64,000 nt of DNA from Sphingobacterium bambusae. GTDB taxonomy: Bacteria; Bacteroidota; Bacteroidia; Sphingobacteriales; Sphingobacteriaceae. Location of the stretch: positions 1,116,001 through 1,180,000 of the forward strand of contig NZ_CP138332.1 of assembly GCF_033955345.1 (NCBI RefSeq). The letters are read 5' to 3'. Positions 1-64,000 of this stretch are shown in pieces (the first letter of the stretch is position 1; each line of letters begins with the position of its first letter). Both the position numbers and the translations under genes were made by a program. Under the pieces are notes generated by a model, which had not been told where the DNA came from, did not search any database, and saw nothing but the letters and a program-made list of their open reading frames with translations.

Positions 1-3
1 AAT

Positions 4-1740
4 ATGGCAAAGATAGTCGCAGAGCAACTGGTGGAGATGTTGGTGGAAGCTGGCATAAAGCGCGTATATGCGGTCACAGGAGATAGTTTAAATTTTTTCA
101 ATGAAGCTATCCGCAAAGATGGCCGCATCAAATGGATACATGTAAGGCACGAAGAGGTTGGCGCTTACGCCGCTGCTGCAGAAGCCGAACTGGATGGTAT
201 TGCTTGTTGTGCAGGAAGCTGCGGCCCCGGACATATCCATTTAATCAATGGGGTGTACGAAGCGCATCGCTCCCACGTGCCACTGCTGGTTATAGCATCC
301 ACTATCCCCACTAATCAAATGGGAACGGATTATTTCCAAGAGACCAATACGTACAAGCTATTTGATGATTGTAGCGGCTATAATCAATTGGTAACGACCG
401 CCGAGCAAGCGCCACGTATTTTCCAATCAGCTATACAGCATGCCATATCCCAAAAAGGAGTCAGTGTAATTGGACTGCCAGGCGACGTATCGGAGCTAAA
501 AGCTATAGAACCGCACAGCGCACAGAAAATGTACGCCTGCCAGCCCGTCATCCGCCCTTCGGATTACGAACTACAGTGCATAGCACAATTACTCAACGAA
601 GCTAAGACCGTTACCATCTATGGAGGAATAGGCTGCGCAGGTGCGAAAGAGCAACTTTCAGAATTGGCGAAAAAACTAAAAGCTCCCGTGGGCTACAGTT
701 TTCGAGGAAAAATGCATGTACAGCTTGATGCTCCATACGATGTGGGCATGACCGGCTTATTGGGTATCCCCTCTTGCTACCAAGCCATGAAAGAAGCTGA
801 TGTGCTTTTACTGTTAGGAACAGACATGCCTTATGACGCTTTTATGCCCAAAGACAATAAGATTATCCAAATAGATCTCGTGCAAAGCAGGCTAGGCCGA
901 CGCGCCGATCTCACTATTGGTGCTGTGGGCGATATTAAAGAAACCATTAAATCGCTACTCCCCTTCCTCGAAGAAAAAGATGACCACTCTTTCTTGGATT
1001 CCTTTGGCACCTTTCACGAAAAAGTGCAGGAGCGACTTCATCAGTATGTAGAAAGCAATGGTGAGAAAGATGCAATTCAGCCCGAGTTTCTGGCAGATAA
1101 AATTAATTCCCTTGCCAAAGATGATGCTATATTTACGGTGGACACAGGAATGTCCTGTGTGTGGGGCGCGCGCTACATACAGCAAACTGGTAGCAGAACC
1201 CTATTGGGCTCGTTCAATCACGGAAGCATGGCCAACGCCATGCCTATGGCGATCGGCGCAGCTCTCGCGCATCCCGACAAACAGGTAATTGCATTTTGTG
1301 GTGACGGCGGATTGTCCATGCTTTTGGGCGACCTTTCTACCATCAAACAGTATAACCTTCCCATAAAGTTGGTGGTTTTCAACAACAGAGCATTAGGCAT
1401 GGTAAAACTGGAGATGGAAGTAGCAGGCTTGGTCGATAATGAAACAGCGATGGAAAATCCGGATTTCGCTAAAGTAGCCGAAGCGATGGGTATTCACGGC
1501 ATGAACATCCATGAACCATCAGAAGTCGAAGATGGACTACGTAAGGCCTTCTCCTTCGACGGGCCTTTTCTGCTCAACGTGTTTACCAATCCAAACGCAC
1601 TCGCTATGCCTGCCCATATTACCAAGGAACAGGTTTTGGGTATGACGGAAAGTATGGCAAAGATGATCTTGGGTGGCAGAATGGATGAAGTGTTTGATAC
1701 GATTAAATCAAATTACAAACACCTGAAGGAAATCTTCTAA
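4..1740 (+). CDS. poxB: Thiamine-diphosphate-dependent pyruvate oxidase (PoxB type)
   Basis: Predicted to decarboxylate pyruvate oxidatively to acetate and CO2, passing electrons to the quinone pool via FAD, as PoxB does. The 578-residue length fits the family. The N-terminal ThDP (PYR) domain has the activating Glu in a His-Glu-Glu motif at 49-51. A central FAD/Rossmann-like domain spans about 185-330, and the C-terminal ThDP (PP) domain carries GDGG at 433-436 followed by Asn-Asn at 460-461, the Mg-ThDP motif. The start is the ATG at position 4; its promoter lies outside the window. It converges on an aldo/keto reductase across a strong hairpin. Acetolactate synthase and related ThDP enzymes share the fold, so the substrate is inferred from overall resemblance to PoxB. 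Confidence 0.88.
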   Translation: MAKIVAEQLVEMLVEAGIKRVYAVTGDSLNFFNEAIRKDGRIKWIHVRHEEVGAYAAAAEAELDGIACCAGSCGPGHIHLINGVYEAHRSHVPLLVIASTIPTNQMGTDYFQETNTYKLFDDCSGYNQLVTTAEQAPRIFQSAIQHAISQKGVSVIGLPGDVSELKAIEPHSAQKMYACQPVIRPSDYELQCIAQLLNEAKTVTIYGGIGCAGAKEQLSELAKKLKAPVGYSFRGKMHVQLDAPYDVGMTGLLGIPSCYQAMKEADVLLLLGTDMPYDAFMPKDNKIIQIDLVQSRLGRRADLTIGAVGDIKETIKSLLPFLEEKDDHSFLDSFGTFHEKVQERLHQYVESNGEKDAIQPEFLADKINSLAKDDAIFTVDTGMSCVWGARYIQQTGSRTLLGSFNHGSMANAMPMAIGAALAHPDKQVIAFCGDGGLSMLLGDLSTIKQYNLPIKLVVFNNRALGMVKLEMEVAGLVDNETAMENPDFAKVAEAMGIHGMNIHEPSEVEDGLRKAFSFDGPFLLNVFTNPNALAMPAHITKEQVLGMTESMAKMILGGRMDEVFDTIKSNYKHLKEIF

Positions 1741-1753
1741 TTTGACAAGATAT

Positions 1754-1792
1754 ACGCGTCTTTACCGGAGCTATCCTGCGGTAAAGACGCGT
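1754..1792. terminator. Hairpin between convergent poxB and aldo/keto reductase genes
   Basis: A perfect 14-bp stem (1754-1767 with 1779-1792, arms starting ACGCGTC and ending GACGCGT) encloses an 11-nt loop. It sits in the 57-nt gap between two converging genes. Neither side has a long T tract, so its role as a bidirectional terminator is inferred from position and stem strength. Confidence 0.65.
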
Positions 1793-1797
1793 AAAAA

Positions 1798-2832
1798 TTA
1801 GGGCTTAATCTCGGCCGATTTCGCCCATATATTGATATCGCTATCTAGGGCGTAACGGTTAATGGCGGCAAGCTCCTGTTCGGAAAAATCCAAACGATCC
1901 AAAGCGCCAACGCAGTCTATCACCTGCTGAGGCTTGCTGGCACCTATCAAGGCAGAAGTCACCCGCTTATCACGCAACACCCAAGCTATGGCCATTTGTG
2001 CTAAGGTTTGTCCACGCTCTTCGGCCAATTGGTTTAAGTCCTTCACACGGCTTAAATTTTCTTCGGAGAGGAAGCTAGTCGATAACGATTTCCCTTGACT
2101 GGCGCGACTGCCTTGTGGTATCTCCTGTAAATATTTGTTAGTCAACATGCCCTGCGCCAAAGGCGAAAAGACGATGGATCCAATTCCAGTTTCTTCTAAA
2201 GCATCCAAAAGGCCATCCGTTTCTACCCAACGGTTCAGCATCGAATAGCTGGGCTGATGGATGACGAAAGGCGTACCCAGCGCTTTCAAGAGTTGATGGG
2301 CTTCGCGTGTACGAGCAGCATTGTAAGAGGATACCCCGACGTAAAGGGCTTTTCCAGCACGAACGAGCTGATCCAAAGCCAGCATCGTTTCTTCCAACGG
2401 AGTCTCTGGATCGAATCGGTGCGAATAAAAAACATCTACATAATCGACCCCTAGGCGCTTCAAGCTTTGATCACAGCTAGCAATCATATTCTTACGACTT
2501 CCCCATTCGCCATAAGGACCATCCCACATCAAGTAGCCCGACTTTGAGGAGATGATCAATTCATCGCGCAGCCCGGCAAACTCTTCCCTTAAAATACGTC
2601 CGAAAGCTTTCTCGGCACTCCCTGGAGGAGGACCATAGTTGTTGGCCAAATCAAAGTGGGTTATGCCAAGGTCAAAAGCCGTGGTGCAAATATCCACCTT
2701 TGTCTGGTGAGGCACGTCGTTGCCGAAATTATGCCATAGGCCTAAGGAAATTGCGGGCAATAAAAGACCGCTTTTGCCTGAGCGGTTGTACTGCATGTGT
2801 TTATAACGATCTGGATTAGCGGTATACTTCAT
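1798..2832 (-). CDS. Aldo/keto reductase, YghZ (L-glyceraldehyde-3-phosphate reductase) type
   Basis: A 344-residue (beta/alpha)8 NADPH-dependent oxidoreductase. The catalytic tetrad of the superfamily is visible: Asp61 and Tyr66 in DLANNYGPPPGSAE, Lys97 in SSKSGY and His138 in YSHRFDP. The N-terminal pattern and the GPPPGSAE stretch match the YghZ/Gpr branch, whose members reduce L-glyceraldehyde 3-phosphate and methylglyoxal; this suggests aldehyde detoxification, but the substrate is not readable from sequence. It is transcribed alone, divergently from the cyclophilin-like gene. Confidence 0.85.
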   Translation of the reverse strand: MKYTANPDRYKHMQYNRSGKSGLLLPAISLGLWHNFGNDVPHQTKVDICTTAFDLGITHFDLANNYGPPPGSAEKAFGRILREEFAGLRDELIISSKSGYLMWDGPYGEWGSRKNMIASCDQSLKRLGVDYVDVFYSHRFDPETPLEETMLALDQLVRAGKALYVGVSSYNAARTREAHQLLKALGTPFVIHQPSYSMLNRWVETDGLLDALEETGIGSIVFSPLAQGMLTNKYLQEIPQGSRASQGKSLSTSFLSEENLSRVKDLNQLAEERGQTLAQMAIAWVLRDKRVTSALIGASKPQQVIDCVGALDRLDFSEQELAAINRYALDSDINIWAKSAEIKP

Positions 2833-2969
2833 GAAAACATAAATTTTATAGGCAAATTAATCAAATTTAAGCGTATTACCAACTTTGGGAAAACAGGGCG
2901 ATATACGGAATAAACATATCCCCGATGTGGAAAGAAATTCCTGTGAAAAACAGACAATACTTCGTGCAG

Positions 2970-3004
2970 TTGCCGTGTAAAATCAGTTTTTTTCGATAAG
3001 TTTG
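2970..3004 (+). promoter_or_regulatory. Candidate promoter of the cyclophilin-like gene
   Basis: TAAGTTTG at 2997-3004 fits the Bacteroidota -7 element TAnnTTTG and lies 22 nt before the ATG at 3026. A TTG at 2970-2972 could be the -33 element, but the 24-bp spacer is longer than usual. The TTG codon at 3002 lies inside the -7 element, which argues against it as a start codon. Confidence 0.45.
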
Positions 3005-3025
3005 ACATACAAAAGCCTGATCTAC

Positions 3026-3661
3026 ATGAAAAAAACATTATCGCTTTGCCTCGCGCTCATACTCTATGTGGGTGTATCAGCACAAACGCATCGTATCCTA
3101 TTTAAAACTAATTATGGTTCTTTCAAAGTGGTTCTGTATGATTACATGCCCAAACACCGCGATTTATTTTTGGATGCTATAAAAACCGATGTTTATCGGG
3201 ATGCACTTTTCAATCGCGTTATTGAAAATTTTGTGGTGCAAGGTGGCGAGCACGATGTGGATATTGCCAAGCGCGAAGCAGCACATCCCGAACTTGGGAA
3301 GCCACGCCTCGCAGGAGAGTTCGATCCTCGAGCCTACCATAAAGTAGGTGCTTTTGGTGCCGGGCGCGATGATAATCCAGAAAAGGCTTCGTTCCTAAAC
3401 CAGCTGTATTTCATCGTTGGAAAAACCGTTAGCAACGAGGAGCTCGATGCATTGGAGAAAAAGAAAGGTATCAAATACAGCTCCGAAGCGCGAAATACCT
3501 ATTTAAAAATAGGCGGACAACCGCGTTTGGACAATGACTACACCGTCTTTGGCGAGGTTTATGAAGGCCTATCGGTATTGATGGAAATCAGTAGGGTGAA
3601 GACCAACAAAGAAGACTACCCGCTGAAAGCGATCGAATTCACAATGGAAGAGATCAACTAG
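3026..3661 (+). CDS. Secreted cyclophilin-type peptidyl-prolyl isomerase
   Basis: A 211-residue protein with a signal peptide (MKKTLSLCLALILYVGVSAQ) and one cyclophilin domain. FNRVIENFVVQGG corresponds to the family's FHRVIPGFMIQGG core, and DNDYTVFGEVYEGLSVLMEI to the C-terminal TVFGxV..G..V motif. It should catalyse cis-trans isomerisation of prolyl bonds in periplasmic proteins. An insertion at about 80-125, where active-site residues of small cyclophilins normally lie, is typical of larger Bacteroidota versions and makes activity less certain. The start is the ATG at 3026: it begins the signal peptide, and the upstream in-frame TTG falls in the promoter. Confidence 0.82.
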   Translation: MKKTLSLCLALILYVGVSAQTHRILFKTNYGSFKVVLYDYMPKHRDLFLDAIKTDVYRDALFNRVIENFVVQGGEHDVDIAKREAAHPELGKPRLAGEFDPRAYHKVGAFGAGRDDNPEKASFLNQLYFIVGKTVSNEELDALEKKKGIKYSSEARNTYLKIGGQPRLDNDYTVFGEVYEGLSVLMEISRVKTNKEDYPLKAIEFTMEEIN

Positions 3662-3736
3662 TGATAGGATTGAAAGTTTTGCAAAAATAGAACCGTTAAG
3701 CTATAGAATGCTTATAAAAAACGATCTACAAACAAC

Positions 3737-3771
3737 AACTCCAAACTGGTTTTATCAACTAGTTTGGAGTT
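3737..3771. terminator. Bidirectional hairpin between cyclophilin-like gene and HMA-like gene
   Basis: A 15-bp stem with one G-T pair (3737-3751 with 3757-3771, outer arm AACTCCAAACT) and a 5-nt loop. It lies between two converging genes, as expected for a shared terminator, although the T tract is short on both strands. Confidence 0.65.
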
Positions 3772-3794
3772 GCCTGAACACTAAGGCCAATAAC

Positions 3795-4013
3795 TTATTC
3801 TTCATACAATCGATTTGCATCGACGCCCTGTATCGATAGCTGATTAATAATTTCTCGGAAATCTAACGCTTTTCCCTCCACAGTAAGCAAACGATAAGCA
3901 GAATCTAGATCGAGACTCCACGTATAGATTCCCTTCACTTTTTTTACAGCGACATGGATTTTTTCAAATAGCGATGAGCACTGTACGTCGGTTTCAAAAA
4001 TTAACTTTTCCAT
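3795..4013 (-). CDS. Small HMA-fold protein lacking the metal-binding CxxC
   Basis: A 72-residue protein starting at the ATG at 4013. Its layout resembles the heavy-metal-associated (copper chaperone) domain: a first strand MEKLIFETDV, a helix, then VKGIYTWSLDL and a final strand and helix ending in the GVDANRLYEE region. Where copper chaperones have CxxC it has VQCSSL, with one cysteine only, so copper transfer is doubtful. The reading frame stays open to 4157, but the extra upstream residues are not HMA-like and were left out. The function is unknown; the fold assignment is inference from pattern. Confidence 0.55.
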   Translation of the reverse strand: MEKLIFETDVQCSSLFEKIHVAVKKVKGIYTWSLDLDSAYRLLTVEGKALDFREIINQLSIQGVDANRLYEE

Positions 4014-4264
4014 AAGAATTTCTGTTTTACACATGCCTGAATGCATGCAACGTTCAACCATAGCAATCAGCTTCGCGCGTAACTGATCATGTAAAGATAG
4101 TCTCAATATCGTCAATAAAAACCATAAAATAATGGCAGTTAACAAATTATGCGACAAACAGGGGAAATCTTGTAATAAGATTTGAGCGGCGTATATTAAA
4201 TTTCAATAAAATTCAAACATTCACCGCGAAGAACGGTTATTGTTGTAAACCGTATATAATTTAT

Positions 4265-5323
4265 ATGAACGATGCTTTAATCATAGCGGGAGTCGTTATT
4301 ATCACCTTCACACTCTTGCCGCTTATTCGTCACGATTATTGGACATTTCGCGTATTCGATTACCCTCGCTTGCAAAAATTGGTTCTGAGCTTGACTTGGA
4401 TCGCCGTTTATCTCGGTGTAGGATTGCCATCACATACTGCAGTACTGGTTGTAGCAGGACTGATGCTCGTGAACGTAGCCTATTTGTTCTATCTCATTTT
4501 TCCGTTTACCATCTTGGCTTCAAAGCAGGTCAAAAGAGCCACACACGACGATAAAGCGAACAGTATATCCCTATTAATATCCAATGTATATGAAGACAAC
4601 AACAACATAGCTGGCTGTTTGGCTGTCGTTAAGCGTTGTGCCGCCGATTTGGTACTTTTATTAGAAACAGACCATAAATGGGCCGAAGGAACAGCGCCGC
4701 TGGATGACGACTATGCTTACCATGTTAAAGTACCTATAGACAATACCTACGGTATGCTTTTGTTTTCAAAATATCCAATAGAAAATGAAGAAGTGCGCTA
4801 CTTAGTAGAAGACGATATTCCATCAATACGCTGCGAAGTAATACTGCCCAGTGGGCAGCCTGTCCAAGTCTATGCTGTGCACCCTACGCCTCCCGTGCCC
4901 AATGAAAACCCAAGGTCGACGGAACGGGACAAAGAGCTGTTGTTGATTGCGGAAGAAGCGAAGAAAACAAAACTCCCTACGTTGGTAATGGGCGACCTCA
5001 ATGATGTCGCTTGGAGCTATACCACGACACTCTTTCTGAAAATTAGCGGTTTGTTGGATCCACGCCGTGGACGCGGTTTCTTCAATACCTTTCACGCGCA
5101 CTATCCCTTTATGCGCTTTCCGTTAGACCATGCCTTTATCTCGACGCATTTCAAACTAAAATCTATCCGTAAGGAAGACAACTTTGATTCGGATCACTTT
5201 CCGATATTTGCGCATTTGCAATTTGAAAAAGCGGCTGAAGCAGAACAGGAAGATGCCGTATTGGAGGCCGATGAAGAGGATAAAGAGATTGCCGAAGAGA
5301 AGATCAATGCAGAAACCGAATAA
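4265..5323 (+). CDS. Membrane-anchored endonuclease/exonuclease/phosphatase (EEP) family protein
   Basis: A 352-residue protein with about three hydrophobic segments in the first 85 residues, then an EEP domain (about 95-320). Family motifs are visible: a metal-binding Glu in LLLETDHKW, the GDLND motif near 243-247 and the C-terminal SDHFP near 309-313. Such proteins hydrolyse phosphodiester or phosphoester bonds in nucleic acids, lipids or sugar phosphates; the substrate here is unknown. The C-terminal 30 residues are an acidic, Glu-rich tail. The promoter region upstream (4158-4264) shows no clear consensus. Membrane anchoring with an outward catalytic domain suggests a periplasmic activity. 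Confidence 0.75.
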   Translation: MNDALIIAGVVIITFTLLPLIRHDYWTFRVFDYPRLQKLVLSLTWIAVYLGVGLPSHTAVLVVAGLMLVNVAYLFYLIFPFTILASKQVKRATHDDKANSISLLISNVYEDNNNIAGCLAVVKRCAADLVLLLETDHKWAEGTAPLDDDYAYHVKVPIDNTYGMLLFSKYPIENEEVRYLVEDDIPSIRCEVILPSGQPVQVYAVHPTPPVPNENPRSTERDKELLLIAEEAKKTKLPTLVMGDLNDVAWSYTTTLFLKISGLLDPRRGRGFFNTFHAHYPFMRFPLDHAFISTHFKLKSIRKEDNFDSDHFPIFAHLQFEKAAEAEQEDAVLEADEEDKEIAEEKINAETE

Positions 5324-5324
5324 C

Positions 5325-5381
5325 TAGCGAGCCACAAACTGATGATCGGAGCACCCAATAGGTAAGTCTCGCTATTTTTTT
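5325..5381 (+). terminator. Possible terminator after the EEP gene
   Basis: TAGCGAG (5325-5331) can pair with CTCGCTA (5368-5374), followed by seven T. The 36-nt loop is large and the structure overlaps the stop codon of the convergent Lrp-type gene, so this is a weak call. Confidence 0.35.
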
Positions 5382-5815
5382 GCTTCGCGCATAACGAACG
5401 TACTTTTAACGGAAGTAAGCGGCACCAAGTCGATCAGCTTATTGATCATAAAATCTTGATAACTCTTAATATCCTTGGCGGCTATGCGCAAAATAAAGTC
5501 GAACTCGCCAGATGTTTGGTAACATTCTAAAACCTCATCGAAGGCAATCGCCTGCTCGAGAAAAGCCTGTAGCCCGACGCGCGAATGATCTTTGATTTGC
5601 ACATGGGTAAAAGCCACCAAACCACGATCCAACTTCTCGTAATCCAATACAGCCACATAGCCCTTAATATATCCCTGCTCTTCCAAACGCTTGATGCGCT
5701 TGAAGATCGGTGTAGCGGTCTTGTTCAATCGTTCACCAATTTCCTTATTGGTGAGTCGCGCGTTAGCCCGTAGAAGCTGCAAAATCTGCAAATCGGTTTC
5801 ATCCAAATTCATCAT
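5372..5815 (-). CDS. Lrp/AsnC family transcriptional regulator
   Basis: A 147-residue DNA-binding regulator: an N-terminal winged helix-turn-helix (LDETDLQILQLLRANARLTN onward, about residues 3-55) and a C-terminal RAM/AsnC ligand domain. These proteins sense amino acids and form octamers on DNA. The start is taken as one of two adjacent ATGs (5815 or 5812), because the frame upstream offers only a TTG and family members begin just before the LDETD motif. The gene is divergent from a PLP-dependent amino-acid decarboxylase across about 150 bp, so it may control that gene in response to histidine or another amino acid (inference). Confidence 0.85.
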   Translation of the reverse strand: MMNLDETDLQILQLLRANARLTNKEIGERLNKTATPIFKRIKRLEEQGYIKGYVAVLDYEKLDRGLVAFTHVQIKDHSRVGLQAFLEQAIAFDEVLECYQTSGEFDFILRIAAKDIKSYQDFMINKLIDLVPLTSVKSTFVMREAKK

Positions 5816-5968
5816 GCTCGCATTAAAAATCTCCAAACAGTCGTATCAACACTAATTTTAGCATAAAAAACTACATAAGTAAATTAATATAAATCAATAT
5901 TTCAAAAGTAAACAAAAATGTAAAACAGAAATTTTAAAAATGAGATTTGCATAAAATAATATTGCCAT

Positions 5969-7120
5969 ATGAACATGCTTCATCCCGCTGACCAAGATCG
6001 ATTGTCGACATATATGACCAAGGCCTTTGATCGTGCAAAAAATTTTATCGGTTATCCTATTGCACAGGATTTTGATTATGCCCAGCTGTATCCTCTGCTC
6101 AAACTTCCGCTAAACAATATCGGCGACCCGCTCCTTCCATCCACCTACGACCTCAGTTCAAGGGAAATGGAAAAAGAAGTGCTAACATTTTTTGCGGATA
6201 TCTTCCGGGCGCCACAGGAAAATTGGTGGGGCTACATCAACAACGGGGGCTCAGAGGGCAATCTATATGCTTTATATGCAGCCCGTGAGCTTTATGCCAA
6301 CGGCGTTGTTTATTATTCGGATGCAACGCATTACAGCGTACAGAAAAACATCAAGCTTTTGAATATGGAAAGCATCCAGATCCGTACACAAAAGCATGGA
6401 GAAATCGATTATGATGATCTGCGCAAAATGATTGACTTCAATCGGCATAAGCCAGTTATCATGGTTGCCAATATTGGAACGACTATGACTGAAGCTAAGG
6501 ATGACATTACGCAATTTCGCCAGCTGATGCAGGAGCTACGTATAGACAATTACTACATACATTGTGATGCGGCATTGGCCGGCGTATACAGTATGCTGCT
6601 TGATCTTAGGCCGGGCTTTGATTTCACTTACGGCGCGGATAGTATATCCATCAGCGGCCACAAATTTATTGGATCGCCCCTGCCCTGTGGGCTCGTCCTC
6701 ATCAAGAAAAACCACAAAGACCGTATTGGACGTCAAGTGGCATATATCGGCACCATCGACACCACTATATCCGGCAGCCGAAATGGTCATACACCGGTCT
6801 TTCTATGGTACGCGATGAAGTGTATGGGGAAGGAAGGATTTCGTGATCGCGCATTGGCCTGCCTTGAAAACGCCCAGTACGCCTGTCAAAGACTACAGGA
6901 GATTGGCATCGACGCTTGGCGCAACACAGACGCCATAACCGTTGTGTTTCCTGCCTTACAGCATGCTGCGCTATTGGAAAAATGGCAAATTGCCACAGGA
7001 GGAGGAATTAGTCATATCATCTGCATGCCGGGCGTGACAAAAGAAAAAATTGACGAATTTGTGGCAGATATTTTAACTTTGGAAGCTAATCGCTTGCTCG
7101 AAGCAGAGTTAGTCCCATAA
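5969..7120 (+). CDS. hdc: PLP-dependent histidine decarboxylase (group II)
   Basis: A 383-residue pyridoxal-phosphate enzyme predicted to convert L-histidine to histamine and CO2 in the cytoplasm. The PLP lysine is Lys232 in SGHKFIGSPLPCG, preceded by the DAAL motif (cofactor Asp in HCDAALAG). The substrate-side NNGGSEGNLYALYAARE and VANIGTTMTEA patterns match the Morganella-type bacterial Hdc branch, and the length fits. Relatives in the group also decarboxylate other amino acids, so specificity is an inference from resemblance. Its neighbour, a divergent Lrp/AsnC regulator, suggests amino-acid control. The ATG at 5975 (third residue) is an equally possible start. Confidence 0.75.
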   Translation: MNMLHPADQDRLSTYMTKAFDRAKNFIGYPIAQDFDYAQLYPLLKLPLNNIGDPLLPSTYDLSSREMEKEVLTFFADIFRAPQENWWGYINNGGSEGNLYALYAARELYANGVVYYSDATHYSVQKNIKLLNMESIQIRTQKHGEIDYDDLRKMIDFNRHKPVIMVANIGTTMTEAKDDITQFRQLMQELRIDNYYIHCDAALAGVYSMLLDLRPGFDFTYGADSISISGHKFIGSPLPCGLVLIKKNHKDRIGRQVAYIGTIDTTISGSRNGHTPVFLWYAMKCMGKEGFRDRALACLENAQYACQRLQEIGIDAWRNTDAITVVFPALQHAALLEKWQIATGGGISHIICMPGVTKEKIDEFVADILTLEANRLLEAELVP

Positions 7121-7128
7121 AAAAAACG

Positions 7129-7136
7129 TACATTTG
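7129..7136 (+). promoter_or_regulatory. -7 element of the fabH gene
   Basis: TACATTTG at 7129-7136 matches TAnnTTTG exactly and lies just after the hdc stop codon, 30 nt before the chosen ATG. No clear TTG is seen at the -33 position. It implies that fabH can be transcribed separately from hdc and rules against the in-frame TTG at 7134 as a start. Confidence 0.45.
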
Positions 7137-7166
7137 CCCAGTTTTATTGAGGAGAACCAAATACAC

Positions 7167-8165
7167 ATGCAAGATAATTACCTTTCTAGACCATATGCAG
7201 CAATAACTGGTATTGGTGGATATGTGCCGCAGAAACGCCGAACGAACTTTGACTTGGAACAGGTATGCGACACGTCGGATGAATGGATCATCAAACGTAC
7301 CGGTATCAAAGAACGCCGCATATTAGATGGCGATCTAGCAACTTCGGATATGGCCGTGATGGCGATCCAAGACCTGTGCACCCGTTTCAACAAAGATATC
7401 AATGATGTGGATGCGATCTTGGTGGCCACCTCTACGCCGGATGTGATGATGCCCGCCACGGCAAACATCATTGCCAAAAAGTTGGGATTGACCAATGTTT
7501 GGGCCTTTGATATGAATGCTGCATGTTCTGGATTTTTATATGCCTTGGATATGGGTTCTTCCCTGATAGAAACGCAACGTTATAAAAACGTGTTGGTCGT
7601 TGGCGCAGACAATATTAGTGCTTTCGTGGATATCCAAGACCGATCTACCAACATCTTGTTCGGCGACGGCGCAGGCGTTGTCTGGCTGGAGCCTTCATCA
7701 GAAAATGGTATTATCGATGCCTTCATGCAAAGCAATGGCGATGGACGCGAATATCTCAATATTGAAGGCGGTGGCTCGCTTCACTCGATCAACGACGAAA
7801 CGATCGCCATCGAAAAGAAATACATCCGCCAAGATGGTAAAGTGGTGTTCAAGCAGGCCATCCAATCCATGAGCGATGCATGCAATCAGGTACTGAAGCG
7901 GAATAATCTCCATATCGATCAAGTCAACTGGCTGATCCCTCATCAAGCAAACAAAAGAATTATTGATGCTGTAGGGAAAGAGATAAATATCGCTGCAGGT
8001 CGCACTCTGACCAATATTGAGTACTTGGGAAACACTATCGCAGCAACGATTCCACTTTGTATTTGGGAAAACCTGAAACAATTGCAAAAAGGTGACCTCC
8101 TAATGCTCACCGCTTTCGGTGCCGGCTTCTCTTGGGGAGCTAGTCTATTGCGCTGGGCAATCTAG
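7167..8165 (+). CDS. fabH: 3-oxoacyl-ACP synthase III (FabH)
   Basis: Condenses an acyl-CoA primer with malonyl-ACP to start fatty acid synthesis. The 332-residue protein has the thiolase-fold KAS III layout and the full triad: Cys120 in NAACSGFLYALD, His259 in LIPHQAN and Asn289 in YLGNTIAA. DTSDEWIIKRTGIKERR near the N-terminus is the family signature. The start is the ATG at 7167, preceded by GAGGAG. Bacteroidota usually carry a housekeeping fabH near plsX and rpmF; this copy stands beside hdc, so it may be a second copy with a different primer preference (inference). A strong bidirectional terminator follows. Confidence 0.9.
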   Translation: MQDNYLSRPYAAITGIGGYVPQKRRTNFDLEQVCDTSDEWIIKRTGIKERRILDGDLATSDMAVMAIQDLCTRFNKDINDVDAILVATSTPDVMMPATANIIAKKLGLTNVWAFDMNAACSGFLYALDMGSSLIETQRYKNVLVVGADNISAFVDIQDRSTNILFGDGAGVVWLEPSSENGIIDAFMQSNGDGREYLNIEGGGSLHSINDETIAIEKKYIRQDGKVVFKQAIQSMSDACNQVLKRNNLHIDQVNWLIPHQANKRIIDAVGKEINIAAGRTLTNIEYLGNTIAATIPLCIWENLKQLQKGDLLMLTAFGAGFSWGASLLRWAI

Positions 8166-8184
8166 AGAAAAACATAAAAGCTGA

Positions 8185-8225
8185 TATTAAAAAAGCTTAC
8201 GCCAAAAACGTAAGCTTTTTTAATA
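8185..8225. terminator. Strong bidirectional terminator after fabH
   Basis: A perfect 17-bp stem (8185-8201 with 8209-8225) whose arms run from an A6 tract into GCTTACG and back through CGTAAGC into T6, around a CCAAAAA loop. It is a textbook intrinsic terminator on both strands. Confidence 0.9.
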
Positions 8226-8346
8226 CCACTAGATCGATATACAAAAGTCAATTTTCTTTTACCAAAAAGCTGGATCGTAATAGATTGTTAACATAAATTT
8301 CATCGGGAAAGGTCTAATTTTCAAACAAAAAATCCGGTAAACTGAC

Positions 8347-8354
8347 TACCTTTG
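8347..8354 (+). promoter_or_regulatory. -7 element of the secreted protein gene at 8372
   Basis: TACCTTTG matches TAnnTTTG and ends 17 nt before the ATG, the same spacing seen at several other genes in this window. No clear -33 TTG is present. Confidence 0.5.
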
Positions 8355-8371
8355 GCAAACAAATTTCTACT

Positions 8372-9004
8372 ATGCGTCTTCTTAGAAAAGCAATAATATT
8401 CTTTAACATCATCTTCAGTTGTTTTTTGTTTTCACAGCCTATTTTTGCTCAACAATTATCAAGGAAATATTTACCCGGACATTATTACACAAAACAAGGC
8501 GAAAAGGTATCTGGTTTATTGAAATTTAACTATACCTCGACTCCATTAAAGCCTAAACCTTATGGTACCTGTTCGGTATCTTTCAAATCGGACAAAAACG
8601 CAAGTAAGATAAAATTGACAACAGAAGATATAACAAGCTTCGTGATGGGGCAAGATAGCTTTACGGTTGCTAAGGATTTTGATTTTCGACATATATTCTA
8701 TTTCAAGATAACACAAGATTTTGTGCAGGTCTTGTCGTCCGGAAAAATTTCCCTTTACAGATACTATGCCTTGATGGGCTCGGGTTCAAAATTCGGTAAG
8801 TCAACGGTCACTTATACCTTTTTGAAAAAAGGACTTGATATTGTTCATGTCCGTGAGAAAGAAACAAAGGATATCCTTTTAAAGCATATTAAAGACTTTC
8901 CAGAGCTGCACAATATCGTCAGTCAAATGAACAAAGAAGGAATAAATCTAAAAAAGCAGATAGAGCTCTACAACGCCCATTTTCTACCAAAAGCGGGAAT
9001 CTGA
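8372..9004 (+). CDS. Secreted protein of unknown function
   Basis: A 210-residue protein that I do not recognise. It has a signal peptide (hydrophobic to about residue 26, ending PIFAQ). The mature part begins with a tract like KYLPGHYYTKQGEKVSGLLK, a pattern common in Bacteroidota secreted proteins in which a short all-beta domain follows the signal. The C-terminal third is helical and charged (KDILLKHIKDFPELHNIV). It has its own -7 element and lies downstream of the fabH terminator, so it is monocistronic. No catalytic motif is evident. Confidence 0.7.
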   Translation: MRLLRKAIIFFNIIFSCFLFSQPIFAQQLSRKYLPGHYYTKQGEKVSGLLKFNYTSTPLKPKPYGTCSVSFKSDKNASKIKLTTEDITSFVMGQDSFTVAKDFDFRHIFYFKITQDFVQVLSSGKISLYRYYALMGSGSKFGKSTVTYTFLKKGLDIVHVREKETKDILLKHIKDFPELHNIVSQMNKEGINLKKQIELYNAHFLPKAGI

Positions 9005-9095
9005 TATCATTCAGCTTAACGGCTTTTATGAATCAGCAATCGCAGCTCTTGGTCGATTCATCATCTTTCAAGTTTTAAGCTGTTCATCACTTCGA

Positions 9096-9257
9096 CTATT
9101 TACTTGGAGATGGTAAACGCCTTTCTAGTGCGACGAAAAAATCGCTAAAATCTTCCTTGCCAAGAGAGCTTTTGAGTGTCACGAAGAACAGCTCTCCGCC
9201 ATCTTCCTGGTTCTTTAATCGTTGCGTAGCCTATTACTTCGACTTGTTTGCCACCCA
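9096..9257 (-). pseudogene. Frameshifted remnant of an unidentified gene
   Basis: On the minus strand, the stretch at about 9218-9257 reads GGKQVEVIGYATIK in one frame and continues one base out of frame, at about 9096-9215, as NQEDGGELFFVTLKSSLG and so on to a TAG at 9096-9098. A single extra A in the AAA near 9216 would explain the shift. The joined peptide has protein-like composition (hydrophobic and charged alternation ending FSDFFVALERR). There is no start codon, and it overlaps the 3' end of the gene at 9234. I cannot name the family. A chance open frame remains possible. Confidence 0.4.
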
Positions 9258-9764
9258 ATACTGATTTACTAGATCAAATAATTTAGGAGCATCTGTTTCA
9301 ATTTCAGAAGCCGTGTACATAATCACATATTTGTCAATCTCCTTTTTGTAAGCCATCCCCCGATAAGATTTCGACAATCTATCTGCGTACTTTCTATCAT
9401 TTTCAACCGTAAACGCAACCAGGGTATCACCGCTTACTTTTTCTAATTGAATATCCTGTATATCAGACCAAGCAATCTCGCCAAAGGCTTTGGACACTGG
9501 TGTCGTAGAACCTGAAATGCCTCTACTATTGATGACCACCAAAGCCGCTTTATCTTTCAATTTTAACAATGAACTGATCAGGAAAAACAACATAATAACC
9601 AAGATCGCGCAAGATACAACGGCTAACTTTATTTTGATAATCCCGTCAAAAACGCCCAAACTATACACCGCCGCAAGGGCCAAAATAATACACAAACCGG
9701 CGGATTTAAGAAAAAGGTTTCTCGTTTTTTTGCTGTCGCGGAATAATTCAATTTGTTGGTTCAT
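9234..9764 (-). CDS. Two-TM membrane protein, STM3941-like family
   Basis: A 176-residue protein with two hydrophobic segments (about 18-37 and 44-66) followed by a soluble domain with alternating beta pattern (AALVVINSRGISGSTTP, then IAWSDIQDIQLEKVSGDTL). This layout, a membrane anchor plus a PH-like domain containing a W..I..I motif, resembles the STM3941 family of uncharacterised membrane proteins; the name is from memory of that pattern and is tentative. The gene ends with TAA TAG, and gene-like sequence follows in the next 130 bases (see the remnant at 9096). No role can be assigned. Confidence 0.6.
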   Translation of the reverse strand: MNQQIELFRDSKKTRNLFLKSAGLCIILALAAVYSLGVFDGIIKIKLAVVSCAILVIMLFFLISSLLKLKDKAALVVINSRGISGSTTPVSKAFGEIAWSDIQDIQLEKVSGDTLVAFTVENDRKYADRLSKSYRGMAYKKEIDKYVIMYTASEIETDAPKLFDLVNQYWVANKSK

Positions 9765-9947
9765 TTTTCAAAGATTTTATAGGTATCAAATATACAGATA
9801 TATGTACAATTTATGCCGTAAAACCGGGATAAGATCGCGCAAATCACCACCAAAATGCTCGCTTTATTTTACTATATTTATGTCATCATATACAGTAATA
9901 TTAGCTGAACAACGCTAATTTTCACCTAAAGAACACTATTAAAATCG

Positions 9948-11507
9948 ATGAAATTTTGCTTACTATTACTAACATACCTGATCAGTTTTGCTGTAACCAC
10001 ACCAATTTCCGCACAAATAACTGAACAGAAAATTGATTCACTCATGAATCGCGCACTTGCTAAATTGCAGGTAGCTGGAGCTGCGATTATTCTCGTCAAA
10101 GACGGGCAAACGGTTGTACAAAAGGGATATGGCGTGGCCGATATGCATACACAAGCGCCTGTTGATGACCAAACGATTTTCCAGATAGCTTCCAACAGTA
10201 AAGCGTTCACCTCGGCAGCCCTTGCAATGTTGGTTGATGAAGGAAAGCTAACTTGGGAAGACAAGGTGATCGACCATATTCCGGAGTTTAAAATGTACAA
10301 CGACTATGTCACGATGAACATGAACATCACCGACCTGTTGACACACCGAAGCGGACTGGGACTTGGCGCAGGCGACTTGATGTTCTTTCCAGACAGCACA
10401 GACTTTACCGTTGCCGATGTGCTACAAGTTTTTCAGCATTTCCAACCCGAATCCGCATTTCGCACACAGTTTGATTACGACAATCTGCTTTATATCGTAG
10501 CCGGCGAAGTTATCGAACGGGTAAGCGGCCAACCTTACGAGGTCTTTATACAACAGCGTATACTCACACCGCTAGGAATGGCGAGTTCATTTATAGGAAG
10601 TCAGCCTGTCGCTCAGCAAACTAACCTCGCCAAGCCGCATAGCACCACGACTGGCGAAATGAGGCGCATTCAGCTATTTGATAACGGATTGACCAATGCC
10701 GCTGGTGGTATTTACGCCAATGTCGCAGATATGGCAAAATGGCTCCAGCTCCAGCTAAACAAAGGTCACTATAGCAACGGAGACTCCAGCTTGTTTTCGT
10801 CAGAAAATGCAGCTAAAATGTGGACCGTACACACCCCCATGGCAGCACATGGTTCTGCACGCTACCAAACACATTTTTCGGGATACGGCTTAGGTTGGTT
10901 TTTGACCGACATAAGAGGCAATATGGTGGTTTCACATTCGGGCGGTCTACCCGGCATGCTTTCGGAGGTCATCTTAATACCCGATCTAAACCTCGGGATG
11001 GTTTTGCTGACGAATACCGAGTATGGCGGCGGCGCGCTTAACGATGCGATAAGCAGATCCATTATGGATGCCTATTTCGGTTTGGATGAGCTACCTTGGA
11101 TTGATAAGAATACGCAATACTTGGCGGACAACATACATCAGGCCGATGAGGAAACCACGCGGGTATGGGCAAGAGTGGATTCGCTCAAGCCACAAAAGAT
11201 CGACACCAAACGATACTTAGGCTCCTTTCAAGATAACTGGTTTGGTGAAATGCAGATTTATTTAAAAGACGATGCGCTATGGATGCGCAGTGTACGTTCG
11301 CCAAAACTAAACGGTTCTATGCATTTTTATGAAAAAGATGTCTTTGCCGTCCGCTGGGACTATCGCGATATGGAATGCGATGTGCTCGCTACGTTTGAAG
11401 GCGAGGAAAGCGGAAAAGCGACAAGCATCAAGCTAAAAGGTATATCGCCCGAGATTGATTTTAGTTTTGATTTTCAAGACTTAAATCTCCGCCGTATAAC
11501 ACCATAG
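9948..11507 (+). CDS. Secreted serine hydrolase of the class C beta-lactamase family
   Basis: A 519-residue protein with a signal peptide (about 1-22) and a beta-lactamase/penicillin-binding-like domain to about 385. The active site is present: Ser82-x-x-Lys85 in IASNSKAFTSAA and Tyr177-x-Asn179 in FDYDNLLY; HSGGLPG later in the domain matches the third (HxG/KTG-like) motif. A C-terminal domain of about 120 residues, of the sort found in Bacteroidota peptidase-like members, follows. Such enzymes act as D-aminopeptidases, carboxypeptidases or esterases; true beta-lactamase activity is not implied. It precedes nnr by 32 nt on the same strand and may share its transcript. Confidence 0.82.
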   Translation: MKFCLLLLTYLISFAVTTPISAQITEQKIDSLMNRALAKLQVAGAAIILVKDGQTVVQKGYGVADMHTQAPVDDQTIFQIASNSKAFTSAALAMLVDEGKLTWEDKVIDHIPEFKMYNDYVTMNMNITDLLTHRSGLGLGAGDLMFFPDSTDFTVADVLQVFQHFQPESAFRTQFDYDNLLYIVAGEVIERVSGQPYEVFIQQRILTPLGMASSFIGSQPVAQQTNLAKPHSTTTGEMRRIQLFDNGLTNAAGGIYANVADMAKWLQLQLNKGHYSNGDSSLFSSENAAKMWTVHTPMAAHGSARYQTHFSGYGLGWFLTDIRGNMVVSHSGGLPGMLSEVILIPDLNLGMVLLTNTEYGGGALNDAISRSIMDAYFGLDELPWIDKNTQYLADNIHQADEETTRVWARVDSLKPQKIDTKRYLGSFQDNWFGEMQIYLKDDALWMRSVRSPKLNGSMHFYEKDVFAVRWDYRDMECDVLATFEGEESGKATSIKLKGISPEIDFSFDFQDLNLRRITP

Positions 11508-11539
11508 TTAATAGAAACATAGATTAAAAAAAGACATTC

Positions 11540-13060
11540 ATGAAAATTCTTTCCGCACAAGATATCCGCACCATCGAACAAGAAACCATTTTAAAGCAAC
11601 AATTGCCGGAAGCTGCATTAATGGAACGTGCGGGTAGAATGCTATACAACGAGCTTCAACGAGTATTTGGTGAATGCGCCTGTAAAGCGGAAATATTATG
11701 TGGATTTGGCAATAATGGTGGCGACGGACTGGTATTGGCTCGCTTACTACAGCAGGCTGGACACGAGGTGACGGTGTACCTGCTTGAGCACCCTACTTAC
11801 AGCCAAGACAACCTAATCAACCAGAAACGCCTTGAAGCATGTGCTGTTCCCATTATCAAGATCAATAAAGCGAGTACACTGCATTTTACCGAGAAAAGTA
11901 TTGTCATCGACGCGCTTTTTGGCTACGGCTTATCGCGCTTGCTCGATGAAAGTTGGGCCGCACTCTTTGGGCAGATCAACGCGACAAGCAATCGCGTGTT
12001 TGCGATTGATATCCCTTCCGGTTTACGCGCAGACGAGCCTACCCCACCCGATGCACTGGTGATCAGGGCAGATCGCACCTATACCCTCGCCACGGTTAAA
12101 CTACCGCTGTTACTGCCCATGTATGGACCGCTGACCGGAGATTTTGTAATACTCGACATCGGCTTAGATGCGGACGCATTAGCCGAGATTCCAACCAATA
12201 GGCTTTACAGCACAAGCGTTGCTATCAAAAAAATAGTGAAGCCACTAACGAAATTTTCTCATAAAGGCACTTTTGGTCACGCGCTTATAGCCGGAGGCAG
12301 CTATGGCAGTATTGGAGCGATTGTGTTGGCAAGCCGCGCGGCATTTAAAACAGGTTGTGGCTTGGTCACGAGCTACGTACCGCGCTGTGGTTATCAAATT
12401 GTACAAACAGCACTGCCCGAAGCGCTGGTCAAAACCGACCCCGCCGAACAGCTCATCACAACCTACTCGATGGATACCGCAGCATACAAAGCATTGGCCA
12501 TAGGCATGGGCATGGGTACTGCCGAAGCAAGCCAACAGGCGCTATACCAGCTATTGAGCGATTTACAGGAAAAAGAACAAGCGCCAAAATTGCTGCTCGA
12601 TGCCGATGCGCTGAATATATTATCCCTTCATCAGTCTTGGCTAAGCATGCTGCCTAAGTGTAGCATTTTGACTCCGCATCCAAAGGAATTGCAACGCTTG
12701 ATCGGCAGTTGGGAAAATGATTTTGAAAAATTGGAGAAAACCAGCGAATGGGCCAATCGTTATCAGCAAATCGTCGTCATCAAGGGAGCAAACACGGCGA
12801 TCGTACTTCCCAATGGTGAAATTCATTTTAACTCTACCGGAAATCCAGGCATGGCCACCGCAGGTGCAGGCGACGTCCTATCGGGCGTTATTGCTTCGCT
12901 CCTAGCGCAGGATTACAGCGCTGCCGATGCCGCGATTCTCGGAGTTTACCTGCATGGATTAGCGGGCGACTGCGCGGCAAACAATATCCATCAAAAAAGT
13001 ATAACGGCAACAGATATCATCGAACATCTCACTGACGCTTGGCAGCACTTACTGCCCTAA
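11540..13060 (+). CDS. nnr: Bifunctional NAD(P)H-hydrate epimerase/dehydratase
   Basis: Repairs hydrated NADH and NADPH. The N-terminal YjeF_N epimerase domain (about 1-215) contains NNGGDGLVLARLL, and the C-terminal ADP-dependent dehydratase domain (about 230-506, ribokinase-like fold) contains LLDADALN, LTPHPKEL and GNPGMATAGAGDVLSG with the catalytic Asp. The length of 506 fits the fused bacterial enzyme. Both domains look intact. The start ATG at 11540 opens directly with MKILSAQDIRTIEQ, the usual N-terminus. It converges on catB with only 54 nt between and no evident hairpin. Confidence 0.95.
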   Translation: MKILSAQDIRTIEQETILKQQLPEAALMERAGRMLYNELQRVFGECACKAEILCGFGNNGGDGLVLARLLQQAGHEVTVYLLEHPTYSQDNLINQKRLEACAVPIIKINKASTLHFTEKSIVIDALFGYGLSRLLDESWAALFGQINATSNRVFAIDIPSGLRADEPTPPDALVIRADRTYTLATVKLPLLLPMYGPLTGDFVILDIGLDADALAEIPTNRLYSTSVAIKKIVKPLTKFSHKGTFGHALIAGGSYGSIGAIVLASRAAFKTGCGLVTSYVPRCGYQIVQTALPEALVKTDPAEQLITTYSMDTAAYKALAIGMGMGTAEASQQALYQLLSDLQEKEQAPKLLLDADALNILSLHQSWLSMLPKCSILTPHPKELQRLIGSWENDFEKLEKTSEWANRYQQIVVIKGANTAIVLPNGEIHFNSTGNPGMATAGAGDVLSGVIASLLAQDYSAADAAILGVYLHGLAGDCAANNIHQKSITATDIIEHLTDAWQHLLP

Positions 13061-13114
13061 AACTTTCTGACTAATTTTTTAAGATCTGTGATAAGGATGA
13101 ACGGAAGCAGGTAA

Positions 13115-13750
13115 TTAAGCTTGGTCGTACATGTAATGAAACAGGTACAAGGCTTCTACATTGGCCGAGCAGATCAGAGGCATCGCTGTGGCTACTTTTT
13201 CGCTATCCCAGTGCCACCATTTTATCTCCAGCAATTTATCAATCATGGTTGCCTCAAAACGTTTGCGAATTTCCTTCGCCGGATTTCCCGCTACAATGCT
13301 GTAGGGAGCTACATCTCGAGTTACCAACGCGCGGCTACCGATGATAGCACCATCACCAATGCTAACTCCCGGCATAATCATCGCTTCGGCGCCAATCCAA
13401 ACATCATGACCAACCAACGTATCGCCAGCGGGTTGATAGCCATTTAAACTGTCTGCAAAAGTATCAACTTCATCCATGAAATAAAATGGAAAAGTAGAGA
13501 TCCAATCGCTGCGATGCCCTTGATTGCCCGCCATAATAAAGGATACGCCTGTACCGATGGAACAGTAATTCCCGATAATTAGCTTATCCACGTCATCCCG
13601 ATCTGGAAAAAGGTAACGCGCACAATCTTCAAAAGCGTGGCCGTGATAATAACCGGAATAATAGCTAAACTTACCCGCTATAATGTTGGGGTTTGTATTA
13701 TGCTCGGCGATAATCTTGCCGCTAAAGGGGCTTTCGAAATGATTTTCCAT
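13115..13750 (-). CDS. catB: Type B chloramphenicol/xenobiotic acetyltransferase
   Basis: A 211-residue left-handed beta-helix acetyltransferase that moves an acetyl group from acetyl-CoA to a hydroxyl of chloramphenicol or a related drug. The N-terminus ([11 protein letters not shown]) and the [20 protein letters not shown] stretch are diagnostic of CatB. His79 in [11 protein letters not shown] is at the catalytic position known from the family, and the hexapeptide repeats ([20 protein letters not shown]) are intact. It is the second gene of a unit with an AraC regulator, whose stop codon is 2 nt upstream. No insertion sequence or integron site flanks it, so it looks like an intrinsic chromosomal gene; whether it confers resistance depends on expression. 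Confidence 0.92.
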
Positions 13751-13752
13751 AC

Positions 13753-14580
13753 CTATTGCTGCGCACTTGCTTTAAAATAATGCCTTGGCGACATTCCTAA
13801 ATACTTGTTAAAATCTTTGACTAGATGATTGGCATCGTAGTAACCGCAAGCATCAGCGACAGCGTGCAAGTTAGGCGCTACATCTTTTTGAAGACATTCG
13901 TATGCGGCGATAAACCGCTTTAATTGCTCAAATTGATAAGGACTCATCCCCATGCTACGCTTAAATTGTCGTTGCACCCATTTTGGATGAAAATTGGCCA
14001 AACCGGGTGCGTTTTCATTTCCATCGTTATCATTTCGGTCCAAGTGAAATGCGATCTGATCAAAGGCCAGACTATCCCGATCGATAGTGAGTTGCGCAAA
14101 CAAACCCATCAATAAGTCCATCAGGCTCTCGATCAAAGACGACCCCTCATAAATTTGCTGAAAAACCGCTGCCAACCCCGCATGGTAGTCGACCAGATTA
14201 TGTATGTAAGGCTGAACAATCGCCTGCTTACCGAAGAGTGCCTGCCAAGCAGATGGGAAAAAGCGCACAATGGTTAATTTTTCATTTTCTGCTGCTGTTG
14301 GTGGCTGCCAGTAACTTTGATTGATCGCTCCTGCGGCAAACCAAATGGCATCTAGATCCAAAAATTCACCTTGAATGCGGCAGGTACTTTTAAGATTGCG
14401 ATTGGGAAGAATGATCAAGGCTGGAAATCCGTCGTTAAAAAGCGCAACTTCAGCACCTAAACTGGTCAAATCAAATTGGTACACCCCGGCAACAATTGTC
14501 TCCATACAGGGATCTATCGGAAGGCTTACGCACTCCTGATCAAAAGAAAACCGTATCGACGTAAGACATTGTATAGGCAT
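13753..14580 (-). CDS. AraC family transcriptional regulator upstream of catB
   Basis: A 275-residue regulator with an N-terminal ligand or sensing region (about 1-170) and a C-terminal double helix-turn-helix (about 180-270). The C-terminal signature is visible in [20 protein letters not shown] and LGMSPRHYF. It lies 2 nt upstream of catB on the same strand, which suggests joint transcription and that it controls catB or responds to the same compounds (inference). The -7 element lies so close to the ATG that the mRNA would be nearly leaderless, unless translation begins at a later ATG such as residue 25. Confidence 0.85.
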
Positions 14581-14586
14581 CGTTTA

Positions 14587-14594
14587 CAAAGGTA
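14587..14594 (-). promoter_or_regulatory. -7 element of the AraC-catB unit, very close to the start codon
   Basis: TACCTTTG on the minus strand, an exact TAnnTTTG match. Its last base is only 7 nt from the A of the ATG at 14580, so transcription would begin at or within a few bases of the start codon. No TTG is seen 19-22 bp upstream. Confidence 0.5.
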
Positions 14595-14655
14595 ACCATT
14601 TTTAACACGATTTATGCTGTCCAAAATTTACTACCTAGCGACAAATGCATCCACG

Positions 14656-14663
14656 TATCTTTG
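14656..14663 (+). promoter_or_regulatory. -7 element of map
   Basis: TATCTTTG matches TAnnTTTG and ends 13 nt before the ATG at 14677. No clear -33 TTG. Confidence 0.45.
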
Positions 14664-14676
14664 AAATAAAAAAGAG

Positions 14677-15447
14677 ATGATCGTAGCCAACGAGCAAGAG
14701 CTCAGCATGTTGAAACAAGCAGGACATATAGTGGCGGAAACACTGCATTATATGCTGGAACAGGTACGCCCGGGCATAAGCACCAAGGAGTTGGATGATT
14801 TAGGCGGGGCATATTTGACGGCAAAAGGCGCACGCTCGGCACCGCGGTTAACGTATAATTTCCCGGGGAACACCTGTATCAGCGTTAACAACGTGGCAGC
14901 CCACGGTATCCCCGCACAGGATATTATTCTGCAAGATGGTGATTTAGTTAACATTGATGTTTCGGCCGAATGGAATGGCTTTTGGGCCGACAATGGCGCT
15001 TCGCGTATAGTGGGCTCGAGTAGACAGCCGCATCAAAAATTACTGGATTGCTCGATCCAAACCTTACAGGGGCTTATCAAACAAATGCGCTCTGGCATGC
15101 GTATTAATGAGGTAGGTGCCTATATGGAAAAGCAGGCTAAGGCCGCAGGTTTTTACGTGATAAAAAATCTAGGCGGCCATGGTTTAGGCAAAGCCTTGCA
15201 TGAAGAACCAACCGATATTTTAAACTACCGAGATCCGGCCGATAAACGGCGCTTTCGCAAAGGATCTGTTGTCGCGATTGAAACCTTCTTCAACACCCGC
15301 TCTACGCTAGCCATCGAGCAAGCCGATGGCTTTACGATGTTAGGAAATAAAGGCGGACTTGCCGTGCAGCATGAAGTTACGCTGGTGCTGACCGATAAAG
15401 CCCCCATCGTGATTACACCTATACTGTATTTGGATTTGATTAAGTAA
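14677..15447 (+). CDS. map: Type I methionine aminopeptidase
   Basis: Removes the initiator methionine from new proteins. The 256-residue pita-bread fold enzyme keeps all metal ligands: Asp94 (NIDVSAEW), Asp105 (FWADNGAS), His168 (GGHGLG), Glu202 (AIETFF) and Glu233 (QHEVT), plus the substrate His76 (AAHGIP). It differs from the most common type I sequences at the second Asp (DNGAS for DTA-like) and the first Glu (IETFF for IEP). Many Bacteroidota carry a housekeeping map in the ribosomal-protein cluster; this isolated divergent copy next to a drug-response unit may be a paralogue (inference). Confidence 0.88.
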   Translation: MIVANEQELSMLKQAGHIVAETLHYMLEQVRPGISTKELDDLGGAYLTAKGARSAPRLTYNFPGNTCISVNNVAAHGIPAQDIILQDGDLVNIDVSAEWNGFWADNGASRIVGSSRQPHQKLLDCSIQTLQGLIKQMRSGMRINEVGAYMEKQAKAAGFYVIKNLGGHGLGKALHEEPTDILNYRDPADKRRFRKGSVVAIETFFNTRSTLAIEQADGFTMLGNKGGLAVQHEVTLVLTDKAPIVITPILYLDLIK

Positions 15448-15453
15448 GGTGTT

Positions 15454-15488
15454 GGCGGAGAAATTTCCTTTACGGAAACCGCTCCGCC
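15454..15488. terminator. Hairpin between map and the efflux operon
   Basis: GGCGGAG (15454-15460) pairs with CTCCGCC (15482-15488), with an inner TTTCC/GGAAA stem. It lies between converging genes. There is no T tract, so termination is inferred. Confidence 0.5.
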
Positions 15489-15540
15489 ATCACTCGGTTG
15501 CTTGCCTCGGCCGCCTATCCCGATAAAGAGATCGCCCTGC

Positions 15541-16965
15541 TTACTCTACTCCACCGCCCAATGCGCGGTACAAATCAGTCATGGCCTGCAATTTATCACG
15601 ATGTATGGCAATAGCATCCAATTCATTTTGTAATGCATTGCTTTGTGCCGTAATCACCTCGAGGTAGTTGGCCATACCATTTTGGTACAAGAGCAGCGCA
15701 TCATTGGAAGCCTTACTAAGCGAAGCTGTTTTTTCGGCAATCAAGACCAACCGTTCGTCACTATGCGATACAATCGCCAAAGCATCTGACACTTCAGCAA
15801 CAGCCGTCATGACCGACTGTTTAAACTGTACAGCAGCCTTCTGCTGTTCCAGTTTGGCTATCTCGTGTGCCGTTTTAAGTGCCCCCTTTTGAAAGAGCGG
15901 CTGCGTAAGATTTGCACCAACATTTTTCACCAACGACCCCGGCAAGTCAAACCAGCTATTAAACTCGAACGAATTGGCACCGATCGATGGCGAAAGGCTG
16001 ATCGTTGGGTACATCGCCGCTTGCGCCAAGCCTGTACGCGCATTAGCTGCGACAACAGCAAACTCGGCAGCTTTCACATCGGGGCGACGGCTCAATAACG
16101 CCGCCGGAACACCCGACGCGAAAAGCGCCGTAGGTGTTGCCTCTTTTAGCGATCCCGTTCGTGAAACAGGCGCTGGGTACTGCCCACATAAAATACTTAA
16201 CGCATGCTCCTGCACAGCAATCTGCTGTTTCGCCAAGGGCAGCAGCAGCTCTGCTGTCTTCTTTTGCGCATTGGCCTGATCGACCGCTAAGGAATTGACC
16301 TGTGCAGATTGGTACTGCAGCTCGATCATTTGCAGCGTGACGGTACTCATCTCGATATTTTTATGGGCTACATCCACCTGTTCATCCAGCGCGAGCAGGT
16401 TATAATAAGCCTGCGCCACCTGCGCTATAATACGCGTGCGTAAGGCAGCTACATTTTCTTGCTGCGCAAAGTACTGCGCCAAGGCTTCTTCCTTTTGCTT
16501 TTTGGCCTTACCCCAAATATCCGCTTCCCACTGCAATTGCAAGGTTGCGCTATAATCATCCAAAAAGTCACTACCCAAAAACTGCTCGCCCAACGATCCA
16601 TTTAGTGAGTTGCTCGAAAACCAATTGCGGGAAGCGCCCACTTGCAAGTTTAGGATGGGCAAGAGCTCCCGTTTAGCACGCTGATACGTTAAGTCTACCT
16701 GCTGCATGTTAAGTAAAGCGACGGCCAGATCGTTATTCTTTTCCAAGGCCCGATCAATCAAATCGAGTAAGATGGGGTCTTTAAAAAATGTTTTCCAAGG
16801 CAGCACCACGGTATCCGCAGTAAGCGAAAGCACAGGTTGGCTATATTCCGACGGCATATCCAACGCTGGGCGGCTGTAGCGCTTGCCTACATTGCACGAA
16901 GCAACGAAGCAAAGCAAGCCTAGCGTCCATCCTATTGTATGTAATCTTGAACTATGCATATACAC
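15541..16965 (-). CDS. RND efflux outer-membrane lipoprotein (TolC/NodT/OprM type)
   Basis: The outer-membrane channel of a tripartite drug pump. It has 474 residues, with a lipoprotein signal whose lipobox cysteine is at about position 24 (LLCFVASCNVG). Two outer-membrane-efflux repeats follow (about 65-255 and 275-470); LLSRRPDVKAAEF in the second is the NodT-family signature. The start overlaps the stop codon of the RND pump gene by one base, so the two are translationally coupled. It is the third and last gene of the adaptor-pump-channel operon, and converges on map. Confidence 0.93.
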   Translation of the reverse strand: MYMHSSRLHTIGWTLGLLCFVASCNVGKRYSRPALDMPSEYSQPVLSLTADTVVLPWKTFFKDPILLDLIDRALEKNNDLAVALLNMQQVDLTYQRAKRELLPILNLQVGASRNWFSSNSLNGSLGEQFLGSDFLDDYSATLQLQWEADIWGKAKKQKEEALAQYFAQQENVAALRTRIIAQVAQAYYNLLALDEQVDVAHKNIEMSTVTLQMIELQYQSAQVNSLAVDQANAQKKTAELLLPLAKQQIAVQEHALSILCGQYPAPVSRTGSLKEATPTALFASGVPAALLSRRPDVKAAEFAVVAANARTGLAQAAMYPTISLSPSIGANSFEFNSWFDLPGSLVKNVGANLTQPLFQKGALKTAHEIAKLEQQKAAVQFKQSVMTAVAEVSDALAIVSHSDERLVLIAEKTASLSKASNDALLLYQNGMANYLEVITAQSNALQNELDAIAIHRDKLQAMTDLYRALGGGVE

Positions 16966-19900
16966 TATCCTTTTAAACTATCTACTTTATTTTTTCGTCC
17001 TATTTTTTCCTGTAAATACTGGAAAAACATAAAAAGCAATGGGATCACAAACACGCCTAGTAGCACGCCACTAAGCATACCCATCGCCGCCCCCGTGCTG
17101 ATGGACTTATTTCCGGAGGCAGCACCGCCTGTGGCCAGCATTAGCGGAATCATACCAACCATAAAGGCCAATGATGTCATGATAATTGGCCGTAAGCGGG
17201 CCTTCGCTCCTTCCAATGCCGCATCTTTGATGGATAATCCAGCCCGACGGCGCTGTACCGCGAACTCGATAATCAGGATCGCATTTTTTGCCAACAAGCC
17301 GATCAACATGATTAAGCCTACCTGTACATAAATATTATTATCTAAACCGATCGCTTTGATACCCAGAAACGCCCCGATAATACCGGTCGGAATAGACAAG
17401 AGTACCGCCAATGGCAGGAGGTAACTTTCGTACTGCGCGGAAAGCAGGAAATACACAAATAGCAGACTCAAGGTTAAGATGAAAACCGTTTGATTGCCGG
17501 AAGACTTTTCCTCCAAGCTCAAGCCTGTCCACTCGTAACTATAGTCTCTCGGCAACTTGCTCAACACGTTTTTCTCCAAACCATCCATGATGGCTCCATT
17601 GCTCGTACCGGGATTTGCCACGACATTAATTGTCAACGAGTTGTAGAGATTGTAGCGACTAACAGACTCCGGTCCATATACCTTACTTAAGGTCACGAGC
17701 GATTTCACAGGCAACATCTGTCCCTGATCATTGCGCACGAAGATCTCATTAAACGCCTCTTGATCCATGCGGAATACCCCATCGGCCTTGATATTGATGC
17801 GATAAAACTTACCGAAACGCGAGAAATTGAGCGATTGATCACCCGAAAAATACGTCTGGATAGCACCCAACATCGTACTGACGTCAACACCCATCTGCGC
17901 CGCTTTTTCCTCATCCACCTCTAATTCTAATTGCGGAAAATCAGCACGGAACATCGTGTATGCATATTGCACCCCCGGCATCTGCATAATCTGTCCGATT
18001 ACATTATCGGCCATGGCCTTTAGCGAAGCCGGGTCTTTTCCCATACGGTCTTGCAAGACAAGCTCCGCACCGGAGGTAACCCCATAGCCATCTACTGGCG
18101 GCATACGAAATGCCATGGCTGTACCTTCTTTAATAGCGGCAAATTTTTCGGAAATCATACCATTGATCACTTCAATATCTTTGACCTCACCACGCGCTTT
18201 AGGCTCTTTCAGCTTCACGAAGCCCAGAGCATAGGCCGGTCCGGCACTATTATTCAAAATATTGAAACCTGTGATCCCTGAATTGCTCTCTACAGCCTCC
18301 ATATCCGTGAGCAAGCTGTCAATTCGTTTGGCGACAGCCGTAGTACGATCAAGTGCGGTACCGGGAGGCATACTCAAACTATAGACAATAAAATTATCAT
18401 CTTCCATTGGTACAAAGCTGCGCGATGTACTGTTCATCAAATAACCGGCCGCGGCAACAGTAATCAAGATAAGCAGCGCAGCGAGCCATTTTTTTGCAGC
18501 AAGGAAACGCACTCCTCCAACATAACGATTGGTCATATTCTCAAAGCTGGAATTAAACGCCACAAAAAAGCGCTTTCCAAAGCCTTGAGGCTTAGCGTCG
18601 CCATGTGTGCCATCTCCATGCTCATTTTTAAGCAGCAAGGCACACAGTGCTGGCGTTAGCGTCAAGGCATTGACCGCTGAAATAATAATTGCAATGGCTA
18701 ATGTGTAGGCAAACTGCTTGTAAAAAAGACCGGAAGACCCCGTCATAAAACCAATCGGAATAAACACCGCAGCCATAACCATGGTAATCGAAATAACGGC
18801 ACCGGTAATTTCACTCATTGCCTGATGGGTAGCCTCACGTCCCGTAAGCGTACTACCTTCCATCTTACTATGCACCGCTTCGACCACGACAATCGCATCA
18901 TCGACCACAATACCGATAGCGAGCACCAATGCAAAAAGCGTCAGGATATTGATGGTAAAACCAAAAATCAATAAGAAAAAGAAAGTCCCCACAATGGCCA
19001 CCGGCACCGCAATGGCCGGAATAATGGTGGAACGGAAATCTTGCAAAAACAAGAACACGACGATAAACACCAAAATAAATGCTTCGATCAAGGTCGATTT
19101 AACCTGTCCGGTTGCTTCATCAAGGCGGTCTTTCGTACTCATCACACTGCCGTACTTAATGCCCGGAGGGAATGTACGAGAAGCGCGCAAAATTTCTTCG
19201 CGAACGCCTACCTCAATAGCGTTGGCATTGGAGCCTGATGTTTGCAAAATAGCAACCGTTACGGCATTTTTCCCGTTCATGGAGTTGTCTCCACTGTAGC
19301 TAATCGAGCCAAACTCGATCCGCGCGACATCCTTCAACCGTACGAGATCTGCTCCATTTCGCTTGACGACGATTTGCTCATATTGCTCCGGAAGATTTTT
19401 CTTCCCTTTATAACGAATCACATATTCCAGCGCAGCTTTTGATTCTTCGCCCAACTTTCCGGGAGCCGATTCCAAACTTTGACTTGCAATAGCTGCCGTT
19501 ACATCTTGTGGAATAAGGCCATAGTTAGCCATACGTTCCGGATTTAACCATACCCGCATGGAATAGTCTTTCATACCGAATACCTGCGCCTGACCCACGC
19601 CCGGCACACGCTTGATCTGCGGAATCAAGTTGATATTGACATAGTTTTGCAGAAACAGCTCGTCGTACTTTGCGTTATCTTCAGTATACACGTTGAAGAT
19701 CATAATCATACTATTCTGCTGCTTGGAGGTGGTCAAGCCCATGCGTACCACTTCCTGCGGCAGTATAGGCGTCGCTTGTTGCACACGGTTTTGCACGTTT
19801 ACAGCAGCTTGGTCAGGGTCTACCCCCTGCTTAAAGACAATACGCACCGAAAAAGTACCATCATTACTCGCGGTAGAGGTAATGTATTGCATATTTTCTA

Positions 19901-20114
19901 CCCCGTTAATCTGCTCTTCCAGTGGCGTTACCACAGAGCGGATCACGGCTTCACTGTTTCCTCCCGGATAGCTACCACTAACCATAACGGTAGGTGGTGC
20001 AATATCGGGAAAGCGGGTTATCGGCAAACTGATCATACCGATAACACCCAGTATGACGATCACCACAGAAATTACCGTGGCAAATACCGGTCTATCTATA
20101 ATTTTCTTTAACAT
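16965..20114 (-). CDS. RND multidrug efflux pump, HAE1 (AcrB) family
   Basis: The inner-membrane proton/drug antiporter of the tripartite pump. The 1049 residues match AcrB-type proteins: TM1 at the extreme N-terminus (VFATVISVVIVILGVIGM), a large periplasmic loop, TM2-6, a second loop and TM8-12. The proton-relay Asp-Asp pair is in GIVVDDAIVVVEAV (TM4), and the essential Lys in LIGLLAKNAILIIEFA (TM10). Known substrates of the family include dyes, detergents, macrolides, beta-lactams and tetracyclines; specificity here is unknown. It follows the adaptor by 31 nt. No TetR repressor adjoins, unlike acrAB; the nearest regulators are the LytTR two-component pair. Confidence 0.95.
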   Translation of the reverse strand: MLKKIIDRPVFATVISVVIVILGVIGMISLPITRFPDIAPPTVMVSGSYPGGNSEAVIRSVVTPLEEQINGVENMQYITSTASNDGTFSVRIVFKQGVDPDQAAVNVQNRVQQATPILPQEVVRMGLTTSKQQNSMIMIFNVYTEDNAKYDELFLQNYVNINLIPQIKRVPGVGQAQVFGMKDYSMRVWLNPERMANYGLIPQDVTAAIASQSLESAPGKLGEESKAALEYVIRYKGKKNLPEQYEQIVVKRNGADLVRLKDVARIEFGSISYSGDNSMNGKNAVTVAILQTSGSNANAIEVGVREEILRASRTFPPGIKYGSVMSTKDRLDEATGQVKSTLIEAFILVFIVVFLFLQDFRSTIIPAIAVPVAIVGTFFFLLIFGFTINILTLFALVLAIGIVVDDAIVVVEAVHSKMEGSTLTGREATHQAMSEITGAVISITMVMAAVFIPIGFMTGSSGLFYKQFAYTLAIAIIISAVNALTLTPALCALLLKNEHGDGTHGDAKPQGFGKRFFVAFNSSFENMTNRYVGGVRFLAAKKWLAALLILITVAAAGYLMNSTSRSFVPMEDDNFIVYSLSMPPGTALDRTTAVAKRIDSLLTDMEAVESNSGITGFNILNNSAGPAYALGFVKLKEPKARGEVKDIEVINGMISEKFAAIKEGTAMAFRMPPVDGYGVTSGAELVLQDRMGKDPASLKAMADNVIGQIMQMPGVQYAYTMFRADFPQLELEVDEEKAAQMGVDVSTMLGAIQTYFSGDQSLNFSRFGKFYRINIKADGVFRMDQEAFNEIFVRNDQGQMLPVKSLVTLSKVYGPESVSRYNLYNSLTINVVANPGTSNGAIMDGLEKNVLSKLPRDYSYEWTGLSLEEKSSGNQTVFILTLSLLFVYFLLSAQYESYLLPLAVLLSIPTGIIGAFLGIKAIGLDNNIYVQVGLIMLIGLLAKNAILIIEFAVQRRRAGLSIKDAALEGAKARLRPIIMTSLAFMVGMIPLMLATGGAASGNKSISTGAAMGMLSGVLLGVFVIPLLFMFFQYLQEKIGRKNKVDSLKG

Positions 20115-20145
20115 CTTATTCTATTTAATCGTGTCGTGTAGCCTA

Positions 20146-21279
20146 TTACTGCTGCGCAGCTGCTTGTTTTCCTGCTGTAGGCTTCACCGGCATACCCTCG
20201 GCTAACACATCAATCCGGTTTAGGGCAATCTTTTCACCAGCCTGCAGCCCCGATTTAACGATATACTGATCGGCCGTGTGTCCAGCGATCTCGATAGGTT
20301 TCATGGCGACCTTGTTGCTATCTGCCAGTGCAAACACAAAATATTTATTCTGAATATCTTTTACACTAGCCATCGGAATGGTAAGTACCTGTTTCAGGTT
20401 TTTCCGAATCACGATCTTGCCCGAACCTCCCGAACGCAAAACCCGATCTGGATTGGCAAAAACAGCTTTAAGCGGTACACTCCCCGTCATCCGATCGACA
20501 TTACCACTGGCCGATTCGATACGTCCTGTTTGCGCATAGACCGTCCCCGTCGCCATAATGAGCTCAACAGTGTTCATCCCGGCGTCTTCCTGCTGATCTT
20601 GCATAAAGGCGATATAATCCGCTTCACTTAAGGAGAAGTAAACCAGCACCTGGTTGATTTCCGAAAGGGTGGTGAGTGGCGTAGCATCGGTTGGCGTAAT
20701 CAGGTTGCCCACGCGATTAGGAATACGGCCAATATAGCCGCTCACGGGTGCTTTAATTAACGTAAAGCCCGCATTTATGCGGGATGATCCGAGCGTTGCT
20801 TTGGCCTGTGCCACCTGTGCTTTGGCTGCAGCATAGTTCGCCTCTGCCGTTTGCAATTGCAGTTCGGTTACCACCTTGCCCGTCACCAAAGGTTTTATCT
20901 TTTGTAATTCAATGCGCGCACTCTCTTCGGCTGCCTGAGCAGCCAATAACTGTGCTTGGCTATTTTCAACCTGCTCGTTGTACACATCATCTTTGATCTT
21001 AAAAAGCGTCTGCCCCTGTTGCACATAGTCACCTTCTTTTACATAGATCGTTGCTAAATAACCCGACACCTGTGCTTTGACATCAACATTTACCAGACCT
21101 TCTATCGTACCCGGATACCGCTGTTCTACCGCTGCATCCGTTGGTTGCACGGCCATAAAATCGACATCTACCGGAGCCGACTCATAACTTTCCTGTTGAT
21201 GGCCAGCACAAGAAGATAACAAGAGAGCACACAGCAAGTAGGCTGCTCCCTTCTTTAGTAATAAAAATCGCGTTGTCAT
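20146..21279 (-). CDS. RND efflux periplasmic adaptor (AcrA/MexA family)
   Basis: Links the RND pump to the outer-membrane channel. It has 377 residues with a lipoprotein signal (lipobox LLLSSCAGH, Cys24), then barrel-sandwich/lipoyl halves (VKAQVSGYLATIYVKEGDYV and FTLIKAPVSGYIGRI) separated by an alpha-hairpin of about 60 residues rich in Gln and Ala, then beta-barrel and membrane-proximal domains. It is the first gene of the three-gene operon. The 67-nt leader and a LytTR-like direct repeat lie upstream. Confidence 0.93.
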   Translation of the reverse strand: MTTRFLLLKKGAAYLLCALLLSSCAGHQQESYESAPVDVDFMAVQPTDAAVEQRYPGTIEGLVNVDVKAQVSGYLATIYVKEGDYVQQGQTLFKIKDDVYNEQVENSQAQLLAAQAAEESARIELQKIKPLVTGKVVTELQLQTAEANYAAAKAQVAQAKATLGSSRINAGFTLIKAPVSGYIGRIPNRVGNLITPTDATPLTTLSEINQVLVYFSLSEADYIAFMQDQQEDAGMNTVELIMATGTVYAQTGRIESASGNVDRMTGSVPLKAVFANPDRVLRSGGSGKIVIRKNLKQVLTIPMASVKDIQNKYFVFALADSNKVAMKPIEIAGHTADQYIVKSGLQAGEKIALNRIDVLAEGMPVKPTAGKQAAAQQ

Positions 21280-21327
21280 GTTTACCGAGTTATATTTTCA
21301 GCGACAAAACAACAAAAACTGGGAAAT

Positions 21328-21335
21328 GAAAAATA
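21328..21335 (-). promoter_or_regulatory. Candidate -7 element of the RND operon
   Basis: On the minus strand TATTTTTC differs from TAnnTTTG by one base. No -33 TTG is present; instead the candidate LytTR repeats cover that position, the layout expected of an activator-dependent promoter (inference). Confidence 0.35.
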
Positions 21336-21345
21336 GAATTATTTG

Positions 21346-21375
21346 ACCGAACCGTTGTTTTTTGGTACCGAATCG
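21346..21375. promoter_or_regulatory. Candidate LytTR direct-repeat operator of the RND operon
   Basis: ACCGAACCG (21346-21354) and ACCGAATCG (21367-21375) are direct repeats matching at 8 of 9 bases, separated by exactly 12 bp, so their starts are 21 bp or two helical turns apart. LytTR regulators are known to bind two roughly 9-bp direct repeats with this spacing. The LytTR regulator gene lies about 500 bp away, and the repeats sit just upstream of the RND adaptor promoter. Confidence 0.5.
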
Positions 21376-21507
21376 ACATCGGTTTTCAGGGTAAGTTTAA
21401 AGGAGACAAACAGCACACTTATCTGCCAAATCGATAAAAAGACAAGAGCCTGAGAAGAGATTCGATTAATCACTTTCTAAACAGCCTAGCCCTCCCGAAC
21501 AAATCAG

Positions 21508-21840
21508 TTAATGGCCTGCCGTCTTAGAAAAGGCGTTGATGACAATCACGCCACTAATGATCAGGAGCATGCCCAATACTGCAGGCAAATCTAGGGTCTG
21601 CTTAAAAATCACGACGGAAACTGCTGCCGTAAGCACAATTCCCAAGCCCGCCCATATCGCGTATGCGATCCCTAAAGGAATGTATTTTAGCGCTTGTGAC
21701 AGAAAGAAGAAGCAAGCGATGTAGGCTAAAACCATCACGATAGTGGGCACAGGTTTTGAAAATCCTTTGGACACCTGCAAAAAACTTGATCCGGTCACTT
21801 CGAGAAGAATGGCTAAGGCCAAATACATATATTTCATCAT
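21508..21840 (-). CDS. Small multidrug resistance (SMR) efflux protein
   Basis: A 110-residue four-TM proton-coupled exporter of the EmrE/QacE/SugE family. Membrane-embedded Glu14 (ALAILLEVTGSSFL), the residue shared by substrate and protons, is present, as are YAIWAGLG in TM3 and LIISGVIVIN in TM4. Members pump quaternary ammonium compounds or guanidinium; the sequence does not settle which. It follows the LytTR response regulator with a 6-nt gap, so it is very probably cotranscribed with the two-component system, which ties that system to efflux. Confidence 0.93.
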   Translation of the reverse strand: MMKYMYLALAILLEVTGSSFLQVSKGFSKPVPTIVMVLAYIACFFFLSQALKYIPLGIAYAIWAGLGIVLTAAVSVVIFKQTLDLPAVLGMLLIISGVIVINAFSKTAGH

Positions 21841-21846
21841 AAAAAA

Positions 21847-22605
21847 TTAAAAGTCTAGCCAATTCTTGAGTAACATGGCTTTATCGCGACTGACGACAAC
21901 TTCTACAGTAGGGTTTTTCTTGATCTCCAGTTTGAGCTTGCCATTGAAGTAATTGTGTACTCGCACAATAGCGTCGACATGAACAATAAATTGGCGGTTG
22001 GCCCGAAAAAACAGTTTGGGATCCAACTGTTGCTCCAGTTCTTCCATCGTCTGCGGTATAATCTCCTCCTGCCCGTCACGCAGCTTTGCTCGCGTAATTT
22101 TTAATTCCGAGTAAAAGAAAGCAATATCTTCCAACAGCACTGTTTTGTAGCCATCCCGAAATGGCAACAGAAATCGCTTTCTATATTCCTTAGGCTTAAA
22201 AAGTTCCAACACACTGCCCAAAGAAACATTTTGCATCACCGAAAGCTGTCCGTGTTCCACTTTGGTAAGCGCCGCTTTTAACTCATCGGATTCAATCGGC
22301 TTCAACAAATAGTCGATACCATTGTGCTTGAACGCACGAAGTGCATATTCGTCGTAGGCCGTTGTAAATACTACGGGCGCAGCTATACTCACTTTGTCGA
22401 ATATCTCAAAGCTTAAACCATCCGACAGCCGCACATCCATCAAGACCACATCCGGATGCGGATGATAGGAGAACCATTTGATACTATCGGCAATACAATC
22501 CAACACCGCTAGAATTTCTGCCTCTGGATAGAGCACCTTCAACAGACGCCGTAAACGATCGGCGTTAGGTTTTTCATCTTCAATGATTACAATTTTCGCT
22601 ATCAT
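21847..22605 (-). CDS. LytTR-family response regulator
   Basis: A 252-residue two-component regulator: receiver domain (about 1-120) with the phospho-acceptor Asp57 in VVLMDVRLSDG and the acidic pair Glu9/Asp10 (plus Glu11), and a LytTR DNA-binding domain (about 150-252). It overlaps the kinase gene by 4 nt (ATGA), so the pair is coupled. It precedes an SMR gene by 6 nt. Its likely targets are its own unit and the RND operon, where a direct repeat with LytTR-type geometry is found (inference). Confidence 0.92.
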   Translation of the reverse strand: MIAKIVIIEDEKPNADRLRRLLKVLYPEAEILAVLDCIADSIKWFSYHPHPDVVLMDVRLSDGLSFEIFDKVSIAAPVVFTTAYDEYALRAFKHNGIDYLLKPIESDELKAALTKVEHGQLSVMQNVSLGSVLELFKPKEYRKRFLLPFRDGYKTVLLEDIAFFYSELKITRAKLRDGQEEIIPQTMEELEQQLDPKLFFRANRQFIVHVDAIVRVHNYFNGKLKLEIKKNPTVEVVVSRDKAMLLKNWLDF

Positions 22606-23690
22606 CGCTGTATTAGAGGAATAATGACTTTAAATAAATTATCTTCTTGAAGCACCTGCGGCCTACGCACAGACAGCAAAGCGTACCGCCGTTTGATATT
22701 TTCAATGCCGATACCCGACGTCTCCAACGTTTTATCGATCGGCAAACAGCTATTCTCAACCACTAAGGTATCTTCGTTTTCAGTATAGATACGCACCAAA
22801 AGAGGATCTTTCTTGTTTGTTTTATTATGTTTTAGAGCATTTTCGACCAGCAATTGCAGGGTCAGTGGTGGCGTGTAAAGGGATAAGGCTAATGGCGCGA
22901 CATTAATTTCAAATTGGACACCTTCACCAAATCTATTTTCAATCAAGAAGATATAGGAGTTGAGAAAACGTAGCTCATCTTCCAAGGAAATCATATCTCG
23001 CTTAGAATTGACCAACATATAGCGGTATATCTTGGAAAAGTTTTCGGCATATTCGTAACCCAATTGTTGATCTTCTAGAATAAGTTCGGAAAGTACCGAG
23101 AGGTTGTTGAACACAAAATGTGGGTCTATCTGTAATTTTAGCGAGTGAAGTTCGGCCTCGGTGGCCAATTGGTTTAGTTCAGCAGCATGTACGGCTGCGT
23201 TTTTCCAATTTTGGATCAGGTAATTTCCGGTATTGACCGCCATAATCATAAAGGCGATCATCACACTTACCACGGTCCATTGTAACATTCCCCGTGTTTC
23301 TTCCATCGATACCTCGCGCCATATGCCCCCACAATCGGTATCGATAACAAGAGCAACCACAGAATCAGCGATCAGGTTAATCAGTAAAACACTAAAAAAG
23401 ATAAGCGATGACTCTAACAGAAATCGTTTCGTGGGACTAACCGTCCACGAAATACGTTTATTAAGCCTAGCACTGATAAAGATGCTCGATTCGGAATAGG
23501 CAAAACATAAGACAAAGGAAAATAGAAGGTCCGCAATGGTCGATGGACGACTAAAATATCCATTCCAATAAGATGAAAATGGATCGATAATATACGTCAC
23601 CAGATAGAGCAGTACCAATGCAAAAAAGACAAGCAAAATGCGCTTGCGACTATTACTTAAAAAACTGTCCCTCATATTATTCAATCCCAT
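22602..23690 (-). CDS. LytS-like (YehU family) sensor histidine kinase
   Basis: A 362-residue membrane kinase: about four hydrophobic segments in the first 150 residues, then a His_kinase domain with the phospho-acceptor His in LQIDPHFVFNNLSVLSELI and an ATPase part with LLVENALKHN and SGIGIENIKRRYALL. The frame is open to 23837, but the start is taken as the ATG at 23690: the upstream residues are not kinase-like, and a TACCTTTG -7 element lies at 23728-23735, inside the longer frame. ATG 23675 is an alternative. It is the first gene of the kinase-regulator-SMR unit. The signal sensed is unknown. Confidence 0.88.
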   Translation of the reverse strand: MGLNNMRDSFLSNSRKRILLVFFALVLLYLVTYIIDPFSSYWNGYFSRPSTIADLLFSFVLCFAYSESSIFISARLNKRISWTVSPTKRFLLESSLIFFSVLLINLIADSVVALVIDTDCGGIWREVSMEETRGMLQWTVVSVMIAFMIMAVNTGNYLIQNWKNAAVHAAELNQLATEAELHSLKLQIDPHFVFNNLSVLSELILEDQQLGYEYAENFSKIYRYMLVNSKRDMISLEDELRFLNSYIFLIENRFGEGVQFEINVAPLALSLYTPPLTLQLLVENALKHNKTNKKDPLLVRIYTENEDTLVVENSCLPIDKTLETSGIGIENIKRRYALLSVRRPQVLQEDNLFKVIIPLIQR

Positions 23691-24060
23691 ATTGCCATCT
23701 CGATATTGATTACGCCTAAAACATATACAAAGGTAAGCGATGTAGCCTGTATTAGCATGATTTTCCTCCTGTACTGTATTTTTACCCAACCGAACTGTAC
23801 AATGCAGGTACTGAAGCCGATGCCCTGCTGCTACCATTCCCTACCCTATGGCTATAGCAGCACAATCATCGAGCGGCAATAGAAGCTTATCACTTATTTT
23901 CAAATTGTTATACAAGGGTCGACTGCACACCGATTTAATTAAACTGTCTAAGCTGTAAAACGAGTAAAGGCGATTTTAAAAATCGCCTCTACAACTGCTA
24001 TTATTTTTTTCTAAAGTCCATCAGCGACCTCCTCTGTCACGCATTCAGGACATATCTGCT
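23691..24060. promoter_or_regulatory. Control region upstream of the two-component efflux unit
   Basis: No gene is seen in these 370 bases. TACCTTTG on the minus strand (23728-23735) is a TAnnTTTG element for the kinase. ACCGAACTG (23789-23797) and ACTGAAGCC (23810-23818) resemble the RND operator half-sites and start exactly 21 bp apart, but the second copy is poor. A hairpin, AGGCGATTTT (23968-23977) with AAAATCGCCT (23979-23988), probably ends the aldo/keto reductase transcript at the far side. Confidence 0.4.
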
Positions 24061-25044
24061 TTATAAATTTTCTAAAGCTTCTCCAATCATTGCCAATTCG
24101 GAAGCACTTAGATTAAACTGCATTGCTTTTGCGTTCGACACGGCTTGCTCTTTGTTTCTCGCGCCAGCTAGCACCACAGTTATCGCTGGTTGTAAAGTTG
24201 TCCAGCGTAGCACTAGCTGCGCCAAGCTAGCGCCCTTATCTTCAGCCAAGGGCCGGATACTGTCTAGAAAACCCGATATATCTTTATCTTGGAACTTTTT
24301 GAAATACTGCTGTCGATGGTCACCTTCATTTAAAGAGGTCTCGCCACGGTATTTTCCGGTCAGCAATCCGCGCTCCATCGGGCTGTAGGCGATGATCCCT
24401 AGAGTATGCTCTGCGGCATAAGGCACCAATTCCTTTTCAATAGCCCTATTCAACATACTGTAGGGAACTTGATTGCTCACGATAGCTAAGCTTTCCCGGG
24501 CTTCATGTAGCTGCTGAACATTGTAGTTACACACCCCGGCTGCGCGGATTTTACCCTGTTGTAGCAAAAGTTCCATTGCCTCCATCGTCTCACTGATCGG
24601 CGTTGTGCTATCAGGCCAATGTATTTGTAAAAGATCAATGTAATCTGTGCCCAAGCGTTGTAAACTATCCTCCACTTCTTTAATCACACTTTCTTTTGCC
24701 GCATATTTGTAGACGTCGATTTCTTGTCCATTATTATTTTTCGTGTGCATGGCAAAATCGCCTTTGGGGCTTTGCAGATCCCAACGCATCCCAAACTTGG
24801 TCAATAGCTGCACCTTGTCGCGCGCAATATCTTTGATCGCCTCGCCCACAATTTCTTCGCTCGTGCCTTGTCCATAAATAGGTGCCGTATCAATAGCGGT
24901 AACTCCTTCGTCATAAGAAGCACGAATTGCCTCCACAGCGTCATGTCTATCGGTACTACCCCACATCCAGCCGCCGGCAGCCCACGCGCCAAAAGTAATG
25001 GTTGACAGCTTTAAATCACTTTCTCCTAATTTTCTATACTCCAT
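24061..25044 (-). CDS. Aldo/keto reductase
   Basis: A 327-residue NADPH-dependent oxidoreductase of the YdhF/Tas-like branch. The tetrad is visible: Asp and Tyr in AIDTAPIYGQGTSEE, Lys in LLTKFGMRWD and His in LLQIHWPDSTTP. It follows mdaB on the same strand by 50 nt, so the pair is likely an operon controlled from the mdaB-lysR intergenic region and may act on quinones or reactive aldehydes (inference). The substrate cannot be told from sequence. Confidence 0.85.
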   Translation of the reverse strand: MEYRKLGESDLKLSTITFGAWAAGGWMWGSTDRHDAVEAIRASYDEGVTAIDTAPIYGQGTSEEIVGEAIKDIARDKVQLLTKFGMRWDLQSPKGDFAMHTKNNNGQEIDVYKYAAKESVIKEVEDSLQRLGTDYIDLLQIHWPDSTTPISETMEAMELLLQQGKIRAAGVCNYNVQQLHEARESLAIVSNQVPYSMLNRAIEKELVPYAAEHTLGIIAYSPMERGLLTGKYRGETSLNEGDHRQQYFKKFQDKDISGFLDSIRPLAEDKGASLAQLVLRWTTLQPAITVVLAGARNKEQAVSNAKAMQFNLSASELAMIGEALENL

Positions 25045-25094
25045 GATTATCTATTTCGTTTTGTTTTTTGTATTTCTCCTGAACCTGCCGGAAG

Positions 25095-25709
25095 TTAAGC
25101 AATTTTCATTCCCCATTCTTCGGAAAACACCGCCTCCAGATGTTTCGTATACAATTGCATGTCACGTTCCACGTCCGCATTCTTCTCCACGTCATGGAAA
25201 TGAAAGCTTTTCAGCGGATGCATAGCCGCAAAAGCATTCATGCGGTGGAAACCGAAGAGCGGGCCGTCGTCGACGCTACGCTCATTAAAAAACTCGCCGG
25301 GCAACGTGAAGGCTGTTTCCGGTGCATTCCAGCTGCTGGTGACCATGTACTTGGTGCCCTGCAGCATACCACCTGTACCATAATTGATTGTCGGATCGGC
25401 TGATCGGCGACCGTCACTGCGGTAGATACCACGCTGATGTCCGGCCGTGAACACCTCGTCAATATATTTTTTAAATCCGAAAGGCAACTGAAACCACCAT
25501 ATGGGTGTATGGTAGATAACAATGTCAGCCCATACGAATTTCTCTACCTCTCGATCTGGCACATAGCCTTCAGCAATATTCGTCATTTTTAACTCTACAT
25601 CATCCATTGCTTCAAAAAAGGCTTGTGTTGTCTTGCTGACCGTCTCGTTAAAAGCTCCGTTAGAATGGGCAAACCGCTGCCCTCCGTTAATAATAAATAT
25701 TTTATTCAC
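25095..25709 (-). CDS. mdaB: MdaB-like NAD(P)H quinone reductase
   Basis: A 204-residue flavodoxin-fold protein that reduces quinones by two electrons, giving protection from redox cycling. FIINGGQRFAHSNG is the N-terminal flavin-phosphate loop, YHTPIWWFQLPFGFKKYIDE the middle motif, and YMVTSSWNAPETAF the later family stretch. The start is taken as the GTG at 25709, because it opens directly on the first strand and follows a TATTTTTG -7 element by 24 nt; the upstream in-frame ATG at 25760 lies before that element. Control is probably by the divergent LysR regulator through two palindromes. Confidence 0.85.
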   Translation of the reverse strand: MNKIFIINGGQRFAHSNGAFNETVSKTTQAFFEAMDDVELKMTNIAEGYVPDREVEKFVWADIVIYHTPIWWFQLPFGFKKYIDEVFTAGHQRGIYRSDGRRSADPTINYGTGGMLQGTKYMVTSSWNAPETAFTLPGEFFNERSVDDGPLFGFHRMNAFAAMHPLKSFHFHDVEKNADVERDMQLYTKHLEAVFSEEWGMKIA

Positions 25710-25733
25710 TGTTGTTCCCTGTTTTATGTAGCA

Positions 25734-25741
25734 CAAAAATA
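25734..25741 (-). promoter_or_regulatory. -7 element of mdaB
   Basis: TATTTTTG on the minus strand fits TAnnTTTG exactly. The expected -33 position falls near 25761-25765, just beside the palindromic operator. Confidence 0.4.
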
Positions 25742-25773
25742 GGACAAGCCTATTTATCATAAAAATAGATCAA

Positions 25774-25813
25774 ATAATAGGTAACTATTATTAAAATAAT
25801 AGGATACTATTAT
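25774..25813. promoter_or_regulatory. Tandem 18-bp palindromes in the mdaB-lysR intergenic region
   Basis: ATAATAGGTAACTATTAT (25774-25791) and ATAATAGGATACTATTAT (25796-25813) are two inverted repeats that differ only in the middle bases and start 22 bp apart. They lie between the divergent -7 elements of mdaB and the LysR gene. Two equal sites in phase on the DNA helix suggest cooperative binding by a dimeric regulator, most simply the adjacent LysR protein; the sites also contain the T-N11-A pattern of LysR operators. Confidence 0.65.
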
Positions 25814-25823
25814 ATCACTTCCT

Positions 25824-25831
25824 TACTTTTG
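25824..25831 (+). promoter_or_regulatory. -7 element of the LysR gene
   Basis: TACTTTTG fits TAnnTTTG. The palindrome at 25796-25813 covers its -33 region, so binding there should block or replace -33 recognition (inference). Confidence 0.4.
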
Positions 25832-25881
25832 TTGTACAATCGCTGCTAGCGGAACGTACAGGCAAAAAAATATGGACAGCT

Positions 25882-26778
25882 ATGGTCAATCTAGAATGGT
25901 ACAGAACATTTAAATCCATCTATAAAATGGGTACATTAACCGGTGCTGCGGAGGCGCTTTTCATTTCGCAACCGGGGGTAAGCCTACATCTAAGTTCGTT
26001 GGAAGCATACGTGGGTTACAAGCTTTTTGATCGTACAGGTAGAAAAATGGTCCCTACAGAACGGGGAAAAGTGCTTTTCAATGCAATTGCTGCCCCATTG
26101 CAACAATTGGAAGAGGTCGAAAAAAATTTCCAGAAATCAACAGAGAAACACACCCCGACGATCAGCGTGGGCATGTGCTTTGAGACTTTTCAAACCACGT
26201 TGGAGCCCTACGTTTCCAGTTTACCGTTCAACCTGATTATTAGCTTCGGCGATTACCCCGACATGTTAGAACAGTTGGATAAAGGTATACTCGACTTGAT
26301 CATCACGCCGCGAAAAGGTTCTTCACCACAAATCGAGCACGAAGCTTTTTCAAAAGAAAACATCGTTTTGGTAGCTGGAACGGCAGTGGATAGCGAAGCA
26401 TTTAAGGCTATCCTTACAACGAACGATAGATCAGCACTGCAGGACTGGCTCAAACAGGAGAAATGGTATGGCACCACAGGCGATATGGAGCATCTTTTTC
26501 ATTTTTGGAGTTTAAACTTCAACCGTAAGCCCGACTTCCGACCGAACTATATTGTGCCCAACTTGCAATCGATCGTGCGCTGCCTAGGCAGCGGAGCTGG
26601 ACTTGCCGTTATTCCTGACTTCTTGTGTAAAAAAGAAATTGAAGCTGGATCAATCCAATTGCTATGGAAAGGAGACAAAACATTGGAAAATACCTTGTAT
26701 TTTGGCAGCAGGAAGAACAACCGGTATCAACGTGAGATTACGCATCTCAAAGATTTGTTTAAAAAAATAATGGTTTAA
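25882..26778 (+). CDS. LysR-type transcriptional regulator
   Basis: A 298-residue regulator. The N-terminal winged helix-turn-helix (about 2-60) includes GTLTGAAEALFISQPGVSLH and the following KLFDRTGRKMVPTERG; the rest is a periplasmic-binding-like effector domain. It is divergent from mdaB and separated by tandem palindromes, the usual arrangement for autoregulation plus control of the neighbour. The GNAT gene begins 6 nt after its stop, so it may share the transcript. The effector is not known. Confidence 0.9.
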   Translation: MVNLEWYRTFKSIYKMGTLTGAAEALFISQPGVSLHLSSLEAYVGYKLFDRTGRKMVPTERGKVLFNAIAAPLQQLEEVEKNFQKSTEKHTPTISVGMCFETFQTTLEPYVSSLPFNLIISFGDYPDMLEQLDKGILDLIITPRKGSSPQIEHEAFSKENIVLVAGTAVDSEAFKAILTTNDRSALQDWLKQEKWYGTTGDMEHLFHFWSLNFNRKPDFRPNYIVPNLQSIVRCLGSGAGLAVIPDFLCKKEIEAGSIQLLWKGDKTLENTLYFGSRKNNRYQREITHLKDLFKKIMV

Positions 26779-26784
26779 CAACAT

Positions 26785-27243
26785 ATGCAAGAGCAGCTAC
26801 ATATCCGCCCCTATCAGGTAAATGACAAGAAGTCGCTTTTGGCGCTCTTGGGCTTATTAGTGCCCACCTATTTTGCGGAAGAGGAAATTGCAGATCTAGA
26901 TCGATACCTCGATCAGGAAATAGAACTTTATTTTGTGGCCGAGTTACATGGAAAGATTGTAGCTGCTGCAGGTATCAATTTTGAAAAGGAGGCTGGTACC
27001 GGTAAATTAAGTTGGGACTTCGTGCATCCCGAAGAGCAAGGCAAAGGGATAGGAAAAAAGATGCTGCAGCATCGCTTAGACATCTTAAAGTCGATGGTTG
27101 ATATACATATGATCTCTGTGCGCACCTCCCAATTGGCTTTCCAATTTTATGAAAAGAATGGATTTGAAATTGTAGATATTCGAAAAGACTACTGGGCACC
27201 GGGCTTTGACATGTATAAAATGATTTATGTTGACGAGAGATAG
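26785..27243 (+). CDS. GNAT family N-acetyltransferase
   Basis: A 152-residue acetyl-CoA-dependent acyltransferase. The acetyl-CoA loop (motif A) is seen in FVHPEEQGKGIGKKMLQHRL, and the C-terminal strand-helix in SVRTSQLAFQFYEKNGFEIV. It is 6 nt downstream of the LysR gene and probably cotranscribed. The substrate could be an amine, amino acid or protein; nothing in the sequence decides. Confidence 0.85.
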   Translation: MQEQLHIRPYQVNDKKSLLALLGLLVPTYFAEEEIADLDRYLDQEIELYFVAELHGKIVAAAGINFEKEAGTGKLSWDFVHPEEQGKGIGKKMLQHRLDILKSMVDIHMISVRTSQLAFQFYEKNGFEIVDIRKDYWAPGFDMYKMIYVDER

Positions 27244-27272
27244 TGAACCCGGAATAAACGCGTAAACATACA

Positions 27273-27303
27273 TTTGTTTTATATTGAACGATATCTATAT
27301 TTG
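27273..27303 (+). promoter_or_regulatory. Consensus promoter of the second GNAT gene
   Basis: TTTG (27273-27276), a 19-bp spacer and TATATTTG (27296-27303) form a perfect Bacteroidota promoter. The -7 element ends 19 nt before the ATG at 27323. Confidence 0.7.
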
Positions 27304-27322
27304 CAGCGAAAAAACAGTTAAC

Positions 27323-27829
27323 ATGGAAGCTTTAGTTTACCGAGACGCACAACGTGCTGACTTAGAACAGATCGTAGCGATCTACAATACCACAATAGCC
27401 TCTCGGTTGGTGACTGCAGATACCGAAGAAGTGAGTACAGAGAGTAGAACTGCTTGGTTCGAAGAGCATAATGCTGAACGACGCCCCTTGTGGATGGTGG
27501 AAAATCAAAACGGAGATACCATCGGCTGGGTTAGCTTTCAATCGTTTTATGGCAGACCGGCATATAATGGTACGGTGGAGGTCAGTATCTATCTTGCCGC
27601 CGACAAACGCGGTGCTGGATATGGTAAACAAATACTACAGCATACACTAGATTCCGCTCCTCAGTTTCAAATAAAGACCCTGCTGGCCTTTATTTTCTCA
27701 CACAATATCCCCAGTTTAAATCTATTTTATCGTTTTGGGTTTACCGACTGGGGCGACTTCCCACGCATCGCCGAAATGGATGGCAAAGAGTATGGACTTA
27801 AGATATTGGGCAAACGCCTCGTTCCCTAG
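27323..27829 (+). CDS. GNAT family N-acetyltransferase, phosphinothricin-acetyltransferase-like
   Basis: A 168-residue acetyltransferase. DLEQIVAIYNTTIASRL near the start and VEVSIYLAADKRGAGYGKQI (motif A) match the PAT/YncA branch, which acetylates amino-acid analogues such as phosphinothricin and methionine sulfone. The start is the ATG at 27323, 19 nt after a perfect -7 element; the earlier TTG at 27284 lies between the -33 and -7 elements and cannot be used from that promoter. It converges on egtB with 4 nt between the stop codons. Confidence 0.85.
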   Translation: MEALVYRDAQRADLEQIVAIYNTTIASRLVTADTEEVSTESRTAWFEEHNAERRPLWMVENQNGDTIGWVSFQSFYGRPAYNGTVEVSIYLAADKRGAGYGKQILQHTLDSAPQFQIKTLLAFIFSHNIPSLNLFYRFGFTDWGDFPRIAEMDGKEYGLKILGKRLVP

Positions 27830-27833
27830 TAAA

Positions 27834-28991
27834 TTATTGCTTTACCAAGCGAATTCCGGAATATTGCCAGCGTGCCGAAGCATGAAAGAAATTCCGGTAA
27901 GTGACGCGGCTATGCCCTAGTGGCGTAGCATCCGAGGCACCACGCAACACCATCTGGTTAACCATAAACTTACCGTTGTATTCGCCAATTGCCCCCTCGG
28001 CTTTACAAAAGCCAGGATACGGCAGATATGCACTATTGGTCCATTCCCAACGTCTTCCCCAATTGAATGCCAGGGCAGCTACCTCCCACTCCTGTTCTGT
28101 TGGCAGACGCATGCCACGCCAGGCCGCAAAAGCGGCAGCCTCGTAAAAGCTGACATGACATAGTAAACCTTCTGGATCAAGTTTTCGCAAACCGCTCAAC
28201 CCGTATTCCATCCATTCACCTTCGATTTCATGCCAGTATAACGGTGCCTTTACCTGTTCCTTCTGCACCCAGTCCCAGCCCTCGGCATGCCAATGCCTAA
28301 AATCACCGTAGCCTCCTGCCTCGATAAATTCTAAATAGGCCGCATTCGTCACCAGCTGAGCTGCTATCGTGAAACCATCCAACCATACCCTATGTCTGCC
28401 CTGCTCGTTGTCATAGCAGAAACCATCATCAGCATAACCAATATCATAAAGCCCTTCAGCGATTTGAATATATGCTTCAGCACCGCTGCTGAAATCTTCG
28501 GGATCTTTGTAGCCTAGATCGTAGGGAGGAAACAAAGGATTATGGCCCAGGATATACTTGATATCGGTCATCAGCAGTTCTTGATGTTGCTGTTCGTGAT
28601 TTAGGCCGAGCATCAACAAAGTGCGCAGAGGCTCTTCATTTGTCCATTGATCCAACCATTCAGACAAATGGAGATCCACATGCTTTCGGTAGCTGTATAC
28701 ATCGGCTACGCTGGGTCTACTGAGGTTTCCGCGATCTGTCCGTATTACCCGAGCTCCAACAGACTCATAATAACTGTTGAACACAAAATTATAGTGCGGA
28801 TCAAACACCGAATATCCGGGCTTGTGCTGCAGCAAAAAAGTTTCAAAAAACCAAGTGCTGTGTCCTAGATGCCATTTGGGCGGACTGACAAACTCTTTCG
28901 GTTGAACAACGTAATCCTCTGCCAACAAAGGCGCACAAAGTTCCTCCGACTGGCTGCGGACGGTTAAAAATTGATTTAATAAATCGTTCAT
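27834..28991 (-). CDS. egtB: Ergothioneine biosynthesis sulfoxide synthase EgtB
   Basis: The iron-dependent enzyme that joins hercynine (trimethylhistidine) to a thiol substrate with O2 in ergothioneine synthesis. The 385-residue protein has an N-terminal DinB-like domain with iron-ligand histidines: one in PKWHLGHSTWFFE (His41 or His44) and the pair His132 and His136 in NHEQQHQELL. The C-terminal formylglycine-generating-enzyme-like domain contains WLDGFTIAAQLVTNAAYLEF and ends GIRLVKQ. It lies 19 nt downstream of egtD on the same strand, so the two form an operon. Whether the thiol donor is gamma-glutamylcysteine or cysteine is not clear; no egtA, egtC or egtE is in the window. Confidence 0.92.
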   Translation of the reverse strand: MNDLLNQFLTVRSQSEELCAPLLAEDYVVQPKEFVSPPKWHLGHSTWFFETFLLQHKPGYSVFDPHYNFVFNSYYESVGARVIRTDRGNLSRPSVADVYSYRKHVDLHLSEWLDQWTNEEPLRTLLMLGLNHEQQHQELLMTDIKYILGHNPLFPPYDLGYKDPEDFSSGAEAYIQIAEGLYDIGYADDGFCYDNEQGRHRVWLDGFTIAAQLVTNAAYLEFIEAGGYGDFRHWHAEGWDWVQKEQVKAPLYWHEIEGEWMEYGLSGLRKLDPEGLLCHVSFYEAAAFAAWRGMRLPTEQEWEVAALAFNWGRRWEWTNSAYLPYPGFCKAEGAIGEYNGKFMVNQMVLRGASDATPLGHSRVTYRNFFHASARWQYSGIRLVKQ

Positions 28992-29010
28992 TTTTATCTT
29001 CTATTCGCTA

Positions 29011-29997
29011 TTAACAGGCTTCCCAAATAACGTCCACAAACCAATTACGCTTATCAGCCACCGCATGCACAGGCATGAAGCCCGAAGCTCTTGCTAAAGC
29101 TTGCGTTTCTTCAAAACGATATTTCTGCGATACTTCCATATGAATAAGTTCGTCTTTCTCAAACAGCACCTGCTCATCCGGAAAGTGCACGACATGATCC
29201 AGCAAACTGACTAAATAACTACTACAAGTGCCAGATACGGGATCATACTGACAATAATGCTCGAATAGTTCCTCATTAAAATCGGCTCCCAGCTCCTTAT
29301 TCATGCGACGTAATAAGTTCATATTAAATTGCCAGGTCAATCCAGCTTCATCAGCATAAGCAGCCTGTATGATACGTGGATTTTTCATCAGGTCAATCCC
29401 CAGCAAAACACGATCGCCAGTATGCAATAAAGATCGTAACCTAACGCAAAATTGCGCTGCTTGCTGTCGCGTCATATTGCCCAAATTAGCGCCTAAAAAC
29501 AAAACTACTTTGGGAAGCGCTCCAGTAGTCGCCATATCGGCCAAGCCATCGAAATAATCGCCTTGAAAAGCCTGCAAATCGATCGTCGGAAACGCAGTTC
29601 GCATCCTATCCCCCAATTGCTCCAACACGTGTGGAGAGATATCTATGGGACGATACGTAAAATGAATTTGTTGTTGCAACATTTCGCCTATCAGGTGTTG
29701 TGTCTTGCTGGCATCACCCGCTCCGAGTTCAATCAGATCCACCTGCCGGTTTGCTTGAAGAAGATGCTCGAGCAGCTCCCCCGCCTTATCCCTAAAAATC
29801 TCTTCTTCACATCGTGTGAGATAGTATTCTGGACAGCGCATGATTTTCTGAAAAAGCAAATCACCTGCAGCATCGTAAAAATATTTTGATGGTAAGCGCT
29901 TCATCGGTTCACGCAACCCCGAGAGCACATCTTGGTAGAACACTCCGCTACGATTACTTAAATCGTTTTGATCCAAATCCTCTCTTCGCATATACAT
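29011..29997 (-). CDS. egtD: L-histidine N-alpha-methyltransferase EgtD
   Basis: Methylates histidine three times with SAM to give hercynine, the first step of ergothioneine synthesis. The 328-residue protein carries the SAM-binding motif VDLIELGAGDASKTQHLI, the early LPSKYFYDAAGDLLFQKI tract and ALPKVVLFLGANLGNMTRQQ, all characteristic of EgtD. The start is the ATG at 29997 (29991 also possible); the frame extends to 30042, but that part lacks family resemblance. With egtB it makes a two-gene ergothioneine unit. Confidence 0.93.
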   Translation of the reverse strand: MYMRREDLDQNDLSNRSGVFYQDVLSGLREPMKRLPSKYFYDAAGDLLFQKIMRCPEYYLTRCEEEIFRDKAGELLEHLLQANRQVDLIELGAGDASKTQHLIGEMLQQQIHFTYRPIDISPHVLEQLGDRMRTAFPTIDLQAFQGDYFDGLADMATTGALPKVVLFLGANLGNMTRQQAAQFCVRLRSLLHTGDRVLLGIDLMKNPRIIQAAYADEAGLTWQFNMNLLRRMNKELGADFNEELFEHYCQYDPVSGTCSSYLVSLLDHVVHFPDEQVLFEKDELIHMEVSQKYRFEETQALARASGFMPVHAVADKRNWFVDVIWEAC

Positions 29998-30121
29998 AGT
30001 TGGCAGCTCCTTATTCTTTAATGAAAATACAATCGATAACACGAAATGTTTGCCAAACAGCGTATTGCCTGCTTACAAGCAGATAAGTTTCCACGAAGAT
30101 TAATAAGCGCTAATCCTAACA

Positions 30122-30361
30122 TTATGGATTTGCTTTCTTCAATGAATCTGCTTTTTGCAGCGAATCCTGTTTCAAGGTGTCTGTTGTGCCGTAAAGCGGT
30201 TCATCAGTAGAATTGAGGTTGTAGCGCGACTTATCCATTTCGCTGACAGGTCCCGGTGTGGTTTCTACACTGTCTGCAGCTTTGCTATCTGAATTCCCAC
30301 CGCCACAGGACCAAAGTAGTATGGGTAGACTGGCGAATAATACGAATGTGCATTTTTTCAT
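30122..30361 (-). CDS. Small lipoprotein of unknown function
   Basis: A 79-residue protein starting at the ATG at 30361. It has a short signal and a lipobox, LPILLWSCGGG, with the acylated Cys at about residue 20. The mature part is polar and low in complexity (Ser, Asp, Lys, Thr), ending in KQDSLQKADSLKKANP. It would be an outer-membrane or periplasmic lipoprotein. The longer open frame to 30526 was rejected because the signal peptide begins at 30361. It lies 124 nt upstream of egtD on the same strand. Confidence 0.65.
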   Translation of the reverse strand: MKKCTFVLFASLPILLWSCGGGNSDSKAADSVETTPGPVSEMDKSRYNLNSTDEPLYGTTDTLKQDSLQKADSLKKANP

Positions 30362-30660
30362 AACGTTTATATTTGATTTAACCATAGGTGTCTGTGTTAG
30401 CACCCTACTGCGATAAGGACGCATAAGTGAACAACATGTTAGCCAAAGCACCGCAAAACAAGTATTTACACCAAGAATACGGGTAGTTCTTTCCTTTAAT
30501 AGGGTTCGCAAAAGCGAAATACTCAATATTCCGCGCGCCGAACTAAGCTATCCCTGTGCCTTTCTGAAAATAACGGATGTGAACGAATCTGCCTTCAGAC
30601 CGTTCTCTTCCTACGGAAAAGGTAGCTCCGGCAAACCTTTAACAAACCGTTTTATAGCGT
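30362..30660. other. Intergenic region without a recognised gene
   Basis: About 300 bases between the divergent lipoprotein and nucleotidyltransferase genes. I see no TAnnTTTG element in either direction, no strong hairpin beyond a short TTCGC/GCGAA one near 30506-30521, and no convincing small ORF. Confidence 0.4.
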
Positions 30661-31404
30661 ATGGAAGAACCAGAAAAAGAACAACAGGCCTCAGAAGCCT
30701 TCTTTCAGGAGGCTTTACAATTGCTTCACGAGAGCAAGCTACCCTACATGCTGGGCGGAGCCTTTGCCATGTTTCATTACACAGGCATTTTCAGAAACAC
30801 CAAAGATTTGGATATCTTTTGCAAAAGCACCGAGTATATCCCCATCCTCAAGTTCTTCGCTGAGCGCGGATACCGTGTAGAACATACGGACGTACGCTGG
30901 CTGGCGAAGGTGTTTAAGGACGATTTCTATATTGATATTATTTTTGACAGCGTCAATCATATCTGTACCGTTGATGACTCTTGGTATGAACGTGCGGCAG
31001 ACGGACATTTTATGAACATCCCCGTGCGCTTTATTCCTGCAGAGGAATTGATCTGGTGCAAACTTTACGTACAAAACCGTGAACGTAATGATAATGCGGA
31101 CATTAACCATACGCTACTGAAATATGGTAAGCAATTGGACTGGGATCACCTTCTTTTCCGAATCGATGCACATTGGCATCTGTTATTGAGCCAATTGTTG
31201 AGCTTCCAGTTTGTTTATCCCTCCGAGTACGCGGATATTATCCCGCAAAAACTGTTCATGAATCTGCTGGAGCGTGCTAAGGAACAATATGATCTCCCTC
31301 CGCCGGTAGAGAAAGTGTGTCGCGGCCCACTGATCGACCAAACACAGTATCAGGTGGACGTCCGGGAGTGGAACTATAAATCTTACACCATAAAAACAGT
31401 TTAA
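30661..31404 (+). CDS. Nucleotidyltransferase-fold protein
   Basis: A 247-residue protein with the minimal nucleotidyltransferase pattern: YMLGGAFAMFHYTGIFRNTK followed by DLDIF, matching the GG..A...HG..R.T.D.D layout of NTase-fold proteins (AbiEii and related). The last motif holds the two metal-binding Asp residues. The substrate is unknown; members include antitoxin-like transferases and uncharacterised housekeeping proteins. The stop overlaps the start of the phosphoesterase gene by one base, so the two are translationally coupled and probably work together. Confidence 0.72.
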   Translation: MEEPEKEQQASEAFFQEALQLLHESKLPYMLGGAFAMFHYTGIFRNTKDLDIFCKSTEYIPILKFFAERGYRVEHTDVRWLAKVFKDDFYIDIIFDSVNHICTVDDSWYERAADGHFMNIPVRFIPAEELIWCKLYVQNRERNDNADINHTLLKYGKQLDWDHLLFRIDAHWHLLLSQLLSFQFVYPSEYADIIPQKLFMNLLERAKEQYDLPPPVEKVCRGPLIDQTQYQVDVREWNYKSYTIKTV

Positions 31405-32144
31405 TGATGGCAACACGTGAACCGATAAAGATTGCTGCAGTTGGCGACTTACACGTTAAGATGACCGACAAAGGAAAATGGAAGAATTACTTCGAGGAAA
31501 TATCCAACATAGCCGATGTACTATTAATATGTGGCGACCTGACCGACACCGGCGATGAGGAGGAAGCGCATATTTTGGCTGAGGAGCTGCACGCCTTGCA
31601 CATACCCGCCGTTGGCGTCCTGGGCAACCACGACTACGAAAAAGGCCGTCAGAAGCTTATCCGACAAATGCTGTCGACTAGCAACTTTCAGTTGCTCGAT
31701 GGCGAATCCGTTGTTATCAAAGATACGGGGTTTGCAGGCGTAAAGGGTTTTGGCGGAGGCTTTGATCGCTATATGCTATCTATGTTTGGTGAAGATGCCA
31801 TGAAGGCATTTGTACAGGAGTCGGTAGATGAGTCAATGCAACTCGACCGTTCTCTTGCTCGATTGGAGCAGGAATATCCCGAAATTCCGAAGATTGCTCT
31901 ACTCCATTATTCGCCAACCGCGGAAACCGTACAAGGCGAACCCGTAGAAATTTTTCCTTTCTTGGGGTCTTCCCTCTTAGCGGAACCACTCATTCGGCGA
32001 CAAGTTTCGGCAGTATTTCACGGCCACGCCCATGCCGGACAACTTATCGGCTCGCTCTCCGAAAACCTAGCGGTTTACAACGTGGCGCTTCCCGTACTCA
32101 AAAAACACCAACAGGAGAAAGAATTCTTTATGGTCGAAATATAG
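31404..32144 (+). CDS. Calcineurin-like metallophosphoesterase
   Basis: A 246-residue cytoplasmic phosphoesterase. All metal motifs are present: VGDLHVK (Asp and His), CGDLTDTG, LGNHDYE, a His in LLHYSPT and FHGHAHAG. It probably cleaves a phosphodiester or phosphomonoester. It is coupled by one-base overlap to the NTase-fold gene upstream, a pairing of nucleotide-transfer and phosphoester-hydrolysis activities whose substrate is unknown. No signal peptide is visible. Confidence 0.85.
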   Translation: MMATREPIKIAAVGDLHVKMTDKGKWKNYFEEISNIADVLLICGDLTDTGDEEEAHILAEELHALHIPAVGVLGNHDYEKGRQKLIRQMLSTSNFQLLDGESVVIKDTGFAGVKGFGGGFDRYMLSMFGEDAMKAFVQESVDESMQLDRSLARLEQEYPEIPKIALLHYSPTAETVQGEPVEIFPFLGSSLLAEPLIRRQVSAVFHGHAHAGQLIGSLSENLAVYNVALPVLKKHQQEKEFFMVEI

Positions 32145-32160
32145 TTTAAAAAAATATCAA

Positions 32161-32331
32161 TCACAGGAAAAAGCCAATGGGCAGATGCGGAAAGAAGTAC
32201 CCTGATTTCCATACATCTGCCTTATTTGGCTTAACCTTTTTCAACTTTCCATCCTGCCGCTTCCGGCCACCAAGAGCAGCAGAGATGGTCTCCTGCTTGT
32301 TAAATTGCGGTTCTTTCAATCGGTCCTTCAT
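32161..32331 (-). CDS. Possible 56-residue basic protein
   Basis: An open frame from an ATG at 32331 to a TGA at 32161, lysine- and arginine-rich in the middle (GGRKRQDGKLKKVKPNKADV). The upstream AAAAGGATGAAC could act as a weak ribosome site. No promoter or family is recognised, and its 3' half coincides with a hairpin that may be a terminator of the convergent phosphoesterase gene. Treat as tentative. Confidence 0.3.
   Translation of the reverse strand: MKDRLKEPQFNKQETISAALGGRKRQDGKLKKVKPNKADVWKSGYFFPHLPIGFFL
32171..32232 (+). terminator. Hairpin after the metallophosphoesterase gene
   Basis: AAGCCAA (32171-32177) pairs with TTGGCTT (32226-32232), and inside it GCAGATG (32181-32187) pairs with CATCTGC (32214-32220); a T5 follows a few bases later. 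It starts 27 nt after the stop codon, so it may end that operon. Confidence 0.45.
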
Positions 32332-32592
32332 ATGTTCATCCTTTTAATTGAATCAAAATTAATGGCTAATTACCTACTAAAACTTAACCTATGTCAAGAA
32401 AAAATATTCCACAGGTATTCATTTCATCTTAGTTCAACACAAAAAAAAACGATTAAGGCCATCCTTTCACAAAATATCGCTTGAATATTAACGTAATTTA
32501 GCCATATCTTATCCAAATATTCCCCTCAGCATCCATTCTTAGCCTGCCGTTTTCTATATTTACTGTCGAAAACCGGATCAGTACGACATCAA

Positions 32593-34254
32593 ATGAAACA
32601 CATCATTCAAACCCTAACTGTTATCGCCTTGACGGCACTCTATACGCCTTCCCACGGACAGCTAATGAAGGCCAAGGAGCTTTTCAGCAAGGCGGACTCC
32701 CTAAGAGGGACGTTAACACCGTTACGCACCTGCTATGATATCAAATACTACCACCTTGATGTCAAAGTAGACATTGACAAACGATTTATTTCAGGGAGCA
32801 ACCTGTTCCGTTTTCAGGCAACGGCAGATTTTAATAAGCTGCAATTTGACTTGTTTGAAAACCTGTCTGTAGACAAAGTGTTATACAAGGGAAAATCCGT
32901 TCCCTTCGAACGGTCGTACAACGCCGTATTTGTTAGTTTTCCGCAAACTATCGAGAAGGGCAAGATCGATTCTTTCGTTGTGCATTACTCCGGAACTCCT
33001 GTTGCCGCTACTAGAGCACCTTGGGACGGCGGATTTGACTGGAAAACAGATAGCAATGGTAAACCGTGGGTGGCCACAGCCTGTCAAGGGCTCGGTGCCA
33101 GCGTATGGTGGCCCAATAAAGATCATCAATCAGACGAGGTAGATAGCATGCTGGTATCTGTTTCCGTGCCTAACGGCTTGATGAACGTATCCAATGGTAG
33201 ACTACAAAAAGTGGAAAAACTGAAAAATGGCTACACGCGATACGATTGGAAAGTCACCAACCCGATCAACAACTATAATATAGCACTCAACATCGGTGAC
33301 TATGTTCACGTGAAGGAGCTTTATCAAGGGGAAAAAGGACCGCTAACCGTGGACTACTATGTTTTAGAAGAAAATAAAGCTAAAATACCACATCTACAAA
33401 AAAATGCAAAACAAACGCTCGATGCATTTGAGCATTGGTTTGGCCCCTATCCGTTCTACGAAGATGGTTACAAACTTGTCGAAACCGCCCATTTAGGTAT
33501 GGAGCACCAAAGTGCCGTCGCCTATGGCAACAAATACCAAAATGGCTACTTGGGGCGTGATGCCTCGGGCACCGGCTGGGGATTGAAATGGGATTTCATC
33601 GTCGTGCATGAATCGGGACATGAGTGGTTCGGTAACAATATCACCTCGAACGATCTAGCAGATATGTGGATACACGAAAGCTTTACCAACTACTCCGAAG
33701 CCCTGTTTATCGATTATCATTTTGGCAAAAAAGCGAGCTTGGCCTATGTGCATGGCAACCGCCAAGGCATATTAAACGATAAGCCCATGCAAGGTCCTTA
33801 TGGCGTAAATAAAGAAGGATCTGGCGATATGTATCCAAAAGGCGGTGTGCTTTTAAATATGATTCGTACAATAATCGACGACGACGACAAATGGCGATCG
33901 ATTTTACGTGGACTAAATGCAACCTTCTACCATAAAACGGTAGACTACGTGGATGTCTTACAATACCTCAACAAGGAAAGCGGCATGGATTTCACCACTG
34001 TATTCGAGCAATACATCCAGCGTAAAAGTATCCCCGTTTTGGAACTGCGGAAAACCCCAGATGGCAAGCTTGCTTGTCGATGGATTACGGAAACAGCACA
34101 GTTCAAAATGCCAGTTCATATCGGCTTAAAAGGCGGTGAACAGAAACGCTATATGATTAGCGATAAGTTGACTATCCTCCCCCTACAAATTGATGATTTA
34201 AACAAGATCGATGTCGACACGTTCAACTACTATATTGGCACATTAATGCAATAA
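32593..34254 (+). CDS. Secreted M1 family zinc metallopeptidase
   Basis: A 553-residue aminopeptidase-like protein with a signal peptide (about 1-22, ending SHGQ). The zinc site is complete: His339-Glu340-x-x-His343 in HESGHEWFGN and Glu362 in WIHESFTNY. The exopeptidase motif is Gly302-Met-Glu-His in LGMEHQSAVAYG, a variant of GxMEN that still holds the N-terminus-binding Glu. It is shorter than classical PepN (about 870 residues) because it lacks the large C-terminal helical domain, as in many Bacteroidota M1 members. It likely trims peptides in the periplasm. It is monocistronic, upstream of mreB. Confidence 0.9.
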   Translation: MKHIIQTLTVIALTALYTPSHGQLMKAKELFSKADSLRGTLTPLRTCYDIKYYHLDVKVDIDKRFISGSNLFRFQATADFNKLQFDLFENLSVDKVLYKGKSVPFERSYNAVFVSFPQTIEKGKIDSFVVHYSGTPVAATRAPWDGGFDWKTDSNGKPWVATACQGLGASVWWPNKDHQSDEVDSMLVSVSVPNGLMNVSNGRLQKVEKLKNGYTRYDWKVTNPINNYNIALNIGDYVHVKELYQGEKGPLTVDYYVLEENKAKIPHLQKNAKQTLDAFEHWFGPYPFYEDGYKLVETAHLGMEHQSAVAYGNKYQNGYLGRDASGTGWGLKWDFIVVHESGHEWFGNNITSNDLADMWIHESFTNYSEALFIDYHFGKKASLAYVHGNRQGILNDKPMQGPYGVNKEGSGDMYPKGGVLLNMIRTIIDDDDKWRSILRGLNATFYHKTVDYVDVLQYLNKESGMDFTTVFEQYIQRKSIPVLELRKTPDGKLACRWITETAQFKMPVHIGLKGGEQKRYMISDKLTILPLQIDDLNKIDVDTFNYYIGTLMQ

Positions 34255-34363
34255 AAGACCGATTTTATCGTTGTAAGGTTTTTATCGATTTCTATCATGA
34301 AAACATTTACGGCGTGCATCACTTTTTCCTATCCAACAGATGGATAAAACCATTTTTTTTATT

Positions 34364-34371
34364 TAGGTTTG
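34364..34371 (+). promoter_or_regulatory. -7 element of the mre operon
   Basis: TAGGTTTG fits TAnnTTTG and ends 33 nt before the mreB ATG at 34405. No -33 TTG at the right distance. Confidence 0.45.
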
Positions 34372-34404
34372 CATTAAAATTGAAAATAAGACAAGAGACA
34401 TTCA

Positions 34405-35427
34405 ATGGGGTTATTTAACTGGTTTACGCAAGAAGTTGCTATCGATTTGGGAACGGCCAACACCCTGATCATACATAATGACAAAGTAGTAGTCGATGAA
34501 CCATCTATCGTTGCCTTCGACCGCACCACCAACAAGGTGATCGCGATAGGGCGGCAGGCCATGCAGATGGAAGGAAAGACTCATGATAACATAAAGACAG
34601 TAAGGCCTCTTCGGGATGGTGTTATTGCTGATTTTACAGCAGCCGAACACCTCATTCGCGGGATGGTGAAACTGGTAAACAACGGAAAGTCGTGGTTTTT
34701 CCCCTCGCTTCGTATGGTGGTATGTATCCCTTCAGGAATCACCGAAGTGGAGAAAAGAGCGGTACGCGACTCTGCCGAGATTGCAGGAGCTAAAGAGGTT
34801 TACCTTATCCACGAACCGATGGCGGCAGCTGTAGGTATCGGTATTGATGTGGAAGAGCCCGTGGGTAACATGATCATCGATATCGGTGGCGGTACCACCG
34901 AGATTGCCGTGATCGCCCTTTCGGGTATTGTTTGCGACCAATCTATTCGCGTAGCCGGAGATAACTTTGACTCCGATATTGTACAATATATCCGTCGTCA
35001 ACATAATATTATGATCGGTGAACGCACCGCAGAAAAAATCAAGATTGAAGTAGGTGCCGCTCTTCCGGAACTACAAGATCCACCAGAGGATTTTGCGGTA
35101 CAAGGACGTGACCTGATGACCGGTATACCTAAACAAATTACCGTTTCTTATACTGAAATAGCACACTGTCTGGATAAATCTATCTCTAAGATCGAAGAAG
35201 CTATCCTAAAAGCCTTGGAAATTACACCGCCAGAACTATCGGCAGATATCTATCAAACCGGTATTTATTTAACTGGTGGTGGAGCCTTGCTGCGTGGTTT
35301 GGATAAACGTATCCAAGCGAAAACCAAGCTTCCTGTGCATGTTGCCGAAGATCCCCTTCGCGCCGTGGTAAGAGGTACAGGCATCGCTTTGAAAAACATT
35401 GGACGATTTAAATTTTTGATGCAGTAA
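34405..35427 (+). CDS. mreB: Rod-shape determining actin-like protein MreB
   Basis: The actin homologue that positions lateral wall synthesis on the inner face of the cytoplasmic membrane. Its 340 residues fit the family. The N-terminus MGLFNWFTQEVAIDLGTANT gives the membrane-binding tip and phosphate-1 loop; IIDIGGGTTEIAVIA is the phosphate-2 loop and YLTGGGALLRGLDKRI the adenosine motif. It is the first gene of mreB-mreC-mreD-mrdA-rodA, all on the same strand. A perfect hairpin separates it from mreC. Confidence 0.97.
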   Translation: MGLFNWFTQEVAIDLGTANTLIIHNDKVVVDEPSIVAFDRTTNKVIAIGRQAMQMEGKTHDNIKTVRPLRDGVIADFTAAEHLIRGMVKLVNNGKSWFFPSLRMVVCIPSGITEVEKRAVRDSAEIAGAKEVYLIHEPMAAAVGIGIDVEEPVGNMIIDIGGGTTEIAVIALSGIVCDQSIRVAGDNFDSDIVQYIRRQHNIMIGERTAEKIKIEVGAALPELQDPPEDFAVQGRDLMTGIPKQITVSYTEIAHCLDKSISKIEEAILKALEITPPELSADIYQTGIYLTGGGALLRGLDKRIQAKTKLPVHVAEDPLRAVVRGTGIALKNIGRFKFLMQ

Positions 35428-35453
35428 CGCGTCTATATAATTTTTCTAACATG

Positions 35454-35493
35454 CGCGATATAGAAAAGAGGTCATCTACTATTCTATATCGCG
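35454..35493 (+). terminator. Intercistronic hairpin between mreB and mreC
   Basis: CGCGATATAGAA (35454-35465) pairs perfectly with TTCTATATCGCG (35482-35493) around a 16-nt loop. No T tract follows, so it is more likely an RNA-processing or stabilising element, or a leaky terminator that lowers mreC-rodA relative to mreB, than a full terminator (inference). Confidence 0.5.
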
Positions 35494-35523
35494 TATTTGT
35501 TGACAGGTAATTAACGGATATTC

Positions 35524-36360
35524 ATGAAAAACCTTTGGCTATTTCTTGTTCGATACAATGCGATCTTCTGGTTTATCCTGTTTTTCTCCGTGTCCATTGC
35601 CCTCGTCGTACAACACAACAGCTACCAACGCACATCCTTTATAAACTCGTCCAATGTCATGGTGGGCTCGTTTTATCAACAGGTCAACTCTTGGAAAAGC
35701 TACCTCTCGCTACATGATGCCAACGAAAAGTTGGCCGCTGAAAACGTCTTGCTAAGACAGCAAATTCAAAACTTGCTTCAAGCGGATACATCGGCTGACT
35801 CGGTACATATTGTAGATTCGATTGAGCAGGGTAGATACGCATTTATTGTGGCCAACGTGGCAAACAACAGTGTGCACCAAAAGAGCAACTACCTCACACT
35901 GGATAAAGGATCTGCAGATGGCGTAGAAAAAGGAATGGGCGTTATCACCAGCAATGGTGTGGTAGGCATTATCCTGCAAACATCGGCTCATTTCAGTTCG
36001 GTGCAATCCTTGCTCCATCCCGACACGAAAATATCCGTAACCTTGGATAGCTCTGAAGTATTTGGATCGCTCGTATGGGGAAGCAATATTGATCCACGTT
36101 TTGGTATGGTGCGGGATATCCCTAACCATGTACAGGTGAAAAAAGGCGAAAAGGTATTTACCTCCGGTTATTCGCTCTTTCCGGCAGGAATACACGTCGG
36201 TAATATTGTCGAAACAGGTATCAAATCTGGGGAAAGCTTCTTGGATCTTAAAATCAAGTTGTCCACCAATTTTAGCAACCTGAACCACGTCTACATCGTC
36301 CGAGATTTGTTAGTCAATGAAAAAGAAACGTTAGAAACAACGAGCCAAGACAATGGGTAA
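35524..36360 (+). CDS. mreC: Rod-shape determining protein MreC
   Basis: The 278-residue bitopic scaffold of the elongasome. One transmembrane helix lies near 12-30 (IFWFILFFSVSIALVV), then a coiled coil of about 60-85 (NEKLAAENVLLRQQIQNLL), and a periplasmic pair of beta-barrels containing GMGVITSNGVVGIILQTSAH. It interacts with MreD, PBP2 and RodA to connect MreB to wall synthesis. The 3' end overlaps mreD by 8 nt, indicating coupling. Confidence 0.93.
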   Translation: MKNLWLFLVRYNAIFWFILFFSVSIALVVQHNSYQRTSFINSSNVMVGSFYQQVNSWKSYLSLHDANEKLAAENVLLRQQIQNLLQADTSADSVHIVDSIEQGRYAFIVANVANNSVHQKSNYLTLDKGSADGVEKGMGVITSNGVVGIILQTSAHFSSVQSLLHPDTKISVTLDSSEVFGSLVWGSNIDPRFGMVRDIPNHVQVKKGEKVFTSGYSLFPAGIHVGNIVETGIKSGESFLDLKIKLSTNFSNLNHVYIVRDLLVNEKETLETTSQDNG

Positions 36361-36880
36361 AGTTATCGTACTAAATATCATCCGATTCTTTGTAGTTGTG
36401 TTGCTGCAGGTGGCCCTATTTAAAAACATAGGTTACTACAATGTAGCTTCCACTTTTCCCTACATTTTCTTTATCCTACTACTGCCCATAGGACTACCCA
36501 ACCTATTGCTCTTCATCTTGGCTTTCCTCACGGGATTGACTATCGATGCATTTTACGATTCAACGGGTGTACATGCCGCGGCCTGCGTGGCATTAGCTCT
36601 TTTCCGAACGTTTTTCCATAAAATTACACTGGAAGTGGAGATAAAAGATTCCTTCAATACCCCATCTCTGGGGGAAATGGGAACAAAATGGTTTCTGCCC
36701 TATGTGTTCTTCGGAACGTTGATTCACCATTTTACACTCTTCTTGGTAGAAGTGTTTTCCTTTTCGAATTTTCTATACACGCTGGCTAGCATCGTTTTAA
36801 GTAGTATCTTTACGTTATGTGTGATCTTCTTGATGAGCTTGCTGGTTTACAGAAGAAAATCACGTATCAACAGTATTTAA
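36353..36880 (+). CDS. mreD: Rod-shape determining protein MreD
   Basis: A 175-residue integral membrane protein with about five hydrophobic segments, matching MreD in length and place. Sequence conservation in this family is low; the call rests on topology and on position between mreC (8-nt overlap) and PBP2 (29-nt gap). It acts in the elongasome with MreC and RodA. Confidence 0.85.
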   Translation: MGKVIVLNIIRFFVVVLLQVALFKNIGYYNVASTFPYIFFILLLPIGLPNLLLFILAFLTGLTIDAFYDSTGVHAAACVALALFRTFFHKITLEVEIKDSFNTPSLGEMGTKWFLPYVFFGTLIHHFTLFLVEVFSFSNFLYTLASIVLSSIFTLCVIFLMSLLVYRRKSRINSI

Positions 36881-36909
36881 TTAAACATTAACATAAGGAC
36901 TTTACGTTC

Positions 36910-38874
36910 ATGAATAGTTTTTTCGCACGTAAATTTGTCATTCAAGGAATATTTATTGCCGTGGCGCTGGTCATTGTGATACGTCTGTTTTATATTCAGA
37001 TTATTGACGAATCGTATTTATTATCAGCCAACAACAATGTGCTTCGAAAAGTCGTCGTGTACCCCGCTCGCGGAGTCGTTTTTGACAGAAATGGAAAAGT
37101 TTTGGTACAAAATGAACCCGTTTACGACCTGCTTGTCACCCCGCGCGAAGCGAAGGAAATCGATACAGCATTACTTTGCCGAATTATCGATATAGACCTA
37201 AAAGGATTTAAAACGCGCATGGACAAAGCGCGCGAACATTCTCCCTATCGGGCATCGATCTTCGAAAAACAGCTTTCTTCGGCTACATATGCCCAACTAC
37301 AGGAACACCTGTATAAATTTCGAGGCTTCTATGTACAGAATAGAACCGTAAGAAGTTATCCAGACAGCATCGCGCCGCAACTGTTGGGCTATATCCAAGA
37401 GGTAAACGAAAAGGACATTAAAAATTCCGATGGGTTTTACCGCTCCGGTGACTACATCGGAGGAAGTGGTATAGAACGCTCCTACGAAGATCTTCTACGC
37501 GGTCAACGTGGTGTAAAAAACCAAATGGTCGATGCGCTGAACCGGCCGAAGGGTGTTTTCATGGAAGGTCGTTATGATACCTTAGCCGTTTCTGGCGAGG
37601 GATTGATCTCTACCATTGACCGAGACCTGCAGCTATTGGCTGAAAAACTGATGAAGGGAAAGATGGGTTCTGTCGTCGCCATTGAGCCCGCAACTGGTGA
37701 AATATTAACATTTGTTAGTGCCCCTTCCTATGATCCAAATATGATGGTTGGTAGACAGCGAGGCAATAATTACATGAAATTACTGAACGACGAAACTAAG
37801 CCCATGTTTATCCGCCCTATCCAAGCGCAATATCCCCCTGGGTCGGTATTTAAGGTCGTTGCAGCACTTACAGCACAACAAGCGGGCATCATCAACCAGC
37901 AAACAGTATTCAATTGCCCGGGAGGCTACCGCTATGGCGGTGGGCGCGCCATTATGCGCTGCACCCACGTACACGGAGCAACAGATCTGGCCAATTCCAT
38001 TATGGGCTCCTGCAATACCTACTATGGATACACCTATGCACGCATGATAGATTCCAGAGGAATGTCGGGACCACAAGCCTACGATATGTGGCGTGAAGGT
38101 TTACTGAAATTTGGACTGGGACAACGGTTGGGGATTGACCTTCCGGGAGAACGCCCCGGACTAGTGCCCACTTCAGACTTTTACACCAAACGTTACGGTA
38201 GCGGTAAATGGCGCTCTGGATACAATATCTCTCTTTCTATCGGACAGGGGGAGCTCGGTATCACGCCATTGCAGATGGCTAATATCATGGCGATTGTGGC
38301 CAACAAAGGCTTCTACTACCGTCCGCACCTTGTTAAAGGAATCGGGGAAAAGAAAATTGTTAAAGAGGAATTTACTGAAAAGATCAGTGCCGGCGTAGAC
38401 GAGAAATATTATGCGCCCGTAATCGAAGGAATGAGCCGCGCAGTGAACCGACCTGGAGGAACGGCCTACAGCGTGCGCATCCCTACTATCGAGATGTGCG
38501 GAAAGACAGGAACCGCCCAAAACCCCCACGGGGAAAACCATGCCGTATTCTTTGCCTTTGCACCACGAGAAAACCCGAAGATTGCCATCGCCGTATTCGT
38601 GGAAAACGCGGGTTACGGAGGCACCTGGGCCGGTCCTATTGCTAATATGCTCGTGGAGAAATATATAAACGATACCATTACGCTTCCTAAATACATACAG
38701 GATAGAATATACAATGCCAACTTTATCCCGAAATCGGAAAAGAAAACAGAGGTAAAAAAAGATACAACAACAAAAAAAGGTGCAGCGAGCCAAGCCGTAA
38801 AAACGACAAAGTCGACCGCCCCTAAAAAAGAATATTTTGTGCACCATAGTCAAGTGAGAAGCCGTTATGAATAA
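36910..38874 (+). CDS. mrdA: Penicillin-binding protein 2 (peptidoglycan D,D-transpeptidase)
   Basis: The elongation-specific transpeptidase that cross-links lateral peptidoglycan. It has 654 residues: a TM anchor at about 10-30, a pedestal/dimerisation domain (about 40-230) and a transpeptidase domain with Ser312-x-x-Lys315 (PPGSVFKV), Ser367-Cys-Asn369 and Lys532-Thr-Gly534 (CGKTGTAQ). The C-terminus has a Lys/Thr-rich tail of about 40 residues (KKDTTTKKGAAS) beyond the domain, probably disordered. It is coupled to rodA by an 8-nt overlap, in keeping with the PBP2-RodA complex. Confidence 0.95.
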   Translation: MNSFFARKFVIQGIFIAVALVIVIRLFYIQIIDESYLLSANNNVLRKVVVYPARGVVFDRNGKVLVQNEPVYDLLVTPREAKEIDTALLCRIIDIDLKGFKTRMDKAREHSPYRASIFEKQLSSATYAQLQEHLYKFRGFYVQNRTVRSYPDSIAPQLLGYIQEVNEKDIKNSDGFYRSGDYIGGSGIERSYEDLLRGQRGVKNQMVDALNRPKGVFMEGRYDTLAVSGEGLISTIDRDLQLLAEKLMKGKMGSVVAIEPATGEILTFVSAPSYDPNMMVGRQRGNNYMKLLNDETKPMFIRPIQAQYPPGSVFKVVAALTAQQAGIINQQTVFNCPGGYRYGGGRAIMRCTHVHGATDLANSIMGSCNTYYGYTYARMIDSRGMSGPQAYDMWREGLLKFGLGQRLGIDLPGERPGLVPTSDFYTKRYGSGKWRSGYNISLSIGQGELGITPLQMANIMAIVANKGFYYRPHLVKGIGEKKIVKEEFTEKISAGVDEKYYAPVIEGMSRAVNRPGGTAYSVRIPTIEMCGKTGTAQNPHGENHAVFFAFAPRENPKIAIAVFVENAGYGGTWAGPIANMLVEKYINDTITLPKYIQDRIYNANFIPKSEKKTEVKKDTTTKKGAASQAVKTTKSTAPKKEYFVHHSQVRSRYE

Positions 38875-40138
38875 GATTGGAGAGAAAAGCTTTTTTGGCC
38901 GCATCGATTGGCTGACAATTTTGCTGTGGTTTGCCCTGTGTATCATCGGTTGGTTCAATATCCACGCCGCGGTTTTTGATCCTGAGCAACCGGGAATTTT
39001 CAACTTGGCCACCAACTACGGAAAGCAGTCGATCTACATCTTTACGGCCTTGCTTATCGGTTTTAGTATATTGATCATCGATGCTAAATTTTTTATTTCA
39101 GCCTCTCCGATCATCTACTTCGTTGTGATTCTCCTATTGGTTGCCGTGCTCGTCGTAGGCCGGAATGTAGGTGGAAACCAAGCTTGGATTCCACTAGGAA
39201 GCTTCCGTTTACAACCTTCTGAATTTGGAAAACTGGCGACCTGCCTCTTGCTAGCATCCTACCTCAGCACACAAACAAATAAACACCCCAACTTAAAAAC
39301 ACTGAGTATCGCATCGGTAATCATCCTTTTTCCGGTAGCCTTGGTCATGCTGCAGCCCGATACGGGATCGGCTTTAGCATTTTTCTCGTTGATCTTTGTG
39401 CTGTATCGTGAAGGTTACGTTGGCAATACCCTACTTATATTAGGCGGACTAGCTATACTCCTGTTCGTTATGGCGCTATTAATTAACCAGTGGATTCTCA
39501 TCGGTTTACTTTTGGTAATTGCCGCCATCTTTGCGTTTATACTCCGCAAAAAGCGGAAACACTTGATCAATATCGGCATCCTTTTCATTGCCTCGTCGGT
39601 CTATGTACTATGTGTAGACTTTGCATACGAACAAATTCTACAACCGCACCAGCGAAACCGTATAGATATTATCTTGGGTAAGATGGACGATCCACGCGGT
39701 CAGGGATACAACCTCAACCAATCTAAAATCGCCATTGGATCCGGGCAACTGTTCGGAAAGGGCTACCTGCAAGGCACGCAAACCAAGTACAATTTCGTTC
39801 CCGAACAGAGCACGGATTTTATATTTTGTACAGTTGGTGAAGAATGGGGTTTTGTAGGTTGTATATTTTTGATATCGATCTATCTTACGCTATTAATACG
39901 CTTGGTAAATCTAGCAGAACGACAACGGACAGCCTTCGCTCGTATCTACGCCTACGGTGTAGCCTCCATCCTCTTCTTCCATTTTTTTATCAACATCGGC
40001 ATGACCATTGGCATTGTACCCGTGATTGGTATTCCGCTCCCGTTCATCAGCTATGGAGGTTCTTCGCTATGGAGCTTTACGATATTACTCTTCATCCTGC
40101 TTAGATTCGACTCGAGCAGAAAAGGGTTAAACGGTTAA
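38867..40138 (+). CDS. rodA: Peptidoglycan glycosyltransferase RodA (SEDS family)
   Basis: Polymerises lipid II during cell elongation, paired with PBP2. The 423 residues give about ten transmembrane segments. SEDS motifs are present: FRLQPSEFGKLATCLLLASY, LQPDTGSALAFF, and the C-terminal GIPLPFISYGGSSLWS. The catalytic Asp region lies in the large extracellular loop (FVPEQSTDFIFCTVGEEWGF). It overlaps mrdA by 8 nt and ends the mre operon, converging on the nucleoside phosphorylase gene with 9 nt between. Confidence 0.95.
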   Translation: MNKIGEKSFFGRIDWLTILLWFALCIIGWFNIHAAVFDPEQPGIFNLATNYGKQSIYIFTALLIGFSILIIDAKFFISASPIIYFVVILLLVAVLVVGRNVGGNQAWIPLGSFRLQPSEFGKLATCLLLASYLSTQTNKHPNLKTLSIASVIILFPVALVMLQPDTGSALAFFSLIFVLYREGYVGNTLLILGGLAILLFVMALLINQWILIGLLLVIAAIFAFILRKKRKHLINIGILFIASSVYVLCVDFAYEQILQPHQRNRIDIILGKMDDPRGQGYNLNQSKIAIGSGQLFGKGYLQGTQTKYNFVPEQSTDFIFCTVGEEWGFVGCIFLISIYLTLLIRLVNLAERQRTAFARIYAYGVASILFFHFFINIGMTIGIVPVIGIPLPFISYGGSSLWSFTILLFILLRFDSSRKGLNG

Positions 40139-40147
40139 TTACAGAAA

Positions 40148-41005
40148 TTACAAGCGGTCGAGCACATAACGAATGGCCTGATCCACTATTTCTTTTGGAT
40201 TGTCCGCGAAGGCATCGTGTACGCGGCTAGCAAGAATAGCGTTGATGGACAAAGCATGATGGCCAAACATGTTAGCCAATGCATAGATACCGGCGGTTTC
40301 CATTTCCAGATTCGTTATCTGACGCCCTTCCAACGACAAGGAATTGGCTTTCTGAATTAAATCGGGATATACATTGATCGAACGTACAGAACGCCCTTGA
40401 GGACCATAAAATCCGGGGGCGGTCATCGTTATTCCTTTGGGCAAATCTGCCGCGATTTGATCAAGCAATCGCGGACTTGCACTGCCCACGTAGGGTGTAA
40501 ATGTCAACGTATCAAAATGCTGCTGCACTTCGTGCTGTATTTTTTCTTCTTCCGCAGAGTAAGGCTTTACGTAATATTGCATCAATGCGTCGAAACCTAT
40601 ACCGTAAGCGCTTGCCAAGATGGTGCCCATTTTGATATCTCCCTGAATAGATCCCGATGTGCCTATACGAATGATATCCAAACTCGTTAAATCGGTTTTC
40701 AGCGTCCGCGTTGTAAAATCAATATTAACTAATGCATCAATCTCATTGAACACGATATCAATATTATCGGTTCCAATCCCGGTCGATATAACGGATATAC
40801 GCTTACCACGCAGCGAACCTGTGTGCGTGATAAACTCTCGCTTTCCTTTCTTGATATCGATCCGATCGAAATAACGGGATACGTCCGCAACCCGATCCGG
40901 ATCGCCCACGAAAATTATCGTTGGCGCCAAATCCTCTGGGAGTAAGTTTAAATGATAGATACTGCCATCTGCATTAAGAATAAGTTCTGAATCCGCTATC
41001 ATCAT
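40148..41005 (-). CDS. Nucleoside phosphorylase (uridine phosphorylase-like)
   Basis: Cleaves a nucleoside with phosphate to a free base and ribose-1-phosphate, for salvage. The 285-residue NP-I fold protein has IIFVGDPDRVADVSRYFD (phosphate-site region), ISVISTGIGTDNIDIVFNE, IRIGTSGSIQ and the ITNLEMETAGIYALANMFGH ribose-binding motif. These fit Udp-type enzymes, but uridine versus purine preference is not certain. It overlaps yigZ by 4 nt and is the last gene of a four-gene minus-strand run. Confidence 0.85.
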   Translation of the reverse strand: MMIADSELILNADGSIYHLNLLPEDLAPTIIFVGDPDRVADVSRYFDRIDIKKGKREFITHTGSLRGKRISVISTGIGTDNIDIVFNEIDALVNIDFTTRTLKTDLTSLDIIRIGTSGSIQGDIKMGTILASAYGIGFDALMQYYVKPYSAEEEKIQHEVQQHFDTLTFTPYVGSASPRLLDQIAADLPKGITMTAPGFYGPQGRSVRSINVYPDLIQKANSLSLEGRQITNLEMETAGIYALANMFGHHALSINAILASRVHDAFADNPKEIVDQAIRYVLDRL

Positions 41006-41619
41006 CTTGTCGTTAAATATGAATACTGCACACCTACTAACTTGTCTAGTTTACTTACAAATTGGTTAACTTGCATTTTGCGAACCTCAACCTCCATAAG
41101 GCAACGGTTGTCGAAATTCTGATTCAAGATACCTAAATTTTCCTCTTTCACCAAACGCATGACCTCATTCATCTGTAAGTAATCAAAAGAAATCTCGTAT
41201 ACATCATTAACGGTTTCCTCCACAATCTCTGCCTCTTCCAATGCAAGCTGGGTGGCACTCTTGTAAGCGTTAATCAGCCCCGGAACGCCCAGTAATGTTC
41301 CTCCGAAATAACGCACCACCACCACCAACACATTTGTGAGGTCTTTTGACAGCAGCATATTCAAGATTGGTCGTCCTGCCGTCCCCGAAGGTTCACCATC
41401 ATCGTTCAACCGGAAAACAGCACGATCGGGCGTAAGCCGATATGCCCAACAATGATGCCGAGCCTTGGGATGCAAGGTCTTTAGATCGGCAATGATCTCC
41501 TTTAATTGATTTTCACTTTTGAAGGGATAGGCGTAAGCCATAAACTTGCTTCCTTTATCCCGAAAAAGTCCCTCACTGGGCCCAGTAATAGTACGATACG
41601 TATCGTCAAATAAACTCAC
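41002..41619 (-). CDS. YigZ/IMPACT family protein
   Basis: A 205-residue protein with the IMPACT N-terminal domain. HHCWAYRLTPDRAVFRLNDD, NDDGEPSGTAGRPIL and VVVVRYFGGTLLGVPGLI are the family signatures, and a ferredoxin-like C-terminal domain of about 65 residues follows. The eukaryotic relative regulates translation through GCN2; the bacterial role is unclear, with nucleic-acid or ribosome contact proposed. It overlaps both neighbours by 4 nt (EamA upstream, phosphorylase downstream). Confidence 0.88.
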   Translation of the reverse strand: MSLFDDTYRTITGPSEGLFRDKGSKFMAYAYPFKSENQLKEIIADLKTLHPKARHHCWAYRLTPDRAVFRLNDDGEPSGTAGRPILNMLLSKDLTNVLVVVVRYFGGTLLGVPGLINAYKSATQLALEEAEIVEETVNDVYEISFDYLQMNEVMRLVKEENLGILNQNFDNRCLMEVEVRKMQVNQFVSKLDKLVGVQYSYLTTR

Positions 41620-42473
41620 AGATATGCAATAATTAACACTGAAATAACCGCAAGCACCAGTCCGATCTTATTGATCAATTGCAGGCGCTCAGAAAAAAAT
41701 ATGATCCCAATACATGCTCCCAAAAGAATGACACCGATGTTCATTCCCGTGAAAACAATAGACGGGCTCTCTGAAAGCGCGCGGTGCGCCTTCATATAGA
41801 ACAAAATGTTCCCAAAGTTAAACAATCCCAAAAGTATCCCCCAAAATACGGAAGCAGTTTTCAGTCGACGTTTTTTGATCCTTAGATCATAGACCAAAAA
41901 AAGAAAGGCCACAAGCATCGCTAAAACGAAGATGACCAGCATCGAGAAGGCGTAGGAAACATGCTGATAAAGGGCTACCTGCTTAAAGAGAATATCTATT
42001 ATCCCCATCCCGACGAATACCGCTAGCGCATAAACCCATTTACCGTTCGCATCCTTAGCTCCCCCTTTCTGCCAACTAATAGAAAATAATATGGCAACAA
42101 GCCCCACTGCAATACCGATCAACTTTGGCGTGGCCATCTTTTCATGGAATAAAAAATAGGCCGCTAACAGCGGAATAAAGAGCGACAACCGCTGTGCAAT
42201 TTCTGTTCGAACGATTCCACTGTATTGAATAGCAAAGGCAATACACAAGAATATTGCAGGCAACAAAATGGCCAATGCGCCATAGTTGGCCCAAGGCAGA
42301 TGAAACCAGTCTGAACTAGGCAACTGCGGACTAAGGAATTGCCAAGTAAGTAAAGCAGCTACCGGATAGTTCCAAACGATGAGATGAAGATGCTTGATTC
42401 CCCGTTGCTTAGCCAACTTGATGATGACGGAAACCGTCACGCTGCATATCACACTAATAAGTACGTACCACAT
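41616..42473 (-). CDS. EamA/DMT superfamily transporter
   Basis: A 285-residue inner-membrane protein with ten predicted helices in two EamA repeats (about 1-140 and 145-285), the topology of drug/metabolite transporters. FSISWQKGGAKDANGKWVYA is the loop between the halves. The substrate is unknown; relatives export amino acids, nucleosides or sugars. It lies 3 nt after the nuclease stop codon and overlaps yigZ by 4 nt, so all four genes should be one transcript. Confidence 0.82.
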   Translation of the reverse strand: MWYVLISVICSVTVSVIIKLAKQRGIKHLHLIVWNYPVAALLTWQFLSPQLPSSDWFHLPWANYGALAILLPAIFLCIAFAIQYSGIVRTEIAQRLSLFIPLLAAYFLFHEKMATPKLIGIAVGLVAILFSISWQKGGAKDANGKWVYALAVFVGMGIIDILFKQVALYQHVSYAFSMLVIFVLAMLVAFLFLVYDLRIKKRRLKTASVFWGILLGLFNFGNILFYMKAHRALSESPSIVFTGMNIGVILLGACIGIIFFSERLQLINKIGLVLAVISVLIIAYL

Positions 42474-42476
42474 AAT

Positions 42477-42956
42477 CTATTTTTTCCATAAACCGCGTCC
42501 ATGATTACGCGCTTCGCGCTCCAATTCTACAAAAAGTTTGGCATATTTTACATTCGGCGGAACAGTATACACCTGCGCATAGCCTTTTTTTACCAATTCC
42601 GCATTCACAAAAGTCTTACCAAGGTAAACGTAGGCCAATATACGACCATAGCGATCACGCTTCCCAACATCTTCCACCAGTCTCACCTTTTTATTGGTCA
42701 GCAATTTCGTCAAGAATACTTTCGATTCCTCGCCATAATAGCCTATCTTTTTTCTTGAAGTGTTTCGTGTTTCTGGAGCATCCACCCCGATTAACCGAAC
42801 TTTATCGCCTTTTTTCGTACCATTTTCGACAACAAAAGTATCACCATCTACCACTCTTTTTACAACAAAAAAACCATCATTTTTAACACAAAAAGACCCA
42901 CATAAAACAATAAAAAAACAACATAAAAATGGTGAAAAAATCAATCTAAAAACCAT
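42477..42956 (-). CDS. Secreted thermonuclease (SNase-like)
   Basis: A 159-residue nuclease with a signal or anchor segment (LIFSPFLCCFFIVLCGSFC) and an SNase OB-fold domain. VDGDTFVVENG, VRLIGVDAPET (catalytic Arg and Asp), GEESKVFLTKLL (catalytic Glu) and DRYGRILAYVYL are all present, so Ca-dependent DNA/RNA cleavage outside the cytoplasm is expected. The start is the ATG at 42956; the frame also has a GTG at 42968. The 5' part of the gene is strongly A/T-skewed compared with its neighbours. It is first in the four-gene run. Confidence 0.88.
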   Translation of the reverse strand: MVFRLIFSPFLCCFFIVLCGSFCVKNDGFFVVKRVVDGDTFVVENGTKKGDKVRLIGVDAPETRNTSRKKIGYYGEESKVFLTKLLTNKKVRLVEDVGKRDRYGRILAYVYLGKTFVNAELVKKGYAQVYTVPPNVKYAKLFVELEREARNHGRGLWKK

Positions 42957-43114
42957 AATCAAAAACACAACTAACTAATAAAAAGATATATACATAAATA
43001 AAACAAGTAAAAAAAACAATATCACAACATCAAAAATTCACTCACAAAAACAATAAAAAAAACATAAAAAACCATCGAAAAAATCATGTTATAAAAAATA
43101 TTTTTAAAAAAATT

Positions 43115-43144
43115 TTGCAGATTAAAAATTAACGTCTACATTTG
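43115..43144 (+). promoter_or_regulatory. Promoter of the pheA-aro operon
   Basis: TTG (43115-43117), 19 bp, then TACATTTG (43137-43144) matches the Bacteroidota consensus. Transcription should start near 43148, about 15 nt before the leader peptide. Confidence 0.7.
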
Positions 43145-43162
43145 ACAAACAAAAAAGAGACA

Positions 43163-43246
43163 ATGACAACAGCAAATACATATTTTTATTTTGGATACTT
43201 TTATTTTAAGGATAAGAGCCGAGATTTGTATGTTGCTGCGAAATAA
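43163..43246 (+). CDS. Phe/Tyr-rich leader peptide of the pheA-aro attenuator
   Basis: A 27-codon ORF beginning at the ATG at 43163 and ending in TAA at 43244-43246, just after a consensus promoter. Codons 7-15 read YFYFGYFYF, that is four Tyr and four Phe in nine residues, and another Tyr follows near the end. It has no resemblance to a functional protein. It precedes prephenate dehydratase (first enzyme of Phe synthesis) and a DAHP synthase/chorismate mutase, and is followed by a terminator with an overlapping antiterminator. This is the layout of classical ribosome-mediated attenuation: shortage of charged Phe- or Tyr-tRNA stalls the ribosome here and lets the downstream genes be transcribed. 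Confidence 0.85.
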   Translation: MTTANTYFYFGYFYFKDKSRDLYVAAK

Positions 43247-43286
43247 GCAAAAAAAGTCTCGGATAACAATTCGGGACTTTTTTTTT
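43219..43286 (+). promoter_or_regulatory. Transcription attenuator: antiterminator and intrinsic terminator
   Basis: Terminator: AAAAAGTCTCG (43251-43261) pairs with CGGGACTTTTT (43272-43282) through 11 bp (one G-U) around a 10-nt loop, ending in a run of nine T (43278-43286). Antiterminator: CCGAGATTT (43219-43227), inside the leader ORF and 12 nt after the last codon of the Phe/Tyr block, is complementary over all 9 positions (one G-U) to AAGTCTCGG (43254-43262), which forms the left arm of the terminator. The two structures are therefore mutually exclusive. The pheA ATG is 15 nt after the T run. Confidence 0.8.
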
Positions 43287-43301
43287 ATTCCAAAAAAATC
43301 A

Positions 43302-44126
43302 ATGAAAACAAAAATTGCAATACAGGGCGTAAAGGCTTCTTTCCATGAAGAAGCTGCTTTTAAATATTTCGGCGAGGAGATTGAAACCCTTGAATGTGAG
43401 TCCTTCAAAAAAACTTGTGACATGTTAAAGCAAGGAAAAGCGGACTACGTCGTTATGGCCATCGAAAACTCTATCGCTGGAAGTATACTTCCTAACTACA
43501 ATTTGTTGCGCGATTACCGTTTTCACATTATCGGCGAGGTGCACCTTAACATCCAACAGAACCTATTGGTCTACCCTGGCGTTAAACTTACAGACCTGAA
43601 GTTCGTGGAATCGCACCCTATAGCTATCCGTCAGTGTGATGAGTTTCTAAGCGACTTCCCTGACTGGACAATAAAAGAAGGTATGGATACCGCCGCTTGT
43701 GCAAAAAATATCGCAGACAACAAGTTAAAGAACACCGCTGCTATAGCCAGCGCCATGGCGGCTAAGCTCTATGGGTTGGAAATATTGGAAAAACGTATTG
43801 AGACAAACAAAAAGAACGCAACGCGCTTTTTGATCTTGGCCAACGAAGTTGTGGAACAAAAAAATGCCAATAAAGCGTCGCTATCTTTCCAAACGGGAAA
43901 TGCAGTGGGCTCCTTGGCGAATGTCCTACAATGTTTTGCCGAGCAGCATGTAAACTTGAGCAAGATTCAGTCTATGCCCGTTGTAGGCAAAAGGAATGAA
44001 TATGATTTTTATGTCGACGTAGAATGGAAAAAACAGAGCGATTATGACGCCGCCATCCGTAAAGTACTGAAGCATACCGTGAACTTCAACATCATGGGAG
44101 AATACATTAAAAACGAAAAAGTATAA
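43302..44126 (+). CDS. pheA: Prephenate dehydratase
   Basis: Converts prephenate to phenylpyruvate, the committed step to phenylalanine. The 274-residue protein has the periplasmic-binding-like catalytic domain (about 1-180; KIAIQGVKASFHEEAAFKYF at the start and KKNATRFLIL with the Thr-Arg-Phe active-site motif) and a C-terminal ACT domain (about 190-270) that probably binds Phe for feedback inhibition. The start is the ATG at 43302, just past the attenuator; the open frame upstream overlaps the leader and is not used. It leads the operon with DAHP synthase, aroA, aroC and a ROK protein. Confidence 0.93.
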   Translation: MKTKIAIQGVKASFHEEAAFKYFGEEIETLECESFKKTCDMLKQGKADYVVMAIENSIAGSILPNYNLLRDYRFHIIGEVHLNIQQNLLVYPGVKLTDLKFVESHPIAIRQCDEFLSDFPDWTIKEGMDTAACAKNIADNKLKNTAAIASAMAAKLYGLEILEKRIETNKKNATRFLILANEVVEQKNANKASLSFQTGNAVGSLANVLQCFAEQHVNLSKIQSMPVVGKRNEYDFYVDVEWKKQSDYDAAIRKVLKHTVNFNIMGEYIKNEKV

Positions 44127-44155
44127 TTAATTAGCAAACGAAAATAATAGAGAAC

Positions 44156-45262
44156 ATGAAACATACATTAGACATCGTCCCTTTAAAATCTTGGATAGAT
44201 ACAGGCGACAAACCTTTAATCATTGCGGGTCCTTGTAGTGCAGAAACCGAAGAACAAGTGGTTTCAACAGCACATCTACTTGCCAACACGGGTAAAGTAA
44301 ACGTATTGAGAGCTGGTATCTGGAAGCCGCGTACAAGACCAGGAGAATTTGAAGGCATTGGTAGCGTAGGCTTACAATGGTTAAAACGCGCCAAAGAAGA
44401 AACAGGCTTATTGACAGCTACTGAAGTTGCTACGGCTAAACATGTCGAAGAAGCATTGGCTGCAGGTGTTGATGTATTGTGGATCGGCGCACGGTCTACT
44501 GCAAATCCGTTCACCGTGCAGGAAATTGCGGATGCCCTTGTTGGTGTGGATATCCCTGTATTGATCAAAAATCCGGTAAACCCTGATCTTTCACTTTGGA
44601 TTGGAGCCTTGGAGCGCGTAAACCGTGCCGGAATCAAGAAATTAGCAGCCATCCACCGCGGTTTCTCTTCTTTCGAGAAAACAGCTTTCCGCAACGAACC
44701 GATGTGGGATTTGGCCATCCAATTGAAATCAGCTTGTCCAGAATTACCTATCATCAATGATCCTAGCCATATCTGTGGAAATAGAGAATTGATCCCTTAC
44801 ATTGCGCAAAAAGCAATGGATATGGATTTGCAAGGCTTGATTATCGAGTCCCATATTGATCCTTCGGTAGCATGGACCGATGCAAAGCAACAGGTAACGC
44901 CTGCGTCACTAGCAGAACTTTTAGACAACCTTTCGGTTCGTCATCCTGAATCCAACAACCCTGCTTTTGAAGATAAATTAGCCGAATTACGTCAGCAAAT
45001 TGACAAATTGGATGATGCTATCTTACAACAGATCGGTGACCGCATGAAAATAGCGGAGAAAATTGGCCAGTACAAACGCGACAATAACGTCACGATCCTT
45101 CAAGTAAATCGTTGGGACGAGATTGTGCAGAAACGTGTGCAGCTTGCGAAAGCACTTTCTTTGAGCGAAGATTTCGCATCGAAGTACCTGGAATTGCTAC
45201 ACAACGAGTCTATTCGCAAACAAAATGAGATCATGAATACGAATTCTATAGCGGAGGCATAA
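44156..45262 (+). CDS. Bifunctional DAHP synthase/chorismate mutase
   Basis: Carries out the first step of the shikimate pathway (PEP plus erythrose 4-phosphate) and the chorismate-to-prephenate step. The 368 residues comprise an N-terminal KdsA-like type I-beta DAHP synthase (about 1-255; IIAGPCSAETEEQ, LRAGIWKPRTRPGEFEGIG, INDPSHICGNRE) and a C-terminal AroQ chorismate mutase (about 270-360; LAELRQQIDKLDDAILQQIG). This fusion order is common in Bacteroidota, with the mutase domain acting as a regulatory and catalytic partner. It is 29 nt after pheA and overlaps aroA by one base (TAATG). Confidence 0.95.
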   Translation: MKHTLDIVPLKSWIDTGDKPLIIAGPCSAETEEQVVSTAHLLANTGKVNVLRAGIWKPRTRPGEFEGIGSVGLQWLKRAKEETGLLTATEVATAKHVEEALAAGVDVLWIGARSTANPFTVQEIADALVGVDIPVLIKNPVNPDLSLWIGALERVNRAGIKKLAAIHRGFSSFEKTAFRNEPMWDLAIQLKSACPELPIINDPSHICGNRELIPYIAQKAMDMDLQGLIIESHIDPSVAWTDAKQQVTPASLAELLDNLSVRHPESNNPAFEDKLAELRQQIDKLDDAILQQIGDRMKIAEKIGQYKRDNNVTILQVNRWDEIVQKRVQLAKALSLSEDFASKYLELLHNESIRKQNEIMNTNSIAEA

Positions 45263-46515
45263 TGAGTTTATCCACAATTAAGCTCTCCCATTCTTCAAAA
45301 AAAGTACAAGGCACGGTTCAACTTACTGGTTCTAAATCAGAGAGCAACCGTGCTCTTATTATACAGGCACTCAGCAAAGGATTGGTAACGGTCGAAAACC
45401 TTTCCGCAGCAGCAGATACCGTCATTATGCAGAACGCACTGCAGCAAGCTGCGGCGAGCAGCGCGCAAACCACTACGACGATCGATATTGGCCCTGCTGG
45501 AACAGCCATGCGTTTTCTAACATCCTACTTAAATCTAGTAAAAGGCCAATTTTTGTTGACCGGCACAGCGCGTATGCAACAGCGTCCCATTGGCATCTTG
45601 GTGGATGCCCTGCACACGCTAGGAGCACAAATTGATTACGCCAAACAGGATGGATACCCTCCCCTAAGCATAAATGGCGGGCTCAGGCTGACAAAAAACT
45701 GTGTTTCCATCCAAGGAAACATCAGTAGTCAGTACATTTCTTCCCTGCTCCTTGTCGCGGCATCCTTAAACAACGGCCTTATCCTCGACATTCAAGGAGA
45801 ATTGACATCAAGGCCATACGTTACGATGACCTTGAACATGCTGCAGGAAGCTGGAGTAAACTACACATGGAATGATAATTCCATCGAGATCAAGGCACAA
45901 ACATTCAAGCCGACCACTATTTTTGTGGAACCCGACTGGAGCGCTGCCTCCTACTGGTACGCCATCGTTGCCCTTTCGGAAGACGGAGCGATTGTATTAC
46001 CAGGACTCAAGGCACACAGCCTACAAGGAGACATCGCCATCGTCGATATCATGACGCATTTCGGTGTGGCCAGTTCCTTCCAAGAAGACGGCCTCCACAT
46101 TGCAAAAGTCAGCCAAGGAACCGACAAGCAGCTTTTCGACTTCAAAGAATGCCCCGATTTAGCACAAACCATCGTGGCTCTAGCTGCTGCGCTAAAAAGG
46201 GACATTTCCATCACGGGCGTGGAAACGCTTAAAATCAAAGAAACAGACCGCTTGGCCGCGCTCAAAACGGAAATCGAGAAATTCGGTGCCACTATAGTAG
46301 CAGACAACAATACTTACCATATAAAAACCGAGGTCGTACAGCCCGTTGAACATATTACATTTGACACCTACGAAGATCACCGCATGGCTATGGCCTTTGC
46401 CCCATTAGCTTTGGTTTTCAAGGAAGTAAGCATCAACGAGCCACAAGTGGTTGAAAAATCCTATCCAGACTATTGGGTACATTTGGAACAACAAGGCTTT
46501 CAAATCCGTAAATAA
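45262..46515 (+). CDS. aroA: 3-phosphoshikimate 1-carboxyvinyltransferase (EPSP synthase)
   Basis: Joins PEP to shikimate 3-phosphate. It has 417 residues in two inverse alpha/beta domains. GSKSESNRALIIQAL is the N-terminal Lys-Ser substrate motif, IGPAGTAMRFLTSYL the PEP-site loop (the family's NxGTxxR), and LKIKETDRLAALKTEI plus YEDHRMAMAFA the C-terminal catalytic motifs. The sequence TGSKSESNR at the shikimate site and AGTAMR differ slightly from the classical class I forms but are typical of Bacteroidota. A strong hairpin lies between this gene and aroC. Confidence 0.95.
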   Translation: MSLSTIKLSHSSKKVQGTVQLTGSKSESNRALIIQALSKGLVTVENLSAAADTVIMQNALQQAAASSAQTTTTIDIGPAGTAMRFLTSYLNLVKGQFLLTGTARMQQRPIGILVDALHTLGAQIDYAKQDGYPPLSINGGLRLTKNCVSIQGNISSQYISSLLLVAASLNNGLILDIQGELTSRPYVTMTLNMLQEAGVNYTWNDNSIEIKAQTFKPTTIFVEPDWSAASYWYAIVALSEDGAIVLPGLKAHSLQGDIAIVDIMTHFGVASSFQEDGLHIAKVSQGTDKQLFDFKECPDLAQTIVALAAALKRDISITGVETLKIKETDRLAALKTEIEKFGATIVADNNTYHIKTEVVQPVEHITFDTYEDHRMAMAFAPLALVFKEVSINEPQVVEKSYPDYWVHLEQQGFQIRK

Positions 46516-46522
46516 TTACACT

Positions 46523-46558
46523 AAATCAGCAATAATAGTTCCTTCTTATTGCTGATTT
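46523..46558 (+). terminator. Intercistronic hairpin between aroA and aroC
   Basis: AAATCAGCAATAA (46523-46535) pairs perfectly with TTATTGCTGATTT (46546-46558) around a 10-nt loop. No T tract beyond the TTT ending the stem. It may be a weak terminator or mRNA-stability element inside the operon. Confidence 0.5.
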
Positions 46559-46585
46559 GGTATATTTACCAAATATTAAAAAAAT

Positions 46586-47680
46586 ATGGCTGGAAACTCA
46601 TTTGGCCATCTGTTTAAAATCAGCACCTTTGGCGAATCCCATGGAAAAGCGATAGGTGTTATTATAGATGGATGTCCCCCTAATATTGAAATAGACGAAG
46701 AATTCATCCAATCAGAGCTGGACAAGCGGAAGCCCGGACAGTCCAAAATTACCACACAACGTAAAGAAAGTGACGTTGCGCAAATTCTTTCCGGCGTATT
46801 CGAAGGAAAGTCTACGGGCACGCCTATAGCCATACTTATACCTAATAAAGACCAGCGGTCGAAGGATTATTCGCACATTGCCGATAAATATCGTCCCTCG
46901 CATGCCGACTATACCTATCAACAAAAATATGGCATTCGCGATTTCCGAGGTGGAGGACGCTCTTCGGCAAGGGAAACTGCGGCGCGCGTAGCCGCCGGAG
47001 CAGTGGCCAAGCTATTCCTGAAGAAGCATGGCATCGCGATCTTTGCCCATGTATCCGCCGTTGGAACAATAGAATCACCAAATCTGGATCATAGCGACCT
47101 CGACGCATTACTTGCGCTCCGAGAAGAAAATATCGCACGTTGTGCAGATCCCGCGACGGCCAACGAAATGATTGAGCTCATCGACAGCGTACGCAAAGAT
47201 GGCGATACCATTGGCGGAAAAATTGCTACCGTAGTGCGCAATGTACCGGTGGGACTCGGCGAGCCGGTATTTGACAAATTGCACGCAGACTTGGCAAAAG
47301 CTATGATGAGCATCAATGCGGTCCACGGCTTTGAATACGGATCCGGATTTAGTGGATCAGCGATGCGCGGATCCGAACATAACGATATTTTCATCAAAGA
47401 AGGCGATAAAGTAAGTACCCGTACCAATTTCTCCGGAGGAATACAGGGAGGTATCTCAAACGGAATGGATATTACTTTTCGAACAGCTTTCAAACCGGTT
47501 GCAACCATCATGCGCGACCAAGATACCATAAACGAAGCTGGCGAAAACACCAGCATCTCCGGAAAAGGAAGACACGATCCTTGCGTGGTATCCCGAGCGG
47601 TAATCATCGTCGAAGCGATGACCGCATTAGTTTTAGCAGACCATTTTTTAAGATTTAGAGCATATAAGAATGAACAGTAA
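46586..47680 (+). CDS. aroC: Chorismate synthase
   Basis: Makes chorismate from EPSP using reduced FMN. The 364 residues carry the three signature regions: [19 protein letters not shown] at the N-terminus, [20 protein letters not shown] in the middle and [18 protein letters not shown] near the end. The active-site His residues in GESHG and SAVGT regions are conserved. It overlaps the ROK gene by 11 nt. It completes the later shikimate pathway together with aroA in this operon. Confidence 0.96.
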
Positions 47681-48524
47681 TTTCGTGGTAGCTTCGGATA
47701 TAGGTGGGACACATATCACGTCTGCTGTTGTCGACATCAATACATGGCAAATTCTAGAGGATACGATCTCTAGATGCCATGTAAATTCAAGGTCAGATGC
47801 TAAATCGATTTTCTTATCATGGTGCTCTTCCATCTCGAAAGCGATAGAAAGTTGCAATAGCGCTATCTCAAAAGTGGGAATCGCCATGCCGGGACCGTTT
47901 GATTACGAGAATGGAATATCGCTGATGAAAAATCAGGATAAATACGATGCACTATACCAAGTGAGTGTAACAAATGGCATCTTGGACAGCTTAAATACAG
48001 AAAAAGATATTCGGTTTATAAATGACGCCGCGGCCTTTCTGCAAGGAGAGATTTTTGCGGGCAATCTGCAGCACAAGGATCGGATTTTGGGCATCACGCT
48101 GGGAACCGGTCTTGGATCTGCGGTATGGAACAAAGGTGATAAGGCTTTTGATGCCGACCTTTGGAATGCTCCTTACCGATCGGATATCTTTGAAGAATAC
48201 CTAGTTACACGCTGGTTTACTAAACGTTTTGCAGCGTTGAGCGGTATACAGGAAGATGGTTTTAAAGATATCATCAGCAAATACAGGGACACCCCCGCCT
48301 TTGACCAGTTGATGCAGGAATACAGCACGGCGCTATACGATTTTCTATCTTTTTTCGCGGAAAAGCATGACAGCAACACCTTCATTATTGGCGGTAACAT
48401 TGCCAATGCATGGGATGTCATCAACCAATATAACGATAAAATTGCCGAGAAATTTGAGATATACACCGGCCAATACGCAGAAAAAGCTGCCATTATCGGT
48501 GCAGCTTCCTTATTTTCCAACTAA
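47670..48524 (+). CDS. ROK family protein (sugar kinase-like)
   Basis: A 284-residue actin-fold protein. [16 protein letters not shown] is the phosphate-1 motif, [12 protein letters not shown] carries the catalytic Asp, and [14 protein letters not shown] the phosphate-2 motif, so phosphorylation of a hexose or N-acetylhexosamine is possible. The ROK zinc site (clustered Cys residues) is absent, so it belongs to the zinc-free subgroup or has changed function. It overlaps aroC by 11 nt and so is coupled to the aromatic operon, although no metabolic reason is clear. Confidence 0.8.
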
Positions 48525-48532
48525 AAAACTTC

Positions 48533-48572
48533 GTAGAATATCCTATGCTTAATACAGCTTAGGATATTCTAC
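48533..48572. terminator. Bidirectional hairpin between the ROK gene and the E1 gene
   Basis: GTAGAATATCCTA (48533-48545) pairs perfectly over 13 bp with TAGGATATTCTAC (48560-48572). The right arm lies within the last codons of the E1 gene, so the terminator shares coding sequence. Confidence 0.7.
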
Positions 48573-50966
48573 ACTGTTATATTCACTCATCATTTCGTAA
48601 GCCAGTTCAATCACGTCATCCACTGATGGCTTGGTAAAATAATCTCCGTCGGAGCCATAAGGCGGACGATGAGCTTTAGCCGATAGTGTGCGCGGCTGTC
48701 CATCCAAATTGAAGTAGCCATTTTGTTTTTCAATAATTTCCTGCAAAATAAAGGCACTTGCCCCACCAGGCATATCTTCGTCCACCACCAGCAGTTTATT
48801 TGTTTTAGCGAGTGACTTCCCACACAGGTGCGTCCGATCGAACGGTTGCAAGCACTGTGCGTCAATAATCTCGATAGAAATCCCCATCTTTTCCAACTCG
48901 ATGGAAGCCTCCTGTACCACGCGAAGCGTCGCACCATAGGAAACAACGGTAATATCTTTCCCCGTGCGGATCAATTCGGCCACACCAATAGGAACCGTAA
49001 AATCACCCACATTAACCGGCATCTTCTCTTTGAGCCTATATCCATTCAAACATTCAACAACCACTGCAGGCTCATCCGAACGCAACAGCGTGTTGTACAT
49101 ACCCGCCGCTTGTGTCATGTTACGTGGAACACATAGGTGCAGCCCACGCAAGCCCCCCAGCAGGACCGTCATCGGAGAACCAGAATGCCATACGCCTTCC
49201 AACCGGTGGCCGCGTGTACGAATAATCACCGGCGACTTTTGTGTTCCTTTTGTTCGGTAACTCAGGCTGGCTAAATCATCACTCAAAACAGGCATCGCGT
49301 AAATCAAGTAGTCGAGGTATTGTATCTCCGCTATCGGCCGCAAACCGCGCAACGCCAGCCCTATACCTTTGCCGATAATGGCTGACTCCCGAATCCCAGT
49401 ATCGAAAACCCGTAATTCACCAAATTTATCTTGCAATCCTGCAAAACCTTGGTTAACATCGCCAATCTTCCCAACATCTTCACCAAAAGCCAAAATGCGC
49501 TCATCCCGCTTAAAATTAGCTTCGAAACAGGCGTTCAATACCTCCCGCCCATCAACCAAATGCCCATCACCATCATATGACGCCGCGACAGCATCTACCT
49601 GCAGTGGCGAATCTTGGGTGTCTGTAAACAATTTATCATTGTAGCGATCGTAATTCTTTTCCTGCTTACTGGCAAACCACTGCAACAATGCGTCTTTCTT
49701 GACAGACTTCACTGTTCGTAAATCCCGGATAGCCCGGCGCACGTTGCTATACACTTCTTTTAACGAAGGCTCTGCCAATGACTGCAAAGTACGCAAAGGA
49801 AGCTCTACCGCCTCCTCGTCTAACTGACGTAAAAGCCCAATGGCTTCATCCAGATCCTTTTGAATAGTTTTATGGTAGTCCGCCCAAGCGCGACGTTGCT
49901 CATCGCGCACAAAATCTTTCGACTCCTGCTCTATAGCCAACAACTCATCCTCTTGCGCAATTCCAGATTGCAACATCCAATGGCGCATTTTCACATTGCA
50001 GTCAAAATCACCCTCCCATTCCAACCGCTCTTTCGATTTATAACGCTCGTGAGATCCCGAAGTAGAATGCCCCTGTGGTTGGGTGATTTCTGTTACATGA
50101 ACAACACAAGGTATGTGCTGCTCACGAGCCACCCGTGCAGCCTGCTCATATACTTCGCACAACGCCGGATAATCCCAGCCCCGTACCCTGAAAATTTCGA
50201 TTCCATTGCCATCGCCGTTGCGCTGAAAACCTCGCAAAGCCTCTGATATGTCGGCCTTAGCCGTTTGTATCTCGTTCGGCACAGATATACCATAGCCGTC
50301 ATCCCATATCGATATCACTACTGGAATCTGCTTTACAGCAGCTGCATTAACCGTTTCCCAGAAAACACCTTCCGAAGTCGAAGCATTGCCAATAGTACAG
50401 AAAACAACCTCATCTCCCTTTTGGGAAAAGTAGGTTAAATAGTCTAAATTTCGGTTATCGCGATACAGCTTGGAGGCAAGCCCCAGCCCCATCACACGAG
50501 ACATTTGCCCACCAGTGGTTGATATATCGGAAGCTGAATTTTTCTGTAACGTTTGGTTCAACCAATTCCCCGAAGAGTCCAAAAGCTGTGTCGAGAAATG
50601 ACAGTTCATCTGCCTGCCGCCCGACGATATGTCGGCTTCCAAATCCGGGTTGGCATATAGCTGTGAAAAGAAATGGTAAACGTTGGATATGCCTGAAGCG
50701 AACGCGAAAGTTTGATCCCTATAATAGCCAGATCGCCAGTCTCCCGCTTGAAAAACCTTCGCCAGCGCAATCTGGGCAATCTCTTTCCCATCGCCAAATA
50801 TTCCAAATTTAGCTTTACCTGTCAACACCTCTTTGCGCCCAAGTAAACTCACAAATCTACTTTCCATGGCTAAGCGGTAGTCGTTCAGAATGATTTCACG
50901 AAAATCATTAAAGCTAATCTTCGCTGTTTCGAAATCACTGTTTATGTTCATCGTAATATTTGACAT
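48549..50966 (-). CDS. 2-oxoacid dehydrogenase E1, fused alpha and beta subunits
   Basis: The thiamine-dependent decarboxylase of a branched-chain or other 2-oxoacid dehydrogenase complex. Its 805 residues join an E1-alpha-like half (about 1-375; GNASTSEGVFWETVNAAAV holds the ThDP motif) and an E1-beta-like half (about 470-805; ILAFGEDVGKIGDVNQGFAG and VVDEDMPGGASAFILQEI). In many bacteria these are separate genes; the one-chain form is widespread in Bacteroidota. No E2 or E3 gene adjoins, so partners are elsewhere. The start is the ATG at 50966, 20 nt after a -7 element; the ATG at residue 6 is an alternative. Confidence 0.88.
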   Translation of the reverse strand: MSNITMNINSDFETAKISFNDFREIILNDYRLAMESRFVSLLGRKEVLTGKAKFGIFGDGKEIAQIALAKVFQAGDWRSGYYRDQTFAFASGISNVYHFFSQLYANPDLEADISSGGRQMNCHFSTQLLDSSGNWLNQTLQKNSASDISTTGGQMSRVMGLGLASKLYRDNRNLDYLTYFSQKGDEVVFCTIGNASTSEGVFWETVNAAAVKQIPVVISIWDDGYGISVPNEIQTAKADISEALRGFQRNGDGNGIEIFRVRGWDYPALCEVYEQAARVAREQHIPCVVHVTEITQPQGHSTSGSHERYKSKERLEWEGDFDCNVKMRHWMLQSGIAQEDELLAIEQESKDFVRDEQRRAWADYHKTIQKDLDEAIGLLRQLDEEAVELPLRTLQSLAEPSLKEVYSNVRRAIRDLRTVKSVKKDALLQWFASKQEKNYDRYNDKLFTDTQDSPLQVDAVAASYDGDGHLVDGREVLNACFEANFKRDERILAFGEDVGKIGDVNQGFAGLQDKFGELRVFDTGIRESAIIGKGIGLALRGLRPIAEIQYLDYLIYAMPVLSDDLASLSYRTKGTQKSPVIIRTRGHRLEGVWHSGSPMTVLLGGLRGLHLCVPRNMTQAAGMYNTLLRSDEPAVVVECLNGYRLKEKMPVNVGDFTVPIGVAELIRTGKDITVVSYGATLRVVQEASIELEKMGISIEIIDAQCLQPFDRTHLCGKSLAKTNKLLVVDEDMPGGASAFILQEIIEKQNGYFNLDGQPRTLSAKAHRPPYGSDGDYFTKPSVDDVIELAYEMMSEYNSVEYPKLY

Positions 50967-50986
50967 ATTGAAACCGGTGGTTTTAA

Positions 50987-51018
50987 CAAAAGTAGTAAAA
51001 TATACCTGTTATTCCCAA
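50987..51018 (-). promoter_or_regulatory. Promoter of the E1 gene
   Basis: On the minus strand TTG (51016-51018), a 21-bp spacer and TACTTTTG (50987-50994) fit the Bacteroidota consensus. The -7 element ends 20 nt before the ATG. Confidence 0.6.
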
Positions 51019-51230
51019 TTCTTCCCCCACTGTCAACGGCAAGCCCATGACCCACAATCTGCTACAAATTACGATATTTTGTCAACTTTATAAAATGCGA
51101 TGATAGATCGTATTGACAAATGCTTGCTCACTTGCCCCTCAGCAAACATCGCCATTCAAAATTGGCCAACGAAAATTTTTGTTTACAGCAATTATCATTA
51201 CTTTTAGGCTCTTTTTAGAAAAAAAACAGG

Positions 51231-51965
51231 ATGAGTAACACGGAAAATAGGAATACAATGGCACAAAGCTCGTTCGGCGATCTCGAAAAAACAATCATTA
51301 TCAACAACTTAATGAGTACGCCATTCGAACAGCGAGACCAGCATTGGCGCAAGGAATTCTTGGACAACATCGCGGGTGCAAATCTCAAACTTGGCAATCC
51401 AGAGGTTATCATGAGTAACGACAATTTCCCCTATTTCCAACTAGAAACAATCAGTGCGGGTGAAAACTTCCAAGCAATCGTGATTCAACATCAACTCGAT
51501 ACAATACTTGAACAAGGTTTCGGTGTAGCTATTAATCCGCAAGCTGGCCGACCAGATTGGGTATTCTCCTACGGAGATTTACTCAATCTGAAAGCAAATA
51601 ACGAATTTTACACAGATCACAGCGTTTTTTCCAACCCTAAAGAATACCAAAGTATAGGAAAAGACGAAGACATTCTCGTCGGACAACCGTCGGAAGCCAT
51701 TTTGCCCGCCGTGCTACGGCAACATCTACGCGAATTCCTGCAGCATTCCGGAGTAAAAAATCCGAAGGTAATGCTTATTGCCCGCAACTACACCGACGAG
51801 GAAAAGGCATCCCAAGATCTCGTTTTCAACATGATACCGGCACAATTTGCCCATGAAAAAGATTTCGAACAGATCATGAGCAGCATACGTTGGTTTTTAC
51901 CGAAACACTATAGTTTCTTCGGTGTGGACGAGATGTCTATTGAAAACGGCTTTATGCCTTTATAA
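51231..51965 (+). CDS. Conserved-looking cytoplasmic protein of unknown function
   Basis: A 244-residue soluble protein without signal or membrane segments that I cannot place in a family. The middle has LEQGFGVAINPQAGRPDWVF and YGDLLNLK, and the C-terminal part contains PAVLRQHLREFLQHSGVKNP and SSIRWFLPKHYSFFGVDE. Composition and codon use look like its neighbours. The start could also be the ATG at residue 10 (51258). The NUDIX gene follows after 51 nt on the same strand. Confidence 0.65.
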   Translation: MSNTENRNTMAQSSFGDLEKTIIINNLMSTPFEQRDQHWRKEFLDNIAGANLKLGNPEVIMSNDNFPYFQLETISAGENFQAIVIQHQLDTILEQGFGVAINPQAGRPDWVFSYGDLLNLKANNEFYTDHSVFSNPKEYQSIGKDEDILVGQPSEAILPAVLRQHLREFLQHSGVKNPKVMLIARNYTDEEKASQDLVFNMIPAQFAHEKDFEQIMSSIRWFLPKHYSFFGVDEMSIENGFMPL

Positions 51966-52016
51966 TTAACAGGATTAAAGTATTCCTTATATGGAATAAA
52001 ATAAGAGAAAAAGGTA

Positions 52017-52469
52017 ATGTATTTATTTAACGTCCGCGTTTACGGCATCTTGCTTAATGACAACAATGAAGTGCTGATTAGCGACGAAAAAACGCAAAAT
52101 GTAGCCTTCACCAAGTTTCCTGGCGGAGGATTGGAATATGGAGAAGGATTGATCGACGCGCTAAAAAGAGAATTTCTGGAAGAATGCGATCTCCGTATTG
52201 AAGTTGTACAGCATATCTACACCACCGATTTCTACGAAAAATCAAGCTTTAACGAGAGCCAAATCATCTCCATATATTACCAAGTTCGTCCGCTAGAGAA
52301 CATTCAATTCGACGTTAAGGTGAGTCCTTTTGATTTTTCAAATGAAAAACAGCAAGAAAAAGTCGAAGTATTTCGTTTTGTGCAGCTCAATCAGTTGGAG
52401 GAGGATGAATTGACATTCAAAACGGATAAAATGGCTTGGAAGGTGTTCAAAAATATAGTAAACAAGTAG
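52017..52469 (+). CDS. NUDIX hydrolase
   Basis: A 150-residue pyrophosphohydrolase. The NUDIX box is intact: GGGLEYGEGLIDALKREFLE followed by ECDL, fitting GX5EX7REUXEEXGU with Asp in place of the penultimate Gly. It hydrolyses a nucleoside diphosphate linked to some group X; the substrate is unknown. It is followed by the hairpin GTAGGCCG (52466-52473) with CGGCCTAC (52495-52502), which overlaps its stop codon and separates it from the convergent small gene. Confidence 0.88.
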   Translation: MYLFNVRVYGILLNDNNEVLISDEKTQNVAFTKFPGGGLEYGEGLIDALKREFLEECDLRIEVVQHIYTTDFYEKSSFNESQIISIYYQVRPLENIQFDVKVSPFDFSNEKQQEKVEVFRFVQLNQLEEDELTFKTDKMAWKVFKNIVNK

Positions 52470-52502
52470 GCCGCTGGCTTCAGAAGAATGCGAACGGCCT
52501 AC
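52466..52502. terminator. Hairpin after the NUDIX gene
   Basis: An 8-bp perfect stem (GTAGGCCG with CGGCCTAC) around a 21-nt loop, starting at the stop codon. There is no T tract; bidirectional termination between converging genes is inferred. Confidence 0.4.
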
Positions 52503-52526
52503 TGAATGGCCATTATAAAGCCTTAG

Positions 52527-52664
52527 CTAGATATACTTCGTTAAATAATAGAGAACGATGATGATGACAATACAGGAAATAATCAAGGTCTTGTTTCGTC
52601 TCGAATCATTGTAAGAATCTTCACTTTTAAATTTGTACTCTCGCTTAAACTTGTTCATATCCAT
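52527..52664 (-). CDS. 45-residue single-span membrane protein with a strong Shine-Dalgarno site
   Basis: Starts at the ATG at 52664, ends in TAG at 52527. The N-terminal 25 residues are charged (NKFKREYKFKSEDSY) and residues about 26-42 form one hydrophobic helix (TLIISCIVIIIVLYYL). Six bases before the ATG is AAAGGAGGT, an almost perfect Shine-Dalgarno sequence, which is uncommon in this phylum. It lies 54 nt downstream of rlmH on the same strand and may share its transcript. No family is recognised. A candidate small RNA upstream of rlmH is complementary to this ribosome site. Confidence 0.65.
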   Translation of the reverse strand: MDMNKFKREYKFKSEDSYNDSRRNKTLIISCIVIIIVLYYLTKYI

Positions 52665-52718
52665 GATAACCTCCTTTTTTACTATGATGATCGAACAGGC
52701 TAATTTACATAAAAGTTT

Positions 52719-53192
52719 TTATTCGTGATGATAGGGTCCTCCACGCATAATGGTAAATGCCCGATATACCTGCTCCACAAAAAACAACCGGATCATCTGG
52801 TGCGAAAATGTCATCTTGGAAAGTGACAGCTGTTGGCCTGCCCTTCGGTACACCGCATCGGAAAAACCATATGGGCCTCCGATCACGAAAACCATATGGC
52901 TCACAGAATCCACCATTTTTTTCTCCAAAAACCGAGAAAAATCTACCGAACGGTACTCTTTTCCGCGCTCATCCAACAAAATCAACAGATCGGTATTTGA
53001 AACTTGCTTTAAAATCAATTCCCCTTCTTTATCCTTCTGCTGTTCTTGACTCAAATTTTTCGAGTTCTTAATATCTGGAATAAGGATAATCTCAAAATTA
53101 ATGTAGTGCTTCAACCGTTTTAAATAGGTGTCGATACCACTTCTGACGAAGCCATCATCCGTTTTACCAATACACAACAAACTGATTTTCAT
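52719..53192 (-). CDS. rlmH: 23S rRNA pseudouridine-1915 N3-methyltransferase RlmH
   Basis: Methylates pseudouridine 1915 in helix 69 of 23S rRNA with SAM. The 157-residue SPOUT protein has FVIGGPYGFSDAVYRRA (SAM-binding knot) and the C-terminal HQMIRLFFVEQVYRAFTIMR followed by GGPYHHE, which are hallmarks of RlmH. The start ATG at 53192 opens MKISLLCIGKT as in the family. Its promoter region directly abuts the terminator of a candidate small RNA. A 45-residue membrane-protein gene follows. Confidence 0.95.
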   Translation of the reverse strand: MKISLLCIGKTDDGFVRSGIDTYLKRLKHYINFEIILIPDIKNSKNLSQEQQKDKEGELILKQVSNTDLLILLDERGKEYRSVDFSRFLEKKMVDSVSHMVFVIGGPYGFSDAVYRRAGQQLSLSKMTFSHQMIRLFFVEQVYRAFTIMRGGPYHHE

Positions 53193-53235
53193 GAGATAAA
53201 TTTAAAAAATTACGAAAAAACCATATCGGCCTTAC

Positions 53236-53321
53236 AAAAAAAAGAAAAAGCCTGGAATAATCGGGCGATTTCCCAGGCTTTAAAATATAACCTCCGTTAG
53301 GAGGTAATCAACCTAAACCTA
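53236..53321 (-). ncRNA. Candidate small RNA 2 (upstream of rlmH)
   Basis: A short minus-strand transcription unit with no start codon. Promoter: TTTG (53354-53357), 21 bp, TACCTTTG (53325-53332). The RNA would start near 53321 with UUAGGUUUAGGUUGAUUACC, form a small hairpin ACCUCC-UAAC-GGAGGU (53290-53305) and end in an intrinsic terminator: AAAGCCTGG (53247-53255) with CCAGGCTTT (53273-53281), followed on the minus strand by TTTTTC and T8. The predicted length is about 85 nt. The 5' motif and layout resemble the neighbouring candidate RNA 1. It lies between divergent rlmH and ribE, where no terminator is otherwise needed. Confidence 0.6.
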
Positions 53322-53324
53322 AGA

Positions 53325-53357
53325 CAAAGGTACAGCATAATATTTGTAACTCACAAA
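53325..53357 (-). promoter_or_regulatory. Promoter of candidate small RNA 2
   Basis: TTTG-N21-TACCTTTG on the minus strand, matching the Bacteroidota consensus. Confidence 0.6.
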
Positions 53358-53420
53358 CTTTTTTGTTTAAATAGTGATTTATTTTTTATTTCTCGACTTA
53401 AATAGCTGATTATCAGATAC

Positions 53421-53488
53421 AAAAAAAAGGTTTTCAAACGGGGAGAATGAAAACCTTAAATAACCAATTATAAACCTAAATTATGATA
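53421..53488 (-). ncRNA. Candidate small RNA 1 (tandem paralogue)
   Basis: A minus-strand unit of about 67 nt with no start codon. Its promoter (53492-53522) matches the consensus perfectly. The RNA would begin near 53488, carry UUUAGGUUUAUAAUUGGUUA, and end in the terminator AAGGTTTTCA (53427-53436 on plus) with TGAAAACCTT (53448-53457), followed on the minus strand by eight U. The terminator loop contains the C-rich UUCUCCCCGUU. It shares the 5' UUAGGUUUA...UUG.UUA motif with candidate RNA 2, so the two look like a duplicated pair. Confidence 0.6.
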
Positions 53489-53491
53489 GAA

Positions 53492-53522
53492 CAAAATTAG
53501 TGTATTTTTTACACTTTACAAA
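53492..53522 (-). promoter_or_regulatory. Promoter of candidate small RNA 1
   Basis: TTTG (plus-strand CAAA at 53519-53522), a 19-bp spacer and TAATTTTG (53492-53499): a perfect Bacteroidota promoter on the minus strand with no protein gene behind it. Confidence 0.65.
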
Positions 53523-53555
53523 TTTTTTCAACTATTTTTTTTGAAAGCCGTTCTT

Positions 53556-53563
53556 TACCTTTG
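53556..53563 (+). promoter_or_regulatory. -7 element of ribE
   Basis: TACCTTTG fits TAnnTTTG and ends 19 nt before the ribE ATG. No TTG at the usual -33 distance. No FMN riboswitch is visible in the short leader. Confidence 0.5.
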
Positions 53564-53582
53564 TAAAAAAGCAGATAAAACT

Positions 53583-54173
53583 ATGTTTACTGGAATTATT
53601 GAAACCTTAGGTACCGTAACAAAAGTCGAGCACGATCAAAGCAACATTCATTTCTTTATTACCTCGTCCCTATCGAAAGAACTGAAAATTGATCAAAGTG
53701 TGTCGCACAACGGCGTATGTCTTACTGTGGTCAACGTACAGGCCGATAGCCACCAAGTTACGGCCATCCAAGAAACATTGACAAAGTCGAACTTAGGAAC
53801 ACTAAAGGTCGGTGATCTAGTGAATATAGAACGCTGTACCTTAGCAAATGGACGCTTTGATGGACACATCGTTCAAGGACACGTGGATCAAACAGCTATT
53901 TGCACAGCAAAAGAGGATCAACATGGAAGCTGGTTGTTCACATTTGAATACGACCCTACACAGCAAAATATTACTGTGGAAAAAGGGTCGATCACCGTAA
54001 ATGGTATTAGCCTTACCGTATTAAACTCGACAAACAACAGTTTTGCTGTGGCAATTATCCCTTACACCATCGAACATACCAACCTTCAACATACCAAGGT
54101 CGGTGACAGCGTCAATCTGGAATTCGATATTGTTGGTAAATATGTATCAAAAATTATGGCCATGCGCGGATAA
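53583..54173 (+). CDS. ribE: Riboflavin synthase, alpha chain
   Basis: Converts two molecules of 6,7-dimethyl-8-ribityllumazine to riboflavin. The 196 residues consist of two lumazine-binding repeats: MFTGIIETLGTV with SHNGVCLTVVNV in the first, and VQGHVDQTAIC with TVNGISLTVLNS in the second. The start is the ATG at 53583, since MFTGII is the invariant N-terminus and the earlier TTG at 53541 lies before the -7 element. The gene stands alone, without other rib genes nearby. Confidence 0.96.
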   Translation: MFTGIIETLGTVTKVEHDQSNIHFFITSSLSKELKIDQSVSHNGVCLTVVNVQADSHQVTAIQETLTKSNLGTLKVGDLVNIERCTLANGRFDGHIVQGHVDQTAICTAKEDQHGSWLFTFEYDPTQQNITVEKGSITVNGISLTVLNSTNNSFAVAIIPYTIEHTNLQHTKVGDSVNLEFDIVGKYVSKIMAMRG

Positions 54174-54183
54174 GCATGGCCAT
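54156..54183. terminator. Hairpin at the ribE-ClC junction
   Basis: ATGGCCATGC (54156-54165) pairs perfectly with GCATGGCCAT (54174-54183) around an 8-nt loop, overlapping the last codons of ribE. It separates converging genes. Confidence 0.5.
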
Positions 54184-54189
54184 GATTGG

Positions 54190-55980
54190 TTACTCTAGAT
54201 AATGTCCCTGTCGCACTAGCAGCGCCCGATACTTATTGAATACACTGGATTTCGAAACAAATCCAAGATAGCGATTGCTTTCATCCACCACAGGTAATAT
54301 CCATACATCATCTCTATTCATCTTGGACATCACAATCTCCATATTTTCCCTTTCTTGAATAACATCATTGGGTTTCTGCGCCAGCTTATCAAAGGTCTTT
54401 TCAACACCTTCCTCCTCGCCCAGCAACACCGAAAACAAGTATTCACTATAAATAGTACCGAGCAAGACGCCCTTTTCATCCACTACAGGAAAAATATTCC
54501 GCTTAGAATGGATAATATCGGACTTTCGGTCATGAGGTGTTTCTGTAGGCCGCAAGACAACAAAATTCGTCTCCAGTACATAACGGAGCTTCATCATACT
54601 CAGCACTGTGCGATCTTTATCTTCATAAGATAATAAGTCACCCGACTCCGCCAAAACCTTTGTGTAGATAGAGTGCTTCAATATAGACCGATTAATGAGA
54701 TAAGATATCGACGTAACCAGCATCAACGGCACCATCAAGGTGTAGCCACCCGTAATCTCTGCAATAAGAAATAACCCCGTGAGCGGCGCATGCATAATCC
54801 CGGCTAAAGCACCAGCCATACCGGCCATCACAAAATTGGGCACGTTAAGCATGACAAACCCCGTTTGGTTCATCCCATAGGCAAAGGCAAAACCAAGGAG
54901 CCCTCCCATCACCAAACTGGGGCCAAAAACACCACCATTACCACCACCATTTAAGGTAAATAAGGAGGCCAACGATTTCGCGAAAAGCGTAACAACGGTA
55001 TAGGATATCACTACCCAAGCAATATTTTTATAATCCGAAAACAGACTATTCTGTACGATAGCATCGAATTTTCCATCCAAAATCTGCTGTATGGTGATAT
55101 AGCCCTCTCCATACAAAGCGGGAAATACGAAAATCATTAAACCCAATGATATCCCACTGAACCACACTTTATTGTAAGGATTGGAAATACGCCCAAACCA
55201 ACGTTTTACAACATTACTAATTTTCGCGAAGTAGACCGTATACAGCCCCACGATTACAGCTAAGACGATATAGAAAAAGAGTGCTTCCACTTCCCATTCG
55301 GTTGTGGCCGTATGGAAAAGAGGTTCACTGTAAAGCAATCGCGAGACGACAGATGCCAAAGCAGCCGATATCAGCAAAGGAATAAAGGCCGGAATGGAAA
55401 ACTCGGGCAACAAGATCTCGATCGCAAAGATCATCCCTGCAATCGGACTGTTGAACGCACCGGAAATACCCGCCGCCGCTCCGCAGGCCAGCAACATGGT
55501 TATCTCCTTGTACTGCAACCCAAAAAAGCGACCGGTATTCGAACCTATCGCCGATCCACTGTAAGCTATCGGCGCCTCCAATCCGCACGACCCGCCAAAT
55601 CCAACCGTTATCGCACTAGTAACAATCTGCGAATAGATGTTGTGCGGCTCTATCCTACTGGATTTCCTAGAAATGGAATAGATAATCGGCGTAATACCAT
55701 GCTCCAAGCGTTTGCCGCGCAAAAACTTACGCACGTAGATCACACTAAACAAAATTCCAAACAAAGGCAAAATCAAATAAAACGAATACTTAAAATGCCA
55801 ATCTATATCATTCTGCAAAGTTGATGCTATAAAGTGGGTCAAGCCCTTCAACAGTGCGGCCGCCAAACCACCAATAACGCCCACAACGAAAGCCAGGATA
55901 ATCATAAAGTTCCGGTTGGAAATCTTATGCATCCGCCACTGATTTATTTGGTCCAGTTTTTTGTAGATCGTAAATTTCAT
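54190..55980 (-). CDS. ClC-family chloride channel/transporter with CBS domains
   Basis: A 596-residue inner-membrane protein. The ClC core (about 20-440) has the gating Glu in GGSCGLEAPIAYSGSAIGS and the later anion-site motif GGGNGGVFGPSLVMGG; the first-motif Ser region is altered, as in many bacterial members. A pair of cytoplasmic CBS domains (about 460-590) follows and may bind adenine nucleotides. It moves chloride or another halide, perhaps fluoride, with or without proton exchange. It begins 16 nt after the oxyR stop on the same strand, so both are probably cotranscribed. Confidence 0.88.
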   Translation of the reverse strand: MKFTIYKKLDQINQWRMHKISNRNFMIILAFVVGVIGGLAAALLKGLTHFIASTLQNDIDWHFKYSFYLILPLFGILFSVIYVRKFLRGKRLEHGITPIIYSISRKSSRIEPHNIYSQIVTSAITVGFGGSCGLEAPIAYSGSAIGSNTGRFFGLQYKEITMLLACGAAAGISGAFNSPIAGMIFAIEILLPEFSIPAFIPLLISAALASVVSRLLYSEPLFHTATTEWEVEALFFYIVLAVIVGLYTVYFAKISNVVKRWFGRISNPYNKVWFSGISLGLMIFVFPALYGEGYITIQQILDGKFDAIVQNSLFSDYKNIAWVVISYTVVTLFAKSLASLFTLNGGGNGGVFGPSLVMGGLLGFAFAYGMNQTGFVMLNVPNFVMAGMAGALAGIMHAPLTGLFLIAEITGGYTLMVPLMLVTSISYLINRSILKHSIYTKVLAESGDLLSYEDKDRTVLSMMKLRYVLETNFVVLRPTETPHDRKSDIIHSKRNIFPVVDEKGVLLGTIYSEYLFSVLLGEEEGVEKTFDKLAQKPNDVIQERENMEIVMSKMNRDDVWILPVVDESNRYLGFVSKSSVFNKYRALLVRQGHYLE

Positions 55981-55996
55981 TGCTCTATTATATTGC

Positions 55997-56938
55997 TTAC
56001 AGCTCGAAGCCCATCACTTCTTTTCTTTTTTTCGTCTTGAACCGATCGGGAACAAGTGCGATAATCTCGTTCTTCAATGCGGTTACCGCTTGCTTTTTTA
56101 CAAAATTTGGGGTCGTAACGATACTAATCTCCCGAACAGGTTCCGGCGCTCTAAAATACCGAACTTGCCCCAGTTGATCTTCATCATAGCCCAAAACGCT
56201 CATCTCCGGTAAGATTGTCAAACCACCATTGATATCCACCATACGCTTCAGTGTTTCCACACTACCTGTATTATATTCAAACGTTCCTAGTGCCCCTTGG
56301 TTATGTTTATATTGGCAAAGATTCAATACTTGCCCCCGCATACAATGTCCCTCATTGAGAAGCCACAGCTTTTCATTCGCAATCTCGTCTGTGGTAACCA
56401 TTTTTTTCTGAAAAAGCGGACTATGCTCGGATACATAGGCAACAAAGGTCTCGTAATACAACGGTGTTTCCTCAATGCCCGACTCATGCAATGGCGTTGA
56501 CAGAATTCCGCAATCCAGCTTACCCAATTTGAGTTCCTGCAGGATGCGTTCGGTGGTATACTCCCAAATCTGTAGCTGCAACTTTGGATATTTCTTCAGA
56601 AACGCAGTCAATATATCGGGTAAGAGATAAGGTGCGACGGTAGGGATGACACCAATTTTAAGTTCCCCTGAAACTTCGCCTTTACTCTCCAGCAATAGTT
56701 CGGCAATTTTCTTGCTCTCATTCAAGATGACGCGTGCTTGCTTAATGATTTTTTCGCCAATCTCTGTCGGAACAACCGGCTGTCTGCTGCGATCGAATAT
56801 TTTCGCGCCGATGGATTCTTCCAGCTTTTGGATCTGCATGCTTAATGTAGGCTGCGTCACGTAGCAGTGCTCTGCCGCCGCTACAAAACTGCGATACGTA
56901 TCCACTGCAATAATATATTCTAATTGAACAAGGGTCAT
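55997..56938 (-). CDS. oxyR: Hydrogen peroxide sensor OxyR (LysR type)
   Basis: A 313-residue LysR regulator: helix-turn-helix at about 5-60 (SFVAAAEHCYVTQPTLSMQI) and a regulatory domain with the redox pair Cys199 and Cys208 in EGHCMRGQVLNLC, at exactly the numbering of the E. coli protein. Peroxide should form the 199-208 disulfide and activate catalase and peroxiredoxin genes. The -7 element TACCTTTG at 56958-56965 (minus strand) ends 20 nt before the ATG. It is followed by the ClC gene. Confidence 0.93.
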   Translation of the reverse strand: MTLVQLEYIIAVDTYRSFVAAAEHCYVTQPTLSMQIQKLEESIGAKIFDRSRQPVVPTEIGEKIIKQARVILNESKKIAELLLESKGEVSGELKIGVIPTVAPYLLPDILTAFLKKYPKLQLQIWEYTTERILQELKLGKLDCGILSTPLHESGIEETPLYYETFVAYVSEHSPLFQKKMVTTDEIANEKLWLLNEGHCMRGQVLNLCQYKHNQGALGTFEYNTGSVETLKRMVDINGGLTILPEMSVLGYDEDQLGQVRYFRAPEPVREISIVTTPNFVKKQAVTALKNEIIALVPDRFKTKKRKEVMGFEL

Positions 56939-56957
56939 GCTATAAATTTTAGCTATG

Positions 56958-56965
56958 CAAAGGTA
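56958..56965 (-). promoter_or_regulatory. -7 element of oxyR
   Basis: TACCTTTG on the minus strand, an exact TAnnTTTG match; no -33 TTG in place. Confidence 0.5.
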
Positions 56966-57079
56966 GCTATTTCAACGCGCTTCAGCGATTATCTTCCACT
57001 AAAAGTTAACATCCAACGAATCATGCCCCATCGATCTGCTCATTCCTACGCTTGCAGACCGTTCACTCAAGGGAGTAGC

Positions 57080-57107
57080 TTTGCTTTAAAAATGTTTAGT
57101 AACTTTG
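57080..57107 (+). promoter_or_regulatory. Candidate promoter of the S46 peptidase gene
   Basis: TTTG (57080-57083) and TAACTTTG (57100-57107) with a 16-bp spacer, shorter than the usual 19-21. The -7 element ends 19 nt before the ATG. Confidence 0.5.
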
Positions 57108-57126
57108 GCCTATTCTAAACAACAAC

Positions 57127-59295
57127 ATGATGACGACATTAAAATTAAAAGGCAGCTTACTCTGTTGCTTATTGATCACGGTGAGCGCTTTTAACTTTTC
57201 TGCCATACCCGATGAGGGTATGTTTCCATTGAGCGAGCTTGGAAGGGCCGGACTGAAGAAAGCGGGATTAAAAATTACCGAAAAAGAAATCTATAACCCA
57301 GGACAAGTGGGCTTGGTTGACGCCTTGGTTCAGGTAAGCGGATGCACCGGATCCTTTGTTTCTCCAAATGGATTAATTGTTACTAATCACCATTGCGCAT
57401 TTAGTGCCGTACAGTTGGCCAGCTCGCCCGAGTTCAACTACCTAAAAAATGGCTTTGTTGCAAACAGCTTGGAACAGGAAATTGAAGCAAAAGGTTTGAC
57501 CATACGGATAACCGACTCGTATAGCGACGTGTCCGATGAAATCTTGAATGCTGTATCTGCCATTTCCGATCCGGTAGAACGGATCAATACCATCAATAAA
57601 AAAAGGGCAGAAATAGCCCAGAAAGCGGAAGCGCAAGACCCAACCATTAAGGCTGAAGTATCGGAAATGTTTATTGGAAAAACTTATGTGCTGTTTCGAT
57701 ACAAAACTATTGAAGATGTGCGCCTCGTTTATATACCTCGTCAAGATATAGGTGAATTTGGCGGAGAGACCGATAACTGGGTTTGGCCACGCCATACCGG
57801 CGATTTTTCTTTTCTCCGCGCCTATGTAGCTGCAGATGGTTCTTCTGCCAAATACAGCACTAAGAACGTACCCTATAAGCCAAAAAAACACCTTAAAATA
57901 AATCCACAGGGCGTCAATGAGAACGACTTTGTATTTATTCTAGGCTACCCAGGCCGCACATTTAGGCACCGACCAGCACAGTATATCGAGTATCAGGAGA
58001 AATTCCTATTGCCCTATACGTCCAATCTCTATGATTTCCAAAATCAACAAATGCTTAAAGCGGGTAAAGACAACGTATCTACGGAACTGGCTTTGGCTAC
58101 ACGCGTCAAAAGAAATGCAAACGTCTTAAAAAACTACCGCGGAAAACTTAAAGGGTTGCATAATATAGACCTGATCACACAAAAACGCAAAGAAGACGAG
58201 CAACTGGCTCAATTTATTAACAGCAAGCCTGAGTTAAAAAGCAGATATGGCAGCCTAATGCATGATATCGAACAGCATTATCGCTCTGTTTTCGAAGTTG
58301 CGGAAAAAGAACTTTGGTTCAACAACATGTATAGCTCTACCTCTTTGCTGCGCACAGCCAATACGATCAACAACTTTAAAAGTGCTATTCTTAAGCAAAA
58401 TGGACTAAAGGCACAGGAAGAATTCTTCGCCTTAAACATTCTTGAAGTAAAGCGTCATCTTGACGCTATCTACGCGAGTTATAATCTGATGGTAGACAAA
58501 GCCGTAGCCGAACGTATGGTTAAAGATGCATACCTCTTCGAAGGCGCAAATAAGCTAGCATATATCAGCAAACAAGGATTTCCAAGTGCCGAGGTTGCTG
58601 CAGATGCCGTAACCGCATCCATCGACAAATCCAAGCTAAACAACAAAGAGTTGCTGTATAGCACAGTGCTTAAGGACTTCCAATCGATTAAAAACTACAA
58701 TGACGATTTGCTATCCGCACAGAAAGAATTGGATATTGAACTGACCGCCTTTAACGACGAGCAAAAACGTCGGGAAGGGGTGCTGAACAGGTTGATGGGA
58801 GATTACGTTGCTGTTAAAGAAAAATACCAAGCCAAAAGCTTCATCCCCGACGCAAACTCTACGCTTCGTTTGACTTTTGGCAACATTAAGGGGTACAGTC
58901 CTGTCGATGCGACCTATATGAAGCCTTTTACCACCATTAAGGGCTTAATCGAAAAAGGCAACTCCGGGCTGGAGGAATTTACTTATCCAGAAAGCATCAA
59001 GACGGCTTGGCTAGCCAAGAATTTTGGCGCCTATGCAAAAAAGGAATTGAACGACGTCCCTGTAAATATCCTGTATAACATGGATACCACCGGAGGTAAT
59101 TCCGGCTCGCCTATTATGAATGCCTATGGCGAGCTCATCGGTGTTAATTTCGATCGATCTTATGATGCCACCATCAATGATTTCGCGTGGAATGAAGACT
59201 ACAGCCGATCTATAGGTGTCGATATACGATATGTGTTGTGGATTGCTGACAAGATCGACAATGCACAGTTTATCCTGAAAGAAATGGGCATATAA
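57127..59295 (+). CDS. S46 family dipeptidyl-peptidase, DPP11-like
   Basis: A 722-residue periplasmic serine peptidase that removes dipeptides from peptide N-termini. A signal peptide (about 1-25) is followed by a double beta-barrel catalytic domain with the triad His89 (NGLIVTNHHC), Asp near 216 (GGETDNWVWPRHTGDF) and Ser659 (GGNSGSPIMNAYGE), and a helical lid. The S1-pocket residue is Arg677 in NFDRSYD; in characterised S46 enzymes Arg here marks DPP11 (Asp/Glu at P1), whereas Gly marks DPP7. So acidic P1 preference is predicted. S46 peptidases support amino-acid use in Bacteroidota and are absent from mammals. Confidence 0.88.
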   Translation: MMTTLKLKGSLLCCLLITVSAFNFSAIPDEGMFPLSELGRAGLKKAGLKITEKEIYNPGQVGLVDALVQVSGCTGSFVSPNGLIVTNHHCAFSAVQLASSPEFNYLKNGFVANSLEQEIEAKGLTIRITDSYSDVSDEILNAVSAISDPVERINTINKKRAEIAQKAEAQDPTIKAEVSEMFIGKTYVLFRYKTIEDVRLVYIPRQDIGEFGGETDNWVWPRHTGDFSFLRAYVAADGSSAKYSTKNVPYKPKKHLKINPQGVNENDFVFILGYPGRTFRHRPAQYIEYQEKFLLPYTSNLYDFQNQQMLKAGKDNVSTELALATRVKRNANVLKNYRGKLKGLHNIDLITQKRKEDEQLAQFINSKPELKSRYGSLMHDIEQHYRSVFEVAEKELWFNNMYSSTSLLRTANTINNFKSAILKQNGLKAQEEFFALNILEVKRHLDAIYASYNLMVDKAVAERMVKDAYLFEGANKLAYISKQGFPSAEVAADAVTASIDKSKLNNKELLYSTVLKDFQSIKNYNDDLLSAQKELDIELTAFNDEQKRREGVLNRLMGDYVAVKEKYQAKSFIPDANSTLRLTFGNIKGYSPVDATYMKPFTTIKGLIEKGNSGLEEFTYPESIKTAWLAKNFGAYAKKELNDVPVNILYNMDTTGGNSGSPIMNAYGELIGVNFDRSYDATINDFAWNEDYSRSIGVDIRYVLWIADKIDNAQFILKEMGI

Positions 59296-59296
59296 C

Positions 59297-59334
59297 AACA
59301 ATGGGATTGTGGCACGGTCCACAATCCCATTGTT
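59297..59334. terminator. Bidirectional terminator between the S46 and DUF1543 genes
   Basis: A perfect 16-bp stem (59297-59312 with 59319-59334, arm AACAATGGGATTGTGG) around a 6-nt loop, between converging genes. Confidence 0.75.
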
Positions 59335-59358
59335 CCATCACGGTATAGCAAATATTCG

Positions 59359-59919
59359 CTAATATTCTGCGGCCAGTTTTGAAAACTTAAGGTAGCCTAC
59401 ATGTACCTCATCGGGTCTACCTGCAGATTCCTTCTCTTCGATCAACAATTTAAACCGCTCGCGCATCGCTTTCGGAAGTGCATCTTCCACAGAAAACACA
59501 TCGTCTACATCAAGGCCGTATTTATCGTCGATATGTGGTGATATATAATCTTTGAAAAAAGAACTCCCTTTTGCAGCTTTGGTCGCACCCGCCACATCTT
59601 CGGCAACCACCAGCTGTTTATAATGATATTCTTCAAAGTCCTGCCCCCGATATCCTCCCAAGTTCACAAAAAAAAGCTTCCACTTACTCGTTGGTGCTGC
59701 TTCACGCGGCAGTACGGAAATGCTATAACCTTCCACTACGCACACTTCTCGCCAGGCATCTACATGCAATTTACCATCGGCCTCCGGCCAAAAATTTACC
59801 ATAGCTGGTTTTAACTGCCCCAGCTCATCGCCAATTCCAAAAAAAATATCGTGTTGCTCCGTAAAACGTCCTTCGGGCTTACAGCCGAGCAACACCATAA
59901 ATAGTTTACTTTCCAACAT
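59359..59919 (-). CDS. DUF1543 domain protein
   Basis: A 186-residue protein matching the DUF1543 pattern: LFMVLLGCKPEGRFTEQHD at the N-terminus, LKPAMVNFWPEADGKLHVDA next, and a second related half (WKLFFVNLGGYRGQDFEEYH). The two halves look like a duplicated small domain. The function is unknown. It overlaps the upstream small gene by 14 nt, so the two are cotranscribed and translationally coupled. Confidence 0.82.
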   Translation of the reverse strand: MLESKLFMVLLGCKPEGRFTEQHDIFFGIGDELGQLKPAMVNFWPEADGKLHVDAWREVCVVEGYSISVLPREAAPTSKWKLFFVNLGGYRGQDFEEYHYKQLVVAEDVAGATKAAKGSSFFKDYISPHIDDKYGLDVDDVFSVEDALPKAMRERFKLLIEEKESAGRPDEVHVGYLKFSKLAAEY

Positions 59920-60232
59920 GTTGATCGTGCCTATATTTAAGCTCTAATTTAAGGATAATATCTCTTTTTTTACCCTCAACCAGCGATAAATTTCCGGCAA
60001 CAAAAACGCCTTTTTTTCCATTTTTCTCATTAGAAATGCCATAAACTGTCGATTCATCATCGGGGTTGGATGCCCCCTCATAGCGGTACAGGTGGTCTAT
60101 CTTGTAGTGATCTGCGTCTTCCAAGATCTCATCAAACGCAATGTTAAAATCGATAGTGTAACCCATGTTCTGCAAATTAGCAAGTGCCACATCGGTCGTT
60201 TCATAGTTATGTTTTGTTTCCATAATGTTCAT
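59906..60232 (-). CDS. Small conserved Bacteroidota protein
   Basis: A 108-residue protein. YETTDVALANLQNMGYTIDF, HLYRYEGASNPDDESTVYGI and a GKKGVFVAGN stretch match a short family often labelled phosphoribosylpyrophosphate synthetase in databases, though it is far too small for that enzyme and lacks its motifs. The function is unknown. The start may be the first ATG or the second (MetLysHis form at residue 4). It overlaps the DUF1543 gene by 14 nt. Confidence 0.7.
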   Translation of the reverse strand: MNIMETKHNYETTDVALANLQNMGYTIDFNIAFDEILEDADHYKIDHLYRYEGASNPDDESTVYGISNEKNGKKGVFVAGNLSLVEGKKRDIILKLELKYRHDQHVGK

Positions 60233-60338
60233 CCTTTATCCTAAATAACACCTTCATGCCGACTTCTGTTTTATTATTTTTCCGGAAATAGCCCCCGTGC
60301 ACCTTAAATGTGGCTGGCTGCATATATTGAACGACGAA

Positions 60339-60369
60339 TTGTGCATCTGCCTGAAATTAGCTATGTTTG
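60339..60369 (+). promoter_or_regulatory. Promoter of mazG
   Basis: TTG (60339-60341), 20 bp and TATGTTTG (60362-60369) fit the consensus; the leader would be about 35 nt. Confidence 0.6.
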
Positions 60370-60407
60370 AACTACAGTAGTACGACAGGTACATTTAAAC
60401 GTTATTT

Positions 60408-61220
60408 ATGCCATACATTGCTCCAGATCCCCAAGAAAATCCAGGTAAAGCTTTTGAGAGACTTCTTACTATTTTGGACACCCTACGCGTCGCATGCCCA
60501 TGGGACAAAAAGCAGACCATGGAGTCGCTTAGACACTTGACCATAGAGGAAATGTATGAACTCACGGATGCCATTTTAGAGAAGGATTTTGCGGAGATTA
60601 AAAAGGAGCTGGGGGACGTCATGATGCATTTGGTGTTTTATGCTAAAATTGCCAGCGAGCAGCAACAGTTTCATGTCGTCGATGTGCTGAATACCGTATG
60701 CGACAAACTGATTGCTCGCCATCCCCACATTTATAGCGACACCGATGTGGAAAATGAAGACGATGTAAAGAGAAACTGGGAAACCATAAAACTTGCCGAA
60801 GGCAATAAATCGGTATTGTCGGGTGTGCCCAAAGGACTGCCTGCATTGGTAAAAGCTTACCGAATACAGGATAAGGTGCGCGGTGTGGGTTTTGATTGGG
60901 AAGACAAAAGCCAAGTGTGGCTTAAAGTAGAAGAAGAATTGGCCGAATTCAAACAAGAATTTAATATGGAGAGCGGTCAAGTTGTGGATCAGGAGAAAGC
61001 AGAGTCGGAATTTGGAGATCTTCTGTTTTCGTTAATCAACTATGCGCGCCACCTACACATTAATCCTGAAAATGCGCTAGAGCGCACCAACAAGAAATTT
61101 ATCCAACGATTCACCCATCTGGAAAAACGAGCAGCGGAAAACGGTCAATCCTTGCAGGAGATGACCCTCGAAGAGATGGACGTATATTGGAACGAAGCCA
61201 AAAAGCTTCAACAACCCTAG
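60408..61220 (+). CDS. mazG: Nucleoside triphosphate pyrophosphohydrolase MazG
   Basis: Hydrolyses NTPs and dNTPs to monophosphates and pyrophosphate, a house-cleaning role. The 270 residues contain two MazG repeats: LRVACPWDKKQTMESLRHLT with EEMYELTDAI and KELGDVMMHLVFYAKIA in the first, and VEEELAEFKQEF with ESEFGDLLFSLINYARHL in the second. The E-E-x(n)-E-x-x-D metal motif is intact in both. It is monocistronic and converges on the unknown secreted protein gene. Confidence 0.93.
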   Translation: MPYIAPDPQENPGKAFERLLTILDTLRVACPWDKKQTMESLRHLTIEEMYELTDAILEKDFAEIKKELGDVMMHLVFYAKIASEQQQFHVVDVLNTVCDKLIARHPHIYSDTDVENEDDVKRNWETIKLAEGNKSVLSGVPKGLPALVKAYRIQDKVRGVGFDWEDKSQVWLKVEEELAEFKQEFNMESGQVVDQEKAESEFGDLLFSLINYARHLHINPENALERTNKKFIQRFTHLEKRAAENGQSLQEMTLEEMDVYWNEAKKLQQP

Positions 61221-61234
61221 CCTATCAAGGTCGG

Positions 61235-61933
61235 CTAAGGCTCGTCACAATCCAGTGTGTCAACCTTAACAAAAAGCGCCATAAATTTCTCCATCTGCGT
61301 ACCGTCGTAATCGATATGCGCAACGAGCCTATTGGCATTATTCCACCAACCGTAAACCAGCACATAATCAAAGGCCAAGTCTTCCTTATTAGGTTGTTTC
61401 AGGCTTTCCTGATAATTATCCCATAAACTTTCAGGCCATGCATTTTCCTTCATCTGATCCCGAACCAGTTCGAGATAAGCTTTCATTAACACTTCTCCAC
61501 CAGCATGTAAAGCCGTCCCATAATAGTGTGCCCTACTTCCCTCTTCCACCGCAGTAACAAGCGCAGCGGGTTGCTGTTTAGCATTTTTCTGAACAATCTT
61601 TAGGGCGTAGGTCTGTTTTACGTAGTTCAGCACATCAACCTTCAATCGTTTGAAATAATCATTATTTACCGGTTGCAAGTTGTTCAATGTTTCGATCGCG
61701 CTGTCGTATCGCATCTTCAACTCCTCCCCTGTTCCACTATCATCAATATAATGCCCCGTTTGAAAAAGGGCATAGCTGTCGCGCAATTGACTAGCACTAT
61801 ACTTCTCGGCGTCGTAGTAACCCCGATAAGAGCACAACTCGTCGCTAAATTCGAAGATTTTATTTTGTGCATAAGCCCCGCCAAGCAGCGAAAAAAACAG
61901 GAGCATGATCGTTGTAAAATATCGCTTTTCCAT
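61235..61933 (-). CDS. Secreted protein of unknown function
   Basis: A 232-residue protein starting at the ATG at 61933 with a signal peptide (LLFFSLLGGAYAQ). The mature part is rich in Tyr, Asp and Lys and mostly helical in pattern, with SQLRDSYALFQTGHYIDDSG and YGWWNNANRLVAHIDYDG. I do not recognise a family. The frame extends to 61981, but those residues precede the signal peptide and were left out. Confidence 0.7.
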   Translation of the reverse strand: MEKRYFTTIMLLFFSLLGGAYAQNKIFEFSDELCSYRGYYDAEKYSASQLRDSYALFQTGHYIDDSGTGEELKMRYDSAIETLNNLQPVNNDYFKRLKVDVLNYVKQTYALKIVQKNAKQQPAALVTAVEEGSRAHYYGTALHAGGEVLMKAYLELVRDQMKENAWPESLWDNYQESLKQPNKEDLAFDYVLVYGWWNNANRLVAHIDYDGTQMEKFMALFVKVDTLDCDEP

Positions 61934-62001
61934 AGTATACAATTGAAAAACTAATATAGGGAGCTTGCGCGGATTTAGCAATTTATACGTAAATTCGCGA
62001 C

Positions 62002-63003
62002 ATGAAGGAAACTGTCGTTAGCGGTATTAGAAGTACCGGAAAATTACATTTGGGCAACTACTACGGGGCGTTGAGCAACTTCGTAAAAATGCAGAACGAT
62101 TATAACTGCTTCTTTTTTATTGCCGATTTGCACTCCCTAACCACGCATCCCACACCGGGCGACCTCAGTCGTACCGTGCGTGAGGTTGTTGTGGAGTACC
62201 TTGCCGCTGGAATAGATCCTGAAAAGTCAACCATTTACGTGCAGTCTGACGTTCCTGAAGTGGCAGAACTGTACCTCTACATGAATATGAATGCTTATCT
62301 CGGTGAGCTCGAGCGCGCCACCGCCTTTAAGGATAAAGTGCGTGCCAACCCCGACAATGTAAACGCCGGCTTACTCACCTATCCCGTACTTATGGCCTGC
62401 GATATTTTGTTGCACCATGGCACTAAAGTACCGGTGGGAAAAGATCAGGAACAACATCTTGAAATGACTCGTACCTTCGGCAATCGTTTTAACAGGCTAT
62501 ACAATGTCGACTATTTTAAGGAGGCTTTTGCTTTTTCTTACAGCGACAAGCTTGTTAAGATTCCGGGACTTGATGGTAACGGAAAAATGGGTAAATCAAA
62601 TGGTGAGGCTAGTTGCGTGTACCTAAGCGACACTCCGGAGGTGATCCGCAAAAAGGTTATGCGTGCAGTTTCGGATTCCGGACCAACGGAAATGAACCAG
62701 CCAAAGCCAGAAGCTATCCAAAACCTGTTTGACCTCATGAAAGTGGTATCCTCCGCAGATACCTTGGCACATTTCGACGAGCTCTACAACAGCTGTTCGA
62801 TTCGCTACGGAGACTTTAAAAAACAGCTCGCCGAAGATATGGTCCTCGCCACAGAACCCGTCCGTTCTCGTATACAGGAGATATCCAGCGACGAAGAGTA
62901 CCTGAAGAAAGTAGTGAAGCTCGGCGCCGAAAAAGCTAGCGAGAGTGCTAGAAAAACTATCCGCGAGGTTCGAGAAATCATCGGTATCAAGCGGTTATTT
63001 TAA
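62002..63003 (+). CDS. trpS: Tryptophanyl-tRNA synthetase
   Basis: Charges tRNA-Trp. The 333-residue class I enzyme has the HIGH-type motif in TGKLHLGNYYGAL and the KMSKS-type motif in GNGKMGKSNGEA. VSGIRSTGKLHLGN and MACDILLHHGTKVPVGKDQE are family marks. No T-box or leader peptide is visible in the short upstream region; the nearest -7-like element is TAAATTCG near 61991. Confidence 0.95.
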   Translation: MKETVVSGIRSTGKLHLGNYYGALSNFVKMQNDYNCFFFIADLHSLTTHPTPGDLSRTVREVVVEYLAAGIDPEKSTIYVQSDVPEVAELYLYMNMNAYLGELERATAFKDKVRANPDNVNAGLLTYPVLMACDILLHHGTKVPVGKDQEQHLEMTRTFGNRFNRLYNVDYFKEAFAFSYSDKLVKIPGLDGNGKMGKSNGEASCVYLSDTPEVIRKKVMRAVSDSGPTEMNQPKPEAIQNLFDLMKVVSSADTLAHFDELYNSCSIRYGDFKKQLAEDMVLATEPVRSRIQEISSDEEYLKKVVKLGAEKASESARKTIREVREIIGIKRLF

Positions 63004-63054
63004 GAAACAACGTTTCGTTTTAATTTTTAATCCTTACATTTTTAATTGGAGAAC

Positions 63055-63669
63055 ATGCATTTAGCCATCGTAGGAAATATTGGAGCTGGAAAAACAACCT
63101 TGACCGAGAAACTGGCTCGTCATCTCAATTTTGAACCCCAATTTGAAGCTGTAGAAAACAACCCCTATTTGGAAGACTTCTACAGCGACATGAAACGTTG
63201 GGCCTTCAACCTTCAAATATTCTTCTTGAATAGTCGTTTTAGACATATCGTAGACCTGCAGAGCCGTGGCATCAACATGATCCAAGATCGTACCATCTAC
63301 GAAGATGCTTACATCTTTGCCGAAAACCTTTACGATATGGGCTTGATGAGCGCACGCGACTTTGAAAACTACAGCAACATTTTCCAAAGCATCGTGCACT
63401 ATATCAAACCTCCAGATCTGCTGATCTACCTACGCGCTTCGGTGCCCACCTTGGTCAGCAATATCCAGAAAAGAGGTCGTGACTATGAATCAGCGATACG
63501 CTTGGATTACCTATCCAAGCTCAATGAAAAATATGAAAAGTGGATTGGTAATTACAAAGAAGGAAAATTGTTGATCCTCGATAAAGACAACCTAGATTTC
63601 GCAAACAATCCGGAAGACTTAGGACAGATCATCGGAAAGATCGAAGCAGAAATGTTCGGACTTTTCTAG
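63055..63669 (+). CDS. Deoxynucleoside kinase
   Basis: Phosphorylates deoxynucleosides (deoxyadenosine, deoxyguanosine or deoxycytidine) for dNTP salvage. The 204-residue P-loop protein has GNIGAGKTT (residues 7-15), the DR/S substrate motif QDRTIYEDAYIFAENLY and the lid KRGRDYE. It matches the dCK/dGK-like family. The start is the ATG at 63055; the TTG at 63046 just before it is less likely. It ends before a strong terminator. Confidence 0.92.
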   Translation: MHLAIVGNIGAGKTTLTEKLARHLNFEPQFEAVENNPYLEDFYSDMKRWAFNLQIFFLNSRFRHIVDLQSRGINMIQDRTIYEDAYIFAENLYDMGLMSARDFENYSNIFQSIVHYIKPPDLLIYLRASVPTLVSNIQKRGRDYESAIRLDYLSKLNEKYEKWIGNYKEGKLLILDKDNLDFANNPEDLGQIIGKIEAEMFGLF

Positions 63670-63691
63670 TCTTTCCTCTAGATCAAATACA

Positions 63692-63735
63692 ATGCCTCCA
63701 GCAATCCCTAAGAAGGAACTGCTGGGGGCATTTTT
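63692..63735 (+). terminator. Intrinsic terminator after the deoxynucleoside kinase gene
   Basis: ATGCCTCCAGCA (63692-63703) pairs with TGCTGGGGGCAT (63720-63731; one G-T pair) around a 16-nt loop, followed by five T. Confidence 0.8.
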
Positions 63736-63757
63736 GTTTTATGCCAAGGATCTACCA

Positions 63758-64000
63758 TTACAACAAGCCTTCGTCTCGAAAACTGTAATAGGAGCTATTT
63801 GTGAAAATGACATGGTCGCTCACGCTGATATCCAGTAGCGCAGTTGCACCGACGATCTGTTTAGTCAATTGTTTATCTTCCGGACTGGCCTTTAATGATC
63901 CCGATGGATGATTATGCATGAGGATAATGGAACTAGCGGTATTTTGAACGGCAAATTTCAGAATAAAACGGATATCGACTGGTGTGAAATCATTCCCTCC
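63758..64000 (-). CDS. RadC-like JAB-domain protein (C-terminal part, cut by window edge)
   Basis: An open frame of 80 codons runs in from position 64000 to a TAA at 63758-63760. It contains MHNHPSGSLKASPEDKQLTK, the JAB/MPN metalloprotease signature H-x-H-x(n)-S-x(2)-D of the RadC family, and ends in a YYSFRDEGLL tail typical of RadC. The N-terminal part lies outside the window. RadC was once linked to DNA repair, but its role is unsettled. It converges on the kinase gene across the terminator. Confidence 0.85.
   Translation of the reverse strand, partial: GGNDFTPVDIRFILKFAVQNTASSIILMHNHPSGSLKASPEDKQLTKQIVGATALLDISVSDHVIFTNSSYYSFRDEGLL

Follow-up and report, generated by a model that had tools for sequence, protein, structure and literature searches.

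A probable Phe/Tyr leader-peptide attenuator before the pheA operon of Sphingobacterium bambusae and serial arrangement of similar elements in other Bacteroidota families

How the synthesis of aromatic amino acids is adjusted to their supply is the question raised by the pheA operon of Sphingobacterium bambusae, and the regulation of amino acid biosynthesis in Bacteroidota has, to our knowledge, been little studied. The operon lies in a stretch of 64,000 nucleotides, referred to below as the window, of a genome assembled as a single contig of 5.56 Mb; its PheA shares 98% identity with the Sphingobacterium griseoflavum protein. The genes following the leader (pheA, DAHPS/CM, aroA and aroC, Table 1) serve the synthesis of the amino acids presumably sensed, although for Tyr this fit is only partial, as tyrA is located elsewhere in the genome. 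A ROK-family gene comes next after aroC. No Phe/Tyr leader was detected before the probable tyrA operon in a scan of approximately 1,000 nt ahead of the gene preceding tyrA, a probable aminotransferase gene named by eye. Between pheA and its upstream neighbour the first-pass annotation placed a ribosome-mediated attenuator with mutually exclusive folds. Conservation and covariation among related loci support this reading, and we estimate at about 0.9 the probability that the element is a ribosome-mediated transcription attenuator standing before the pheA operon.

The leader occupies the gap between pheA and an SNase-domain gene. Since the latter is on the minus strand, the terminator of the leader is not the end of any upstream plus-strand operon. 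The leader contains a short ORF in which codons for the amino acids produced are clustered: the 27 codons with YFYFGYFYF at codons 7–15, described already from the letters, were found in their place and encode MTTANTYFYFGYFYFKDKSRDLYVAAK*. An ORF with eight Phe/Tyr codons in ten appeared in none of 3000 window shuffles. The proposed terminator is also there, between the leader ORF and the first gene, with its nine T. Its fold (43249–43284) has an energy of −17.0 kcal/mol with a shuffle mean of −3.6 (z −8.0, none of 200 shuffles as good), and its stem, first given as 11 bp, comprises 16 bp if flanking A-U pairs are included. A simple consensus scan did not list it, probably because the stem extends into the T-run. 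The nine-position complementarity between a segment of the ORF (region 2) and the left arm of the terminator turned out to consist of eight Watson-Crick pairs and one G-U, and the resulting antiterminator 2:3 (fold of 43205–43265) has −18.2 kcal/mol and z −4.2. For the third fold, 1:2 (43175–43245), the values are −13.7 kcal/mol and z −2.2, five of 200 shuffles being as good. The exclusive antiterminator has its 5′ arm where translation ends, an arrangement that is weaker in the window, with its late stop codon. At 43226–43246 the stop codon usually found where region 2 ends has been lost, extending the leader by six codons; the same is observed in L008 and L014.

Table 1. Coordinates of the features in and around the pheA leader, in window positions
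Feature	Position	Strand	Remark
Nuclease gene, SNase domain	42477-42968	minus	upstream neighbour of leader
Predicted Bacteroidota-type promoter: TTTG 43114-43117, 19-nt spacer, TACATTTG 43137-43144	43114..43144	+	predicted from sequence
Leader peptide ORF, 27 codons, MTTANTYFYFGYFYFKDKSRDLYVAAK*	43163..43246	+	counterpart in 101/101 loci including the window
1:2 helix (anti-antiterminator), 43170-43206 with 43210-43238	43170..43238	+	folds; covariation of conserved part
Control codons YFYFGYFYF, codons 7-15	43181..43207	+	reading of leader ORF
Region 2, antiterminator 5′ arm, within leader ORF	43219..43227	+	pairs with 43254-43262; covariation
Intrinsic terminator 3:4, 43249-43264 with 43269-43284, T-run 43278-43286	43249..43286	+	fold, covariation; 5′ arm contains region 3
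pheA, prephenate dehydratase	43302..44126	+	Pfam PF00800, E 4e-57
DAHP synthase fused to chorismate mutase	44156..45262	+	PF00793 + PF01817
aroA, EPSP synthase	45262..46515	+	PF00275
aroC, chorismate synthase	46586..47680	+	PF01264

With these parts regulation may proceed as follows. Transcription would start just 5′ of the leader ORF, with a ribosome trailing RNA polymerase. When charged Phe- and Tyr-tRNA are ample, the ribosome would clear the aromatic tract and cover region 2, leaving region 3 free for the 3:4 terminator, and transcription would stop before pheA. When either tRNA is scarce, the ribosome would stall on one of codons 7–15, masking region 1 and not region 2, which could then pair with region 3, so that the polymerase would continue into pheA-DAHPS/CM-aroA-aroC. 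The start site, leader translation, stalling and the response to Phe and to Tyr are here inferred from sequence, while the position of the switch was modelled.

Two sets of related loci were used to follow the element. From 224 relatives the best 80 loci were taken for upstream reading, and in every one of them an ORF with at least six Phe/Tyr in ten residues precedes pheA. Most of them are labelled Sphingobacterium or near genera, one (L071) only Bacteroidetes. One more (L080) is labelled as a Legionellaceae MAG, but its pheA and leader are Daejeonella-like, and it probably represents a mislabelled or mixed bin. Another 20 loci, picked among listed coordinates to span genera, came from the family, where 183 of 201 genomes have PheA; a leader was present in 20/20, at least two of these loci apparently duplicating contigs of the first set (L092/L079, L094/L066). 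Together with the window this makes 101 loci, or 69 non-redundant leaders after removal of those more than 93% identical. The conserved short Phe/Tyr ORF, expected among relatives if the annotation was right, was found in 101/101 loci in or near the family, while at least six Phe/Tyr in ten codons occurred in 22 of 2020 shuffled upstream regions. L068 has an additional short ORF, MSATFFYFFY*, ahead of its leader and 194–227 nt before pheA; this ORF has no terminator.

The promoter claimed for this leader needed reinterpretation. A promoter motif does precede the ORF, but it is not of the sigma-70 type: a simple consensus scan turned up no sigma-70 promoter of use here, its only match, 9 of 12, falling inside the ORF (43163–43192). 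The combination of TTTG and TACATTTG with a 19-nt spacer corresponds to what we take to be the Bacteroidota promoter form. TAnnTTTG was registered within 90 nt upstream of 98/101 leaders, at a median distance of 18 nt from the ATG, versus 186/2020 shuffles, and in 95 leaders TTG/TTTG sits 18–22 nt above it.

A strict hairpin test was passed by 91 of the 101 loci and failed by ten. In the latter (L048–L055, L062 and L033) the leader is intact, and in L048–L055 and L062 the T-run is interrupted. Compensatory changes were registered in all three exclusive stems of the 69 leaders, as the proposed switch led one to expect, with covariation scores (0.313 for 3:4, 0.193 for 2:3 and 0.233 for 1:2) that none of the slid controls and none of the 500 shuffles reached. 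In the terminator 94.1% of cells are paired and nine of 13 pairs changed on both sides, slid controls reaching at most 66.2% paired. The antiterminator has 86.1% paired cells (at most 58.3% in slid versions) and two-sided changes in five of nine pairs; for the 1:2 helix these values are 84.6% and 6/15, with 65 two-sidedly changed cells versus at most 20 in slid versions. Some controls for 2:3 and 1:2 were weak: the count of changed pairs was reached in 13/500 shuffles for 2:3 and in 254/500 for 1:2, while the 11 two-sided-change cells of 2:3 compare with 9 to 16 in slid versions, three of six matching or passing it (11 to 16). Individual loci are also instructive. In L064 regions 2, 3 and 4 change together in matching fashion, and in L065 the 2:3 pairing is retained via G-U.

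Which amino acids are perceived by the leader is a separate question. The 69 non-redundant leaders contain 270 Phe, 271 Tyr and 21 Trp codons, with at least two Phe and at least two Tyr codons in each. Phe and Tyr codons look interchangeable in the alignment: the codon in columns 46/47/49, unpaired in the tested consensus, is F in 50 and Y in 18 of 68 rows (one gap), columns 37–39 have Y 31 and F 31 of 69, and third-position changes occur with F/Y kept. The dual sensing of Phe and Tyr claimed at first is supported by this exchange, although it is still an inferred property. The same attenuator might instead sense Phe alone, retaining Tyr codons for RNA pairing (UAY with RUA in the 1:2 helix). 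This would agree with the first gene of the operon being pheA and with the prevalence of Tyr in codon columns of the 1:2 helix (66/69 in columns 22–24 and 67/68 in columns 43–45). In the fold of the window itself even the codon in columns 46/47/49 is partly paired, with bases 43205–43206 facing 43210–43211. However, exchange of F and Y, which alters the middle base, took place where consensus pairing is absent or partial, i.e. in columns 25–27 (F 26, Y 11, W 11 of 69) and 28–30 (Y 29, F 15 of 49) besides 46/47/49, and leaders of other families, having other stems, still mix the two residues (F 81, Y 62 and W 7 in 17 loci of the class that passed the strict test). Sensing of Phe alone is therefore rather improbable, though it keeps the best standing among the alternatives.

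Slightly less probable is a general aromatic sensor reading Trp besides Phe and Tyr, which is suggested by an operon making chorismate for all three aromatics. A Trp codon is found in 19 of the 69 leaders, and columns 25–27 show W in 11 of 69, but 50/69, the window included, have none, and trp has a leader of its own in this genome.

The position of the switch was estimated in a folding model, in which the RNA ends with region 3 and the ribosome footprint reaches 15 nt upstream and 12 nt downstream of the first A-site base. In the window the modelled probability of pairing 2:3 is 0.95–0.99 with any codon from the first up to and including codon 15, the last Phe, in the A site, and drops to 0.04 with codon 16. 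With the A site on any control codon the antiterminator would thus be left free at a moment when region 4 is not yet made. In the 69 leaders, 481 of 511 tract codons give a probability above 0.5, and in 64 the switch falls 0–2 codons past the last aromatic codon (0, +1 and +2 in 7, 56 and 1 leaders, respectively). Five leaders misfit the model, two switching too early and three never switching on. With the ribosome at the stop codon the probability of 2:3 is below 0.5 in 67/69. If the footprint is set to +9, +11 or +14, the switch falls most often at +2, +1 or 0, respectively (55, 59 and 59 of 69 leaders), 480, 481 and 480 of 511 tract codons are on, and values below 0.5 at the stop codon are obtained in 64, 66 and 68 leaders. 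Counted from the first G in the core of region 2, stop codons start at −8 to −4 in 19/69 leaders and at +5 in 44/69, and a ribosome terminating at either position lies over region 2. The remaining stops are at +8 (one), +14 (two) and +23 (three: the window, L008 and L014). With a ribosome at its stop codon the window has the antiterminator half-formed (0.59–0.72), and the model says that the late stop codon may weaken termination in the window and in L014.

The same model indicates what may happen if the leader is not translated. Without a ribosome the probability of 2:3 in the window is 0.17 or 0.53, depending on slightly different RNA ends, while the mean for the 69 leaders is 0.76 and values below 0.5 occur in 13. 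The antiterminator is thus expected in most relatives, and termination without translation, known for E. coli trp, is not predicted. If region 4 is present and the RNA of the window is at equilibrium, 2:3 is favoured only for stalls at codons 7–9, and 3:4 for codons 10–15 and before codon 7. The model therefore requires the antiterminator to form first and persist.

The switch might also belong to a riboswitch, a T-box or a protein-binding attenuator that happens to contain an ORF. Terminator/antiterminator switches are common to such elements, and leader translation is deduced from the letters; but no Rfam family was matched at gathering score either in the window or in eight other sources tried, conservation tracks codons, and the modelled switch point tracks the aromatic tract, so that we rejected a riboswitch or T-box and regard this whole class of explanations as very unlikely. 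A chance ORF next to an ordinary terminator, which might be imagined because AT-rich intergenic DNA makes chance Phe/Tyr codons frequent (six or more in ten codons in 4/3000 window shuffles), is refuted by the conservation in all 101 loci, by the single unit that the leader-plus-terminator test yielded in 590 shuffles and by the opposite strand of the upstream gene, and its probability is practically negligible.

To find how far the leader-peptide attenuator extends, one can turn to the class. Among 139 sampled genomes 39 had a match to the single PheA query, and the 34 loci outside the family were all read for about 400 nt upstream. The strict ORF-plus-hairpin test was passed by 17 of the 34. 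Six more (L117, L120, L122, L125, L127 and L132) have at least seven F/Y in ten residues and, by eye, a hairpin beyond the strict limits. In 11/34 (L104–L108, L110, L119, L126 and L133–L135) no leader was seen by eye in these 400 nt, and in L119 and L126 the coding frame seems to extend up to pheA. L105 has a terminator-like hairpin directly before pheA and no Phe/Tyr leader, which is perhaps a decayed attenuator. The first of two units in L116 was rejected as a GTG frame, its letters being still within the F, Y and W count given above for the 17 loci. As to the background of the test, 424 window tiles gave the leader described here and one other hit, on the minus strand of tile 54001–54600, where the ORF MYGYYLWWMKAIAILDLFRNPVYSISIGRC with five aromatic residues is accompanied by a hairpin, probably by chance.

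Three families attracted attention by the serial arrangement of their attenuators. G254, G329 and G301 were noticed because they are tandem, and shares of tandem loci in their families therefore do not sample the class at random. The family of G254 (f47) has PheA in 46/60 genomes; 40 of the 46 loci were read, a leader was present in 40/40 and two units in 12/40 (L140–L143, L146–L148, L152, L153, L186, L191 and L199). In ten of these 12 both units pass the automatic test; the second terminator of L141 was taken from a looser scan and the first terminator of L147 was recognized by eye. In the family of G329 (f61) PheA is present in 16/26 genomes. All 16 loci were read, 14 having a leader by the test and L165, which failed the hairpin test, by eye; no leader was found in L176. 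Two units were registered in 7/16 (L163, L164, L168, L169, L171, L174 and L181). The test offered an eighth tandem, L177, which was rejected because the ORF of its second unit overlaps the first terminator. In the family of G301 (f36) PheA is present in 3/12 genomes, with a leader in 3/3 and two units in one of them (L180). Altogether 20 of 59 pheA loci in the three families are tandem, while in the family of the window no tandem units were found in 81 loci (the 80 best relatives and the window, 78 of them with full 600 nt); the other 20 family loci were read for 320 nt upstream only.

Each of the 20 tandem loci has two leader ORFs with their own terminators and no recognizable promoter between them, this last point being weak. 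The distance from the first T-run to the second ORF is about 5–43 nt, as measured between hand-set ends, some of them off by up to 4. Neither TAnnTTTG nor a full promoter was found between the ORFs in any of the 20 loci, but the same search within 90 nt detected the −7 box before the first ORF itself in only 9/20, so that other promoter forms between the ORFs are possible. Both units mix the two amino acids (F 79, Y 73 in unit 1 and F 104, Y 74 in unit 2). Single-sequence folds were obtained for 21 units of 11 tandem loci (unit 1 of L147 was left out), and by reading 19 of them have their own antiterminator; none was seen in the folds of unit 1 of L146 and unit 1 of L128. RNAalifold was applied to 11/12 tandem loci of f47 and 6/7 of f61. 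In f47 two-sided changes were registered in 0/4 predicted pairs of the antiterminator and 1/6 of the terminator of unit 1 and in 2/10 pairs of the unit 2 antiterminator; in f61 the counts are 5/11 for unit 1 (five of the 11 pairs belong to another hairpin) and 1/5 for unit 2. This aligned support is weak, and the tandem antiterminators rest mainly on single-sequence folds of the 11 loci. With some reserve we favour the view that widespread attenuators of Bacteroidota read Phe and Tyr jointly and that three families stack two units for the same signal, gaining a steeper response and a lower repressed level. Since the polymerase must pass both units, readthrough probabilities would multiply, making the response to starvation steeper and the repressed level lower than with one unit. 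The tandem loci may be considered a natural experiment on the gain from a second attenuator for the same signal.

Other leaders of the same genome make the picture more general. The trpE leader, MTTRNLHTNWWWLEANSVGT* with its WWW (L159, reverse complement from base 1245), has a terminator of −17.0 kcal/mol and a competing antiterminator; at E 0.1 it matched no Rfam family, RF01692 included. A hisG leader ORF, MTHLFTHHIHFHHRQIGDM*, with seven His codons (L158:1208–1267) lies behind a TACATTTG box. The same mechanism is not claimed for it, as no good intrinsic terminator is present (z +0.84). With leaders of both trpE and hisG in one genome, leader peptides look like a wider habit of the lineage.

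The nearest classical counterpart is the pheL attenuator of E. coli, where a Phe-codon leader and an antiterminator/terminator switch likewise precede prephenate dehydratase. Unlike in enteric bacteria, Tyr is here as frequent as Phe, the promoter is of the Bacteroidota form, and DAHP, EPSP and chorismate are further products of the operon. The Rfam model of the enteric element (Phe_leader, RF01859) gives the window 22.4 bits, under its gathering score of 55 and below the window's scores for Thr_leader (26.2) and His_leader (24.5), both of which are under their own cut-offs. In Bacteroidetes a leader-peptide cis element has been described for Trp (Bacteroid-trp, RF01692; PMC2864571), and the window scores 19.8 bits with this model, under the gathering score of 49. 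Closest in gene and phylum is the 2021 transcriptome of Flavobacterium psychrophilum, reporting ‘strong clues’ that amino acid operons are preceded by leader-peptide attenuators, together with a structured, conserved 5′ element of pheA without Rfam match, the elements of pheA, hisG and others occurring in other Flavobacteriaceae genera (PMC9723704). That account, in the part available, mentions neither peptide, codons, antiterminator nor Tyr, while here anatomy, covariation and distribution are given. It also states that Shine-Dalgarno sites are absent in flavobacteria (PMC9723704). Our data suggest that attenuation sensing tRNA charging may work in this phylum without such sites, and coupling of ribosome and polymerase becomes directly testable there. 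Elsewhere, sORFs of B. thetaiotaomicron were called ‘reminiscent of leader peptides’ (PMC7366714), a Phe uORF motif was noted upstream of aroF in Acholeplasma (PMC8632094), and the accessible portions of two other papers (PMC4833913, PMC10272879) contain nothing on pheA of this group. A search to which most subscription journals were external returned, in the texts partly available, no description of a Phe/Tyr leader in this group or of same-signal tandem leader-peptide attenuators. The novelty attributed to the leader at first stands therefore only in part, the Phe/Tyr form being partly described, with the F. psychrophilum element (PMC9723704) and RF01692 preceding it. Two short ORFs are likewise serial in one leader mRNA of Salmonella mgtCBR, but there the signals differ (ATP and proline), whereas tandem loci considered here use the same amino acids twice, have their own terminator-like hairpins and precede a biosynthetic gene (PMC3641672, as far as its available part goes). 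The attenuator is thus of a classical kind, its Phe/Tyr form has been only partly described in the phylum, and what is newest here is the serial arrangement seen in other families.
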